Below are positions 1 to 51,813 of a stretch of 51,813 nucleotides of DNA, in pieces. Source of the DNA: Deltaproteobacteria bacterium (GTDB taxonomy: Bacteria > Myxococcota_A > Polyangia > Polyangiales > JADJMO01). The stretch is taken from positions 1 through 51,813 of the forward strand of contig JALHOE010000039.1 of assembly GCA_022843175.1 (NCBI GenBank). The letters run 5' to 3'. The first letter of the stretch is position 1. The number at the start of each line of letters is the position of its first letter. The position numbers and the translations under genes are program-made. The notes below the pieces were generated by a model. It was given only the letters and a program-made list of their open reading frames with translations. It was not told where the DNA came from and did not search any database.

Positions 1-84
1 GCACGCGCAGGCGCAGGCGCAGGCGCAGGGCGCAGGCGCAGGCCCACGCGCACGCGCAGGCGCGGGCGCACGCGCCTGCAGCAG
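1..84. repeat. GC-rich hexamer tandem repeat at left edge
   Basis: Imperfect tandem copies of the hexamer GGCGCA and variants run from the window edge to about position 84. Frame 1 on the plus strand stays open from base 1 to a TAA at 100-102, so this could be the Ala/Gly/Arg-rich end of a gene entering from the left. The composition is so repetitive that an open frame proves little. The unit is related to the GCGTCT/GCGCCT hexamers inside the TonB receptor gene at 928-1080. Confidence 0.6.
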
Positions 85-86
85 GC

Positions 87-130
87 CCAGATGCCGATCT
101 AACGCGTATAGCGAGTAGATCGGAATCTGG
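87..130. other. Long imperfect hairpin (15-bp arms)
   Basis: The left arm CCAGATGCCGATCTA (87-101) pairs with TAGATCGGAATCTGG (116-130) with a single mismatch. Inside the loop CGC and GCG can pair for three more bases. No T-run follows on either strand, so it is not a classic intrinsic terminator. It could end transcription of a gene to the left or be a protein-binding site. It is the strongest inverted repeat between the edge and the first gene. Confidence 0.6.
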
Positions 131-187
131 ATCGGTCACCCGGCGTCGGGGGCGGCTGGGGCGCACGGCGCTTGCACTGCGGGCGGC

Positions 188-490
188 ATGCGCAGCGACC
201 AACGTGACGCCTTCGTCGGTCTCTCGGTCCTCGCGCTCGCGCTGCTCGCCTGTCAGGAGCAGCGCCCGCCGATGACGAGCGTGCTGCAGTCGCGCGTGAG
301 CCACGAGCTGTCGTGCGGGCCCACCTGGACGAAGATCGTCCCGCTCGGCGCGGGCGGGTATTGGGTCAAGGCGTGCGGGCGGGTCGCCACGTTCTCGTGC
401 GCGCGCCACATCGTGAGCACCTCGAAGTACCACACGAGCTACTCCGAGCAGTGCGTGCGCGAGGGCGAGTGGAAGGAGGTCCCCGAGTAG
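188..490 (+). CDS. Small secreted lipoprotein, unknown function
   Basis: A 100-residue protein. After a short charged start comes a hydrophobic stretch ending in a lipobox-like LALLAC near residue 22, so the mature protein would be anchored by a lipidated Cys and be only about 79 residues long. The mature part has four further Cys residues (in SCGP, KACG, FSCA and QCVR), suggesting two disulfides in the periplasm or at the surface. I do not recognise the family. The ATG at 188 is the natural start because the signal peptide begins there. It stands alone, 73 bases before the TonB receptor gene, and could be co-transcribed with it. The signal peptide and GC3 pattern make it likely to be a real gene. 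Confidence 0.7.
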   Translation: MRSDQRDAFVGLSVLALALLACQEQRPPMTSVLQSRVSHELSCGPTWTKIVPLGAGGYWVKACGRVATFSCARHIVSTSKYHTSYSEQCVREGEWKEVPE

Positions 491-563
491 CCGCGAGTTT
501 TCATCGCGTTTTACGGGCTGCTTGAAATGCGGCCGGGAGGTTTGCTACAAAAGCATTCTTGGT

Positions 564-3154
<2,591 letters not shown>

Positions 3155-3158
<4 letters not shown>

Positions 3159-3853
3159 AGCGAGCCCTCTTCGCCCTCCTCCTCGTCGCGTGCGGCGACA
3201 CCGGCCAGCCCGGCATCGAGCACCGAGCCGTTGGCACCGGGGCCGCGGCGCGCGCCGTCGAGCTCGGCGACTATCGCGTCACGCTCGAGGTCGCCCGGGT
3301 CGGCTTCGGCCCGGTCATCTTCTGCGCGGGCGGCGCCGCTTCGGACGAGCAGTGTCCGTCGGCGCTCGCCGAGCTCGCGAGCACCGCCTCGATCGATGCG
3401 CTGTCACCCGCGCCCCAGCCGCTCGGCACGGTGCAGGGCTTCGTCGGCACCGCCCGCTCCGCCGGCTACGGCTACGCGATCACCTGGCTGCCCACGCAAA
3501 CGGCGCCGCAGCCCGCGCGGGGCGCTGTCGCCGGGCACTCGGCGCACCTCGAGGGCACGGCCGTGCACAAGACCACCGCCGCGTCGTTCCGCTTCGTGGC
3601 CGACGTCGACGTCCTCCCGCTCACGCGCGGCACCCACGCGGTCACCACGTCCGGCCTCGACACCGCGCTCGACGAGCGCACGCGCGGGCTCGACGTGCAG
3701 TTCGATCCCAACGCGTGGCTCGCGCAGATCGATTTCGCCGAGCTCGCAACGCTCGGCCCCACCGTCACCATCGCCCCCGGCAGCCGCGCCTACAACGCGC
3801 TCGTCACCGGCCTCACCACCCTCGCCCCGCCCAAGTTCAACTTCACCCGTTGA
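3155..3853 (+). CDS. Lipoprotein of unknown function, coupled to the TonB receptor
   Basis: A 232-residue protein starting with MKRALFALLLVACGD, a short signal with lipobox LLVAC, so Cys13 is the predicted lipidated residue. The mature part is a beta-rich, Ala/Thr/Gly-rich domain with no recognised motif. It contains one Cys pair (FCAGG and EQCPS) and two scattered His residues (GHSAHLEGTAVHK). The start overlaps the receptor stop by four bases (ATGA), which argues for translational coupling and a shared function, such as a surface or periplasmic substrate-binding partner. The next lipoprotein begins nine bases after its stop. Function is inferred from context only. Confidence 0.85.
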
Positions 3854-3861
3854 GGATCTCC

Positions 3862-4770
3862 ATGCGCACGCTCGCCCTTTGCACCATCCTGCTCGCCGGC
3901 TGCTCCGACGAAGCCGGCGGCAGCACCACCGCCAAGGGCAACGCGCAGGTGTTCGTCACGCCCGAGGAGAGCATCGCCTCCGGCGTCGCGGCGGGCACCG
4001 GCGAAGAGAACATGCAGGACGGGTGGACGGTCACCTACGACAAATTCCTCGTCTCGATCGGCGGGTTTCACGCCAAGAGCAGCCAGACCGGCGAGCAGCT
4101 GCTCGACCCGACGCTGTTCGTCCTCGACCTGAAGAACGCGCCGGCTTCGGGCTACGTCACCTCCACGTTCAACGAGGTGCCGGCGATCCGCTACGACAAA
4201 GTCGGCGAGGACATGCCCATCGCCACGGCCGCCTCGAAGGTCCTCCCGCCGACCACCGAGGCCGACAAGAAGCGAATGGTCGACGGCGGCTTCTCGCTCT
4301 ACGTCTCCGGCAAGATGACGAAGGCCGACGGCAAGTCGTGCACGCCGGGCAAGCCCGCCGAGTGCGTCGATGCCAAGGAGATCAAGTTCGCCTGGGGCTT
4401 CAACATCGCCACCGGCTTCGCGGACTGCGCGCCGGCCAGCGGCGACACCGGCTTCTCGGTGCCGGCCCAGGTCAAGCCGACGATCCACGGCGACCACTGG
4501 TTCTTCTCGGACATCACCGCCGGCGCCGAGGTCACCAAGCGCTACGCGCAATACATCGCCGACGCGGATCTCAACCACGACGGCGAGACCACCGTCGACG
4601 AGCTCAAGCTGGTGAAGTCGTCCGACGCGTTCCCCGCCGACAGGTACAAGCTCTCCGGCGGCATCGACGGGCCGATCAACACCGCGTGGGACTACGTCCG
4701 CTCGCAGGCCCGCACCATCCACGATTTCCAGGGCGACGGCGAGTGCCCCACGCGCCGTGTCATCAAGTGA
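3862..4770 (+). CDS. Lipoprotein with HGDHWFF and EF-hand-like motifs, unknown function
   Basis: A 302-residue protein. MRTLALCTILLAGCSD is a signal peptide with lipobox LLAGC. The mature part is beta-rich, has four Cys in two pairs (SCTPGKPAEC and DCAPA with a later GEC), a His/Asp motif HGDHWFFSD and an EF-hand-like loop DADLNHDGETTVDEL that could bind calcium. The ATG at 3862 follows a GAGGATC ribosome-binding-like stretch. The open frame continues upstream into the previous gene, but the signal peptide fixes the start. Third gene of the receptor operon; its stop lies three bases from the stop of the convergent permease gene. A role in binding a metal or metal complex is my inference from the His/Asp motif and the neighbours. 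Confidence 0.85.
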   Translation: MRTLALCTILLAGCSDEAGGSTTAKGNAQVFVTPEESIASGVAAGTGEENMQDGWTVTYDKFLVSIGGFHAKSSQTGEQLLDPTLFVLDLKNAPASGYVTSTFNEVPAIRYDKVGEDMPIATAASKVLPPTTEADKKRMVDGGFSLYVSGKMTKADGKSCTPGKPAECVDAKEIKFAWGFNIATGFADCAPASGDTGFSVPAQVKPTIHGDHWFFSDITAGAEVTKRYAQYIADADLNHDGETTVDELKLVKSSDAFPADRYKLSGGIDGPINTAWDYVRSQARTIHDFQGDGECPTRRVIK

Positions 4771-4773
4771 CGA

Positions 4774-6591
4774 TCAAGTGAGCGCGTGATCGTGACCGTC
4801 GTGGTCGTGCGCGCAGCCGTGCTCGTGCGAGTGCTCCTCGTGTGACTCGATCGCCATCGCGGCGAACCAGCCGCGCGGCCCCATCCGCACCACGCTCGAG
4901 AGCAGCATCAGCGTGAGGACGCCCGCGGCGACCCACTCGACCAAGTGGTGGTCGTGCGCGACGAGCGGGTGGATCGCCGGCACCGACGAGACCGGCACCA
5001 CCCGGTCGACGATCAGCGCGATGGTCATGGCGATCGCGATGCTGGTGAGGGCGAAGGCCACCGCCGCGCGCGCGCCGAGCTCGCGGCGGAGCACGGCGAG
5101 AATGGGCAGGTTGGTGGCCGGACCGACGAGGAGCAGCGCGAGCGCCGCGGCCGTGGAGAACCCCTTGTGGATCATCATCGCAGCGATGGGCGTGCCGCCC
5201 TGCGCGCAAACGTAGACCGGGATCGCGAGGGCGATGCTCGCGAACATGTCGAACGGCTTCGGCAGGCGCGCGGCGAGCGAGGGGTCGACCGAGGCCTCGA
5301 ACACCGCGGCGACGAGGATGCCGACGACGTACCACGCGCCGAGGTGATCGAGGCCGTCGACGAGGCCGTCGCGCACGGCGACGCGGAGGCGCTCGCGGGT
5401 GGTGGGCGGGCGCGCGCCGGCGACGTCCTCATCGGGCGGCGGGCCGAACGACGCGAACGAGGACTCGTCGGCCGGCGTGACGAACCGGGCGACCACGATC
5501 GCGACCAGGAACGCGAGCACCGCGCTCGCGACGATGCGCGCGAGGGTGAGCGGGACGCCGAGCAGGCGGAAGGAGAGCAGCGCGCTGTCGACGCCGAGCT
5601 CCGGCGTGGCCACCGCGAACGCGACCACCGCCGCCGCCGGCACGCCGAGCACGAACAGCTTGCGAGCGACGGGCACGACGCCGCAGGAGCAGATCGGCAG
5701 GGGCAGCCCGAACGCGACGCCGCGCGCGGCCTGGGACGCGGTGCCGCCGCCCCGGAGCCAACCCGACACGCGGCGCGGAAGGAACCCGTGCATGGCGCCG
5801 GTGGCGACGAGGCCGATGAGGAACGCCGGCGCGGTCTCGATGAACAGCGGGCCGACCGACTGCACGAGCGAGAGCTCGCGGGGCTGGGCGCGCCGGAGGA
5901 TGCCGATCGGATCGGGCAGGAGCAGGACGAGCCCGATACCGAGCACGAAGGCGAGCCCGCTCGCCGCACGACCGCGCGTGTCGGGCGGGGGGTTGTGCGT
6001 ATGGAGCACCAGGCGGAGCATCGCGCCGAGGCCGAACGCGACGACGCCGTCGAGCAGCGACTCGGGGAGGAGCGCGAGCACGGTGCCCCCGGAGAGCGCG
6101 CCGACGAGGGTGCCTGCCGCGAGGATCGCGACCGGCACCAGCGTGCGCCGCACGTTCCGCTCCATCGACGGAGGAGCGAGCGCGGTCGCGACGAACAGCC
6201 CCTCGGGCAGCCGATGGAGGATGAGCGCCGCGCCGAGCAGCCACCCAGCGCTGTGCGTGTGGGCCGCGATCGCGAGTCCCGCGCCGTCGGCGAGCGCGTG
6301 AACGAACAACGTGGGCACCACCACCGCGCGGCCGATCCGCGCCTCGAGGCCGTGCCCGCCGCGATGCGCGAAGGAGACCATCACGAAGCCGACCACCGCG
6401 ATCGCGACCGCCCAACCGCGGAGCTGCTCCATGGTGTGCGGCAAGAGCCGCGTGAGGACGAGCATCGGCAGGATGCCGAGCGTGAGCCCGTCGATCGCGG
6501 CCGCGAGCGTGCGTCGCCCATGGCCCATCGCCACGAGCGCGGGCCCGAGCATGAGCCCGCCGATCGACAGCAGCAGCAGCGGCCAGAGCAC
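4774..6591 (-). CDS. Fused ZIP-like / ArsP-type (DUF318) metal permease with His-rich tail
   Basis: A 605-residue multispanning membrane protein that fuses two transporter types. Residues about 1-230 look like a ZIP family metal transporter: helix-4-type motif H98-ALADG (H-x3-D-G) and helix-5-type motif H126-RLPEG. Residues about 245-550 are a permease of the ArsP/DUF318 group with the signature PICSCGVVPVA (Cys 302 and 304) and a second conserved segment VCAQGGTPIA. The last 25 residues are rich in His, Asp and Glu (HSHEHGCAHDHDGHDH), typical of a metal-binding tail. The start is GTG; no upstream ATG gives a better N-terminus. Divergent from the ArsR/DmeF pair, with 121 bases between. Such fused proteins are annotated in other bacteria as Cu/Zn efflux transporters (SO_0444 type); direction of transport cannot be read from sequence. 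Confidence 0.88.
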   Translation of the reverse strand: MLWPLLLLSIGGLMLGPALVAMGHGRRTLAAAIDGLTLGILPMLVLTRLLPHTMEQLRGWAVAIAVVGFVMVSFAHRGGHGLEARIGRAVVVPTLFVHALADGAGLAIAAHTHSAGWLLGAALILHRLPEGLFVATALAPPSMERNVRRTLVPVAILAAGTLVGALSGGTVLALLPESLLDGVVAFGLGAMLRLVLHTHNPPPDTRGRAASGLAFVLGIGLVLLLPDPIGILRRAQPRELSLVQSVGPLFIETAPAFLIGLVATGAMHGFLPRRVSGWLRGGGTASQAARGVAFGLPLPICSCGVVPVARKLFVLGVPAAAVVAFAVATPELGVDSALLSFRLLGVPLTLARIVASAVLAFLVAIVVARFVTPADESSFASFGPPPDEDVAGARPPTTRERLRVAVRDGLVDGLDHLGAWYVVGILVAAVFEASVDPSLAARLPKPFDMFASIALAIPVYVCAQGGTPIAAMMIHKGFSTAAALALLLVGPATNLPILAVLRRELGARAAVAFALTSIAIAMTIALIVDRVVPVSSVPAIHPLVAHDHHLVEWVAAGVLTLMLLSSVVRMGPRGWFAAMAIESHEEHSHEHGCAHDHDGHDHALT

Positions 6592-6618
6592 GAGGCGTTT
6601 TACCAGGGATGGCTCAGT

Positions 6619-6644
6619 TAGGCGCGCGCGTAAGCGAGCGCCTC
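6619..6644 (+). repeat. Palindromic interspersed repeat, copy A
   Basis: A 25-base stretch from TAGGCGC to GCGCCT that recurs exactly at 18667-18691 and, inverted with one change, at 18717-18741. It folds as a 6-bp stem, a G/A mismatch, a 3-bp stem (CGC/GCG) and the loop GTAA, a GNRA-type tetraloop. Here it lies 28 bases upstream of the permease start codon, between divergent metal genes, so it may sit in the permease leader. Confidence 0.75.
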
Positions 6645-6672
6645 ACGCCGATTACAACGACGTCATACCGCC

Positions 6673-6724
6673 TTGACCAAGTCCCTCGCACACATCATGA
6701 ATCAAACACTTCATGAATCGTTCA
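6673..6724 (+). promoter_or_regulatory. Probable ArsR-family operator/promoter overlapping the arsR-like start codon
   Basis: A -35-like TTGACC (6673-6678) is followed 17 bases later by a weak -10 (CATGAA, 6696-6701). Over it lies the inverted repeat ATGAA-N8-TTCAT (6697-6714), and immediately after it a second, TGAA-N3-TTCA (6714-6724). TGAA...TTCA half-sites are typical of SmtB/CzrA-class zinc repressors, although their usual spacing is six bases. The first repeat covers the ATG at 6713 and there is no ribosome-binding site, so a leaderless transcript repressed by its own product is possible. The motifs are visible; the function is inferred. Confidence 0.5.
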
Positions 6725-7057
6725 ACTGTTGCCGAGGAGCTCCACGCCCACGGTGCCCGCCCGGTCCCCGCGATCGACACGGCCGCGCTCGAGGCGGCGG
6801 CGTCGTTCTTCCGCGCCGCCGGCGACGTCTCCCGCCTCCGCCTGCTCACGTGTCTGCAGCAGGGCGAGTGGTGCGTCACCGAGCTCGCCGAGTCGCTCGG
6901 CGAGGGGCTGTCCACGATCTCTCAGCGGTTGAAGGTGCTCCGTGGCGAGGGGCTCGTGGCGCGCCGTCGCGACGGCAAGCACATCCTCTACTCGCTCGCC
7001 GACGATCACGTCGCGGCGCTGCTCGCCGCCGCGCTCGAGCACGCGAGGGAGCGATGA
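6713..7057 (+). CDS. ArsR/SmtB-family metal-sensing repressor (alpha-5 zinc site)
   Basis: A 114-residue winged-helix repressor: N-terminal arm, helix-turn-helix (CVTELAESLGEGLSTISQRL, about residues 54-73) and wing (RRRDGKHILYSL). The C-terminal helix has D97-x-H99-x10-H110-x2-E113, exactly the spacing of the alpha-5 metal site of SmtB and CzrA, where Asp and His of one subunit and His and Glu of the other bind zinc. The arsenic-type Cys-Val-Cys motif in the recognition region is absent; a single Cys54 aligns with the SmtB alpha-3 Cys. The ATG at 6713 sits inside an inverted repeat. The stop overlaps the start of the efflux gene (ATGA), so repressor and transporter form one coupled operon. 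Predicted effector is zinc, with cobalt or nickel possible. Confidence 0.92.
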   Translation: MNRSTVAEELHAHGARPVPAIDTAALEAAASFFRAAGDVSRLRLLTCLQQGEWCVTELAESLGEGLSTISQRLKVLRGEGLVARRRDGKHILYSLADDHVAALLAAALEHARER

Positions 7058-8019
7058 GCACGTCCGAGCTGCCTCCCCGCTCGTGTCACACGGCCGACTG
7101 CGCGCCGGTCACGACCGAGGCCACGCGGGTCGAGCGACGCACGCGCTGGGTCGTCGGGCTCACGGCCTCGATGATGATCGCCGAGCTCATCGTCGGCACG
7201 CTCACCAAGTCGCTCGCGCTCGTGGCCGATGGCTGGCACATGGCCACCCACGCGGGCGCCCTCGGGCTCGCGGCGGTCGCCTATTGGTACGCCCGCACCC
7301 GCGCCCGCGAGGCGAGCTTCACGTTCGGCACCGGCAAGGTCCACGCGCTCACCGGCTTCACCAACGCGGTGGTGCTGCTGCTCGTCGCCGTGGCAATGCT
7401 CACCGAGGGCGTGACCCGCCTGTTCAAGCCCGAGCAGGTGCGGTTCGACGAGGCGCTCCCCGTCGCCGTTCTCGGCTTCGGCGTGAACATCGTCAGCTTC
7501 TTCCTCCTCCACCCCGGCGGCGCGCACGATCACGATCACGGCCCCGGGGGCCACGCGCACGCGCACGGCCACGAGCACGACGTCAACCTGCGCGCCGCGT
7601 ACATGCACGTCGCGGCCGACGCGCTCACCAGCCTCACCGCGATCGGCGCGCTGCTCGGCGGACGCTATTTCGGGTGGGTGTGGCTCGACCCGGCGATGGC
7701 GATCCTCGGCAGCGTCATCATCCTCAAGTGGGGCGTGGGCCTGGTGCGTCAGTCCACCCGTCAGCTCCTCGACGTCGTGCCGTCGCCCGAGGTCGAGCGC
7801 TCGATCCGCGAGAAGCTCAACGCGCTCGGCGACGCCGAGGTGCGCGATCTCCACGTGTGGGAGCTCGAGCCCGGCCGCCGCGGCTGCATCGTCTCGATCC
7901 TGACCAGCGATCCCCGCCCGCTCGACGACTACCGCGCGGCGATCCTCACCGCCGCGCCGATCGAGCACCTCACGGTGGAGATCGATCACGTGATCCCCGC
8001 GTCGCGCGCCTCGTTCTGA
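7054..8019 (+). CDS. dmeF: Cation diffusion facilitator, DmeF-type divalent metal efflux protein
   Basis: A 321-residue inner-membrane protein with six predicted helices and a cytoplasmic C-terminal domain (from about residue 245, DVVPSPEVERSIREKL). Helix 2 carries D59-GWHMATH and helix 5 carries HVAADALTS, the metal-binding positions of CDF proteins. The pattern ADGWHMxTH, the FGTGK motif and a His/Asp/Gly-rich loop between helices 4 and 5 (HDHDHGPGGHAHAHGHEHD) fit the DmeF group, known for cobalt and nickel export, better than CzcD or ZitB. The ATG at 7054 overlaps the repressor stop (ATGA). DmeF is usually paired with an RcnR/CsoR-type regulator; here the partner is an ArsR protein, which leaves specificity (Co, Ni or Zn) open. 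Confidence 0.92.
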   Translation: MSTSELPPRSCHTADCAPVTTEATRVERRTRWVVGLTASMMIAELIVGTLTKSLALVADGWHMATHAGALGLAAVAYWYARTRAREASFTFGTGKVHALTGFTNAVVLLLVAVAMLTEGVTRLFKPEQVRFDEALPVAVLGFGVNIVSFFLLHPGGAHDHDHGPGGHAHAHGHEHDVNLRAAYMHVAADALTSLTAIGALLGGRYFGWVWLDPAMAILGSVIILKWGVGLVRQSTRQLLDVVPSPEVERSIREKLNALGDAEVRDLHVWELEPGRRGCIVSILTSDPRPLDDYRAAILTAAPIEHLTVEIDHVIPASRASF

Positions 8020-8058
8020 GCGTTTGACCTCGCCACAACCACCAGCAAAGCTTGGGCG

Positions 8059-10434
8059 ATGCGCGTTCGCTCGCTGGTCGCGGTGTTGCTCCTCGGGTGC
8101 GGCGGGTCGACCGAGGGCGGCGGCGAGCCCCTCGTGCCTGCGGAGGATTCCGCGGTCGACAGCACGCTCCCCTCGACCGACGACGGCGTCGTCGACTCCA
8201 CGTTCGTCATCGACACCAACCCCGGCGGATGCACCCCGGGCTCGACATGCGGCGACGCGGGCGGCGTGTGCACGGGCGACGGCGTCTGTTGCAGCGCGTC
8301 GCTCGCGTGCGGCGCGGTCTGCTGCGCCACCGGCAACGTCTGCTCGTTCGGCAAGTGCGCGGTGCCCGGGCCGGTGTGCGTCGACGCGACCGACTGCAAG
8401 GCCGACGAGATCTGCGACTACGCGCTCGGCCCCGCGGTCTCCGGAGACGCCGGCACGGCCGACGCGGCGAGCGACGCGACCTGCGTCGGCGGCAAAGAGC
8501 TCAAACGCGGTCGGTGCCTGCCGCGGCAGCCGCGCTGCGCCGACACCATGGGAGACGCCGGGCCCGACAGCGGCGGCGGCGTCACCTGCCTCGACAAGTG
8601 CGAGTACCGCCCGCCGATCGGCAAGTTCGAGCCCAAGCTGAAGTACGCGTGGGGCTCGGCCGCCGCGGTGGATACACGGGACAGCGTGATGATGACGCCG
8701 ATCGTCGTCGAGCTCGACGACGACAACTGCGACGGCGCGGTGGACGAGAAGGACATCCCCGAGATCGTCTTCAGCACCTTCACGGCCGGCAACTACAACT
8801 ACAGCGGCACGCTCCACGCGATCTCGATCGTGAAGGGGAAGGTCGTCGACAAGTGGGCCGTCCCGCCCGACGCCGTCGATCCGCTGTATCCCGGCGGCCA
8901 CCTCGCGGGCGGCAACATCGACGGCAAGCCCGGCAACGAGATCGTCACCTGCACCCGCACCACCGCCGGCGTGTTCAAGGTCCGCGCGTACACCGGCGCG
9001 GGCAAGGTGCTGTGGACCTCGCCGGCGGTCACGACCTGTCGCGTCCCCAACCTCGCCGACGTCGACGGCGACGGCAAGGTCGAGGTGGTGATCGAGTCGC
9101 ACATCCTCAACGGCACGACCGGCGCGATCGTCGCGACGCTCGCCGGCGCCGCGGGCGGCGAGACGACGGTCGCCGACGTCACCGGCGATGGCGTGCCGGA
9201 GATCGTGTCCCCCACGCGGATCTGGGACAACAAGGGCGTGCTGCTCGCCGACGCGGCGGCCGCGCCGACCGTCAACCCGCTCCCCGGCGGCAGCTACCTC
9301 GCCATCGGCGACTTCGACAAGGACGGCGTCCCCGAGATCGTGACCGCCGACAGCGCGCGTCACATGCTGCACGTGTGGCGCTACGACGCGACGGCGCCCG
9401 GCAAGGTCAAGATCATCCGCCGCAACGTGGACATCAACGGCACATTGTCGCCGTCGCTGTGCCCCACCGGCAGCGCGGGCAACACACGCGGCGGCGGCCC
9501 GCCGACGATCGCGGACTTCAACGGCGACGGCACGCCCGACGTCGCGATGGCCGGCGGCGTCGCGTACGGCGTCTACGACGGCAAGAAGCTGCTCGACGCC
9601 ACGGTCGTCGATCCCACGCTGTGGCTGAAGCAGACCCACGACTGCTCCTCCGCGGCGACGGGCTCGTCGGTCTTCGACTTCGACGGCGACGGCAAGGCGG
9701 AGGTCGTCTACAGCGACGAGTGGTACCTGCGCATCTACCGCGGCACCGACGGCACCGAGCTGTTCCGCACCTGCAACACCACCGGCACGCTCACCGAATA
9801 CCCGGTGATCGCCGACGTCGACAACGACGGCCACGCCGACATCGTCGTCGCGAGCAACAGCTACTCGTCCATCACCTGCCCCGACGGCATGAGCAAGCAG
9901 GCCGGCGTCCGCGTGTTCGGCGACACCGAGGGCAAGTGGGTGCGCACGCGGCGCATCTGGAACCAGCACACCTACCACGTGACCAACGTCCTCGAGAACG
10001 GGACGATCCCCGCCGCCGAGCTCCCCAACTGGAAGCAGCCGCGCCTCAACAACTTCCGGCAGAACGTGCAGCCGCTCGGCGAGTTCGCCGCGCCGGACCT
10101 GGTGGTCGAGGTGCGACCGAGCTGCGAGGGCGTGTACGCGATCATTGCGCGCGTCCGCAACATCGGCGAGGCCGCGGTCGAGCCGCCGATCGACGTCGGC
10201 CTCTACGCGGGCACCACGCTGCTCGGAAAGTCCGCGACGACCAAGACGCTCTACCCCGCCGAGGCCGAGGACCTCGTGTTCTCGTTCGCCACGCCGCCGG
10301 CAGGCCTGATGGACGGGACGCTCAAGGTGCACGCGGTCGTCGACGACGGGATGCCCATGCACCCCTGGCACGAGTGCCGCACCGACAACAACAAGTCCCC
10401 CGAGGTCAGCGGGCGCTGCTCGGGGCCCAAGTAG
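8059..10434 (+). CDS. Large FG-GAP/VCBS-repeat lipoprotein with Cys-rich N-terminus
   Basis: A 791-residue secreted protein. MRVRSLVAVLLLGCGG gives a lipobox LLLGC. It continues with an acidic Asp/Ser/Thr linker, then a Cys-rich segment (about residues 55-140; CCSASLACGAVCC, CVDATDCKADEIC) typical of myxobacterial surface proteins. The core (about 210-640) holds repeated calcium-binding-like loops of FG-GAP/integrin-alpha type: DVDGDGKVEVV, DVTGDGVPEIV, DFDKDGVPEIV, DFNGDGTPDVA, DFDGDGKAEVV, DVDNDGHADIV. This points to a seven-bladed propeller. The last 110 residues (PDLVVEVRPSCEG...) resemble a CARDB-type Ig-like domain. Probably a cell-surface or outer-membrane adhesion or binding protein; no enzyme motif is seen. 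Its stop lies three bases from that of the convergent gene. Confidence 0.9.
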   Translation: MRVRSLVAVLLLGCGGSTEGGGEPLVPAEDSAVDSTLPSTDDGVVDSTFVIDTNPGGCTPGSTCGDAGGVCTGDGVCCSASLACGAVCCATGNVCSFGKCAVPGPVCVDATDCKADEICDYALGPAVSGDAGTADAASDATCVGGKELKRGRCLPRQPRCADTMGDAGPDSGGGVTCLDKCEYRPPIGKFEPKLKYAWGSAAAVDTRDSVMMTPIVVELDDDNCDGAVDEKDIPEIVFSTFTAGNYNYSGTLHAISIVKGKVVDKWAVPPDAVDPLYPGGHLAGGNIDGKPGNEIVTCTRTTAGVFKVRAYTGAGKVLWTSPAVTTCRVPNLADVDGDGKVEVVIESHILNGTTGAIVATLAGAAGGETTVADVTGDGVPEIVSPTRIWDNKGVLLADAAAAPTVNPLPGGSYLAIGDFDKDGVPEIVTADSARHMLHVWRYDATAPGKVKIIRRNVDINGTLSPSLCPTGSAGNTRGGGPPTIADFNGDGTPDVAMAGGVAYGVYDGKKLLDATVVDPTLWLKQTHDCSSAATGSSVFDFDGDGKAEVVYSDEWYLRIYRGTDGTELFRTCNTTGTLTEYPVIADVDNDGHADIVVASNSYSSITCPDGMSKQAGVRVFGDTEGKWVRTRRIWNQHTYHVTNVLENGTIPAAELPNWKQPRLNNFRQNVQPLGEFAAPDLVVEVRPSCEGVYAIIARVRNIGEAAVEPPIDVGLYAGTTLLGKSATTKTLYPAEAEDLVFSFATPPAGLMDGTLKVHAVVDDGMPMHPWHECRTDNNKSPEVSGRCSGPK

Positions 10435-10437
10435 CGT

Positions 10438-11394
10438 TCACCGCCACGAGAGCCCGAGGCCGCCGATCGCGAGCACCGTCGCGCTGACCCGCGCGACGTC
10501 GCGATCGAGGACCCGGAGCACCATCGGGCGGGTGAGCACCGCGCCGAGGTCGAGCCACAGATCGAGCGGGCCCACGAGCCGCACCTTGAGCGTCGCCGAG
10601 GCGATCGCCGCGGGCGACAGCAGGGTGGTGCTCGACGCCTCGAACGGCGGTGCCGCCGTGGCGCGCGCGAAGCCCGCCGCGAAGCCGCCGCCGAGGCCGA
10701 GGTGAAGGAACGGGGCGACGCGGTAGCGGGCGCGCACCGCGGCGACGCCGAGGCCGAGGCGCGCGGTGCCCTCGGGCTCGGCGATCGAGCGCCGGGCGGG
10801 CGCGTAGGCGCAGAGGACGTCGAGGTCGAACGCGCCGACGGCGTGCACGCCGAGCTGCGCCGCGAGCCCGAGGGACGAGGACGCGAGCCCGGCGCCGAGC
10901 GCGAGCTCGACCGAACGGATGGGTGGCGGCGGAGGCGGGGGTGGTGGTGGCGCGGGCTTCTTCGGAGCCTTCGGCGGAGGCGGGGGTGGCGGGGGTGGCT
11001 CGGGCTTCTTCGGCAGCTGCAGCAAGCTCCCGCGGACCACCTCGACGGCCCGCAGCGCGACCTGATCGGTCTTCTTGCCGAGCGGCGTGACCGACTCGCG
11101 GAGCACCGGCGCGTGCGTCACGGGGTCGACGACCCACACGTCCGCGCCGGGCGGCCGCACGTGCACGACGGCCTTCGCGTACTCGCGACCGACGAGGATC
11201 GTGGTGACCGTCGCGTCGCCGTCGACGATCGCCTCGATCACCTGGAAGCCGAGCGCCTCGAGCTCGTCCTCGGCGCGTGCGGCGATCGGATCGCTCGCAT
11301 CCGGGGTGGCGACGATCACCGCGTCGGCGGCGCTGGCGCGGCTCGCCCAGAGGGCGAACGAGGCGACCACCATCGCGACGAGGAAGCGAAGCAC
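10438..11394 (-). CDS. Secreted envelope protein with polyproline linkers, probable beta-barrel domain
   Basis: A 318-residue protein with a cleavable signal (SFALWASRASAADA, cut after about residue 22). Residues 23-128 form an alpha/beta domain of unknown type. Two polyproline tracts with KAPKKPA between them (about residues 133-160) act as a stiff linker. The C-terminal half (VELALGAGLASSS... to LAIGGLGLSWR) has alternating small and hydrophobic residues and ends in Trp-Arg, like a small outer-membrane barrel. The start is GTG, preceded by GAAGGGGG. Third gene of the ECF sigma factor/FecR operon, 10 bases after the FecR gene, so it may be a target or cell-envelope partner of that signalling pair. 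I do not recognise a family. Confidence 0.8.
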   Translation of the reverse strand: MLRFLVAMVVASFALWASRASAADAVIVATPDASDPIAARAEDELEALGFQVIEAIVDGDATVTTILVGREYAKAVVHVRPPGADVWVVDPVTHAPVLRESVTPLGKKTDQVALRAVEVVRGSLLQLPKKPEPPPPPPPPPKAPKKPAPPPPPPPPPPIRSVELALGAGLASSSLGLAAQLGVHAVGAFDLDVLCAYAPARRSIAEPEGTARLGLGVAAVRARYRVAPFLHLGLGGGFAAGFARATAAPPFEASSTTLLSPAAIASATLKVRLVGPLDLWLDLGAVLTRPMVLRVLDRDVARVSATVLAIGGLGLSWR

Positions 11395-11404
11395 CCCCCT
11401 TCGA

Positions 11405-12616
11405 TTACTCCGAGTGGAGCCCCCGAGCGAGCGCCGCGTGCGGCCCGGTCGGCCAGCGATCGAGATAATTGCGCGCCGCCACCTTCGCGCCGGCGAGATC
11501 GCCCGCGGCCTTCTTCGCCTCGATCAATCGTCCGGCGGCGTCGCGCGCGAACGGCCCGCCCTCGCGGAGGGCCGTCTCGAACCAGGTCACCGCCTCTGCG
11601 TACGCGTGCTGCCGCTCGAACGCCAAGCGGCCGAGGGAGAACGCCGCCGTCGAGGCGTGGGCCGACTTCGGGAACCTCCGTCTCACCGCGCGATAGGCCT
11701 CCTGCGCGCGCGGCACGTCGCCCGCGAGCCGCGCCACGTCGCCGAGGAGGAGGACGTCGGCCGGTCCCGCGTGATCGCACTCGTGACCGAACCCGACCTG
11801 CTTCGCGAGCTCGAGCGCGGCGTTGTACTTGCCGGACGCGGCGAGCGGTTGCCAGGTGCGCGCGGGCACCGACGCCGAGGGCGCCGCGTGCGTCGCCGGG
11901 GCCGGCGGCGCGGACTCGACCGTGGAAGACGAAGGCGACGGGGGCGGCGCGGGCTCGGCGCTCGGCGCGCTCGTGAGGGTCGACGTCTTCACGAGGTCCA
12001 TGCGGCCCGCGCGCACGTCGATGCGGAGCGTCTCGCCGGCCGAGACCCGGCTGCCGCGATCGAGCAGCCCGCCCGAGACGACGACCGCGCCCTCGTGGAG
12101 ATCGAGCCGGAACACCTCGAGCGCCGGATCCCACGAGGCGTCGAAGCGGGTGCCCACGACGTGGACGTCGAACGGCCCCGCGGCGACGTGCCAGTCGGCG
12201 TTCGCGCGATGAACGACGCGCGCCGCGACGGTGCCTCGCTCGAGCACGACGCGCGCGCCGGAGTGCGACACGGAGACGAGGCGCGCGTGCGCGTGCGGCA
12301 TAACGGCGATCTCGGTCCCGTCGTTGAAGCGGATCGGCATCGGCGCCGCGGTGGCCGCCACGAACACGCCCACCGCGGACGGCTCGCCGCCCACCGTCAC
12401 CGTCAGGTGCCGGCGCTGGAACACGAAGAAGGCGAGGAGCAGCGCGGCCGCCGCCGCGATCGGCGCGAGGTAGGCGAGCGCGGGGACCTTGCGGCGAGCC
12501 CGGACTCGCCCCTCGAGGCGTGCGCGCACCCGCGCGAGCTCGTCGCGCTCGGACAGCTCCTCTTCGATCGTTTCGCCGACACGTCGACCGAGCTTCTCGA
12601 GGCGATTCAGCTCCAT
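11405..12616 (-). CDS. FecR-domain membrane protein with C-terminal TPR-like region (probable ECF regulator)
   Basis: A 403-residue protein. Residues 1-43 are a charged cytoplasmic segment (MELNRLEKLGRRVGETI...), residues about 46-68 a transmembrane helix, and about 70-210 a FecR domain with the usual landmarks RFNDGTEIAVMPHAHARLVSV, ERGTVAARVV and the FDVHVVGTRFDASWD segment. An Ala/Pro/Ser linker follows, then helical repeats that fit TPR or YbgF-type assembly (DVPRAQEAYRAVRRRFPKS, FSLGRLAFERQ). FecR-like proteins transmit envelope signals to an ECF sigma factor. The gene overlaps the ECF sigma gene by 10 bases, so the pair is coupled. The TPR tail suggests it senses by protein contact; no transducing TonB receptor is adjacent in the same operon. 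Confidence 0.88.
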   Translation of the reverse strand: MELNRLEKLGRRVGETIEEELSERDELARVRARLEGRVRARRKVPALAYLAPIAAAAALLLAFFVFQRRHLTVTVGGEPSAVGVFVAATAAPMPIRFNDGTEIAVMPHAHARLVSVSHSGARVVLERGTVAARVVHRANADWHVAAGPFDVHVVGTRFDASWDPALEVFRLDLHEGAVVVSGGLLDRGSRVSAGETLRIDVRAGRMDLVKTSTLTSAPSAEPAPPPSPSSSTVESAPPAPATHAAPSASVPARTWQPLAASGKYNAALELAKQVGFGHECDHAGPADVLLLGDVARLAGDVPRAQEAYRAVRRRFPKSAHASTAAFSLGRLAFERQHAYAEAVTWFETALREGGPFARDAAGRLIEAKKAAGDLAGAKVAARNYLDRWPTGPHAALARGLHSE

Positions 12617-13266
12617 CGAGACCCTCCTTCCATCCACTCGACGAGCGCGGGCTCGCTGCGCGCGAGCTCGACGAAGCGGACCTCCGCCTTCGCGAGTCGT
12701 CGTTTGATGGTGGCGAGCGAGACCTCGCACGCGGTCGCCACCTCGGTGAGCTCCATGCCCTGCACGAAGCGCAGAGCGAACGCGATCCGGTCGTCGGCCG
12801 GGAGGCGATCGAGCACGGCGTAGAGCCGGCGCACCGCCTCGCGCGCCGCGTGGCTCGGCCCGCTGACCGGCACCTCCGGCGGCTCGTCGACGATGCGGAG
12901 CCAGCGCCACCGCGCGCGCTTGCGGATCGTGCCCCGCGCGCTGAACACGGCGATGCTCGTGAGCCACCCCTTGAGCACCGCCGGATCGTTGAGCTGATCG
13001 ATCCGATCGAGCGCGACGATGAAGACGTCGTGGAGGAGATCGGCGAGCTCGGTGTCGAGACCCATCAAGCGCGCGAGCACCGCGCGCACGTGACCGCCGT
13101 AGCGGTCGAAGAGGGCGGTCGTCGCGCCGGGGTGACCGCTCTTGATGGCCGCGACCAGCGCGGCGTCGTCGCCGGTGAACGGGAGGGCGCGCACGACGCC
13201 GTGCAGCTCGCGGACGGCGGCGCTCTCTCCCTTCACGAGGGTCAAGTGTCGCACGGCCCGTCGCAC
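12607..13266 (-). CDS. ECF-type RNA polymerase sigma factor
   Basis: A 219-residue sigma-70 family protein with region 2 (about 36-100: ALFDRYGGHVRAVLARLMG, ELADLLHDVFIVAL with the usual Asp-Leu-x-His-Asp-Val-Phe) and region 4 (about 145-205: LPADDRIAFALRFVQGM, ELTEVATACEVSLATIKRRL helix-turn-helix). Region 3 is absent, as expected for the ECF class. It is a little longer than usual at the N-terminus; the GTG at 13266 is the furthest start, and a later in-frame GTG (at VKGES) is also possible. Coupled to a FecR-type gene by a 10-base overlap. It is likely to read its own promoter; an inverted repeat (13264-13289) overlaps its start, but I could not identify a convincing -35 AAC motif. Confidence 0.9.
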   Translation of the reverse strand: MRRAVRHLTLVKGESAAVRELHGVVRALPFTGDDAALVAAIKSGHPGATTALFDRYGGHVRAVLARLMGLDTELADLLHDVFIVALDRIDQLNDPAVLKGWLTSIAVFSARGTIRKRARWRWLRIVDEPPEVPVSGPSHAAREAVRRLYAVLDRLPADDRIAFALRFVQGMELTEVATACEVSLATIKRRLAKAEVRFVELARSEPALVEWMEGGSRWS

Positions 13267-13289
13267 GGCTCAGCGGGGGGTGAGCCGTG
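13264..13289. promoter_or_regulatory. 9-bp inverted repeat at divergent ECF sigma/lipoprotein junction
   Basis: CACGGCTCA (13264-13272) and TGAGCCGTG (13281-13289) are perfect inverted copies, 8 bases apart. They overlap the GTG start of the sigma factor gene and lie 28 bases before the lipoprotein start. A further pair, AAGTGTC (near 13244) and GACACTT (13302-13308), flanks them. This could be an operator for the divergent pair or a hairpin in the sigma factor mRNA. No function is proven. Confidence 0.5.
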
Positions 13290-13317
13290 GCGGGGCCGCC
13301 GTGACACTTCACCCCCC

Positions 13318-14478
13318 ATGCGCATCGCTCTCGCCCTGGTTCTCTTGGTCGGCTGCAGCAGCGGCGACGCTCAAACCACCGAGGATTCGTCGCCTGCCGA
13401 GGCCTCCCCGACCGAGGACGGAGCGACCGAGACCTCGACGACCGAGGACGGAGCGATAGAGGACGGCGCCACCGCCGACACCGGCACCCCGCCCACCGGC
13501 GACGCCTCCCCTCCCCCGGATTCGAGCGCGCCACCCGCCGACACCGCACTACCTCCGCCACCCACCGGCTCGCTGTTCGAGCAGCCGCATCCCTGGACCA
13601 AGGACGTGTCGGCGTCGCCCAAGAGCACCGAGTCGGACGCGATCATCAACGGCCTCCAGGCCGCGGGTGGGTGGGGCGGCGGGAGCTTCCGCGTCGACTT
13701 CTCGATCGAGGTGCTCCGCGCGACGGCGACCACGCCCTACCGCGACTTCACCGCGACGAGCGATTTCTATAGCCCCGACTGCGACAAGGTCCCGATGCCG
13801 GTGCCGGTGGGCGGCGCGCTCGAGGGTGAGTCGGGCTACGCGTGCGCCGGCGACGGCGACTGCCACCTCATCGTCGTCGATTCGATGACCAACAAGCTCT
13901 ACGAGATGTGGCGCGCGAACATCTCCGGCACCACCTTCCGCGGCGGCTGCGCGGCGGTGTGGGACCTCAAGAAGAAGTACGGCAGCACGCTCCGCGGCAA
14001 GGGCTGCAGCTCCGCCGACGCGGCCGGCTTCCCGATCACCGCGATGCTCGGCAACGCAGACGAGGTCGCGGCGGGGAAGATCGATCACGCGCTGCGGTTC
14101 ATCCTGCCCAACGCGCGGATCCAGAACGGCATGTACGTCGCGCCCGCGACGCACTCCACCGGCCCCACGAGCGGCGGCCCCAACACGCCGCCCTACGGCG
14201 TCCGCCTGCGGCTGCGCAGCGGCTTCGCGGTGGACTCGCTGCCCAACGCCGGCGCCAAGGTCGTCGCGCGCGCGCTGCAGAAATACGGGATGTTCCTTGC
14301 CGACGGCGGGACCATCACCCTCACGCTGCAGAGCGATCGCTTCACCACCGCGAAATGGAGCTCCAGCGGCCTCACGTCGAGCTCGCTCACGTCGCTCAAG
14401 GTCAGCGACTTCGAGGTCGTGGAGATGGGCCCGCGGGTCAACTGGAAGGCGGACACCGACTGCACCCGCAATCCGTGA
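13318..14478 (+). CDS. Secreted lipoprotein, first of a tandem paralogue pair
   Basis: A 386-residue protein. MRIALALVLLVGCSS is a lipoprotein signal (lipobox LLVGC). Residues 15-80 are a low-complexity Glu/Asp/Thr/Ala/Pro linker with repeated TEDGA units. The folded domain (about 85-386) shares its whole length with the next gene: both contain LFxxxHPWT, EAAGGWG or QAAGGWG, a conserved Cys pair in Y-x-C-x-G-D-C, RGGCAAVWDLKKKYG, LRGKGCSSAD, ADEVAAGKIDHAL and GVRLRLRSGF...RALQKYGMFLADG. This family is widespread in Actinobacteria and Myxococcota as secreted proteins of unknown function. His (KIDHAL, THSTG) and acidic positions are conserved between the two copies and could be catalytic, but no activity can be named. 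Divergent from the ECF sigma operon. Confidence 0.87.
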   Translation: MRIALALVLLVGCSSGDAQTTEDSSPAEASPTEDGATETSTTEDGAIEDGATADTGTPPTGDASPPPDSSAPPADTALPPPPTGSLFEQPHPWTKDVSASPKSTESDAIINGLQAAGGWGGGSFRVDFSIEVLRATATTPYRDFTATSDFYSPDCDKVPMPVPVGGALEGESGYACAGDGDCHLIVVDSMTNKLYEMWRANISGTTFRGGCAAVWDLKKKYGSTLRGKGCSSADAAGFPITAMLGNADEVAAGKIDHALRFILPNARIQNGMYVAPATHSTGPTSGGPNTPPYGVRLRLRSGFAVDSLPNAGAKVVARALQKYGMFLADGGTITLTLQSDRFTTAKWSSSGLTSSSLTSLKVSDFEVVEMGPRVNWKADTDCTRNP

Positions 14479-14496
14479 AGCGTTAGGCTCCCGAGC

Positions 14497-15492
14497 GTGC
14501 GCGTCCTGCTGGTCGTTGCGTTGCTGTGCGGGTGCTCGGACACCGTCGCGCAGGTGATCACGCGGCGCGACGACGCGCCGTCGCAGCTCTTCGCGCCGAA
14601 CCACCCGTGGACGACGAGCATCGCCGGCGCCGCGGTCGATCCGCGCTCCGCCGCGATGATCGCCGCGCTCGAGGCCGCGGGCGGTTGGGGCACGAGCAAT
14701 CGCTTCCGCATCGACTTCGGCGCCGAGGTGCTCACCGTCGCTCCGGACACGCCCTTCCGCGAGTTCACGCCCAACTCCGACTTCTACGACGACTGCGATC
14801 GCGTCCCCTTCCCGCTCCCGATCGGCGGCGCGCTCGCAGACGAGACCGGCTATCGGTGCACGACGGGCGGCGACTGCTTCCTGCTCGCGCTCGATCCGGC
14901 CAGGCGCGTCCTCTACGAGATGTACCGGGCGAGCTTCGACGGCACGACGTTCACCGGCGGCTGCGCGGTCGTGTGGGATCTGCAGAAGACCTACGGCCCC
15001 TACCTGCGCGGCAAGGGCTGCAGCTCCGCCGAGGGCGGCGGGCTCCCGCTCACGCCGCTGCTCGCCACCGCCGACGAGGTCGACGCCGGCGCGGTGGCGC
15101 ACGCGCTCCACCTCGGCCTCCCCAACAACCGATTGCGGCGCGGGATCTACGTGTCGCCCGGGAGTCACTCGAGCCCGCTCACGAGCGCCGGCCCGGACGG
15201 CATCCCCTACGGCGCCCGCTTCCGCCTGAAGGCCTCGTTCGATCACACCCGCATCGCGAGCCCCCGCGCGCGCGTGCTCACGCGGGCGATGCAGGAGTAC
15301 GGGTTGTTCGTCGCGTCGTCGGGGAGCGTGCCGTTGGCGGTGCGGAGCGATCGATCGACGAAGATCAAATGGTCGGCGCTCGGCGTCGACGCGTCCACGC
15401 TGGAAGTTCTCACGCCGGCGGATTTCGAGGTCCTTTCGTTGGGCGAGCCCGTCGATTGGCTCGCCGATACGACCTGCCGTCGCGCGCCCTGA
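14497..15492 (+). CDS. Secreted lipoprotein, second tandem paralogue
   Basis: A 331-residue paralogue of the preceding protein, lacking the long acidic linker: the lipobox LLCGC is followed by only about 15 residues before the domain (LFAPNHPWTTSI). Shared landmarks are EAAGGWG, DYDDCD-like DDCDRVPFPLPIGGAL, YRCTTGGDC, GGCAVVWDLQKTYGPY, LRGKGCSSAEGG, TADEVDAGAVAHAL and RLKASFDH...RAMQEYGLFVAS. The start is GTG, 18 bases after the first copy's stop, so the pair is co-transcribed. A GC-rich hairpin (GAGCC at 15491-15495 with GGCTC at 15505-15509) begins in the stop codon and could stop some transcription before the next gene. Confidence 0.86.
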   Translation: MRVLLVVALLCGCSDTVAQVITRRDDAPSQLFAPNHPWTTSIAGAAVDPRSAAMIAALEAAGGWGTSNRFRIDFGAEVLTVAPDTPFREFTPNSDFYDDCDRVPFPLPIGGALADETGYRCTTGGDCFLLALDPARRVLYEMYRASFDGTTFTGGCAVVWDLQKTYGPYLRGKGCSSAEGGGLPLTPLLATADEVDAGAVAHALHLGLPNNRLRRGIYVSPGSHSSPLTSAGPDGIPYGARFRLKASFDHTRIASPRARVLTRAMQEYGLFVASSGSVPLAVRSDRSTKIKWSALGVDASTLEVLTPADFEVLSLGEPVDWLADTTCRRAP

Positions 15493-15528
15493 GCCGCGGC
15501 CGCGGGCTCGCGACACTCCACTCGCCTC

Positions 15529-17139
15529 ATGAACCTGCCCAGAGCGATCTTCGCGGGACTGGTCCTTACCCTCGGGTGCACCGGCCGCATCGGCGACGCC
15601 GGCAACGGCGCCGGCAGCAACAAGACGGGCGAGACGCCGGAGGGCGTCTCCGCCGCGGGGCCGCCCACCCGCGTCGCCGTGCGCCGCCTGAGTCGCACCG
15701 AGCTCGAACGCTCGCTCCATCGTCTGTTCGGCGCCGACCTGCCGGTCGAGACCAGCGTGTTGCCCGCCGACACGCTCACGCCGTTCGACAACGACATTCT
15801 CGAGCAGTCCCCGTCGATGCTGCTCGTCGAGTCGCTCGAGACCATCGCGCGCTCCGCGGCCACCTGGATCACCGCGACGCCCGAGCGGATGGCCCGGGTC
15901 GTGCCGTGCAAGCCCGCGGCGCCCGACGACGCGGCGTGCTTCGCGCAGTTCGTCGAGCAGTTCGGCCAGCGCGCCCTGCGCCGGCCGCTCGAGGCCGAGG
16001 ATCGCAGCGGCTTGGTCGACCTCGTCTCCTACGGGAAGAGCACGGGCGATTTCGGCGAGGCGGTGCGCATGGTGGTGCGCGTGCTGCTCCTCCACCCCGA
16101 GTTCATCTATCGCGTCGAGGTCGGCGTGAGCAAAGAGGGCAAGACGATCCGCCTCTCGCCGTACGAGCTCGCGAGCCGGCTCTCGTTCCTGCTCCAGGGC
16201 ACGACGCCCGACGACGCGCTGCTCGCGAGCGCGAAGAGCGGCGCGCTCGAGACCGACGACGGCGTGCAGAAGGCGGTGACCGCGCTCCTCGCGTCGCCCG
16301 AGGCCCGCGAGCAGACGCGCCGCTTCCACGCGTTCTGGCTCGGGTATGCCGCGCTCGAGAGCACGCCGCTGCACAAGAAGCTCCGCGCCGAGACCGACGC
16401 GCTGGTCGATCGCGCGACCGAGCCGGGGCGCGACTTCCACTACCTGCTCCTCGCCGACGAGACCTACGTCGACGGCGAGCTCGCCGGTCACTACGGCTTG
16501 CCGCCGCCCGCGGGCGCCTTCGCCTGGGTGAAGTACGGCAGCGCGCCGCGCGTGGGGATCCTGTCGCAGGGCGCGTTCGCCGCGGCGGGCGCGAAGTTCG
16601 GCGACACGAGCCCGACGCGCCGCGGGAAGTTCATTCGCGAGCGGCTGCTGTGCGAGCCGATCGCGCTGCCGCCCCCCGACGTCACGGTCGACGTCGACCA
16701 GCCGCCGGTCGGAAAGACGCCCGGCGCCTGCAAGACCGCGCGCTACGCCGAGCATCGCTCGAACGCGGTGTGCGCCGGGTGCCACAGCCGCGTCGACCCG
16801 ATCGGCTTCGGCCTCGAGAACTTCGACAAGGACGGCAAGTACCGCACCCACGACGACGACCATCCCGAGTGCCCGATCGACGGCGTGGGCGAGCTGAACA
16901 AGGGCCAGTCGTTCACCGGCGCGAAGGGCCTCGCGCCGCTCCTCGCGAGCTCGCCGCAGTTCGTCGCCTGCTTCAGCGAGCACTTCGTGCGCTTCGCGGT
17001 CGGTCGCTCGCTCGACAACACCGACGGCGTGCGCATCGAGTGGCTGGCGAGAGAGATGAGCTCGAAGGGCAGCTCCTTCGAGGCGCTGGTCCGCGCGTAC
17101 GTCACCCACCCCAACTTCCGTGTTCGCGAGGAGGAGTAG
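15529..17139 (+). CDS. DUF1587/1595/1592/1588/1585 multidomain lipoprotein (planctomycete-type)
   Basis: A 536-residue protein with lipobox LTLGC (Cys18-19 region). The order of domains is the usual one for this family: DUF1587 (about 50-120; RRLSRTELERSLHRLFG), DUF1595 (about 130-190; FGQRALRRPLEAED), DUF1592 (about 200-330; YELASRLSFLLQGTTPD), DUF1588 (about 345-445; GILSQGAFAAAGAKFGDTSPTRRGK and CAGCHSRVDPIGFGLENFD) and DUF1585 (about 455-530; FVRFAVGRSLD). The CxxCH in DUF1588 is a conserved family feature that can bind haem c, though it is a single site. These proteins are almost always paired with a DUF1552 protein, as here three bases downstream. They are exported and linked by others to cytochrome-like redox work; the reaction is unknown. 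Confidence 0.9.
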   Translation: MNLPRAIFAGLVLTLGCTGRIGDAGNGAGSNKTGETPEGVSAAGPPTRVAVRRLSRTELERSLHRLFGADLPVETSVLPADTLTPFDNDILEQSPSMLLVESLETIARSAATWITATPERMARVVPCKPAAPDDAACFAQFVEQFGQRALRRPLEAEDRSGLVDLVSYGKSTGDFGEAVRMVVRVLLLHPEFIYRVEVGVSKEGKTIRLSPYELASRLSFLLQGTTPDDALLASAKSGALETDDGVQKAVTALLASPEAREQTRRFHAFWLGYAALESTPLHKKLRAETDALVDRATEPGRDFHYLLLADETYVDGELAGHYGLPPPAGAFAWVKYGSAPRVGILSQGAFAAAGAKFGDTSPTRRGKFIRERLLCEPIALPPPDVTVDVDQPPVGKTPGACKTARYAEHRSNAVCAGCHSRVDPIGFGLENFDKDGKYRTHDDDHPECPIDGVGELNKGQSFTGAKGLAPLLASSPQFVACFSEHFVRFAVGRSLDNTDGVRIEWLAREMSSKGSSFEALVRAYVTHPNFRVREEE

Positions 17140-17142
17140 CCG

Positions 17143-18654
17143 ATGGCCCGCAACTTCACGTTGGATCGTCGCGCGATGCTCCTCGGCGCGGGCGCCGCGC
17201 TCTCGCTGCCCCTCATGGAGGCGATGGTCGGCAAGCGCGCGTTCGGCGCGCCGACCGACACGCCCAAGCGCTTCGTGTTCGCCTACTGCGGCATCCCGCC
17301 GGTCGGCGAGCAGGTCGACGGCAAGACCGGCAAGCCGCCGCAGTACGTGCTGCCCGACGCGCCCGGTCCGCTGTCGGTCCCGTTCAAGCTCGGCCTCGAG
17401 CCGCTCGAGACGCTCGGCCTGCGGCCCGACAGCACCGTCATCTCCAACATGCGAATCCCGCGCACCGGCTCCGGCAACGGCCGTCGCTACGGGAGCGGCG
17501 GCTTCCACTACGAGACGATGGGGCCGCTGGTCTCGGGGACGTCCGAGCTCACCAACAAGTTCTCGCGCTACGCGATGGGCCCGTCGTGCGATTGGCTGCT
17601 CGCGCAGCAGATCGGCGCCGCCACGCGCCTGCCGTCGCTCGTTTATATGGTGCAGTCCGCGGCGTTCAGCGGATACACGCTCGATTACATTTCCTACAAG
17701 CCGCGCACCGGCAAGTACAACCCCGAGTACGAGCCGCCCACGCTGCGCAACGATCCGATCGTCTCGCCGCGCGCCGCGTTCGACCAGCTGTTCACCGGGT
17801 TCACGCCGCCGATGGGCACCGAGCCGCCGCCGGTCGACGCGGAGTCGCTGCGCCGCCGCGAGATCCTCAAGCGGGTCCAGGCCTCCTACGCGCGGCTGCA
17901 GCCCAAGCTCGGGCGGGGCGATCGCCTGCGGCTCGACGAGCACGTCGCCAACATCCGCGCCCTCGAGCTGCGGGTGAACGCGTTGATCGACGCGCCGCCG
18001 CCGGTCACGACGTCGACCTGCAAGGTGCCGACCCGCCCCGGCGCCGATCCCGCCGCCGCGTCCAACTACGCCGACGAGGACGCCCGCGCGGCCGCGCTCG
18101 TCGACCTCACCCACATGGCGTTCGCGTGCGATCTCTCGCGCGTCGTGTCCCTTGAGCTCACATCCAGCATGTCGGGCATCGTGCTCCCCAACTCGCTCGG
18201 AATCACCTACCGCAACTGGGACGGCTCCTCGCTCAAGGCGCCGCCGCTGCACGAGGCGACGCACGGCCAGGGCGACAACCTCTCGGTCGCGGAGTGCATC
18301 CGCTGGCACATGAAGCACGTGGCGGCGCTCGCGAAGAAGCTCAAGGACACGCCCGACGGCTCGGGCACGATGCTCGACAACACCGTCATCGTGTTCGCGA
18401 TGGAGGCCGGGATCGGGAACACCCGCCTCGAGAGCGGCTCCGTCGTCGGCGAGCGTCCGCCGCACACGAGCGAGGGAATGGCGGCCGTGATCATCGGCGG
18501 CAAGAACCTCGGCATGCAGCTCGGCCAGCACATCGTCGCGACCGACAAGCACCCCTCTTCCGTGATCCTCACGGCGATGCGCGGCGTCTCCCCCGCGATC
18601 ACCGCGCTCGGGGAGATCGCCGCCGAGATCCCGGGCCTCCGCGCGGGCGTCTGA
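17143..18654 (+). CDS. DUF1552 family secreted protein with Tat-like signal
   Basis: A 503-residue protein. The N-terminus LDRRAMLLGAGAALSLPLMEAM has a twin Arg followed by a hydrophobic stretch, matching Tat-exported members of DUF1552. The family signature is clear: RFVFAYCGIPP, GSGGFHYETMGPLVSG, SSCDWLLAQQ-like PSCDWLLAQQ, AAFDQLFTGF, LDEHVANIRALELRV and the C-terminal segment with DLTHMAFACDLSRVVSLELTSS, TVIVFAMEAGIGN and GGKNLGMQLGQH. Folding resembles the alkaline phosphatase/sulfatase-related DUF1501 group, but I cannot assign a substrate. Encoded three bases after its DUF1592-type partner; both are probably made together and exported. After the stop come the palindromic repeats at 18664-18745. 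Confidence 0.9.
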   Translation: MARNFTLDRRAMLLGAGAALSLPLMEAMVGKRAFGAPTDTPKRFVFAYCGIPPVGEQVDGKTGKPPQYVLPDAPGPLSVPFKLGLEPLETLGLRPDSTVISNMRIPRTGSGNGRRYGSGGFHYETMGPLVSGTSELTNKFSRYAMGPSCDWLLAQQIGAATRLPSLVYMVQSAAFSGYTLDYISYKPRTGKYNPEYEPPTLRNDPIVSPRAAFDQLFTGFTPPMGTEPPPVDAESLRRREILKRVQASYARLQPKLGRGDRLRLDEHVANIRALELRVNALIDAPPPVTTSTCKVPTRPGADPAAASNYADEDARAAALVDLTHMAFACDLSRVVSLELTSSMSGIVLPNSLGITYRNWDGSSLKAPPLHEATHGQGDNLSVAECIRWHMKHVAALAKKLKDTPDGSGTMLDNTVIVFAMEAGIGNTRLESGSVVGERPPHTSEGMAAVIIGGKNLGMQLGQHIVATDKHPSSVILTAMRGVSPAITALGEIAAEIPGLRAGV

Positions 18655-18663
18655 CGCTCCGCT

Positions 18664-18745
18664 CGGTAGGCGCGCGCGTAAGCGAGCGCCTACCGGTGCG
18701 AGGGTGCGAATCACCGAGGCGCTCGCTGACGCGCGCGCCTATGGT
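18664..18745. repeat. Inverted pair of palindromic repeats (REPIN-like), copies B and C
   Basis: Copy B (18664-18695) is a hairpin with a perfect 10-bp outer stem CGGTAGGCGC / GCGCCTACCG, a G/A mismatch, an inner CGC/GCG and loop GTAA. Copy C (18713-18745) is the same element on the other strand, with loop TGAC and weaker outer pairing. The two lie about 17 bases apart, head to head, the arrangement of REPINs formed by REP sequences. The 25-base core of copy B is identical to copy A at 6619. Placed just after the DUF1552 stop, it could also act as a transcription barrier. Confidence 0.75.
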
Positions 18746-19095
18746 CGGCGCGTCGACGGTCCAGAGGTTCCGCCCGTGGTCGTGCGCGTGATCCGTGGTC
18801 GTGGTCGTGAGCGGGCACGGGCACGGGCACGGGCATGGGCTCGATCGGCTCGCGCTTCAGCTGCGCACGCAACCGTCCCCCGTTTGGTTAACCGAATGTG
18901 CCGAGGCCTCGTGCCCGTGCGCGTGCCCGTGCCCGCTCACGTGCCCGTGCACGTCGGACGAGCACACCCACGAGGAGCGGGCCCACGCCGCGCCACGAGG
19001 CCGAGCGGCACCAGGTCCCGTACGCCAAACGAACCACTGCGGGAGGCCTGGACGACGGCATGCCGCGGTGTTCTCTATCACCCGAGCGTGGCGCC
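18746..19095. other. 350-bp stretch without a convincing gene; inverted GTGCCC hexamer arrays
   Basis: GGGCAC hexamers (about 18817-18838) face GTGCCC hexamers (about 18909-18952), an inverted arrangement around the palindrome GGTTAACC (18886-18893). Short frames read His-rich peptides (GHGHGHGHG on plus; HVSGHGHAHGHE on minus), but starts, lengths and codon use do not support a gene. Possibly the decayed remains of a His-rich metal-protein gene, or a structured regulatory region for the winged-helix gene at 19096. Confidence 0.5.
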
Positions 19096-19329
19096 ATGAC
19101 CGAGTTCGAGCGAGCCGTGCTCACGGTCCTGGCGCGTGCCGGCGAGCCGCTCGGCTGGTACCAGATAGAACGTAGACTCTCCACGATGGCGCTTGCCGAG
19201 CGCCCCAACCTGCTTCACGTGCTCGCCGAATTGCGGCGACGTGGCTTCGTGGAGCAAGTGGCTGCGGCGGTCGAACCCAGCGTTCGACACGTTCTCACGC
19301 CCGCGGGCAGAGCTGCGATCGAGCGTTAG
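19096..19329 (+). CDS. Small winged-helix DNA-binding protein
   Basis: A 77-residue protein, MTEFERAVLTVLARAGEPLGWYQIERRLS... It has the PadR/MarR-like layout: helix (FERAVLTVLARAG), recognition region (WYQIERRLS...LLHVLAELRRRGFVEQV) and a wing (PSVRHVLTPAGRAAI). There is no effector domain, so it is a bare winged helix. The ATG at 19096 is chosen because the in-frame sequence before it is low-complexity Arg/Ala coded by the GTGCCC repeats. The palindrome GGTTAACC about 200 bases upstream is a candidate site. Its stop overlaps the stop of the convergent Lgt-like gene by four bases. Confidence 0.65.
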   Translation: MTEFERAVLTVLARAGEPLGWYQIERRLSTMALAERPNLLHVLAELRRRGFVEQVAAAVEPSVRHVLTPAGRAAIER

Positions 19330-20093
19330 CTCGTGGCCCTGGCGGGCACGCGCACCCGGCGAAGCAGTAGGGCCGCACCTGCGAGGGCCAGCGCGATCGC
19401 GCCGTACTGCGCGGGCGTTCGTCCGAGGTAGCGCGCGTCCTCGATGCGAAGCTCGTCGAGGAGAAAGCGGAACGGCGCGTACGCAAGCAACATCGCTCCG
19501 ACCTGCGCGCCGGGGCGACGCGGCTTGCGGCCGAACGCGATGAGCGCCGTCGCCAGCACGGCGGTGAAGAGCGCCTCCTCGAGGCCGAGGTTGTGGTGCA
19601 CCCGCCCATCGAGCCACCGCTGTCCGAGGAAGAACGACGTCGGACGCCCGACGTGATCGTACGCGAGCGCACAGCCCACCCGCCCGAGCGTCCACGACAC
19701 CGGGAACGCGAAGCCGAAAGCGTCGGCGTAGTCGAGGGGGTTCTCGACCTTCGCGATGTGGAAGTACGCGAGGGCTCCGATCGCCGCGCCCGCGAACCCG
19801 CCGAACGAGCCGAGGGTCTCCCAGATGCGCAGCATGCGCGCCGGATCGGTGATCACGACGCGCGGCTCATACATCAACAAGTCGAGCACGTGCCCGCCCA
19901 CGAACCCACCGACCACCACCCACACGAGGAGCCAGCGCATCGTCCGCTCGGACAGCGAGCGTTCCCGTGCCCGCCTCATCACCAGTTGCCAGGCGATCGC
20001 GCCGGCGATGCCGACGAGAAAGCCGAAGAGGTGCAGCGTCACCGAACCGACGACGAGCTTCGGGGGCGGCAGGTAGGGAAGTGAGGCGCCCAA
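19326..20093 (-). CDS. Lgt-like membrane protein (prolipoprotein diacylglyceryl transferase family, atypical active site)
   Basis: A 255-residue membrane protein with seven predicted helices and the layout of Lgt: GFLVGIAGAIAWQLVMRRA, then GGFVGGHVLDLL, SFGGFAGAAIGAL, SWTLGRVGCALAYDHVGRP and YAPFRFLLDELR. In E. coli Lgt the essential His103 lies in the HGG motif; here that position is Phe (FGG). The Arg of GRIGN is kept (GRVG) but the following Asn is Cys. The C-terminal Arg is kept, with Asp where Glu243 would be. It may therefore be a non-lipoprotein paralogue with a changed reaction or a dead enzyme. The start is TTG at 20093; no ATG is available. Divergent from the histidine kinase gene by 97 bases. 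Confidence 0.85.
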   Translation of the reverse strand: MGASLPYLPPPKLVVGSVTLHLFGFLVGIAGAIAWQLVMRRARERSLSERTMRWLLVWVVVGGFVGGHVLDLLMYEPRVVITDPARMLRIWETLGSFGGFAGAAIGALAYFHIAKVENPLDYADAFGFAFPVSWTLGRVGCALAYDHVGRPTSFFLGQRWLDGRVHHNLGLEEALFTAVLATALIAFGRKPRRPGAQVGAMLLAYAPFRFLLDELRIEDARYLGRTPAQYGAIALALAGAALLLRRVRVPARATS

Positions 20094-20190
20094 CGGGTGA
20101 GAGCATACGCGCAGTCCTCGCGGCAGGCCCGGTCTCGAGCGACCTGCTGGCGTCGTTGGCGGGCGCGTCTGATATCTTTCGCGCCAGCCC

Positions 20191-22335
20191 GTGAGTCAGA
20201 TGTCCTGCCGCGCCACGCGCCTTCTGCTCGAAGCCGCCGAGCTGCGCGGCCTCGACCCGGCGGCCGTCGTCGAGGGTCTCCCGCTGTCGTACGAGGAGCT
20301 CCGCGATGTACGGCGTCGCATCCCGTGGAGCGAGTTCGTCGAGTTCATCGACCGACTCGAGCGCGCGGTCGGCGGCGCCGCGGGGCTCGAAGCGCTCGGC
20401 GAGGCGACCATGCAGGCGCCCTCCTACGGCTTCTTTCGCACGGCTGCGCGGCAGGTTCTCACGCCGCGCCGACTCAACGAGCTCGGCGCGCGGTTCGTCG
20501 CGCCGACCCTCTTCCCCGACCTGCCGTTCGAGATTCTCGAGTCGACCGATCGCGGGATGGTCCTCCGCGTCGTGCTGCCCCCGTCGTGGCGGAACTGCCC
20601 GGGGTTCTTTCACATCTGCGCCGGCGCGCTCGGCGCCATCACGACGCTGCTAGGGCTCCCCAGAACCAACACCGAGCTCTCGCTCGGGAATCGCTACGCG
20701 GTCCTCGAGCTCACCTATCCGCAGACCCCTCGCTCCCTCGGCACGGCCTTTCGCCGGGCGCGCGCGTGGCTCGCGGGCGTTCCCGTCCACGAGCTGTGGG
20801 AGCAACAGGACGCGGTGCACGAGAGCTACCAGGCGATGCTCCGCAGCCGCCAGGAGTTCCGCGATCTCCTCGACTCCGCGCCGATCGGCGCGGCGATCCA
20901 CCGCGACGGCAAGTACCTGTGGGTCAACGCGGCGCTCGCGCAGATGGCGGGCTGGAACGACCCGGCCGAGTTCGTCGGTCGCTCGCTGCTCGACGACGTC
21001 CACCCCGACGACCGCGCGCGCGTGATCGCGCGGCTCTCGAAGCCCACCTCCGCCTCGGAGCGCGGCGAATACCGGATCCTTCGGCGCGACGGCAGCGTTT
21101 CGACGTGGGAGTTCGCCGCCACCCAGAACGTCATGTTCATGGGCGCGCCCGCGCGGCTCATGCTCGGCAACGACATCACCGAGCGCGTCCGCGCGCGCGA
21201 GCAGCTCGCGCTCAACGAGCGCATGGCCTCGCTCGGCATGCTCGCCGCGGGGGTCGCCCACGAGATCAACAATCCACTCACGTATGTGCAGCTCAACGTC
21301 CAGGCGATCGCGCGCGAGGCCGAGCGAACCGACGCGAGCCGCGACCTGCGCGAAGCGGCGGCCACCGCCCTCGAGGGGCTCGAGCGCGTGCGCGCGATCG
21401 TCGCCGACCTCCGGACCTTCGCCCGCTCCGACGAGGACACGATCGGCCCGGTCGACGTGAACGACATCATCAAGACGACGCTGCGGCTCGCCGAGCGGAC
21501 GATCGCCGGCACCTCCAAGATCGAGGTCTCGTTCGGCGAGGTGCCGACGGTGTCGGGCAATCGCGGCCGGCTCGGGCAGGTGATCCTCAACCTGCTCGTC
21601 AACGCGCACGAGGCGATCGAGGAGCGCGGTCTGCCCGGCGTCATCCGCGTCCGCTCCTCGCGCGAGCCGTCCGGGCACGTGGTGATCGAAATCGCGGACA
21701 ACGGCGTCGGCATCCCGAGCGACGTGCTCTCGCGCGTGTTCGAGCCGTTCTTCACGACCAAGCCGGTTCGTCGCGGAACGGGCCTCGGGCTCGCGATCTG
21801 CCACCGCATCGTGAGCGGCTACGAGGGCGGGATCACGATCGAGTCGTCGCCCGCCGTGGGCTCCGATCCGGGCCTCCGCACGTTCGTGCGCATTCGCCTC
21901 CAGCCCGCCGACGGCGCCTCCGGCAGCACTCCGCCCGGCGCGGTTCACTCGGCGGTCCTCGCGCGCAAGCGCATCCTCGTCGTGGACGACGAGCCCGCGG
22001 TCGGCCGCGCCATCGACGCGTCGCTGGGTCAGCTTCACGACGTCGTGGTCGTCAACGACGGCCGCGCGGCGCTCGAGCTCTTGCACGCAGACCCTGCGTT
22101 CGACGTCGTGCTGTGCGACGTGATGATGCCCGGCTTCGACGGCATCGAGCTCTTCGAAGAGGTGGCGCGAACCCTACCCGCGCTCGCCCATCGCTTCGTG
22201 TTCATGAGCGGCGGCGCGTTCACGCCGAGGTCGCGCGCGTTCCTCGCGACGTCGCGCAACCAACGCATCGAGAAGCCGTTCAACGTCGTGCAGCTCGCCG
22301 CGGCGATCGAGCACGCAGCGAAGCGCCCAGCGTAA
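20191..22335 (+). CDS. Hybrid histidine kinase: ligand-binding-like N-domain, PAS, HisKA/HATPase, receiver
   Basis: A 714-residue soluble kinase with no transmembrane helix. Residues 1-200 resemble the N-terminal ligand-binding domain of AraC/OruR-type regulators (inference from SYEELRDVRRRIPWSEFVEF and SYGFFRTAARQVLTPRRL). A PAS domain follows (about 225-345; RDLLDSAPIGAAIHRDG, VHPDDR), then the H-box GVAHEINNPLTYV with His about 356, the N box NRGRLGQVILNLLVNAHEAI, the G boxes DNGVGIP and GTGLGLAICHRI, and a receiver (about 595-710; RILVVDDEPAVG, acceptor Asp in CDVMMPGFDG at about 643, Lys in IEKPF). It probably senses a small cytoplasmic molecule. The start is GTG; ATG at 20200 is an alternative. 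No separate output regulator is adjacent. Confidence 0.92.
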   Translation: MSQMSCRATRLLLEAAELRGLDPAAVVEGLPLSYEELRDVRRRIPWSEFVEFIDRLERAVGGAAGLEALGEATMQAPSYGFFRTAARQVLTPRRLNELGARFVAPTLFPDLPFEILESTDRGMVLRVVLPPSWRNCPGFFHICAGALGAITTLLGLPRTNTELSLGNRYAVLELTYPQTPRSLGTAFRRARAWLAGVPVHELWEQQDAVHESYQAMLRSRQEFRDLLDSAPIGAAIHRDGKYLWVNAALAQMAGWNDPAEFVGRSLLDDVHPDDRARVIARLSKPTSASERGEYRILRRDGSVSTWEFAATQNVMFMGAPARLMLGNDITERVRAREQLALNERMASLGMLAAGVAHEINNPLTYVQLNVQAIAREAERTDASRDLREAAATALEGLERVRAIVADLRTFARSDEDTIGPVDVNDIIKTTLRLAERTIAGTSKIEVSFGEVPTVSGNRGRLGQVILNLLVNAHEAIEERGLPGVIRVRSSREPSGHVVIEIADNGVGIPSDVLSRVFEPFFTTKPVRRGTGLGLAICHRIVSGYEGGITIESSPAVGSDPGLRTFVRIRLQPADGASGSTPPGAVHSAVLARKRILVVDDEPAVGRAIDASLGQLHDVVVVNDGRAALELLHADPAFDVVLCDVMMPGFDGIELFEEVARTLPALAHRFVFMSGGAFTPRSRAFLATSRNQRIEKPFNVVQLAAAIEHAAKRPA

Positions 22336-23269
22336 GCAGGGCGAGCACGAGCGCCGGCGTCAGCGGCGCGGTCACCGCCATCGCGCAGCCGGTCCCGACG
22401 AAGTCGCCCTCCTCCGACGCCTGCGCGGGCGCGAGCGAGACGTCGTCGCTCGCGACCAGGGCGCGCGACGGGCGGCCGTACTTCGCGACGACGAGCTCCT
22501 CGACGCCGATGAATCGCTTCCCGCGTCGCCGGAGCTCGGCGATGAGCTGCGGGAGCGCGGCCACCGTCCCGCGCAGGGTGCTGTGGAGGAGCACGATGCC
22601 GGTGCGCCCCGCGTCCACCGGCCCGAGCACGTGGGCCATGATGCACGGCACGGGATCGGGCTTCGACTCGCACGCCCAGTCGAGCGAGTCGATGTTCCAG
22701 CCGATGTGGACCCCGTACCGCGCGACCGTGGGCGCCACGCGATCGAGCGCCGCTTGCGGCCCGAAATACGGTTCGCCGAAGGGCGCGCGGACCAGGCGGG
22801 TCGCGAGGGCGTCGGGCGCGACCGCACCGAGCACGGCGACGACGCCAGCGAGCTCCGCGTCCACGTCGGTCGACGTGTCGCCCAAGCTCTCGTGGGTCAC
22901 GCCGTGGTTGCCGACCTCGTGCCCGTCCGCGACGAGCCGCTGGAGCAGCGTGCGCGCGGACGACGACGTGAGCACGTCCACCGCGTTGCGCGTGTTCACG
23001 AAGAACGTCGCGTGCACCCGCTCTGCGCGGAGGATGTCGGCGACCGCGGCCGTGTTCCCGTCCTCGTCCGGTCCGTCGTCGAACGTGAGCGCGATCGACG
23101 ACGGATCCGCGTCGACGTCGAAGTCGAGCACCGGGACACCGGCCGGCACGCGGAGCGGAGCGCTCGCGGCAGCGACGCTGTCTCCGTGATGCCGCCCGGG
23201 CGAGCCACACCCGGGGCTCCCGAGACAGAGGCCGAGGCACCACAGGCTGAACCCGAATCGTCCGCGCAT
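22280..23269 (-). CDS. Polysaccharide deacetylase (NodB domain) with MYXO-CTERM-like tail
   Basis: A 329-residue secreted CE4-family enzyme. The metal site is intact: TFDDGPDEDGN (catalytic and metal Asp) and GNHGVTHESL (His-x3-His). Motif 3 RAPFGEPYFG and the later LLHSTLRGT motif are also present. Such enzymes remove N-acetyl groups from chitin, peptidoglycan or similar sugars. The N-terminus has a signal with SPGC that could be a lipobox. The C-terminus GTGCAMAVTAPLTPALVLALLTLGASL followed by RARSPRRAARR fits the Cys-helix-Arg pattern of MYXO-CTERM surface sorting. The gene overlaps the end of the histidine kinase gene by 56 bases, tail to tail. The ATG at 23269 is chosen because it opens the signal peptide. 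Confidence 0.9.
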   Translation of the reverse strand: MRGRFGFSLWCLGLCLGSPGCGSPGRHHGDSVAAASAPLRVPAGVPVLDFDVDADPSSIALTFDDGPDEDGNTAAVADILRAERVHATFFVNTRNAVDVLTSSSARTLLQRLVADGHEVGNHGVTHESLGDTSTDVDAELAGVVAVLGAVAPDALATRLVRAPFGEPYFGPQAALDRVAPTVARYGVHIGWNIDSLDWACESKPDPVPCIMAHVLGPVDAGRTGIVLLHSTLRGTVAALPQLIAELRRRGKRFIGVEELVVAKYGRPSRALVASDDVSLAPAQASEEGDFVGTGCAMAVTAPLTPALVLALLTLGASLRARSPRRAARR

Positions 23270-23326
23270 GCGGGAGCGCGTAGCAGCGGATGTGCCGCCG
23301 ACGTTTTGACGTAAGCTCACCCAACC

Positions 23327-24232
23327 GTGATCGATCGAGCGACCGCCGTCGGACTCGTGCTCTCCCACCTCGCCGCCGCGGGCGTCTCCTGCACGCGCGA
23401 GCCAACCGCCGTCACCGCGAGCCCCGCGCCGGAGCCGCCGTCTACAGCGACGACCAGCGCAACGAGCGCGCCGAACAACGACGGCGGCGCGGAAGCGAGC
23501 CCCGACGCGGTCGCCGTTTCGGTCCCCGACGTGGCGGTCGCCGTTTCGGTCGCCGACGCAGCGGTCGCCATGAGCCCCGACGCCGGCAAGGCGAAGTTCA
23601 AGTTCCCGGCCAAGTGCTTCAAGGACAGCGACTGCGGTCCCGACGCGTACTGCGTGCTGAACTTCAACGGCGCGAACTTCGAGAAGGGGCCCGGCTACTG
23701 CTCGAAGGAAGCGCCGATCTACGAGGGCCGGCCGCTCGTGATCGACGGCGAGGTCCACGTGGCCAGCGCCGCGCGGCCCGCCGCGGCGCTCGAGGAGCAC
23801 GCGAGCGTCGCCGCCTTCGCCCGCACCATCGCGTCGCTGCTCGCGCTCGGCGCGCCGCGCCACCTCGTCGAGAAGACGAGCCGAGCGCTGCACGACGAGA
23901 TCCGACACGCCGAGGAGGCGTGGGTCGACTCGGGCCCCGGCCCCCTCCCCGCGGCGATCGCGCCGTTCCCCGCCCTCGCGTCGCTCCCCGCGGCGCTGGT
24001 GGTCGACGTGTTCCGCGGCGGCTGCCTCGGCGAGACGCGCGCTTCGGCGCGAGCGCTCGCGCGCGGCGACCGCGAGATCGGCGAGGACGAAGCCCGTCAC
24101 GCAGCCCTCGCGTTCGAGACCGCGCTGTGGCTCGCGAACCACTTCGCCGACGCCCGCAGCGCGCTCGATCGCGAGCTCGCGGCGTGTGACGACCGAGAGC
24201 TCGCGCCGCTCCTCGCGGTGCTCGCGAGCTGA
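23327..24232 (+). CDS. Secreted lipoprotein with ferritin-like di-iron four-helix domain
   Basis: A 301-residue protein starting at GTG. A hydrophobic start ends in AAAGVSC (lipobox-like, Cys22). Residues 25-85 are a low-complexity Ala/Val/Ser/Pro linker and residues about 90-125 a Cys-rich knot (CFKDSDCGPDAYC ... GYC). The rest is four-helical with ferritin-type ligands: ALEEHASVAAFAR (Glu-x2-His-like), DEIRHAEE, FRGGCLGE and GEDEARHAAL. These Glu/His positions match the pattern of ferritin-like di-iron proteins. A lipid-anchored, periplasmic or surface version is unusual, although similar proteins occur in myxobacteria. Function (metal storage, oxidase or hydroxylase) is not determined by sequence. 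Divergent from the deacetylase by 57 bases. Confidence 0.85.
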   Translation: MIDRATAVGLVLSHLAAAGVSCTREPTAVTASPAPEPPSTATTSATSAPNNDGGAEASPDAVAVSVPDVAVAVSVADAAVAMSPDAGKAKFKFPAKCFKDSDCGPDAYCVLNFNGANFEKGPGYCSKEAPIYEGRPLVIDGEVHVASAARPAAALEEHASVAAFARTIASLLALGAPRHLVEKTSRALHDEIRHAEEAWVDSGPGPLPAAIAPFPALASLPAALVVDVFRGGCLGETRASARALARGDREIGEDEARHAALAFETALWLANHFADARSALDRELAACDDRELAPLLAVLAS

Positions 24233-24237
24233 TTCTC

Positions 24238-24771
24238 ATGAAGCGGCCTCGCGCGCGACCGCGCTTCACGCTCGAGCTCTCGCTCGCGCCGGACGAGGTG
24301 ACCGAGCGCGTGCGCGCGCACCTCGCCCGCAGCGAGGGCAAGATCACCGGCCGCGTGTTTCGGCGCACGGTGCTGCTCACCGTATGCAAGGAGGACACGC
24401 ACTTCTGGTCGCCTCACCTCGACATCCAGCTCGACGACGGCACCGACGGCGGCACCCGTCTCACGGCGATGTTCTCGCCGGCCCCGACGATTTGGACGGC
24501 GTTCCTCGGGCTTCAGCTCACGTTCGCCCTGTTGTCGCTCGGCGCGGCGGTCTGGGTGATGAGCGTGTGGATGTCGGGCGAGAGCACGCGCCCGGGTCTG
24601 GTGAGCCTCGCGGCGATGCTCTTCGGCGGCGGCTTCTCGTACGGCGCTGCTTACGTCGGGCAGGGCATCGGCTCCGAGCAGATGTACGAGCTGCGCGCGT
24701 TCCTCATGGAGTCGCTCCGCGACGACAACACGGTGGACTTGGCGACACAGACACCGTTGATCGAGGGCTGA
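24238..24771 (+). CDS. Small membrane protein with two transmembrane helices, unknown function
   Basis: A 177-residue protein. Residues 1-85 are a soluble alpha/beta domain (FTLELSLAPDEVTERVRAHL...). Two helices follow, about 83-105 (IWTAFLGLQLTFALLSLGAA) and 118-140 (LVSLAAMLFGGGFSYGAAYV), then a short C-terminal helix EQMYELRAFLMESL. The ATG is five bases after the stop of the ferritin-like gene, so the two are co-transcribed. The N-terminal part resembles small cytosolic domains in other hypothetical membrane proteins, but I cannot name a family. Confidence 0.8.
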   Translation: MKRPRARPRFTLELSLAPDEVTERVRAHLARSEGKITGRVFRRTVLLTVCKEDTHFWSPHLDIQLDDGTDGGTRLTAMFSPAPTIWTAFLGLQLTFALLSLGAAVWVMSVWMSGESTRPGLVSLAAMLFGGGFSYGAAYVGQGIGSEQMYELRAFLMESLRDDNTVDLATQTPLIEG

Positions 24772-24806
24772 CTCTCGCGCAGTCTCCTGCGACGGGAGGG
24801 TCGCTC

Positions 24807-26456
24807 ATGAGGGGGGTTTACGCGTTGTTCGTGTGCTGGGTCGCGGCGTGTGCTCCTACGCCGCGCGCGCCCGCAAAGCCGGTGGTCAGCGAGGACGTGC
24901 CGCTCTTCGAGGGGCTCGGCACGCTGCATCGTCCGATCACCACGTCCTCGCCCGAGGCGCAGCGGTACTTCGATCAGGGCCTCGCGTTCTTGTACGCGTT
25001 CAACCACGACGAGTCGATTCGCTCGTTTCGCAAGGCCGCGGCGCTCGATCCGTCGTGCGCGATGGCCGAGTGGGGCGTCGCGCTCGCCAACGGCCCGCAC
25101 ATCAACTTCCCCATGTTGCCGCCGGCCCGCGCCAAGGCCGCGCACGCCGCGATGGCGCGCGCCAAAACACTCTCGGCGAGCCCGCTCGAGCGCGAGCTCA
25201 TCGCCGCGCTCGACAAGCGCTACCACGACCCCGAGCCCGACGACCGCAAGCCGCTCGACGAGGCCTACGCCGCGGCGATGCGCGCGGTGCACGAGCAGCA
25301 CCCCGACGACGCCGACGTCGGCGCGCTCTTCGCCGAGGCGATGATGGACCTGCGCCCGTGGGACCTCTGGCTGCCGGACGGCAAGCCGCAGCCCGGCACC
25401 GAGGAGATCGTGCGCACGCTCGAGAAGGTCCTCGGCAAGACCCCCGATCATCCGTTGGCGAACCACCTCTACATCCACGCGGTCGAGGCGTCGCCGAGCC
25501 CCGAGCGGGCGACCGCCGCCGCCGCGCGCCTGCGCAAGCTGCAGCCCGGCCTCGGCCACCTCGTGCACATGCCCACGCACATCGACGTGCGCACCGGCCT
25601 CTGGGAAGAGGCCATCGCCTCCAACCGCGCGGCGATCGACGCCGACGCGCGCTACGTCGCGAAGCGACCGGAGCAGGGCTTCTACCGCATCTACATGGCG
25701 CACAACCGCCACATGCTCACCTTCGCGGCGATGATGACCGGCAAGAGCGAGCTCGCGCTCAAGAGCATCCGCGAGATGGTCGCCGCGGTGCCGGCGGAGT
25801 TCGTCAAAGAGAACGCCAGCACCATCGACGGTTACCTCGGCATGCCGTTCGAGGTGCTCATGCGGTTCGGCAAGTGGGACGAGATCCTCGCCGAGCCGCA
25901 GCCGCCGCCGATGCTGCCGATCGCCCGCCTGCTCCGCCGGTACGCGCGCGGCGTCGCGTACGCGGCCAAGGGCGACCTCGCGCACGCGCGCGACGAGCAG
26001 AAGGCGTTCCTCGAGGGCAAGACGGCGCTCGCCAAGGACGCCACGTTCGGCAACAACTCCGCGCACGACCTCGTCGCCGTCGCAGAGCACGTCCTCGCGG
26101 GCGAGATCCTCTACCGCGACGGCAAACAGAAAGAGGGCATCGCCGAGCTGCGGACCGCGGTCGCGATGGAGGACAAGCTTCGCTACGACGAGCCGCCGGA
26201 CTGGATCCAACCCGTCCGCCACGCGCTCGGCGCGGCGCTGATCAAGGCGGGCACGCCGGGGGACGCCGAGGAGGTCTACCGCGAGGATCTCAAGCGCCTC
26301 CCCGGCAACGTCTGGTCACTGCACGGGCTCGCGCGCAGCCTGCGCGTGCAGAAGAAGGACGCCGAGGCGAAGGACGTCGAGGCCCGGCTCGCGAAGGCGC
26401 TCACCGGCGCCGACATCGAGCTGACCTCGTCGTGCATGTGCCTGCCGGGGATCTGA
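24807..26456 (+). CDS. TPR-repeat lipoprotein with HMPTHI motif
   Basis: A 549-residue protein with a signal ending VCWVAAC (lipobox). It belongs to a bacterial family of secreted TPR proteins marked by RYFDQGLAFLYAFNHDESIRSF, CAMAEWGVALANGPHINFP, NHLYIHAVEASPSPERA and GLGHLVHMPTHIDVRTGLWEEAI. Two or more TPR-like helical pairs extend to the C-terminus (YAAKGDLAHARDEQKAFLEG, LGAALIKAGTPGDAEEVYREDL). Conserved His residues in YIHA, HMPTHI and AHNRHML could form a metal site, so an enzyme role is possible. A Cys-rich end, SSCMCLPGI, closes the protein. The ATG at 24807 follows GGGAGGG. Its stop lies 29 bases from the convergent kinase gene. Confidence 0.88.
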   Translation: MRGVYALFVCWVAACAPTPRAPAKPVVSEDVPLFEGLGTLHRPITTSSPEAQRYFDQGLAFLYAFNHDESIRSFRKAAALDPSCAMAEWGVALANGPHINFPMLPPARAKAAHAAMARAKTLSASPLERELIAALDKRYHDPEPDDRKPLDEAYAAAMRAVHEQHPDDADVGALFAEAMMDLRPWDLWLPDGKPQPGTEEIVRTLEKVLGKTPDHPLANHLYIHAVEASPSPERATAAAARLRKLQPGLGHLVHMPTHIDVRTGLWEEAIASNRAAIDADARYVAKRPEQGFYRIYMAHNRHMLTFAAMMTGKSELALKSIREMVAAVPAEFVKENASTIDGYLGMPFEVLMRFGKWDEILAEPQPPPMLPIARLLRRYARGVAYAAKGDLAHARDEQKAFLEGKTALAKDATFGNNSAHDLVAVAEHVLAGEILYRDGKQKEGIAELRTAVAMEDKLRYDEPPDWIQPVRHALGAALIKAGTPGDAEEVYREDLKRLPGNVWSLHGLARSLRVQKKDAEAKDVEARLAKALTGADIELTSSCMCLPGI

Positions 26457-26485
26457 GGGCCCCTCACGAGACGCAGGGATCCCGT

Positions 26486-27820
26486 TCACTCGATGTCGTC
26501 GTAGCCGGTGCCCTTGGAGGCCGGCTTCTGCGCGGCGCTCGGCTTCGGTGTCTTGGGCTTCGTGGTCGGGTGGGAGGACGGAGCGCTCGCCGTCGCGACC
26601 GGTGCGGTCTCGCTACTGGCTGCGCTGATCGTCGGCGAGGGCACCGGAGCCACCGACGGGACCGCGAGCGGAGGGGGCGAGGCGGCCGGCGCCGTCGGAG
26701 ACTGGGGCGAGCTCCTCGTCATCGCCAGGACAAGGATCGCGACAAGCGCGACGATGGGGACCACCAGCCAGACGTAGCGGCGCGATCGGGGCGGCGCCGG
26801 CGACAGCGTCGTCACGTCGCGCTTCAGCGCCGGGGGCGAATTCGATTTCGCGAGCGCCGACACGGTCACATCACCGAGCTCACTGGGTCGCAGCACCGCG
26901 ACCTCGCCGCTTCGATCGGGTGCCGCACGTGGGTTCGTCGGCGTGATGGCGAGCGCCTCGTTGAGGGCGTCGAAGAGCTCGCGTGCGGACTGAAAACGCG
27001 CTTCTGGCTCGTGCGCGCACGCCTTCTCGAACCAGGCGTCGACCGCGGGCGGCAGGGCGTTGTTCTGCGCGCTGGGCTTCGGTCGGTTGCTGCTGTGGAC
27101 CGCGAGCGCGACCGCGCCGATGTTGCCGCCCGGGAAGGGACGCACCCCGGTGAGGAGGAGGAAGGTGAGCACGCCGACCGACCAGAGATCGCTACGGCGA
27201 TCGAGATCTTTGGCGCCGACGAGCTGCTCGGGGCTCATGAACGCCGGCGTCCCGATGGCCTGTCCAGTGACCGTGCCGCCGGACTCCGCCTGTTCGGGGT
27301 GCTTCGCGATCCCGAAGTCGAGCACCTTCACGAACGGCTCGCCGTCGTCGCCGTGGCAGAGGAAGATGTTGTCCGGCTTGATGTCGCGATGGACGATTCC
27401 GCGCTCGTGCGCGCGCGTCAGCGCGCGGCACACCTGACCGATGATTCGAGCGGCCTCGGGGGGCTCGAGCTTGCCCTCGCGTAGCAACCGCGCAGAGAGC
27501 GACTCTCCGTCGAGCAGCTCCATAACGATGAACGGGAGACCACTCTCGGTGACGCCGTGGTCGAGCGTCTGCACGACGTGGGGGCTCTTGACCTGGGAAG
27601 CTGCAGCGGCCTCGCGCGAGAATCGTCCACGGCTGACCTCGTCGTGGACGAGCGACGCGGCGAGGAACTTCACCACGACCTGCGTATGCAACGTCAGGTG
27701 ATCGGCGATCCACACGCTCCCCATTCCGCCCGAGCCGAGAAGCCTCGAGAGCCGGATGCTGGGGGTGACGTGCTCGCCCTCGACTGCTGCAGTGAGCACC
27801 ACCCCCGGAATAAGACACAA
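26486..27820 (-). CDS. Eukaryote-like Ser/Thr protein kinase, membrane anchored
   Basis: A 444-residue kinase. The catalytic domain spans about residues 20-290: glycine loop LLGSGGMGSVW, Lys in VVVKFL, catalytic loop HRDIKPDNIFL, DFGIAK, activation segment GTPAFMSPEQL and WSVGVLTFLLLTGVRPF. All key residues are present. One transmembrane helix (about 350-370; YVWLVVPIVALVAILVLAM) is followed by a Pro/Ser/Thr-rich tail of about 70 residues outside the membrane ending GTGYDDIE, with no sensor domain. The start is TTG at 27820, chosen because the family begins near PGVVLTA; a later GTG is possible. It follows the lipoprotein and PEGA/TPR genes on the same strand, 91 bases downstream, which may be its operon partners. 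Confidence 0.9.
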   Translation of the reverse strand: MCLIPGVVLTAAVEGEHVTPSIRLSRLLGSGGMGSVWIADHLTLHTQVVVKFLAASLVHDEVSRGRFSREAAAASQVKSPHVVQTLDHGVTESGLPFIVMELLDGESLSARLLREGKLEPPEAARIIGQVCRALTRAHERGIVHRDIKPDNIFLCHGDDGEPFVKVLDFGIAKHPEQAESGGTVTGQAIGTPAFMSPEQLVGAKDLDRRSDLWSVGVLTFLLLTGVRPFPGGNIGAVALAVHSSNRPKPSAQNNALPPAVDAWFEKACAHEPEARFQSARELFDALNEALAITPTNPRAAPDRSGEVAVLRPSELGDVTVSALAKSNSPPALKRDVTTLSPAPPRSRRYVWLVVPIVALVAILVLAMTRSSPQSPTAPAASPPPLAVPSVAPVPSPTISAASSETAPVATASAPSSHPTTKPKTPKPSAAQKPASKGTGYDDIE

Positions 27821-27911
27821 AAGCTTCGACAGAACAAGGCGTGCTGCAGCGCGCGGAGGCAGGGGCCGGACCGCGAATTTTGGTAAGCCGTGTCGTCCGG
27901 CACTCGACGCT

Positions 27912-29024
27912 TCAGGGAATCGTGACGCCCTGCGCCGCGAAACCCGCAGAGAACCAGACCGCGTTGCGGCAGTCGGTGCCGCCGACGCAGGTGTCGCCGA
28001 ACGGGATCACTTTGCCATCGGTGCCGCGTTTGCAGTGGTCGCCATCGACCCGCTCCGGGTTATCCGCGAGCACGGCACAGAGCGTCTGGCAGCCCGCGAC
28101 CGGGAGCGGGATGTTGTCGGCCTCGTCGAGGGGGATCTTGCCAACGATGAGACCGCCCGTGGTCCACCCCTGCGAGGGGTTGCTCGGGCCGCACATGTAC
28201 TCGGGGTCGAAGCTGCCGATGCAGCTGCGATCGGGCGAGATCACCGCGTTACGGATCGACGCCTCGAGCAGCGGGACGGTGGACGGTACCTTGGTGGGCG
28301 TATCCCACACCGCGATGTACGTGCGACCGATGGTGGCCGACGCGATCTTCTGACCGGAGAGCGTGTACGCGACGTCGAACGGCTCGAGCTTGATCGGAGC
28401 GGTCGGCACGAACGTCGCGCCGGTGCACGCCTCCCGGTACAGCGAAGGCGCGAGCTCTTCCCGCGTGAACGTGTACGTCGCACCATCGCCGGATGGACGC
28501 GCCGAACCGACGCGCAGCTTCTTCGTCGTAGTGTCGAGCTTGAGGAGGACGTTCAACGCGGCGGCGCCGCCCACACACTTCGGGTTGACCTGCGGGTGCA
28601 CCAGCACGTTCGAGACATCACGGAGCACCGTGGGGAACCAGATCCTGAGGTGCGAGACGCGATAGTCGATCACGGCGAGCCCCGGCGCCGATGGCGCGAT
28701 GCACTGCCCACCCATCGGGCACGAGAACCCGCCGTCGGGCGGCGCGCACGGGACCTCGCCCCGATCCTTGGGAGAGCACGCCGCCGCCGCGGTGAGCGGA
28801 TCGGGGCTGTTCGTGCAGGTCCCCAGCGGCGCGTCGACGGCCGCCTCGGTCTCGAGGACCGCGTCGAGGGCATCTCGCGGGTCGGTGTCGCCTCCCGCGT
28901 CCGCGCACGCAGCACCCACGCAGGGGGCGTTGCGGAGATCCGACAGGCCGGTGATCGCGTTGCACGCGACCAGGATGACGAACGGCGACATCGCGCACAG
29001 GACTCCCGCTCGGACTGCGCGCAT
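27912..29024 (-). CDS. Cys-rich lipoprotein of unknown function
   Basis: A 370-residue protein with a signal and lipobox FVILVAC. An acidic, Asp/Ala-rich linker with CVGAACADAGG follows. The rest is beta-rich with at least ten Cys residues (CTNSPDP, AACSPKD, VPCAPP, SCPMGGQC, KCVGG, EACTG, SCIGS, MCGPS, GCQTLC, CVGGTDC), suggesting many disulfides and export to the surface. No enzyme motif is seen. The ATG shares its A with the stop of the upstream PEGA/TPR gene (TGATG), so the two are coupled. It is likely to be co-expressed with the kinase downstream. Confidence 0.83.
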   Translation of the reverse strand: MRAVRAGVLCAMSPFVILVACNAITGLSDLRNAPCVGAACADAGGDTDPRDALDAVLETEAAVDAPLGTCTNSPDPLTAAAACSPKDRGEVPCAPPDGGFSCPMGGQCIAPSAPGLAVIDYRVSHLRIWFPTVLRDVSNVLVHPQVNPKCVGGAAALNVLLKLDTTTKKLRVGSARPSGDGATYTFTREELAPSLYREACTGATFVPTAPIKLEPFDVAYTLSGQKIASATIGRTYIAVWDTPTKVPSTVPLLEASIRNAVISPDRSCIGSFDPEYMCGPSNPSQGWTTGGLIVGKIPLDEADNIPLPVAGCQTLCAVLADNPERVDGDHCKRGTDGKVIPFGDTCVGGTDCRNAVWFSAGFAAQGVTIP

Positions 29025-30037
29025 CAGAACTCACCGACGAGGTGGAACGAGCCGAGACCGACCACGGGGTGAACCCGAGCCGCCGCGCGCTCTCTCGGTG
29101 GTTCGCGCGAGAGCAGACCGAACACGGCGACGCCCACGCCGAGGCCCGCGACGACGAAGGCGGTCGTGGAGATGTTGCCGAAGGTCTTCCCGGAGTCGAC
29201 CATCGAGTGCACCGAGGGCGGGCATGCCCCGTCGACGCACGACTCCTTCGCCGTGCGCGCACGAGACCATGCGGTGAGGCCGGTGACGGTCCCCGTAGCC
29301 GCGCCCGCCACCGCGATCGAGATGCCGATCCAGGTCAACGCCGGCAGTCCCCGCGAGGCAGGCTGCACGTCTGGGCTCGGCTTCGGAGCCTCGATCGGGG
29401 CGCTCGGCTTCACCGGCACGTCCGGCGCCGGCGCGGGCGGCGGCTCGAGCGTGACGACGACCGTGCGCTGCTCCTTCTCGGCGAGCGTGATCTCCATCCG
29501 CTTCTCGGGCCCGGCTGCGACCGACGCGCGCACGACGTGCAAGCCGGGGTTGAGCTTTCGCGGTTCGCCGAACGCGGCGCGTGGGATGGCGACGCCGTCG
29601 ATCAGCAGCGTCACGTTGTCGCTGGGCACGCCCGCGATGGTGACGACCAGCGACGGCAGGCGCGCCTTGAGCTCCTCGGCGAGCTTGTCGGCCTCGGCGC
29701 GCGCCGACTTGGTGTTCGCCGACTCGTTCGCCTTGGCCGGGATGCGCGCGACCGAGAGGAACACATCGCGCGCCTCTACCAGATCTCCGTGGCGCTCGAG
29801 GGTGCGCCCGTACTCGACGGCCGTGATCGGCGTGTTCGCGAGCGCGTGCGCCGCCTTGAACTTCTCGAGGGCCCCTACGAGATCTCCCTTGTCGCGGAGC
29901 GCCTTCCCCAACTTGTACAAATCGCGCGCGCTCTCCAGATCGGAAGCCGTTGCCTCCGCGTGCGCGACCGATGAGGGCAGCGCGGGCGCAAGCAGACCGG
30001 CCGCGAACAGACACACGATGGGGAGGCGAGGACGCAC
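29024..30037 (-). CDS. TPR/PEGA-like membrane protein
   Basis: A 337-residue protein. After a signal (cut near AHAEA, about residue 28) come TPR-like helices (DLYKLGKALRDKGDLVGALEKFKAAHALANTP; GRTLERHGDLVEARDVFLSVA). A PEGA-like carbohydrate-type domain follows (about 125-195; VVTIAGVPSDNVTLLIDGVAIP ... GLHVVRASVA), then a Pro-rich linker and two transmembrane helices (about 225-250 and 290-310). This arrangement recurs in myxobacteria next to Ser/Thr kinases and lipoproteins, as here. The start is GTG at 30037. Its role may be to hold or sense cell-wall or surface structure for the kinase, which is inference. Confidence 0.85.
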   Translation of the reverse strand: MRPRLPIVCLFAAGLLAPALPSSVAHAEATASDLESARDLYKLGKALRDKGDLVGALEKFKAAHALANTPITAVEYGRTLERHGDLVEARDVFLSVARIPAKANESANTKSARAEADKLAEELKARLPSLVVTIAGVPSDNVTLLIDGVAIPRAAFGEPRKLNPGLHVVRASVAAGPEKRMEITLAEKEQRTVVVTLEPPPAPAPDVPVKPSAPIEAPKPSPDVQPASRGLPALTWIGISIAVAGAATGTVTGLTAWSRARTAKESCVDGACPPSVHSMVDSGKTFGNISTTAFVVAGLGVGVAVFGLLSREPPRERAAARVHPVVGLGSFHLVGEF

Positions 30038-30244
30038 GGAGCAAAGCTACCATTTCGAGGGCTGACCGACTGCCGAGGCTCCAAAGCCCCTCGGCGACGC
30101 CGGCGATCCGCCCGATGTGCGCTCGGCGTCGGGAAACAGCGCGCGAATGGCGTCCACCGACAGCCCGGTCATGAGCGAGGCCGCGCTGAGATTGGGCCTG
30201 CGAGGAGCGTGGAACAGATCGTTTCGCGCGCCGGCCCATGGAAC

Positions 30245-30254
30245 GAACCGGTTC
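30245..30254. promoter_or_regulatory. Palindrome GAACCGGTTC, candidate activator site
   Basis: A perfect 10-bp palindrome 45 bases upstream of the sigma-54 promoter element. Enhancer-binding activators usually bind dyads 70-150 bases before the start; this one is about 75 bases before the predicted start. It is a candidate site for the activator encoded at 37450-38793. Confidence 0.35.
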
Positions 30255-30298
30255 AAGGCGCCGAGCCCAATTCCCGCCGAACGCGCAGTGGTCGGCGC

Positions 30299-30313
30299 GG
30301 CACTCGGGTTGCT
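30299..30313 (+). promoter_or_regulatory. Predicted sigma-54 (-24/-12) promoter
   Basis: GGCAC at 30299-30303, five bases (TCGGG), then TTGCT at 30309-30313. The GG (-24) and GC (-12) are exactly 12 bases apart, as the sigma-54 consensus (TGGCAC-N5-TTGC) requires; only the leading T is replaced by C. The predicted start is near 30323-30325, so the leader before the ATG at 30329 would be very short. The cluster carries its own sigma-54 activator gene, which strengthens the call. Confidence 0.65.
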
Positions 30314-30328
30314 GAGAGCTTCTTCATC

Positions 30329-32524
30329 ATGGCTCTCTCGCGACGGCGGTTTCTCGGTCTGAGTGCGGGCACCCTCGCGGCAGCCGTCGCCAGCAAGCTC
30401 GTCTTCACGCGCTCGGCGGCGGCCGGCCACCCGACGATCGATCCCGGCACCGACGGACACGCGGTCTCGTCGGTGTGCGAGGTCTGCTTCTGGAAGTGCG
30501 GCATCGAGGCGCACGCCCACGGCGACCGGCTGATCAAGATCCGCGGCAACCCCCGCCACCCGCTGTCGAACGGCAGGCTGTGCCCGCGCGGCGTCGGCGC
30601 GGTGGGCCTCGCGTACGATCCGGACCGCCTCGTGAAGCCGATGCTCCGCGTCGGCCCGCGCGGGAACGACGAGTTCAAGATCGTCGAGTGGGACGAAGCG
30701 CTCGCGTTCATCGCCGGCAAGCTCGACGAGCTGAAGAGGAAGTACGGACCGGAGTCGGTCGCGCTGTTCAACCACGGCGCCGGTGCCTCGTGGTTCAAGC
30801 ACCTGCTCTCGGCGTACGGCACCGCCAACTTCGGCGCGCCGTCGTTCGCGCAGTGCCGCGGCCCGCGCGACGTCGCCTTCGACCTCACGTTCGGCGCCGA
30901 ACCCGGCTCGCCGGAGGTGCTCGACATCGCGAACTCGGAGTGCCTGGTGCTCATCGGCTCGCACCTCGGCGAGAACATGCACAACACGCAGGTGCAGGAC
31001 TTCGCCGAGGCGGTCGCGCGCGGCGCCGATCTCATCGTCGTCGATCCGCGGTTCTCGACCGCCGCGTCCAAGGCCAGGACCTGGATGCCGATCCGGCCGG
31101 GCACCGACACCGCGCTCCTGCTCGCGTGGATCCACGTCATCGTCACCGAGCAGCGCCACAACCGTGCCTACGTCGAGAAGTACACGACCGGGTTCGAGGA
31201 GCTGAAGAAGGCCGTCGCCACGTACACCCCGGAGTGGGCCTCGGCCGAGACCGGGCTCGACGCCGCGCTCATCCGCAGCACCGCGCGCCGCATCGCCGGC
31301 GCCGCGCCCGCGTCGCTCGTGCACCCCGGTCGCCACGCCTCGTGGTACGGCGCGGACGACACCCACCGCTCGCGCGCGATCGCGATCCTCAACGCGCTGC
31401 TCGGCAGCTGGGGGCACCGCGGCGGGTTCTTCCGGCCGAGCGGGATGAAGCTCGCCAAGATCCCGACCCCGCCGTATCCGAAGCCCAAACCTCCCGCCGA
31501 TCGCGTCGAGGGCGAGGCGCCCTTCGCGCTCGAGCCGCTCGCCCAGGGGCTGCGCCGCGCGACGATCGACGGCAAGCCGTACCCCATCAAGGGCTGGTTC
31601 GTGTACGGCACGAACCTCATCCAGGCATTGCCGCAGCGCGAGGAGACGCTCAAGGCGATCCAGGCGCTCGAGCTCCTGGTGGTGGTCGACGTGCTCCCGG
31701 CGGAGATCGCCGGCTACGCCGACGTCGTGCTGCCCGAGGCCGCATACCTCGAACGCTACGACGACCTCATCCCGATCGCGTGGCATGAGAGCGGCGTCGC
31801 GCTCCGTCAGCCGGTGATCCCGCCTCCCGGCGACGCGAAGCCCGGCTGGTGGATCGCGCGCGAGCTCGGCAAGCGCCTCGGCCTCGAGAAGTACTTCCCG
31901 TGGACCGACGCCGAGAGCTACCTCCGCGAGCGCTGCAAGCTCTCGGGCATCGACTTCGAGGCCCTCGCGCGCGACGGCGTCGTGCTCGCCCCGCACAAGC
32001 CGACGGTGATCGAGGACGGCCTCGCGCTCTCGTTCGCGACGGAGAGCGGCAAGATCGAGCTCTTCTCGGAGAAGCTCAGGGCCGCCGGCTTCGATCCGCT
32101 CCCCGTCTACCTTCGACCCCACGCGGTGCCCGCAGGCTACTTTCGGCTGCTGTACGGCCGCGCGGCGGCGCACACCTTCGGTCGCACCACCAACAACCGC
32201 CTCCTCGGCGAGCTCGCGCACAACGATCGGGTGTGGATCAACGCGAAGGTCGCCAAGGACATGGGCCTTCACGACGGCGACGTCGTCCGCCTCACCAACC
32301 AGGACGGCATCAAGAGCGCGCCCGTGCAGATCAAGGCCACCGAGCGGATCCGCGGCGACTGCGTCTACATGGTCCACGGGTGGGGACACACCGCCAAGGG
32401 GCTCCGCTACGCGAAGGGCAAGGGAGCCGACGACTCCGAGCTCGTCTCGCGGGTGAACGTCGATCCGGTCATGGGCGGCACCGGAATGCGCATGAACTTC
32501 GTCGCGCTCCAGAGGGAGGCCTGA
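30329..32524 (+). CDS. Tat-exported molybdopterin oxidoreductase, PsrA/PhsA type
   Basis: A 731-residue catalytic subunit of the DMSO reductase superfamily. Tat signal SRRRFLGLSAGT opens the protein, so it is exported folded with its cofactor. A [4Fe-4S] site follows: Cys50-x2-Cys53-x3-Cys57 and Cys85 (CEVCFWKC ... RLCPRG). The predicted molybdenum ligand is Cys176 in SFAQCRGPRDVAFD, as in polysulfide and thiosulfate reductases. The C-terminal molydopterin dinucleotide-binding domain has FGRTTNNRLL and NDRVWINAKVAKDMGL. The ATG at 30329 is fixed by the Tat signal; an in-frame TTG-led extension upstream has no such motif. First gene of an eight-gene run; the ferredoxin subunit begins three bases downstream. 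Reduction or oxidation of a sulfur compound is the most likely reaction; the exact substrate is unresolved. Confidence 0.92.
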   Translation: MALSRRRFLGLSAGTLAAAVASKLVFTRSAAAGHPTIDPGTDGHAVSSVCEVCFWKCGIEAHAHGDRLIKIRGNPRHPLSNGRLCPRGVGAVGLAYDPDRLVKPMLRVGPRGNDEFKIVEWDEALAFIAGKLDELKRKYGPESVALFNHGAGASWFKHLLSAYGTANFGAPSFAQCRGPRDVAFDLTFGAEPGSPEVLDIANSECLVLIGSHLGENMHNTQVQDFAEAVARGADLIVVDPRFSTAASKARTWMPIRPGTDTALLLAWIHVIVTEQRHNRAYVEKYTTGFEELKKAVATYTPEWASAETGLDAALIRSTARRIAGAAPASLVHPGRHASWYGADDTHRSRAIAILNALLGSWGHRGGFFRPSGMKLAKIPTPPYPKPKPPADRVEGEAPFALEPLAQGLRRATIDGKPYPIKGWFVYGTNLIQALPQREETLKAIQALELLVVVDVLPAEIAGYADVVLPEAAYLERYDDLIPIAWHESGVALRQPVIPPPGDAKPGWWIARELGKRLGLEKYFPWTDAESYLRERCKLSGIDFEALARDGVVLAPHKPTVIEDGLALSFATESGKIELFSEKLRAAGFDPLPVYLRPHAVPAGYFRLLYGRAAAHTFGRTTNNRLLGELAHNDRVWINAKVAKDMGLHDGDVVRLTNQDGIKSAPVQIKATERIRGDCVYMVHGWGHTAKGLRYAKGKGADDSELVSRVNVDPVMGGTGMRMNFVALQREA

Positions 32525-32527
32525 GCC

Positions 32528-33070
32528 ATGCGCCGCGTGATGGTCATCGACATGAAGCGCTGCGTGGGCTGCGAGGCCTGCGTGGTCGCCTGCAAGACGG
32601 AGAACCGCGTCCCCGACGGCAAGTACCGTGATTGGGTCGTCCAGGAGACGCGCGGCGAGCTCCCGCTCCTCGAGCTCTTCATCCGCTCGCAGCGCTGCAA
32701 CCACTGCGCGGACGCCCCCTGCGTCGCCAACTGCCCGACCGGCGCGAGCTTCTATCGCGGGGACGGCACGGTGCAGATCGATCGCGATCTGTGCACCGGC
32801 TGCCGCGCCTGCATGGCGAGCTGCCCGTACGACGCACGCTACGTCCACCCGGAGGGCTTCGTCGACAAGTGCACGCTGTGCGTCCACCGCCTCGACAAGG
32901 GCAAGCCGACCGCGTGCGAGGAGGTCTGTCCGACCGGGGCGATCCTCACGGGGGATCTCGACGATCCCAACTCCCTCGTCACGCTGCGCCTCAAGCGCGG
33001 CGACGTCTCGGTGGTCAACGCCGAGGCGGGCACGAAACCCAACGTCTTCTATGTGAACGGAGCACGCTGA
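32528..33070 (+). CDS. Four-cluster [4Fe-4S] ferredoxin subunit, PsrB/PhsB type
   Basis: A 180-residue iron-sulfur protein with four ferredoxin-type Cys groups: CVGCEACVVAC (about 12-22), CNHCADAPCVANC (about 57-69), CTGCRACMASC (about 89-99) and CTLC with CEEVC (about 116-137). This is the standard layout of the electron-transfer subunit in PsrABC, PhsABC, NrfC and DmsB. It has no signal peptide of its own, so it should be carried out together with the Tat substrate encoded before it. The stop overlaps the start of the NrfD-type gene (TGATG). Electrons pass between the membrane subunit and the molybdenum site. Confidence 0.94.
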   Translation: MRRVMVIDMKRCVGCEACVVACKTENRVPDGKYRDWVVQETRGELPLLELFIRSQRCNHCADAPCVANCPTGASFYRGDGTVQIDRDLCTGCRACMASCPYDARYVHPEGFVDKCTLCVHRLDKGKPTACEEVCPTGAILTGDLDDPNSLVTLRLKRGDVSVVNAEAGTKPNVFYVNGAR

Positions 33071-34014
33071 TGGCTCCCAACCTGGAAATCGAGACCACCC
33101 GCAGCGCAGCCCTCGCCGCCGCCGAGCGCGTGTGGGGATGGGAGATCCCCATCTACCTGTTCCTCGGCGGCCTGGTCGCGGGCCTCATGTTGGCTGTGAG
33201 CACCGCGGTGCTGACGCTCGGTCGAGAGCGGATCACCGCGGCGATGAAGCGCGGCCTGCTCCTTGCGCCGGTGCTGCTCTCGCTCGGCATGGGCGCGCTC
33301 TTCGTCGACCTGACCTACAAGCTGCACGTCTTCCGCTTCTACACGACGTTCCGGGCCTCGGCGCCGATGTCGCTCGGCTCGTGGGTGTTGCTGCTCGTGT
33401 ACCCGGTGCAGCTCGGCCTCGTGCTGGCGATGCCGGCAGACCTCCTCGAGCCCTGGCTCGACCGCCTGCCGTGGTTGAAGCGGGTGCGCGCGCTCGCCGA
33501 GGCGAGCGTGAAGCGCCTCGCGTGGGCCGGCCTCGGGCTCGGCGTCGCGCTCGGCATCTACACCGGCGTGTTGCTCTCTGCGACCGTGGCGCGGCCGCTG
33601 TGGTCGAGCGGCGCGCTCGGGTTCCTCTTCCTCGCCTCCGGCGCGTCGACCGGCGTCGCCGCGCTGATGGTACTCGAGCGCGATCGCGCGATGCAGGGAG
33701 TGTTCGCCCGCGCCGACATCACGCTCATCGCCGTCGAGCTGATGGTCATCGTGCTCTGGCTCGTCGGGCTGATGACGCAGGGCCCGATCTACCGCGAGGC
33801 GGCACAGCTCGTGCTCTCTGGACCGTATGCGCCCATCTTCGTCGGCGTCGTGGTGTTCGGCGGGTTGCTCGTCCCCGCGGCGCTCGAGGCGATGTCGCTC
33901 CGCGGCCGGGCGCTGCACTCGCGGTGGGTGCCGGTGCTGGTGTTGGTCGGCGGTCTCTTGCTCCGTTTCGTCATCGTCTACGCGGGACAAGACGTCTCGT
34001 TCGTGAAGGGGTGA
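33070..34014 (+). CDS. NrfD/PsrC-type quinone-interacting membrane subunit
   Basis: A 314-residue integral membrane protein with eight to nine predicted helices: WEIPIYLFLGGLVAGLMLAV, LLLAPVLLSLGMGALFVDL, SWVLLLVYPVQLGLVLAM, AWAGLGLGVALGIYTGVLL, and so on. The opening ERVWGWEIPIYLFLGGLVAG and the segment GIYTGVLLS are typical of NrfD/PsrC. It would link the quinone pool to the ferredoxin subunit. The start overlaps the previous stop (TGATG), so A, B and C subunits are made together. There are no haem motifs in this protein; the multihaem cytochrome is encoded separately. Confidence 0.93.
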   Translation: MAPNLEIETTRSAALAAAERVWGWEIPIYLFLGGLVAGLMLAVSTAVLTLGRERITAAMKRGLLLAPVLLSLGMGALFVDLTYKLHVFRFYTTFRASAPMSLGSWVLLLVYPVQLGLVLAMPADLLEPWLDRLPWLKRVRALAEASVKRLAWAGLGLGVALGIYTGVLLSATVARPLWSSGALGFLFLASGASTGVAALMVLERDRAMQGVFARADITLIAVELMVIVLWLVGLMTQGPIYREAAQLVLSGPYAPIFVGVVVFGGLLVPAALEAMSLRGRALHSRWVPVLVLVGGLLLRFVIVYAGQDVSFVKG

Positions 34015-34019
34015 GCCCC

Positions 34020-34562
34020 ATGGCCAAGGTCATTCGCGACGAAAGTCACCCGGTCGAGAAGCCCATGTGGGATCCCTACGTGGCCGGGTTCTTCCTCGGT
34101 CTCGTCCTCCTCGCCACGTTCCTCGTGGTGGGCCGCGGCCTCGGCGCCTCGGGCGCGCTCGCGCGGTTCACCGCCCGCATCGCCGACACGTTCGTGCCCA
34201 CCTGGGTGTCGAGCAACGGCGCGTTCGGCGGCTACTTCGCCAAGGGCGCGCGGTGGTGGGACGACTGGCTGGTCTTCGAGGTGATCGGCGTCGTCCTCGG
34301 CGGGCTCGCCGCCGGGATCACCAGCGGTCGCTTCGGCATCAAGGTCGAGGGTGGTCCGCGCATCACCGCGCGCCAGCGCCTGTTCTTCGCGTTCCTCGGC
34401 GGTGCGATCGTCGGCTTCGGCGCTCGCCTCGCGCAGGGGTGCACGAGCGGTCAGGCGCTCACCGGCGGCGCGACGCTCGCACTCGGTAGCTGGGCCTTCA
34501 TGTTCGCCGTGTTCGGCGGCGCATATGGCCTCGCGTACTTCGTCAGGAGGCTTTGGACATGA
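34020..34562 (+). CDS. YeeE/YedE half-size sulfur transporter, first copy
   Basis: A 180-residue membrane protein with about four helices. The sulfur-transporter motif is present: ARLAQGCTSGQALTGGATLALGSW near residues 140-163, with Cys in GCTSG that in YeeE relays thiosulfate through the membrane. Full-length YeeE has both halves in one chain; here they are two genes. The ATG at 34020 follows the NrfD stop by five bases. The stop overlaps the start of the second half (ATGA). Predicted task: bring a thiosulfate-like compound through the inner membrane for use by, or after, the oxidoreductase. Confidence 0.9.
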   Translation: MAKVIRDESHPVEKPMWDPYVAGFFLGLVLLATFLVVGRGLGASGALARFTARIADTFVPTWVSSNGAFGGYFAKGARWWDDWLVFEVIGVVLGGLAAGITSGRFGIKVEGGPRITARQRLFFAFLGGAIVGFGARLAQGCTSGQALTGGATLALGSWAFMFAVFGGAYGLAYFVRRLWT

Positions 34563-35182
34563 TGCCCCTCAAACCCGAGGTCTGGGTCGCCTACACCTTC
34601 GCCGTCCTGTCGGGGTTCGCGTTCGGGTTCGTCCTCGAGCGCGCCGGCTTCGGCAGCTCGCGCAAGCTCGCCGCGCAGTTCTACCTGCGCGACATGACCG
34701 TGCTGAAGGTGATGTTCACCGCGATCGTCACCGCGATGCTCGGCCTCGTGGTCCTCCGCTCGCTCGGCTTCGTCGACATGGAGAAGATCTACGTCAACCC
34801 CACGTTCCTCGGACCGCAGGTCGTCGGCGGGCTCATCTTCGGCGCCGGGTTCGCGATCGGCGGATACTGCCCCGGCACCAGCATCGTCGCCGCGGCCACC
34901 GGCAAGCTCGATGCGGTCGCCTTCCTCGGCGGCGCCATGACCGGCATCCTCGCGTTCGCCGGGGTGTACGGGAAGCTCGCGGGCTTCGCCACCTCGGGCG
35001 GTCAGCGCGAGCTCCTCATGGACTGGCTGCACCTCTCGTACGGCACCGTGGCCATCCTCGTCACGCTCCTCGCGCTCGGGATGTTCGCGGGCGCCGAGTG
35101 GATCGAACGCAAGATGCGCGGCGTGCCCGCGCCCGTCGCGAAGCCCGACGGCGAGTCGGCCGCGCCCACCCCTGCGGAGTGA
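34559..35182 (+). CDS. YeeE/YedE half-size sulfur transporter, second copy
   Basis: A 207-residue membrane protein with about five helices and motif GFAIGGYCPGTSIVAAATGK (Cys in YCPGTS near residue 105), the partner motif to GCTSG in the first copy. It also has FGFVLERAGFGSSRKLAAQF, a common YeeE/YedE N-terminal segment. The ATG at 34559 overlaps the previous stop (ATGA) and has CAGGAGG eight bases before it, so it is preferred to the in-frame TTG at 34553. The C-terminal 25 residues are a cytoplasmic Pro/Ala tail. The two halves probably form a heterodimer. Confidence 0.9.
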   Translation: MMPLKPEVWVAYTFAVLSGFAFGFVLERAGFGSSRKLAAQFYLRDMTVLKVMFTAIVTAMLGLVVLRSLGFVDMEKIYVNPTFLGPQVVGGLIFGAGFAIGGYCPGTSIVAAATGKLDAVAFLGGAMTGILAFAGVYGKLAGFATSGGQRELLMDWLHLSYGTVAILVTLLALGMFAGAEWIERKMRGVPAPVAKPDGESAAPTPAE

Positions 35183-35188
35183 ACCGTC

Positions 35189-35782
35189 ATGCTGCGCTTC
35201 ACCAAAAACTCGATGTTCGTCCTCGCCGCGCTCGGCGTCTCCATCGGCAGCGCGGGGTTCGCGCGGCGCGCTCAGCACCGAGCCCCCGCGATGACCGTCG
35301 AGGTCGCGCCCGCGACGCTGTCGCCCTTCGCGCTCGCGCGCCTGCTCGCCGACGCGCCGCCCGACGTGGTGGTGATCGCGCTCGACGAGCCGCGGCACTC
35401 GCTGCGGTTCGCGATGCCCGCGGCGGTGTTCGGCGCGACCGACGAAGCCCTCGCCGAGAACGCGCCGCGGTTCCGGCGCGTGGTGCTCGCAGGCTTCGAC
35501 CTCGTGCGCATGGACCGACTCGCGCGTCGGCTGCGCGCCTCGGGGCGCGACGTGCGCGTGCTCGCCGGCGGGCTCGATTCGTGGGACAAGACGATGGACC
35601 GGGATCCGGTCGCGCTTCCTCCCGGCGCGTCCGCCGAAGCATGGCAGACCTTCCGCGATCACGTTGCCCTGCGCCGCTCCTTCGGCGACGCACCCGCCGG
35701 GCCCGCCACGCCGGTGGCGGCGCCGATCGCGCCGATCGCGGCGCCGGCCGGCGCCCCCACCAAAAAGCGCGAGGGCTGCTGA
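35189..35782 (+). CDS. Exported rhodanese-like protein without the catalytic Cys
   Basis: A 197-residue protein with an N-terminal signal or anchor (FVLAALGVSIGSAGFARRA). The rhodanese fold is suggested by PPDVVVIALDEP, a central strand VVLAGFD and the end GRDVRVLAGGLDSWDKT, which matches the GGxxxW end of rhodanese domains. The active-site loop that should read Cys-x4-R is LAGFDLVRMDRLARRL: there is no Cys, so sulfur transfer by the usual route is not possible. The only Cys is in the C-terminal KKREGC, which could be lipid-like, redox or sulfur-carrying. It starts seven bases after the second YeeE gene. It may bind sulfur compounds rather than cleave them. Confidence 0.78.
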   Translation: MLRFTKNSMFVLAALGVSIGSAGFARRAQHRAPAMTVEVAPATLSPFALARLLADAPPDVVVIALDEPRHSLRFAMPAAVFGATDEALAENAPRFRRVVLAGFDLVRMDRLARRLRASGRDVRVLAGGLDSWDKTMDRDPVALPPGASAEAWQTFRDHVALRRSFGDAPAGPATPVAAPIAPIAAPAGAPTKKREGC

Positions 35783-35792
35783 CGGGGGCTCC

Positions 35793-37457
35793 ATGAGCCA
35801 ACGGGCGCGGGTGGCCGCGGCGGTGCTCGCCGTCGCCGCGCTGATCGCGGTCGTGCTCCTCGTACGACGCCCTCGCTTGCCGCCGCTCCCGCAGATCTCC
35901 GTCGCGGGGCTCTCGCGCGACGAGGGGTGCCTCTCGTGTCACGCGACGGTGCAGGGCGTCGGCGGCGCGCACGCCGCGATGGGCTGCAGCCCCTGTCACC
36001 TCGGCGATCCGAGCGCGCGCGACGCGAGGGCCGCGCACGCGGGCATGGAGCTCCTCTCCGGAGACTTCGCCACCGTCGACCGCACGTGCGGCCAGGGCGC
36101 GTGCCACGCGGTGGAGACGGCCCGCGCGCGCACCAGCCTGATGGCGCGCGCGCCCGGCATCCTCGCGGTCGATCGCTTCGCCTTCGGCGAGCGCAAGACA
36201 CCGCACCGCGAGCCGGGCGACGATCTCACGAGCCTCGATCCGAACGCCGCGCCGAAGACGCCCGCGGAGTCGCACGTCCGCAAGCTGTGTGCGGGGTGCC
36301 ACCTCGGCGCGCGCAAGCCGCGGCCGGGCGATCTCGGCGACGACGCGCGCGGCGGCGGCTGCACCGCGTGTCACCTCGCGCCGCCGAACGTCGCAGCGGG
36401 CAAGGGCGGGCCGCTCCACCCCGAAGTCTCCGCGGTGGTGCCGGAGCGAAGGTGCTCCGGCTGTCATGGTCGGAGCGGGCGCATCACGATGTCGTTCCAC
36501 GGCGTCGTCGAGCTCGAGCCCGGCGATCCGCGCGTCACCGGCAAGACCGCCGACGGACGCCCCACCGCGCGCATCGCGGCCGACGTCCACGCGGTCGCGG
36601 GCATGACCTGCATCGACTGCCACGTCGAGCGCGAGCTGATGGGCACCGGCACCCCTCACCTCCACGCGCACGAGGCGCTGGAGGTGAGGTGCGCGGATTG
36701 TCACCGGAAGGCGGGCCAGGTGCCCCCGCGCGATCCCGATCGCGAGCAGGTCGCCGAGGCGCTGCGCCGCTCATGGGCGCGCCGGAAGCTGACGCCGCTG
36801 TCGCTCTCGCCGCTCTACACGCAGCTCGGGACGCCGCTCGTGCGCACGGACGCCGCGTCGCACTCGCTGCTGCTCTCGGTCGACGGCGCGCGCAAGACCA
36901 TCCCGCTCGCGACGGAGAAGCCCTGGCACGCGCTCCGCGGTCACGAGCGGCTCTCCTGCCAGTCCTGTCACGCCGCGTGGGCGCCGCGGTGTGGGTCGTG
37001 TCACACGAGCTTCGACGCCAACGGCACCGACGTCGATCACCTCTCCGGCAAGGCGACGCCCGGTCACTGGACGGAGGTCGCCGGCGCGAACGGCTTCGGC
37101 CCGCCGCTCCTCGCGCTCGGCCCGCGCGGCGCGATCGAGCCGTTCGTCGAGGGCATGCGCATGACGCTGGTGGTGGGCGGCGCGAAGAGCGAGCGCACGC
37201 TGTTCGCGCCGCTCGATCCGCACACCACCGCCAGGGCACGCGCCTGCTCGTCGTGTCACCAGAAGCTCGACGACACCTACCCCGCTACCGGCGAGATCAC
37301 CCGTCTCGGAGCGCGCCTGCTCGACGCCGCCGAGCGCGCGCGCATCGCGCGGGTGGGCACCTGCCTCGGCTGCCACGCAAGCTACGCGGACAAGATCTAC
37401 GGCGACTTCGGCGGAAGCCTCGGCAGGCAGACCCCGCAGTGCAAGCCCGCTAAGTGA
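35793..37457 (+). CDS. Membrane-anchored 12-haem c-type cytochrome
   Basis: A 554-residue protein with an N-terminal anchor ([20 protein letters not shown]). Eleven CxxCH sites are visible (CLSCH, CSPCH, CAGCH, CTACH, CSGCH, CIDCH, CADCH, CQSCH, CGSCH, CSSCH, CLGCH), plus one CGQGACH with four residues between the Cys (Cx4CH). That gives twelve predicted haems. Many further His residues can serve as distal ligands. The protein would work in the periplasm, passing electrons to or from the sulfur oxidoreductase, or could itself reduce a substrate. It starts 10 bases after the rhodanese-like gene. The stop overlaps that of the regulator gene by eight bases. Confidence 0.92.
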
Positions 37458-38793
37458 GGCCGAGCGCGCGCATCTTGCGCCACAGCGTGGTGCGGCTGAT
37501 CCCGAGCTCGGCCGCGGCGCGTGCGTGGTGCCAGTGGTGGGTCTCGAGCGCGGCGCGCACCCGGGCGGCGTCGTCGTCGTCGGCCGGCTCCTCGAGGTGC
37601 GCCGGGTGCTCCTCGCCGCCGAGCGCGACGGCGATCTCGGGCGGGAGATCTTCGAGCTGCAGCGTCTGGCGTTGGCAGATCGCCACCGCGTACTCGATGG
37701 CGTTCTCGAGCTCGCGCACGTTGCCGGGCCAGGAGTAGCTCTTGAGCGCGACGAGGACGTCGGGCGAGAGGCGGACCGCGCGGCCCTCGCGGGCGGCGAT
37801 GCGAGAGAGCAGGTGGCGCGCGAGCGGCTCGATGTCCTCCTCGCGCTCGCGGAGCGGCGGCACGTGGATGGGCACGACCCGGAGCCGGTAGTAGAGATCT
37901 TCGCGGAACCGACCGTTGGCGATCGCCTCCTTGAGGTCGACGTTGGTCGCCGCGATGACGCGCGCGTCGATCGCGCGGGTGGTGCTCTCGCCCACGCGCT
38001 CGAACGTGCGGGCCTGGAGCACGCGCAGGAGCTTCACCTGCAGGACGGCCGGCATGTCGCCGATCTCGTCGAGGAACACGACGCCGCCGCGCGCGGCCTC
38101 GAACCGGCCGACGCGATCGCGCACCGCGCCGGTGAACGCGCCGCGTACGTGCCCGAAGAGCTCGCTCTCGAGGAGGTCTCCGGGGAGCGCGCCGCAGTTG
38201 ACCGCGACGAAGGGGCCGGCGCGCCGCGGCGAGCTCGCGTGGATGGCGCGCGCGACGACCTCCTTGCCGGTGCCGCTCTCGCCGGTGACCAGCACCGTGG
38301 CGTCGCTCCGATGCAGCGACTCGATGAACCGCACGATCTTCAGCATGGCCGGCGCGCGCGCGACCAGCCCCTGCGCCGCGAGCGCGCCCTCGAGGATGAG
38401 CTCGTCCTCCTCGGCGGGGCGCAGCACCAACAAGTAGCGCGCGCCGCTCGCCCACGTGCTCGCCTCGGCGGGGACCGGCGCGGCGGTGACCGACGCGAGG
38501 CGGGCGGTGCCGTTCTCGCACTGCACGAACGCGCGCCGGCCCTCTTCGCGCTCGCCATGCTCGAGCGAGACACGCAGCGCCTCGTCGGCGGCGAACAAGC
38601 GCGCGCCGACGAGATCGTCGATGGGGCGTCCGACGATCTTGTGGCACGCGCCGGGGCACACCCACGAGTCGAGCGTCGCGGTCGCGCGCACGACGCGGAA
38701 CTCGGCGTCGAGGAGCAGGAGCACGCGCCCGAGCGCAGCGAACGCCGATTCGAGCGCCGCCCAGCCCGGTTCCTCCGCTGCTCGATCGACCAT
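37450..38793 (-). CDS. Sigma-54-dependent activator with N-terminal PAS domain
   Basis: A protein of about 447 residues. The PAS-like sensor (about 10-110) holds [13 protein letters not shown], a Cx3CH motif that could bind haem or a metal. The AAA+ domain has Walker A GESGTGKE, the sigma-54 contact loop [11 protein letters not shown], Walker [10 protein letters not shown] and the R-finger region [10 protein letters not shown] Fis-type helix-turn-helix ends the protein ([19 protein letters not shown]). There is no receiver domain, so it is a one-component sensor. The ATG at 38793 is preferred; a TTG at 38829 would add 12 residues. Convergent with the cytochrome gene. Very likely the activator of the sulfur cluster through the promoter at 30299. 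Confidence 0.92.
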
Positions 38794-38860
38794 CGCCACA
38801 AGGGATCCATGTGAGCGCGCGGCGTTCAATCCCTACCGGCGGGACTGCTAGGCTCGGCGC

Positions 38861-39439
38861 GTGGCGCATGAGCTCCCCCGCGCCCCGTTCGCCTTCCTCG
38901 CGGCCGCGGCCGTGCTCGGGCTGGTGGTGTGGCTGCGCGGTCGCGCGCGCGAGGATGCCGCGCCTCCACCCGAGCCGCCGGCGAGCGTCGCGACGACGGC
39001 CGAGCCCACCACGGTCGCGCCTGCCGCACCGTCATCGCCCCCCTCGCCCTTCGAGAGCGGCACGCCCACCGCCGCTCCGGCCCCACCGAGCGTGCCGGTC
39101 GTCGAGGGCACCTCGGGCGCCGAACCGACGCTGGCCGACGTGAGCTCGGCGGCGCGCAAGGCGATCAAAGCGGAGGTGCGACGCTGCAACCCCGGTCGCC
39201 CGATCACCGCAGCGATCAAGAACCGGCGCGTGGTCTTCTACTTCACGCAGCTCGTCAGCGGCGGGAAGGTGTCGCTGGTGAACATCCTCAAGATCGACAG
39301 CGATCTCGACGACAACCGGCTCGAGAGCTGCATCCTCAACCGCGTCGCCGACGTGCGGCTGTCGGCCCCCGGCGCGAGCGACGCGAGCTCGCGCCTGCAG
39401 GAGACGGTTGATCTAGCGGACCTCGCGCCGACGCCGTGA
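38861..39439 (+). CDS. Membrane-anchored protein with TonB/AgmX-like C-terminal domain
   Basis: A 192-residue protein. A single helix (FAFLAAAAVLGLVVWLRG, residues 9-26) is followed by a Pro/Ala/Thr/Ser-rich spacer to about residue 90 and a folded domain of about 95 residues (ARKAIKAEVRRCNPG ... VSLVNILKIDSDLDDNRLESCILNRVADVRL). The spacing and the LxxCIL-x-RV segment resemble the AgmX/PglI C-terminal domain found in myxobacterial gliding-related and TonB-like proteins, but the match is weak. Two Cys could pair. The start is GTG. The gene overlaps the end of lnt by 27 bases, tail to tail. Confidence 0.72.
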   Translation: MAHELPRAPFAFLAAAAVLGLVVWLRGRAREDAAPPPEPPASVATTAEPTTVAPAAPSSPPSPFESGTPTAAPAPPSVPVVEGTSGAEPTLADVSSAARKAIKAEVRRCNPGRPITAAIKNRRVVFYFTQLVSGGKVSLVNILKIDSDLDDNRLESCILNRVADVRLSAPGASDASSRLQETVDLADLAPTP

Positions 39440-40762
39440 CATCGTCCACGCGAGCGCGCCGAGCGTGGCGGCGACGCAGGCGAGCGGCACCAGATCGGGC
39501 GCGCGCGAGTAGAGCGTGCGCACGCGCGAGCGGGGCAGCTCCGCGACGACGGCCTCGCCCGGCGCGACGAGCAGACGGCCCCGCGGATCGATCACCGTCG
39601 TCGCGCCCCGGTTGGCTGCGCGCACGATCGAGCGTCCGGCCTCGATCGCGCGGAGCTGCGTCACCACGAGGTGCTGCGCCGCGCCCGCGCTCCCGAGCCA
39701 CGCGTCGTTGGTGAGGACCACCAGCGCGTCGGCGTCTGCCGCGCGCGCGAGCGCGTCGTCGCCGAACAGATCCTCGAAGCAGATCAGGACGGCGAGCTTC
39801 GCGCCGTCGACGACGAGCGGCGCGCGCGCGCCCTCGCCGGGGACGAACTCGGGCCCGGGGAGGACCGGCGCGAAGCCGAGCGCGCGTCGCTCGCCAAAGG
39901 GCACGAGCCGCCGCTTGCGATACACGACGAAGACGCGCTCGCCCTCGACGAGCGCGGCGGCGTTGAAGAACGAGGCCCCCGCGGGCTCGGGGATCCCGAG
40001 CAGGAGCGGCGCGCCCCACACCTCGCGCACCCGCCGCGACAGCGCCATCGAGCGGATCGGCGTCGCGCCGGGGACGTCGAGGGCGGCCGGGATCGCGGTC
40101 TCCGGCCACACGTACAGCGCGGGCTTGGCCCCGGCGATGCGATCGGTGAGCGCGACGTGGGCGGTCATCGCGCCGTGGACGTTGTTCCACTTCTCGTGGG
40201 GCCCGACCCCGGCGTTGATCGCCGCGACGCGGAGGGTGCCCTCGGTGCGCGCGCCCGGTCCGAGCGCGAGGAGCGGCGGGAACAGCAGCGCGAGGTACGA
40301 GCGGCTCGCGAGCGCCACGTTGGTCGCGACGATCGCGAGGGACACGAGCGCGACGCCGCCGAACGCGGCGAGCCCGGAGAGCCACGGCGGCAACGAGTAC
40401 CCGAGGCTCGCCCACCCGAACCCGGAGAACGCCCAGCCGCGCGTCCACTCGAGCGCGACGAACGCGAAGGGGAGCACATGGGCCGGCACTCGCCGCGCGA
40501 GCGCGCCGAACGCGCCGAGGAAGAGCGACAGGTAGACGACGAGCGCCACGAACCCCGGGAGCGAGAGCGGCGCGAGCCAGCGCAGCGCGACGCCGAAGAA
40601 CACGACGCCGGCGCATAGGCCGAGCCGCGCGCCGTGCCGAGCCGTGCGGAGCCCGATGAGGAGCGGCACCCACGCGACGAACGCGAGCGGCCACAGGCCC
40701 GGCCCCGGCAGCGCGAGCGCGGCGAGGAGCCCGGAGAGCGCGGCGAGGAGCAGGGGCTTCAA
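39413..40762 (-). CDS. lnt: Apolipoprotein N-acyltransferase
   Basis: A 449-residue inner-membrane enzyme that adds the third acyl chain to lipoproteins. About eight helices lead to a nitrilase-like domain whose catalytic triad is complete: Glu221 in VWPETAIP, Lys283 in YRKRRLVPFGE and Cys328 in VLICFED. LVPFGE, TNDAWLG and RAANRG are also typical. It is shorter than E. coli Lnt (512). There is no ATG or GTG in place; the TTG at 40762 overlaps the stop of the upstream gene (TTGA), which suggests translation by coupling. The many lipoprotein genes around are its likely clients. Confidence 0.93.
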   Translation of the reverse strand: MKPLLLAALSGLLAALALPGPGLWPLAFVAWVPLLIGLRTARHGARLGLCAGVVFFGVALRWLAPLSLPGFVALVVYLSLFLGAFGALARRVPAHVLPFAFVALEWTRGWAFSGFGWASLGYSLPPWLSGLAAFGGVALVSLAIVATNVALASRSYLALLFPPLLALGPGARTEGTLRVAAINAGVGPHEKWNNVHGAMTAHVALTDRIAGAKPALYVWPETAIPAALDVPGATPIRSMALSRRVREVWGAPLLLGIPEPAGASFFNAAALVEGERVFVVYRKRRLVPFGERRALGFAPVLPGPEFVPGEGARAPLVVDGAKLAVLICFEDLFGDDALARAADADALVVLTNDAWLGSAGAAQHLVVTQLRAIEAGRSIVRAANRGATTVIDPRGRLLVAPGEAVVAELPRSRVRTLYSRAPDLVPLACVAATLGALAWTMSRRRREVR

Positions 40763-42357
40763 CGCTGGGGGATCACCGAGAGTCGCACGCGATCTCTCTC
40801 GGGCGTCGGATCGCCGAGGTCGTGCGCGCGCGGGCGGAGCGCTTCGAGCAGCCGATCGGGCACCGGCGCGCCGTCCGCCTCGTAGCCCTCGATCGCGGCG
40901 CGGTAGTGGGCGAGCGCGGCGTGCGGATCGGCGTCGATGTCGGCGAGCGCGCCGAGGACCCAGCGCGCGTAGCCGATGGTCGCTCCGTCGCCGATGGTCT
41001 CGGCGAGCGCCGCGCACGCCCCTGCGAGCCGGCGCGCTTCGTCGCGGCGATCGCCCTCGATCAGCAGGGTCATGACGAGCTGCTGGCTGCGGAGCGACCC
41101 GCGCACGTCGCCGATCGCCATCCGCTCGCGCGCTGCGCGCTCCGCGAGGGCGATCGCTCGCTCGGGCTCCTCCCGGCTCCGCGCGATCGCCGCGGCGAGC
41201 ATCTGCGTCGCCGCGGTGCCGGCCGGCGAGTCGCCCTTCTGCTCCGCGAGACGTTCGAGCGCCTCTTCGGCGCGGTCGTGGAGATCGAGCGTGCGCGCCC
41301 AGCGACGCACCACGTTCGGACGGTCGGGCGCGAGCTCCACCGCGGCGCGGAACCACTCGTCGTCGCCGGTCACGACCCCGAGCGCGACCTGCAGCCGCGA
41401 GCGTTGTGCCGGATCGCGTGCGCGCTGCTCCGCCTCGCGCAGGCGGGTGACCGCGCGCGCGTGCTCCCCTCGTTGCGCGTCGTCGCGCGCGAGGAGCTCG
41501 AGGATGGTGGCCGCGTCGTCGCCGCTCGTCGGGAGCAGCGCCTCCGCGCGCGCGACGAGCCACTCGACCGCCGTGGGCGAGAGCGCGATCCCGCGGCGGA
41601 TCAGCGACCACGGATCGACGAGCTCGCGCGCGCTCCTCGGCGCGAGGCCCTCGAGCGGCTCACCGCGCAGCTCGAGGATCGTCGTGAGGGCGCGCCGGCG
41701 ATCGATCGCCGCGGCGACGATCTGTTCGTCGCTCGCGCGCTCGATCGACGCCCGGCGCGCGGCCTCGCCGGCGAGGCACACGACCTCGCCCTCGATCGGC
41801 CCGGAGACGAGTCCGGCGCGGCGGAGCGCATCCTCCTCGGGAAACACTCCCGCGGGCGCGCGCCCGAGCAGCGCGAAGGGAAGGAGCGCGTCGGGCGCCT
41901 CGACGGGCCGCGCCGCCGACGGCAGAGAGAGCACGAGGATGCTGCTCTTCGGGTACCCACCGGCGAGGAGCGGGACGCGCGGCGCCTGCTCCTCGTCACA
42001 CGGTACGATCACCAGTAGGCCGTCGTGAACACGGTGGCCGAGGAGGTGCTCGAGCGGCGCGAGCGCGTCCTCGAAGCTCGGACCGTCGAGCACCACCACC
42101 GGTCGCCCGCTCGTGACGTGGAAGGTCGGGGCCTCCGACGTACGCCCGAGCGGGTTCGGATAGAGCGCGGCGGGCGCGCGGCGAGCCAGCTCGAGGGCGA
42201 GGCGCGAGCCGTCGCCCACGATCACCACCAGCCGCCGCGGATCGCGCGCGATCGCGTCCCACAGCTCGGAGACGGGCTCGTGCGGAGCGCGCAGGCGGGC
42301 CGCGTAGGCTCCGCATGCGTCGATCCAGCGCTCGGGATCGAGGTAGGCGTCTACCAG
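40759..42357 (-). CDS. TPR-rich protein with degenerate NTPase-like N-domain, upstream of lnt
   Basis: About 530 residues. The C-terminal half (from about residue 260) is helical repeats of TPR type (ARAVTRLREAEQRARDPAQ, RAEEALERLAEQKGD, RAIALAERAARERMAIG, HAALAHYRAAIEGYEADGA). The N-terminal half has an alpha/beta pattern like an ATPase, with VVIVGDGSRLALELA where a P-loop would be, but the Lys-Thr/Ser is missing. The start is uncertain: codon use looks coding right up to the GMC gene's stop, where a CTG at 42357 has GGGAG seven bases before it; the first ordinary start is GTG at 42228. Its stop overlaps the start of lnt. It could be a scaffold or regulator; function unknown. Confidence 0.7.
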   Translation of the reverse strand: MVDAYLDPERWIDACGAYAARLRAPHEPVSELWDAIARDPRRLVVIVGDGSRLALELARRAPAALYPNPLGRTSEAPTFHVTSGRPVVVLDGPSFEDALAPLEHLLGHRVHDGLLVIVPCDEEQAPRVPLLAGGYPKSSILVLSLPSAARPVEAPDALLPFALLGRAPAGVFPEEDALRRAGLVSGPIEGEVVCLAGEAARRASIERASDEQIVAAAIDRRRALTTILELRGEPLEGLAPRSARELVDPWSLIRRGIALSPTAVEWLVARAEALLPTSGDDAATILELLARDDAQRGEHARAVTRLREAEQRARDPAQRSRLQVALGVVTGDDEWFRAAVELAPDRPNVVRRWARTLDLHDRAEEALERLAEQKGDSPAGTAATQMLAAAIARSREEPERAIALAERAARERMAIGDVRGSLRSQQLVMTLLIEGDRRDEARRLAGACAALAETIGDGATIGYARWVLGALADIDADPHAALAHYRAAIEGYEADGAPVPDRLLEALRPRAHDLGDPTPERDRVRLSVIPQR

Positions 42358-43811
42358 GTGGGCGCTCCCGGCACGCCGAGGATCACGTCCATCGCCTTCT
42401 CGGCGACGGCCGCGATCGTGTTCGAGGGGTTGCGCATGACGGTGCCGGGCAGGACGCTGCCGTCGACCACGTGCAGCCCCGGGTTGTTGTAGACCTGCAT
42501 GTCGGTCGGTCGCACCACGGTGCCCATCGGACAGCCGCCGGTGGGGTGCACGGTGGCGGCGATGCCGCTCCGCTCCCACGGCCCCTTGCCGACGACGCCG
42601 CCGAGCGAGGTGATGATGTTGCGCGCCGCCTCGAGCGACCCCGGCGGCGGTTGGAACGCCGTGGTGCTCAGCTTCGCGTTGCCGTTGTCGTTGGTGACGG
42701 ACATGTTCGAGCCCGACGGCGACTTACCCATCACGCCGACGAGGAGCATGTTGCGCCCGAAGTCCTTGTAGCGCTGCTTGTACTCGAGGCCCCACGTGCG
42801 GTCCTTGCCGCCGAGGGTGAACGCCGCCTCCAGCTTCACGCCGGGCCCGACGGGGATCGCGTGCAAATCCTCGAGCACGTAGTCGCCCATGTCGATGTTC
42901 GACATCATGATCGCACCCTTGTAGGTGTCGACCTGTTGCGGGACGAAGCCGCCGACGGCGAAGTCTCCGGTGCCGTCGATGCGCTTGCCGAGGTCGGTCG
43001 TGGAGAACGACGTGATGCGTGTGTAGCCGGTGGGCAACGGCTCGGTGAGCGAGCGTTGCAGGAGCACCGGCGACTCCATCGAGCCACCCGCGATCACGAC
43101 CTTGTCGGCCTCGAGGTAGTAGAGCGAGCCGCTGTTGACGATGTGATAGTTGTCCGCGCGGATATCGGTCTTCCAGTAGACGACCCGATATTTCGAGCCG
43201 TACTTGGCGATGTATTTGACCTTGCGGTTCGTGTAGACGGACAGGAGCCCGGTCGCGAGCGCGTCGGCCAGGTAGGTGTGCTGCATCGTGTTCTTGCGGC
43301 CGAACTTGCAGATGGGCACGCACCATCCGCAGCGCACGCAGTTGGTCATCGCCAGCGGGTTGGCGACCGGCGCGGGCAACCCCGCGAGCGCAGCGCCCTG
43401 CGCGAAGACCGACGGCCGGCGGAACGAGAAGGTGTCCGCCATCGTCGCCACGCCGAGCCGCTGCTCCACGCGCGAGTAGAACGGGTCGAGGTTCGCGCGC
43501 GTGTAGCCGGCGGGCCATCCGGTGAACGCGTGCGTCGGCGCGCGCAGGTGGATGCCCGAGTAGACGAGCGAGCCGCCGCCGAAGCCCATGCCCTGGGTGA
43601 CGACGAGCTTCGGCTTGCTCTGCAGGTAGTTGACCGGATAGTCGCGGAACAGACGCAGGATGTATTTGGTGTCCTGACTCTGCTGCAGCTTCGCCGGGTC
43701 CTCCCAGCGCTCGCCGAGCTCGACGATCGCGACGGACTTCCCCGCTTGGGTGAAGCGCTTCGCGGCGATCGACCCGCCGAACCCCGAACCAATCACGATT
43801 ACGTCGGGCAT
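42351..43811 (-). CDS. GMC-family FAD oxidoreductase (cholesterol oxidase-like)
   Basis: A 486-residue flavoprotein. The N-terminal FAD-binding fold is VIVIGSGFGGSIAAKRF (residues 4-20) with the Glu in VAIVELGERW. GMC features follow: GMGFGGGSLVYSG, the four-Cys segment NCVRCGWCVPICKFGRKNT that occurs in actinobacterial cholesterol and long-chain alcohol oxidases, ADKVVIAGGSMESPVLL, and the C-terminal catalytic region HPTGGCPMGTVV with VDGSVLPGTVMRNPSNTIAAVAEKA. Substrate is probably a sterol or long-chain alcohol. There is no signal peptide, so it may be exported with the Tat-tagged partner encoded 16 bases upstream, or stay cytoplasmic. The ATG at 43811 is chosen because it opens the FAD motif. 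Confidence 0.92.
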   Translation of the reverse strand: MPDVIVIGSGFGGSIAAKRFTQAGKSVAIVELGERWEDPAKLQQSQDTKYILRLFRDYPVNYLQSKPKLVVTQGMGFGGGSLVYSGIHLRAPTHAFTGWPAGYTRANLDPFYSRVEQRLGVATMADTFSFRRPSVFAQGAALAGLPAPVANPLAMTNCVRCGWCVPICKFGRKNTMQHTYLADALATGLLSVYTNRKVKYIAKYGSKYRVVYWKTDIRADNYHIVNSGSLYYLEADKVVIAGGSMESPVLLQRSLTEPLPTGYTRITSFSTTDLGKRIDGTGDFAVGGFVPQQVDTYKGAIMMSNIDMGDYVLEDLHAIPVGPGVKLEAAFTLGGKDRTWGLEYKQRYKDFGRNMLLVGVMGKSPSGSNMSVTNDNGNAKLSTTAFQPPPGSLEAARNIITSLGGVVGKGPWERSGIAATVHPTGGCPMGTVVRPTDMQVYNNPGLHVVDGSVLPGTVMRNPSNTIAAVAEKAMDVILGVPGAPTW

Positions 43812-43827
43812 CGGAAGCCTCCCCCCC

Positions 43828-44367
43828 TCACGGCGTGTACCCGGTGCTCGGCCCGGGGAACCCGATGTAATTGGTGCCGACGGTGTTCCGCAGACCACCG
43901 AGGTAATTGAGCTTGGTGAGCGCGATCGCGCCCTCGTAGGCGTCCTTGTAGACCGAGCCCGGGCTCCACCACGCCTGACCGAGGCGCTCCTCGAGGATGG
44001 ACGCGCGCTCGTAGTAGTTGCGGTTCTTGAAGTCGTCGAAGTACGCGTGCGCCCAATAGGTCGCGTCGTCGAGGTCCGACGTCATCTCGGAGATGTATGG
44101 ATTGAGCCCGTAGTAGGGGTCGTTGATCGTGTCGAACGCGTTGGACTCGATCGCGCCGGGGAAGCCGTCGACGTTGGGAATGATCGTGTCCGCGAGCTTC
44201 TTCATCGTCGCGATCTGATGGGTCGTCGGCGTCTCCGGCGTGGTGCTCGGAAGCATCCACGCGGCCGCCCTCGCCTTCTTCGGCGTGAGCGCCGCGCTCG
44301 CCGCGACACCCCCGAGGATGGCCACCCCACCGCCGAGAAACGCTCGGCGCGGCATTCGCTCGTTCAT
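43828..44367 (-). CDS. Tat-exported small partner subunit of GMC dehydrogenase
   Basis: A 179-residue protein with the Tat signal RMPRRAFLGGGVAILGGVAASAAL. The mature part resembles gluconate 2-dehydrogenase subunit 3-type small partners: HQIATMKKLADTIIPNVDGFPGA, then FDTINDPYYGLNPYISEMTSDLDDATYW, a region rich in aromatic and acidic residues. Such subunits often carry a folded GMC flavoprotein across the membrane. The ATG at 44367 begins the signal. The GMC gene follows after 16 bases on the same strand, so they form one operon. Divergent from the beta-helix lipoprotein. Confidence 0.85.
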   Translation of the reverse strand: MNERMPRRAFLGGGVAILGGVAASAALTPKKARAAAWMLPSTTPETPTTHQIATMKKLADTIIPNVDGFPGAIESNAFDTINDPYYGLNPYISEMTSDLDDATYWAHAYFDDFKNRNYYERASILEERLGQAWWSPGSVYKDAYEGAIALTKLNYLGGLRNTVGTNYIGFPGPSTGYTP

Positions 44368-44519
44368 CCCAACCCTCCCGCTGCACTGCCGGTACAGCAG
44401 AGGCAGACTGACCCCGAGCGCGCAGCTGATCAATGTCAGTTCTTGATGTAAGGCAAAATAAGTATGTTGGTGTACGGCAAGCGCGCTGTGCGGATCACCC
44501 ATGATTTCCTGTGGGATGG

Positions 44520-44533
44520 CGAGCCATGGCTCG
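44520..44533. promoter_or_regulatory. 14-bp perfect palindrome, candidate operator
   Basis: CGAGCCATGGCTCG is a perfect palindrome 45 bases before the start of the MopE/beta-helix lipoprotein gene. It is in the 210-base divergent region 44368-44577, whose part 44430-44475 is clearly more AT-rich than its surroundings and so probably holds promoters. No clear -35/-10 pair was found. A dimeric regulator site is a reasonable but unproven reading. Confidence 0.4.
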
Positions 44534-44577
44534 ACCGGCCATGCTCTCGAATCACTGCTTGAGCTTGGGGAGGGGAC

Positions 44578-47079
<2,502 letters not shown>

Positions 47080-47096
47080 CTGGCGGGCCCCGGGGC

Positions 47097-47160
47097 TTGC
47101 GGAGTGGGTGCAAGGGGGAGTAATACGCACCCCGACGTACCCAATCCACCCCGAAAGAGG
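47097..47160 (+). promoter_or_regulatory. Possible promoter and leader of the Kazal lipoprotein gene
   Basis: TTGCGG (47097-47102) and TAATAC (47121-47126) are 18 bases apart and could be a weak sigma-70 type promoter. An AGAGGG ribosome-binding site (47155-47160) lies eight bases before the ATG at 47169. A small CTTGC/GCAAG hairpin (47096-47114) overlaps the -35. Only the ribosome-binding site is convincing. Confidence 0.3.
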
Positions 47161-47168
47161 GCCGCAAC

Positions 47169-48299
47169 ATGTTTACCCGATTCTCCGCACTGATCCTCGC
47201 CTCCTCGCTCGTCTTCACCGGCTGCGCCGCGCAGTCCAACCCGGACAACGACGAGGACCCGAGCACGCTGCAGTCGGACGACGCGCTGTCGTCGTTCGGC
47301 GCGCTCCTCGTCGGCACCTACAAGACCGACGCGGCCTACCCCAAATTCGATCTGAACAAGGACGACAGCTACCGCTGGGACTCCGGCATCCGCTGCATCA
47401 CGACCCCGTGTCCCTCGGGCGACGTCGGACGCTGGGCGGTCTACGTCAGCGTGTTCACCGGCGTCCGCTACGTGAACCTCCGCTCGGATGACGGTCGCGT
47501 CTCGCGCTGGTTCCGCGTCGCGTCCACCAGCAAGCTCGTCGGCGCGTTCGGCACCACCGGCACCTTCACCAAGTGGGTCAAGGGCGCTTGCACCACCAAC
47601 GCCGAGTGCGCGGGTGGCGAGCAGTGCGACGCCGGCGCCTGCGTCGCCCGCGCGCTCTGCGTGCAGGTCGACGGCACCGACGGCCGCGTCGTCGCCAAGA
47701 ACTTCGCCGCCGGCCAGTACGCCGAGGCCAACGCCTGGGGCGAGACCACGGCCGCGGGCAGCTCGTGGGGCATCAGCCTCGCGAACTGCGCCACCGTCGC
47801 CGCGGACATGGCGTGCACCGAGGAGTACGCCCCGGTCTGCGCCCTCACCGTGTCGATGGCGGCCGCCAAGACCTTCGGCAATCGCTGCGATCTCCGCCGC
47901 TCGGTCATCGCCGAGGCGGGAGACTTCGGCGAGTCGCTGGCGATCTCCACCAAGGGCGCCTGCGTCGCCGGTGCGGCGCGCTGCTCCACGTTCTGGATGA
48001 AGTCGGATCCGACGTCGGCCGCGGGCGCGTACTACGTGAAGTCGTTCAAGTCGGACTTCGAGGCGAAGGCCTGGCCGCAGCTGCACCCGAGCGCGATCGA
48101 CGCGCAGGTGCTCTCCGGCGCGTGCCACGACCTCACCATCTGCACCAAGGAGTACAACCCGGTGTGCGGCGGCGTTCGTTCGGACGACGCGAGCACGTTC
48201 GGCAACCGCTGCATGTTCCAGGCGGCGGTCCGCGCGAGCTCGGCGACCGAGGGTTGGTCGAAGGGCTACATCCGCTCGGCGGGTGAGTGCACGCCCTGA
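47169..48299 (+). CDS. Lipoprotein with two Kazal-type protease-inhibitor-like domains
   Basis: A 376-residue protein, lipobox VFTGC. Residues 45-135 are a domain of unknown type (FDLNKDDSYRWDSGIRC). A Cys-rich link (CTTNAECAGGEQCDAGACV) follows. Two Kazal-like segments are visible: CTEEYAPVCALT...KTFGNRCDLRRSVIAEAG (about 218-255) and CTKEYNPVCGG...STFGNRCMFQAAV (about 325-355). The PVC and FGNRC landmarks are those of Kazal inhibitors of serine proteases. An anchored inhibitor would protect the cell from its own or foreign proteases, which fits a predatory way of life, but that is inference. The gene's end overlaps the convergent hydrolase gene by 34 bases. Confidence 0.87.
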   Translation: MFTRFSALILASSLVFTGCAAQSNPDNDEDPSTLQSDDALSSFGALLVGTYKTDAAYPKFDLNKDDSYRWDSGIRCITTPCPSGDVGRWAVYVSVFTGVRYVNLRSDDGRVSRWFRVASTSKLVGAFGTTGTFTKWVKGACTTNAECAGGEQCDAGACVARALCVQVDGTDGRVVAKNFAAGQYAEANAWGETTAAGSSWGISLANCATVAADMACTEEYAPVCALTVSMAAAKTFGNRCDLRRSVIAEAGDFGESLAISTKGACVAGAARCSTFWMKSDPTSAAGAYYVKSFKSDFEAKAWPQLHPSAIDAQVLSGACHDLTICTKEYNPVCGGVRSDDASTFGNRCMFQAAVRASSATEGWSKGYIRSAGECTP

Positions 48300-49159
48300 G
48301 CTGACCAGAACTGCTCGACCGTCGAAACGACGCGTCGCGGATCCTCGAGCTGGGGCCAGTGCCCCAGCTCGGGGAACGTTTTGAACGTGGCGCCGGGGAT
48401 CTCGGCGGCGAGAGCGCGGGCGATCGCCATGACCGCGACGGGATCCTGCTCGCCCCAGGCGATGAGCGTCGGCACGTCGAGCCGCGTCAGCGGCTGGATC
48501 CAGCGGTCGTAGAAGCGATAGCGCTCGGCGACGTAGCGAATCAGCTGCGGAAGCCGCGCGGCGCCGTCGTCGCGCGTGACGAGCTCCCACATCACGTCGA
48601 GCTCCTGCTCGCTCGGCTTCTTCGCGCAGATGCGCCGGATCTGCAGCCCGAAGGAGCGGCGGTTGCTCAACCGCGCGAAGAGCGGACCGGCCGGCGAGCG
48701 CAGGAGCTGCTGCCCGAGCGTGAGGTGGGCGAGGTCGACGTGCACGCTGCCGTTGGTGAGCGTGAGCGTCTCGAGCTCGATCGGTAGGGCCTTCCACTCG
48801 CGGCGCGCGATCATTTCGGTGGCGACGCTGGTGCCCATGTCGTGCGCGACGAGGTGCACGCGTGCGAGGTCGTGGGCGCGCGCGACCGCGAGCGCGATGT
48901 CGGTCTGCTCGAACAGCGAATACGAAGCGCGCGGCGGCTTGGCCGAGAGCCCGTAGCCGAGGAAGTCGAAGGCGATCACGCGGCGGCGCTCGGCGAAGAG
49001 CTCGATCGCGTCGGCGAAGTCCCACGACGAGGTGGGGAAGCCATGGAGCACGAACACCGGCGTCCCGGGATGGGTCGACCCGCGCTCGATCGCGAAGATG
49101 CGCCCGGCGGGCGTGTCGAGGAAGCGTCCGCGCGCGCGCCAATCGGAGAGGCTGATCAC
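48266..49159 (-). CDS. Alpha/beta hydrolase, MEST/PEG1-like with Asp nucleophile
   Basis: A 297-residue hydrolase. The oxyanion motif is VFVLHGFPTSSW (His39-Gly40). The nucleophile elbow is LVAHDMGTSVATEM with Asp107 in the place of Ser, as in haloalkane dehalogenases, epoxide hydrolases and the animal protein MEST. Long similarity to MEST is visible: LTLTNGSVHVDLAHLTLGQQLL, DVMWELVTRDDGAARLPQLIRY, FYDRWIQPL, PTLIAWGEQDPV and the catalytic His segment ELGHWPQLEDP. The substrate is not known. GTG at 49159 is chosen over an in-frame ATG at 49222, which would overlap the promoter of the divergent gene. Convergent with the Kazal gene. Confidence 0.88.
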   Translation of the reverse strand: MISLSDWRARGRFLDTPAGRIFAIERGSTHPGTPVFVLHGFPTSSWDFADAIELFAERRRVIAFDFLGYGLSAKPPRASYSLFEQTDIALAVARAHDLARVHLVAHDMGTSVATEMIARREWKALPIELETLTLTNGSVHVDLAHLTLGQQLLRSPAGPLFARLSNRRSFGLQIRRICAKKPSEQELDVMWELVTRDDGAARLPQLIRYVAERYRFYDRWIQPLTRLDVPTLIAWGEQDPVAVMAIARALAAEIPGATFKTFPELGHWPQLEDPRRVVSTVEQFWSAQGVHSPAERM

Positions 49160-49233
49160 GGCGGAGAGACTACGGGATACCGCGGCGGAGCGCGCGGTTG
49201 CCTCCCCGCATGCGAGGGCCAACGCTTGTGCTC

Positions 49234-50601
49234 ATGCGTCGTGCTCTCGTGGCTTGTCTGTTTGCGGTCGGGTGCAGCGGCTCCGAGACCGCGTCCTCGC
49301 CGAACGAGACCGACGGCGGCGAGCTCGACGTCGCCGACGACTCCTCGGTCGATGCGACCACGGACACGCTCGGCGAGCCGGAGACCATCGCCACCCCGGA
49401 CGGCGCGACGGCCGACACCGCGACGGCCGACACCGCGACGGCCGACACCGCGCCGGCGCCGTCCTGCCCGAGCGCGGCGCCCTGCCCGGCGACGCCGAGC
49501 GGCGTGGTCGAGAGCGCGGGACCGCGGGCGATCGAGCGCTGCGCCTTCGTGCTCACCAAGGACGCGGCGTCCCCCGAGGCCGCGATCACCGCGCTCGCTG
49601 GCTCGCTGAAGAAGGTCACCATCGCGGAGGTGCTCTCCGATCTGAACCGTACCGCGAAGCCGATCGCCGCGAGCGCGCTGCCCGGCGTGCCCGGGTTCTC
49701 GCGCGGCTTCGCGTGGGACGACGACGACAACGGCAAGGCGTGGTGGATCCCGCAGGGCCTCACCGGCACCCCGGACGCCAACGCCACCGGCACCGTCGCC
49801 GGCCGCAAGGCGGTGCTCGCCACCTGGTACTACGACATCGCGAAGCATCCCGGCTCCACCGGCGAGAAGGGGATCCGCATCAGCGTCGCCGACGTGACCG
49901 GCGCGACGGTGACCTACCGCCACCTGCTCTTGGTGACGGTCGCGATGAGCGGGGGCCGCGCGGATTTCGCGCCGATCAACATCCACGCGGGCGGCGTGGC
50001 GTGGGTCGGCGATCGGCTCTACGTCGCGGACACCGGCAGCGGTCTCCGCGTGTTCGATCTGTCGCGCATCTTCGAGGTCTCCACCGCGAAGGACGAGATC
50101 GGGTGGGACGGCGCCGCGTACCAGGGCGGGCTCTACAAATACGTCGTCCCGCAGATCGAGCTCGTCCGCGACACCTCCAAGTGCAACCCGGTCTTCAGCT
50201 TCGTCGCGCTCGATCGCAGCGCGACGCCGCCCGCGCTGGTGACTGGCGAATACGTCGCCGACGCGATCACCGGCCGGGTGTTCCAGTGGCCGATCGATCT
50301 CGCGACCGGCGCGATGACCAACACCACGTGGGCCTCGGGCGCGTGGGTCATGGCGCAGCGCCAGGTGCAGGGCGCGGTCACGCGCAACGGCGCGTTCTAC
50401 TTCTCCTCGAGCGCACCTGCCGCCGGCGGCGGCGTGCTCTACGTGGCCCGCCCCGGCAAGAAGACGATCTCGTATCCGTGGGTCGACGCCCCGGAGGACT
50501 TGATGATCGACGAGAAGGCGGGGCTCGTGTGGGGCGCGAGCGAGGGCACCAACAAGCGCTACGTGTTCGCGGTCAAGACGTCGTCGCTGCCGGCCCCGTG
50601 A
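49234..50601 (+). CDS. Secreted lipoprotein, probably a beta-propeller, unknown function
   Basis: A 455-residue protein. MRRALVACLFAVGCSG is a lipoprotein signal. The linker (about 16-75) is acidic and repeats DTATA units. The main domain (about 95-455) has recurring strands with landmarks GGVAWVGDRLYVADTGSGLRVFDL, GVLYVARPGKKT, PEDLMIDEKAGLVWGASEG, typical of beta-propeller proteins of the NHL or YVTN type. Cys are few. No active site is recognised. ATG at 49234 opens the signal; the in-frame ATG at 49198 would give an odd N-terminus. Its end overlaps the convergent membrane gene by 29 bases. Confidence 0.85.
   Translation: MRRALVACLFAVGCSGSETASSPNETDGGELDVADDSSVDATTDTLGEPETIATPDGATADTATADTATADTAPAPSCPSAAPCPATPSGVVESAGPRAIERCAFVLTKDAASPEAAITALAGSLKKVTIAEVLSDLNRTAKPIAASALPGVPGFSRGFAWDDDDNGKAWWIPQGLTGTPDANATGTVAGRKAVLATWYYDIAKHPGSTGEKGIRISVADVTGATVTYRHLLLVTVAMSGGRADFAPINIHAGGVAWVGDRLYVADTGSGLRVFDLSRIFEVSTAKDEIGWDGAAYQGGLYKYVVPQIELVRDTSKCNPVFSFVALDRSATPPALVTGEYVADAITGRVFQWPIDLATGAMTNTTWASGAWVMAQRQVQGAVTRNGAFYFSSSAPAAGGGVLYVARPGKKTISYPWVDAPEDLMIDEKAGLVWGASEGTNKRYVFAVKTSSLPAP
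49405..49449 (+). repeat. 15-bp tandem repeat coding ATADT
   Basis: Three exact copies of GCGACGGCCGACACC encode ATADT units in the acidic linker of the lipoprotein, a parallel to the VIDTA repeat at 44839. Confidence 0.9.
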
Positions 50602-51529
50602 GCGGGAGCGGCTCGAGCGCGACCAGCGTGCGCGTCCCCGCGGTGACGTAGCCGCGCGTTGGCCAGCCGGGGACGACCTCTTCGTAGAGCTTTCGCACGC
50701 ACGGCTGCTGGTTGCCGATGAAGGTCTCGCCGTTGATGACGATGTAGGACTTCGAGTTCTTACCGCCGGTGACGCCGCGGGTGGTTCCGCCCTCTACCGC
50801 GAGGATTGGAGCGTGCTGCTCGCGGGCCAAACGCGACGCCTCACGGTGCGCGAGGAACGCGCCGATCGGCGGCACCGGCACGAGCAGGATCGGCCAGCCG
50901 AGGGCGAGGCCGAACAGCTCGAACAGCGCGAACTGCTTCATTCCCACGAGCACCGCGAACCCGAGCGGCATCACGATCATCGCGGACACGATCCACGCGA
51001 CGATCCGCAGCGAGCGCGCGCCGGAGCGGATCAGCGCCATGACGCGCGGCGAGCTCTTCCCCTCGCGCAGCGCCGCGAGATCGTCCGCGCCGAGCTCCAC
51101 CGTGGCGAGCACCCGCGCCCGATACGCCTCGAGCGGGTCGGGCGGAAACGCCTCGGCGCCGACGACGAGCCCCGACTGCGGCAGCCCGTAGAGCCGCTGG
51201 CGACCGGGTAGCGGGCGGCGCAGGATGGCGTCCGAGAAGCACAGGGTCCACGGCGCCGGACCGTCGAAGCGGTACGACGCGTCCGCGCGCCACGACGCGC
51301 CGCTGAACGAGACGTTGCCGTCGGCGATGAACACGCGCCCCGCGGCGAGATCTTGTCGGACGAGGGCGGCGCGCTGCGCTCCCTCCATCGTCGACCCGAC
51401 CACCCGGAGCGGCGCGCGGCCCTGCTCGAGCGCGACCACGAGCTCACCGACGCGCTGCCCGAGGGACGGCGGCAGCACGCCGGCGCGGAGCGACTGGAGA
51501 TCTTCGGGCGCCGTCAGCAGTTGCCACAC
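50573..51529 (-). CDS. Membrane protein with two central helices, unknown function
   Basis: A 318-residue protein. Residues 1-175 are soluble and include DPLEAYRARVLATVELGADDLAALREG. Two helices follow (about 180-205, IVAWIVSAMIVMPLGFAVLVGM, and 210-230, FELFGLALGWPILLVPVPPIG). The C-terminal 85 residues are again soluble (GGKNSKSYIVINGETFIGNQQPCVRKLYEEV). No known family is recognised. The start is GTG. It overlaps the end of the gene at the right edge by 16 bases, so both are in one operon. Confidence 0.78.
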   Translation of the reverse strand: MWQLLTAPEDLQSLRAGVLPPSLGQRVGELVVALEQGRAPLRVVGSTMEGAQRAALVRQDLAAGRVFIADGNVSFSGASWRADASYRFDGPAPWTLCFSDAILRRPLPGRQRLYGLPQSGLVVGAEAFPPDPLEAYRARVLATVELGADDLAALREGKSSPRVMALIRSGARSLRIVAWIVSAMIVMPLGFAVLVGMKQFALFELFGLALGWPILLVPVPPIGAFLAHREASRLAREQHAPILAVEGGTTRGVTGGKNSKSYIVINGETFIGNQQPCVRKLYEEVVPGWPTRGYVTAGTRTLVALEPLPLTGPAATTS

Positions 51530-51813
51530 GTGGACTTCACCTTAGCGCGCGCGGCGTCGAGGCGGGTCTTCGCGTCGGTGCAACGGGGATCGGTGCCGGC
51601 GAGCTCGCACAGGCGCTCGGTGGCGTTGGTCATCGACGAGAGCGCTTTGCACAGCTGCGCGCAGTCGTTGCCCGCGGCCGCGACCGCCGACGACGCGGCG
51701 TCGAAGTTGGCTTGGGCCTTCGCGAGCTCGGGCGACACGACCATCGGGCTGCCGGCGCCAGCGGGCATCGTCGTCGGTTTGTCGCCGCCCGGCGGGGGCG
51801 GCGCGGACGGCGT
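51514..51813 (-). CDS. Cys-rich secreted protein, N-terminus cut by window edge
   Basis: The reading frame is open to the window edge, so the true start lies to the right. Visible: a Pro/Gly linker (PSAPPPPGGDK) and a helical domain of about 75 residues with six Cys (CAQLCKAL, RLCELAG, RCTDAK, KSTCGNC). The linker type suggests an upstream lipoprotein signal. An internal ATG at 51768 exists but begins in mid-linker. Function unknown. It is followed on the same strand by the membrane protein gene with a 16-base overlap. Confidence 0.7.
   Translation of the reverse strand, partial: TPSAPPPPGGDKPTTMPAGAGSPMVVSPELAKAQANFDAASSAVAAAGNDCAQLCKALSSMTNATERLCELAGTDPRCTDAKTRLDAARAKVKSTCGNC

Follow-up and report, generated by a model that had tools for sequence, protein, structure and literature searches.

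A predicted sigma-54 promoter with almost no leader before a psr/phs-type operon of the Polyangiales, and its apparent recurrence in the order

The leaderless genes of Deinococcus-Thermus have a sigma-70-type -10 element that abuts the ORF (PMC12340547), and in Bradyrhizobium the motif of leaderless genes has the form of an extended -10 box, the start-site study concerned stating that specific promoters for such genes have not been described (PMC4842269). Where promoter motifs of leaderless transcripts have been described, they are sigma-70-like. In the sections covered of the start-site maps of S. meliloti (PMC3616915) and Leptospira (PMC5243855), leaderless and sigma-54 genes are handled separately. 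No account of a class of leaderless genes under sigma-54 was found in the titles, abstracts and passages covered, which came largely from literature outside subscription; a search of the same scope for leaderless genes in Polyangiales gave nothing. The locus presented here has the parts of classical sigma-54 promoters served by enhancer-binding proteins of the NtrC/NifA type, namely a GG-N10-GC core, tandem upstream sites, an activator with GAFTGA and a single copy of rpoN in the genome, but its -12 element and those of its relatives stand 13-16 nt from the ATG, leaving hardly any leader and no Shine-Dalgarno site. With the leaderless genes of Deinococcus-Thermus it shares a core element right before the start codon, a predicted leaderless mRNA and the lack of a Shine-Dalgarno site, whereas the element is of the sigma-70 -10 type in those bacteria and a predicted activator-dependent sigma-54 element here (PMC12340547).

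The locus lies in a stretch of 51,813 nt (hereafter the window; contig JALHOE010000039.1 of assembly GCA_022843175.1), and its features are listed in Table 1. Seven tightly packed plus-strand genes extend from 30329 to 37457 and include the catalytic, Fe-S and NrfD-type subunits of PhsABC/PsrABC in equal order; unlike these systems, the operon adds one or more YeeE-type proteins and an ExtM-like multihaem cytochrome. The best solved relative of the first product is Thermus 2vpw (E 1.6e-215), and its score against the PhsA thiosulfate reductase profile NF012032 is 494 bits for an equivalog cut-off of 694; by sequence it is related to PhsA and is not filed here as PhsA. The cytochrome resembles ExtM of selenite/tellurite reduction operons (NF040943, 217 bits against a cut-off of 800) and, because of this likeness, the substrate of the operon may be other than a sulfur compound.

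Table 1. Features predicted at the operon and in its upstream region (window coordinates)
Feature	Position	Strand	Basis or remark
Activator-binding dyad 1 (predicted), TGGAACAGATCGTTTCG	30210..30226	+	One-mismatch match, conserved in relatives
Activator-binding dyad 2 (predicted), TGGAACGAACCGGTTCA	30239..30255	+	Contains palindrome 30245-30254
Sigma-54 -24/-12 promoter (predicted), CGGCACtcgggTTGCT	30298..30313	+	Consensus match and conservation in ten relatives
Predicted 5-nt leader	30324..30328	+	Geometry, +1 = 12 nt after C of -12 GC
Tat-exported PhsA/PsrA-like molybdopterin oxidoreductase	30329..32524	+	Family profiles; best solved relative Thermus 2vpw
4Fe-4S electron-transfer subunit (PsrB/PhsB-like)	32528..33070	+	Family profiles
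NrfD-type membrane anchor (PsrC-like)	33070..34014	+	Family profiles
YeeE/YedE-type sulphur transport protein	34020..34562	+	PF04143
Membrane protein, no family match; probably second YeeE-type half	34561..35181	+	Neighbourhood
Protein without family match; possibly rhodanese-like	35189..35782	+	Reading by eye
Multihaem c-type cytochrome, ExtM-like	35793..37457	+	NF040943
Sigma-54 activator	37450..38793	-	PAS-like N-terminus, AAA+ with GAFTGA, Fis-type HTH; convergent with operon

The initial annotation had the cluster ending with an activator that carries an intact GAFTGA loop. The loop is indeed intact, but the gene is not the last of the operon: it is convergent with it, on the minus strand, and its end overlaps that of the cytochrome gene (37450 versus 37457). 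Its product matches PF00158 at 235 bits as well as PF02954, with GAFTGA present in the alignment, and so combines the AAA+ domain and DNA-binding HTH that define bacterial enhancer-binding proteins; an activator function is assigned because of these domain families and of the co-occurrence with the sites described below. Thiol sensing through an N-terminal CPGAC motif was considered and rejected, the cysteines being unconserved beyond close relatives. Another activator of this type, sharing 52-59% identity with that of the window, is found away from the psr cluster in G050, G048 and G102 (L138, L139 and L137).

The promoter element, CGGCAC-N5-TTGCT, has one mismatch to TGGCAC-N5-TTGCW. As previously claimed, GGCAC (30299-30303) and TTGC (30309-30312), here separated by TCGGG, are exactly spaced for -24/-12 elements, with the canonical N10 between GG and GC, and the C of the -12 GC (C30312) lies 16 nt from the ATG at 30329. 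On its own, the word occurs at close to the background rate of this GC-rich genome: YGGCACN5TTGCW occurs at 20 sites in 9.75 Mb versus 12 for the reversed control, and chance would give about 0.1 in the window and 4e-5 in the 40 nt preceding one given start. For this reason the promoter claim does not rest on the word itself; it is the position of the element and its conservation in place before orthologous genes that, in sequence terms, raise it above chance. A scan of 29900-30400 found no sigma-70-like promoter, GC-rich promoters being hard to recognise.

Close homologues of the first product occur in 21 of 183 genomes of the order, that of the window included, many of the relatives compared being MAGs. 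Ten of these relatives, whose identity to it ranges from 47% to 85%, carry a -24/-12 element, the distance from the C of its GC to the ATG being 13-16 nt; it is 13 nt in L011, L012, L013, L014 and L026, 14 nt in L015, L016, L017 and L018 (the last a weaker match) and 16 nt, as in the window, in L027. When the upstream regions of six close relatives were aligned, both dyads, GGCA, TTGC and the ATG were kept and the remainder had diverged. The promoter is absent before the order homologues L020-L022, L025, L028 and L029 (44-56% identity) and before the partial L024. In homologous operons of other phyla this distance is about 20-70 nt, and the ATG is often preceded by a Shine-Dalgarno-like site.

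The palindrome GAACCGGTTC noticed initially at 30245-30254 is real and makes up the centre of a longer dyad; the window has two of these, which share the 17-bp pattern TGRAAC-N5-GTTYCA. They are the only one-mismatch matches to the pattern in the window, for which 0.03 were expected, and none of 100 shuffles had two. Where homologous operons of Myxococcota, Acidobacteriota and Planctomycetota are linked to an orthologous activator, dyads of the form TGAAAC-N5-GTTTCA recur before them, and the recognition helices of these activators are closely similar. When compared to first-order Markov shuffles, the best site reached p < 0.01 in 14 of 15 activator-linked loci and the two-site score p < 0.02 in all 15. 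L017 and L018 have a different activator (HTH HRTTLYRKRL), encoded divergently upstream, and since their dyad is of another type (TTGCAT/ATGCAA), the type of site follows the type of activator; the -12-to-ATG distance is nevertheless still 14 nt in both. The same activator and TGAAAC-N5-GTTTCA dyads were also seen before psrA-type operons of Planctomycetota and Acidobacteriota (L049, L053, L066, L110 and other non-Myxococcota loci), where the leader is ordinary; activator and dyads have the look of a regulatory module that has spread through several phyla. Further targets of the activator were sought in its own genome, and this line was dropped as too noisy (40 one-mismatch dyads, the two of the window included, versus 25 in the control).

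If C30312 is taken as -12, the predicted +1 is 30324 and the leader is 5 nt, in agreement with the roughly five bases proposed in the initial annotation. The true start may instead be 30326, the nearest purine upstream, or 30329; a leader of 3-5 nt is likelier in the window than a strictly leaderless end because the -12-to-ATG distance is 16 nt there, while relatives with 13-14 nt would be leaderless or have 1-3 nt. Overall, canonical sigma-54 initiation is predicted to give leaders of 2-5 nt in the window gene and its relatives, too short to hold a Shine-Dalgarno site, and no GGAG, GAGG or AGGA core was found in the spacer TGAGAGCTTCTTCATC between the promoter core and the AUG. Of the two options offered at the outset for so short a leader, near-leaderless translation is the better fit, ten relatives having an equally short distance; a slightly different start is disfavoured, as after 30329 no in-frame ATG, GTG or TTG occurs before the Tat motif is reached, and in-frame stops lie a short way upstream in several relatives (e.g. 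L011 at -33 and L026 at -45).

Such leaders, held to be unusual, are so in general but appear common within the order when the position of ATG downstream of exact TGGCACN5TTGC words is examined. Among the matches listed, a sample in which genomes early in the list (families f1-f6) count for more, ATG stood 13-14 nt after the C in 47 of 150 sites from 42 genomes of the order (p about 3e-20 for an expectation of 2 of 31 positions, p-values here overstating independence because some sites are orthologous between related genomes). The spike is absent from other phyla (5 of 77 sites, 30 genomes); the other Myxococcota families listed gave 8 of 73, and one further family, f29, gave 6 of 22. GTG occupied these positions much more weakly than ATG in the same order (17 of 150 among the matches listed). 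A spike two bases wide and largely specific for ATG is what would be expected if sigma-54 polymerase starts on the A of the AUG or on a base beside it, and the spacing of 16 nt in the window belongs to its tail. A tally of 63 genomes gave 200 sites at 12-17 nt versus 74 at 22-27 nt; the corresponding counts for the family of the window were 16 and 1. Shine-Dalgarno cores accompanied 5 of 71 short sites versus 7 of 21 longer ones. Most ORFs downstream of short sites look real: a length of 60 codons is attained by 25 of 30, versus 46% of background ATGs, and one of 100 codons by 15 of 20, GC3 being high in most cases. They include a glycosyltransferase-20 (trehalose-phosphate synthase type), a sulfate permease and an HMA-domain protein, and some are probable lipoproteins. 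The spike, the apparently real ORFs and the scarcity of Shine-Dalgarno sites together make leaderless sigma-54 transcripts look like a lineage trait of the order.

These data suggest that 30298-30313 is most likely a working sigma-54 promoter of the psr/phs-type operon, driven by the activator at the two dyads, producing a leaderless or near-leaderless mRNA and belonging to a promoter class that recurs in the order. Sequence, conservation, the co-occurrence of dyad and activator and the order-wide spike form the basis of this proposal, from which the transcription start, activator binding and translation mode are predicted. A signal would reach the N-terminal domain of the activator, whose gene stands at the opposite end of the cluster from the promoter; the activator would bind the dyads and loop to sigma-54 polymerase, touching it through the GAFTGA loop; ATP hydrolysis by the activator would then remodel the polymerase to the open complex. 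As the -12 GC is just 13-16 nt from the ATG, transcription would begin 0-5 nt before the AUG and, by the same geometry, ribosomes would engage a 5'-proximal AUG without a Shine-Dalgarno site.

Other explanations concern the leader, the activator or the promoter itself. The promoter could be a true sigma-54 promoter and the operon still have an ordinary leader, if an upstream promoter or another start codon were also or mainly used. The frame of the window is open upstream as far as a GTG at 30209, and the empty sigma-70 scan is weak evidence against a second promoter; yet this GTG is not conserved, some relatives have the nearby in-frame stops mentioned above, about 40 residues would be added ahead of the Tat signal, and the order-wide, ATG-specific spike speaks against ordinary leaders, so that we regard this explanation as unlikely. 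That one of the roughly 70 AAA+ activators of the genome, rather than the neighbouring one, controls the promoter is suggested by G049, a MAG in which promoter and dyads are kept but no activator orthologue was detected, and by the second activators of G050 and G048, which are about 57-59% identical; the dyad, however, matches whichever type of activator is linked to it, from locus to locus and from phylum to phylum, and control by another activator seems improbable. The neighbouring gene, already proposed as the regulator in the initial annotation, is favoured by the conserved -24/-12 element, by the co-occurrence and joint change of dyad and activator and by the single rpoN. Finally, the near-background frequency of the word would fit a chance match in which neither word nor dyads have a function, but the conservation of the element in place in ten relatives and the co-location of two dyads leave very little likelihood to this explanation.

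Beyond this operon, it is probable that the order systematically puts the -12 element of sigma-54 promoters 13-14 nt before the AUG, so that a set of activator-controlled genes would be expressed as truly leaderless mRNAs, coupling the all-or-none switching of sigma-54 to Shine-Dalgarno-free translation. If true, the leaderless messages made in this lineage by sigma-54, a factor strictly dependent on activators, would join transcriptional switching to a separate translation route, and start codons and sigma-54 regulons could be called from sequence in these large-genome bacteria; the operon described here offers a defined candidate activator, a predicted binding site and a promoter.

Several other genes were observed after closely placed sigma-54 sites. 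A small S30AE gene (ribosome hibernation / 'sigma 54 modulation') follows a 13-14 nt site in the genome of the window (L180, G000:C50:27209) and in its sister genome (L185, G050:C114:58884). Short-leader sites also precede, in several families, CcoI/heavy-metal ATPase-like genes at 15-16 nt (L141-L143, L148-L150) and universal stress protein-like genes at 13-15 nt (L164-L166).
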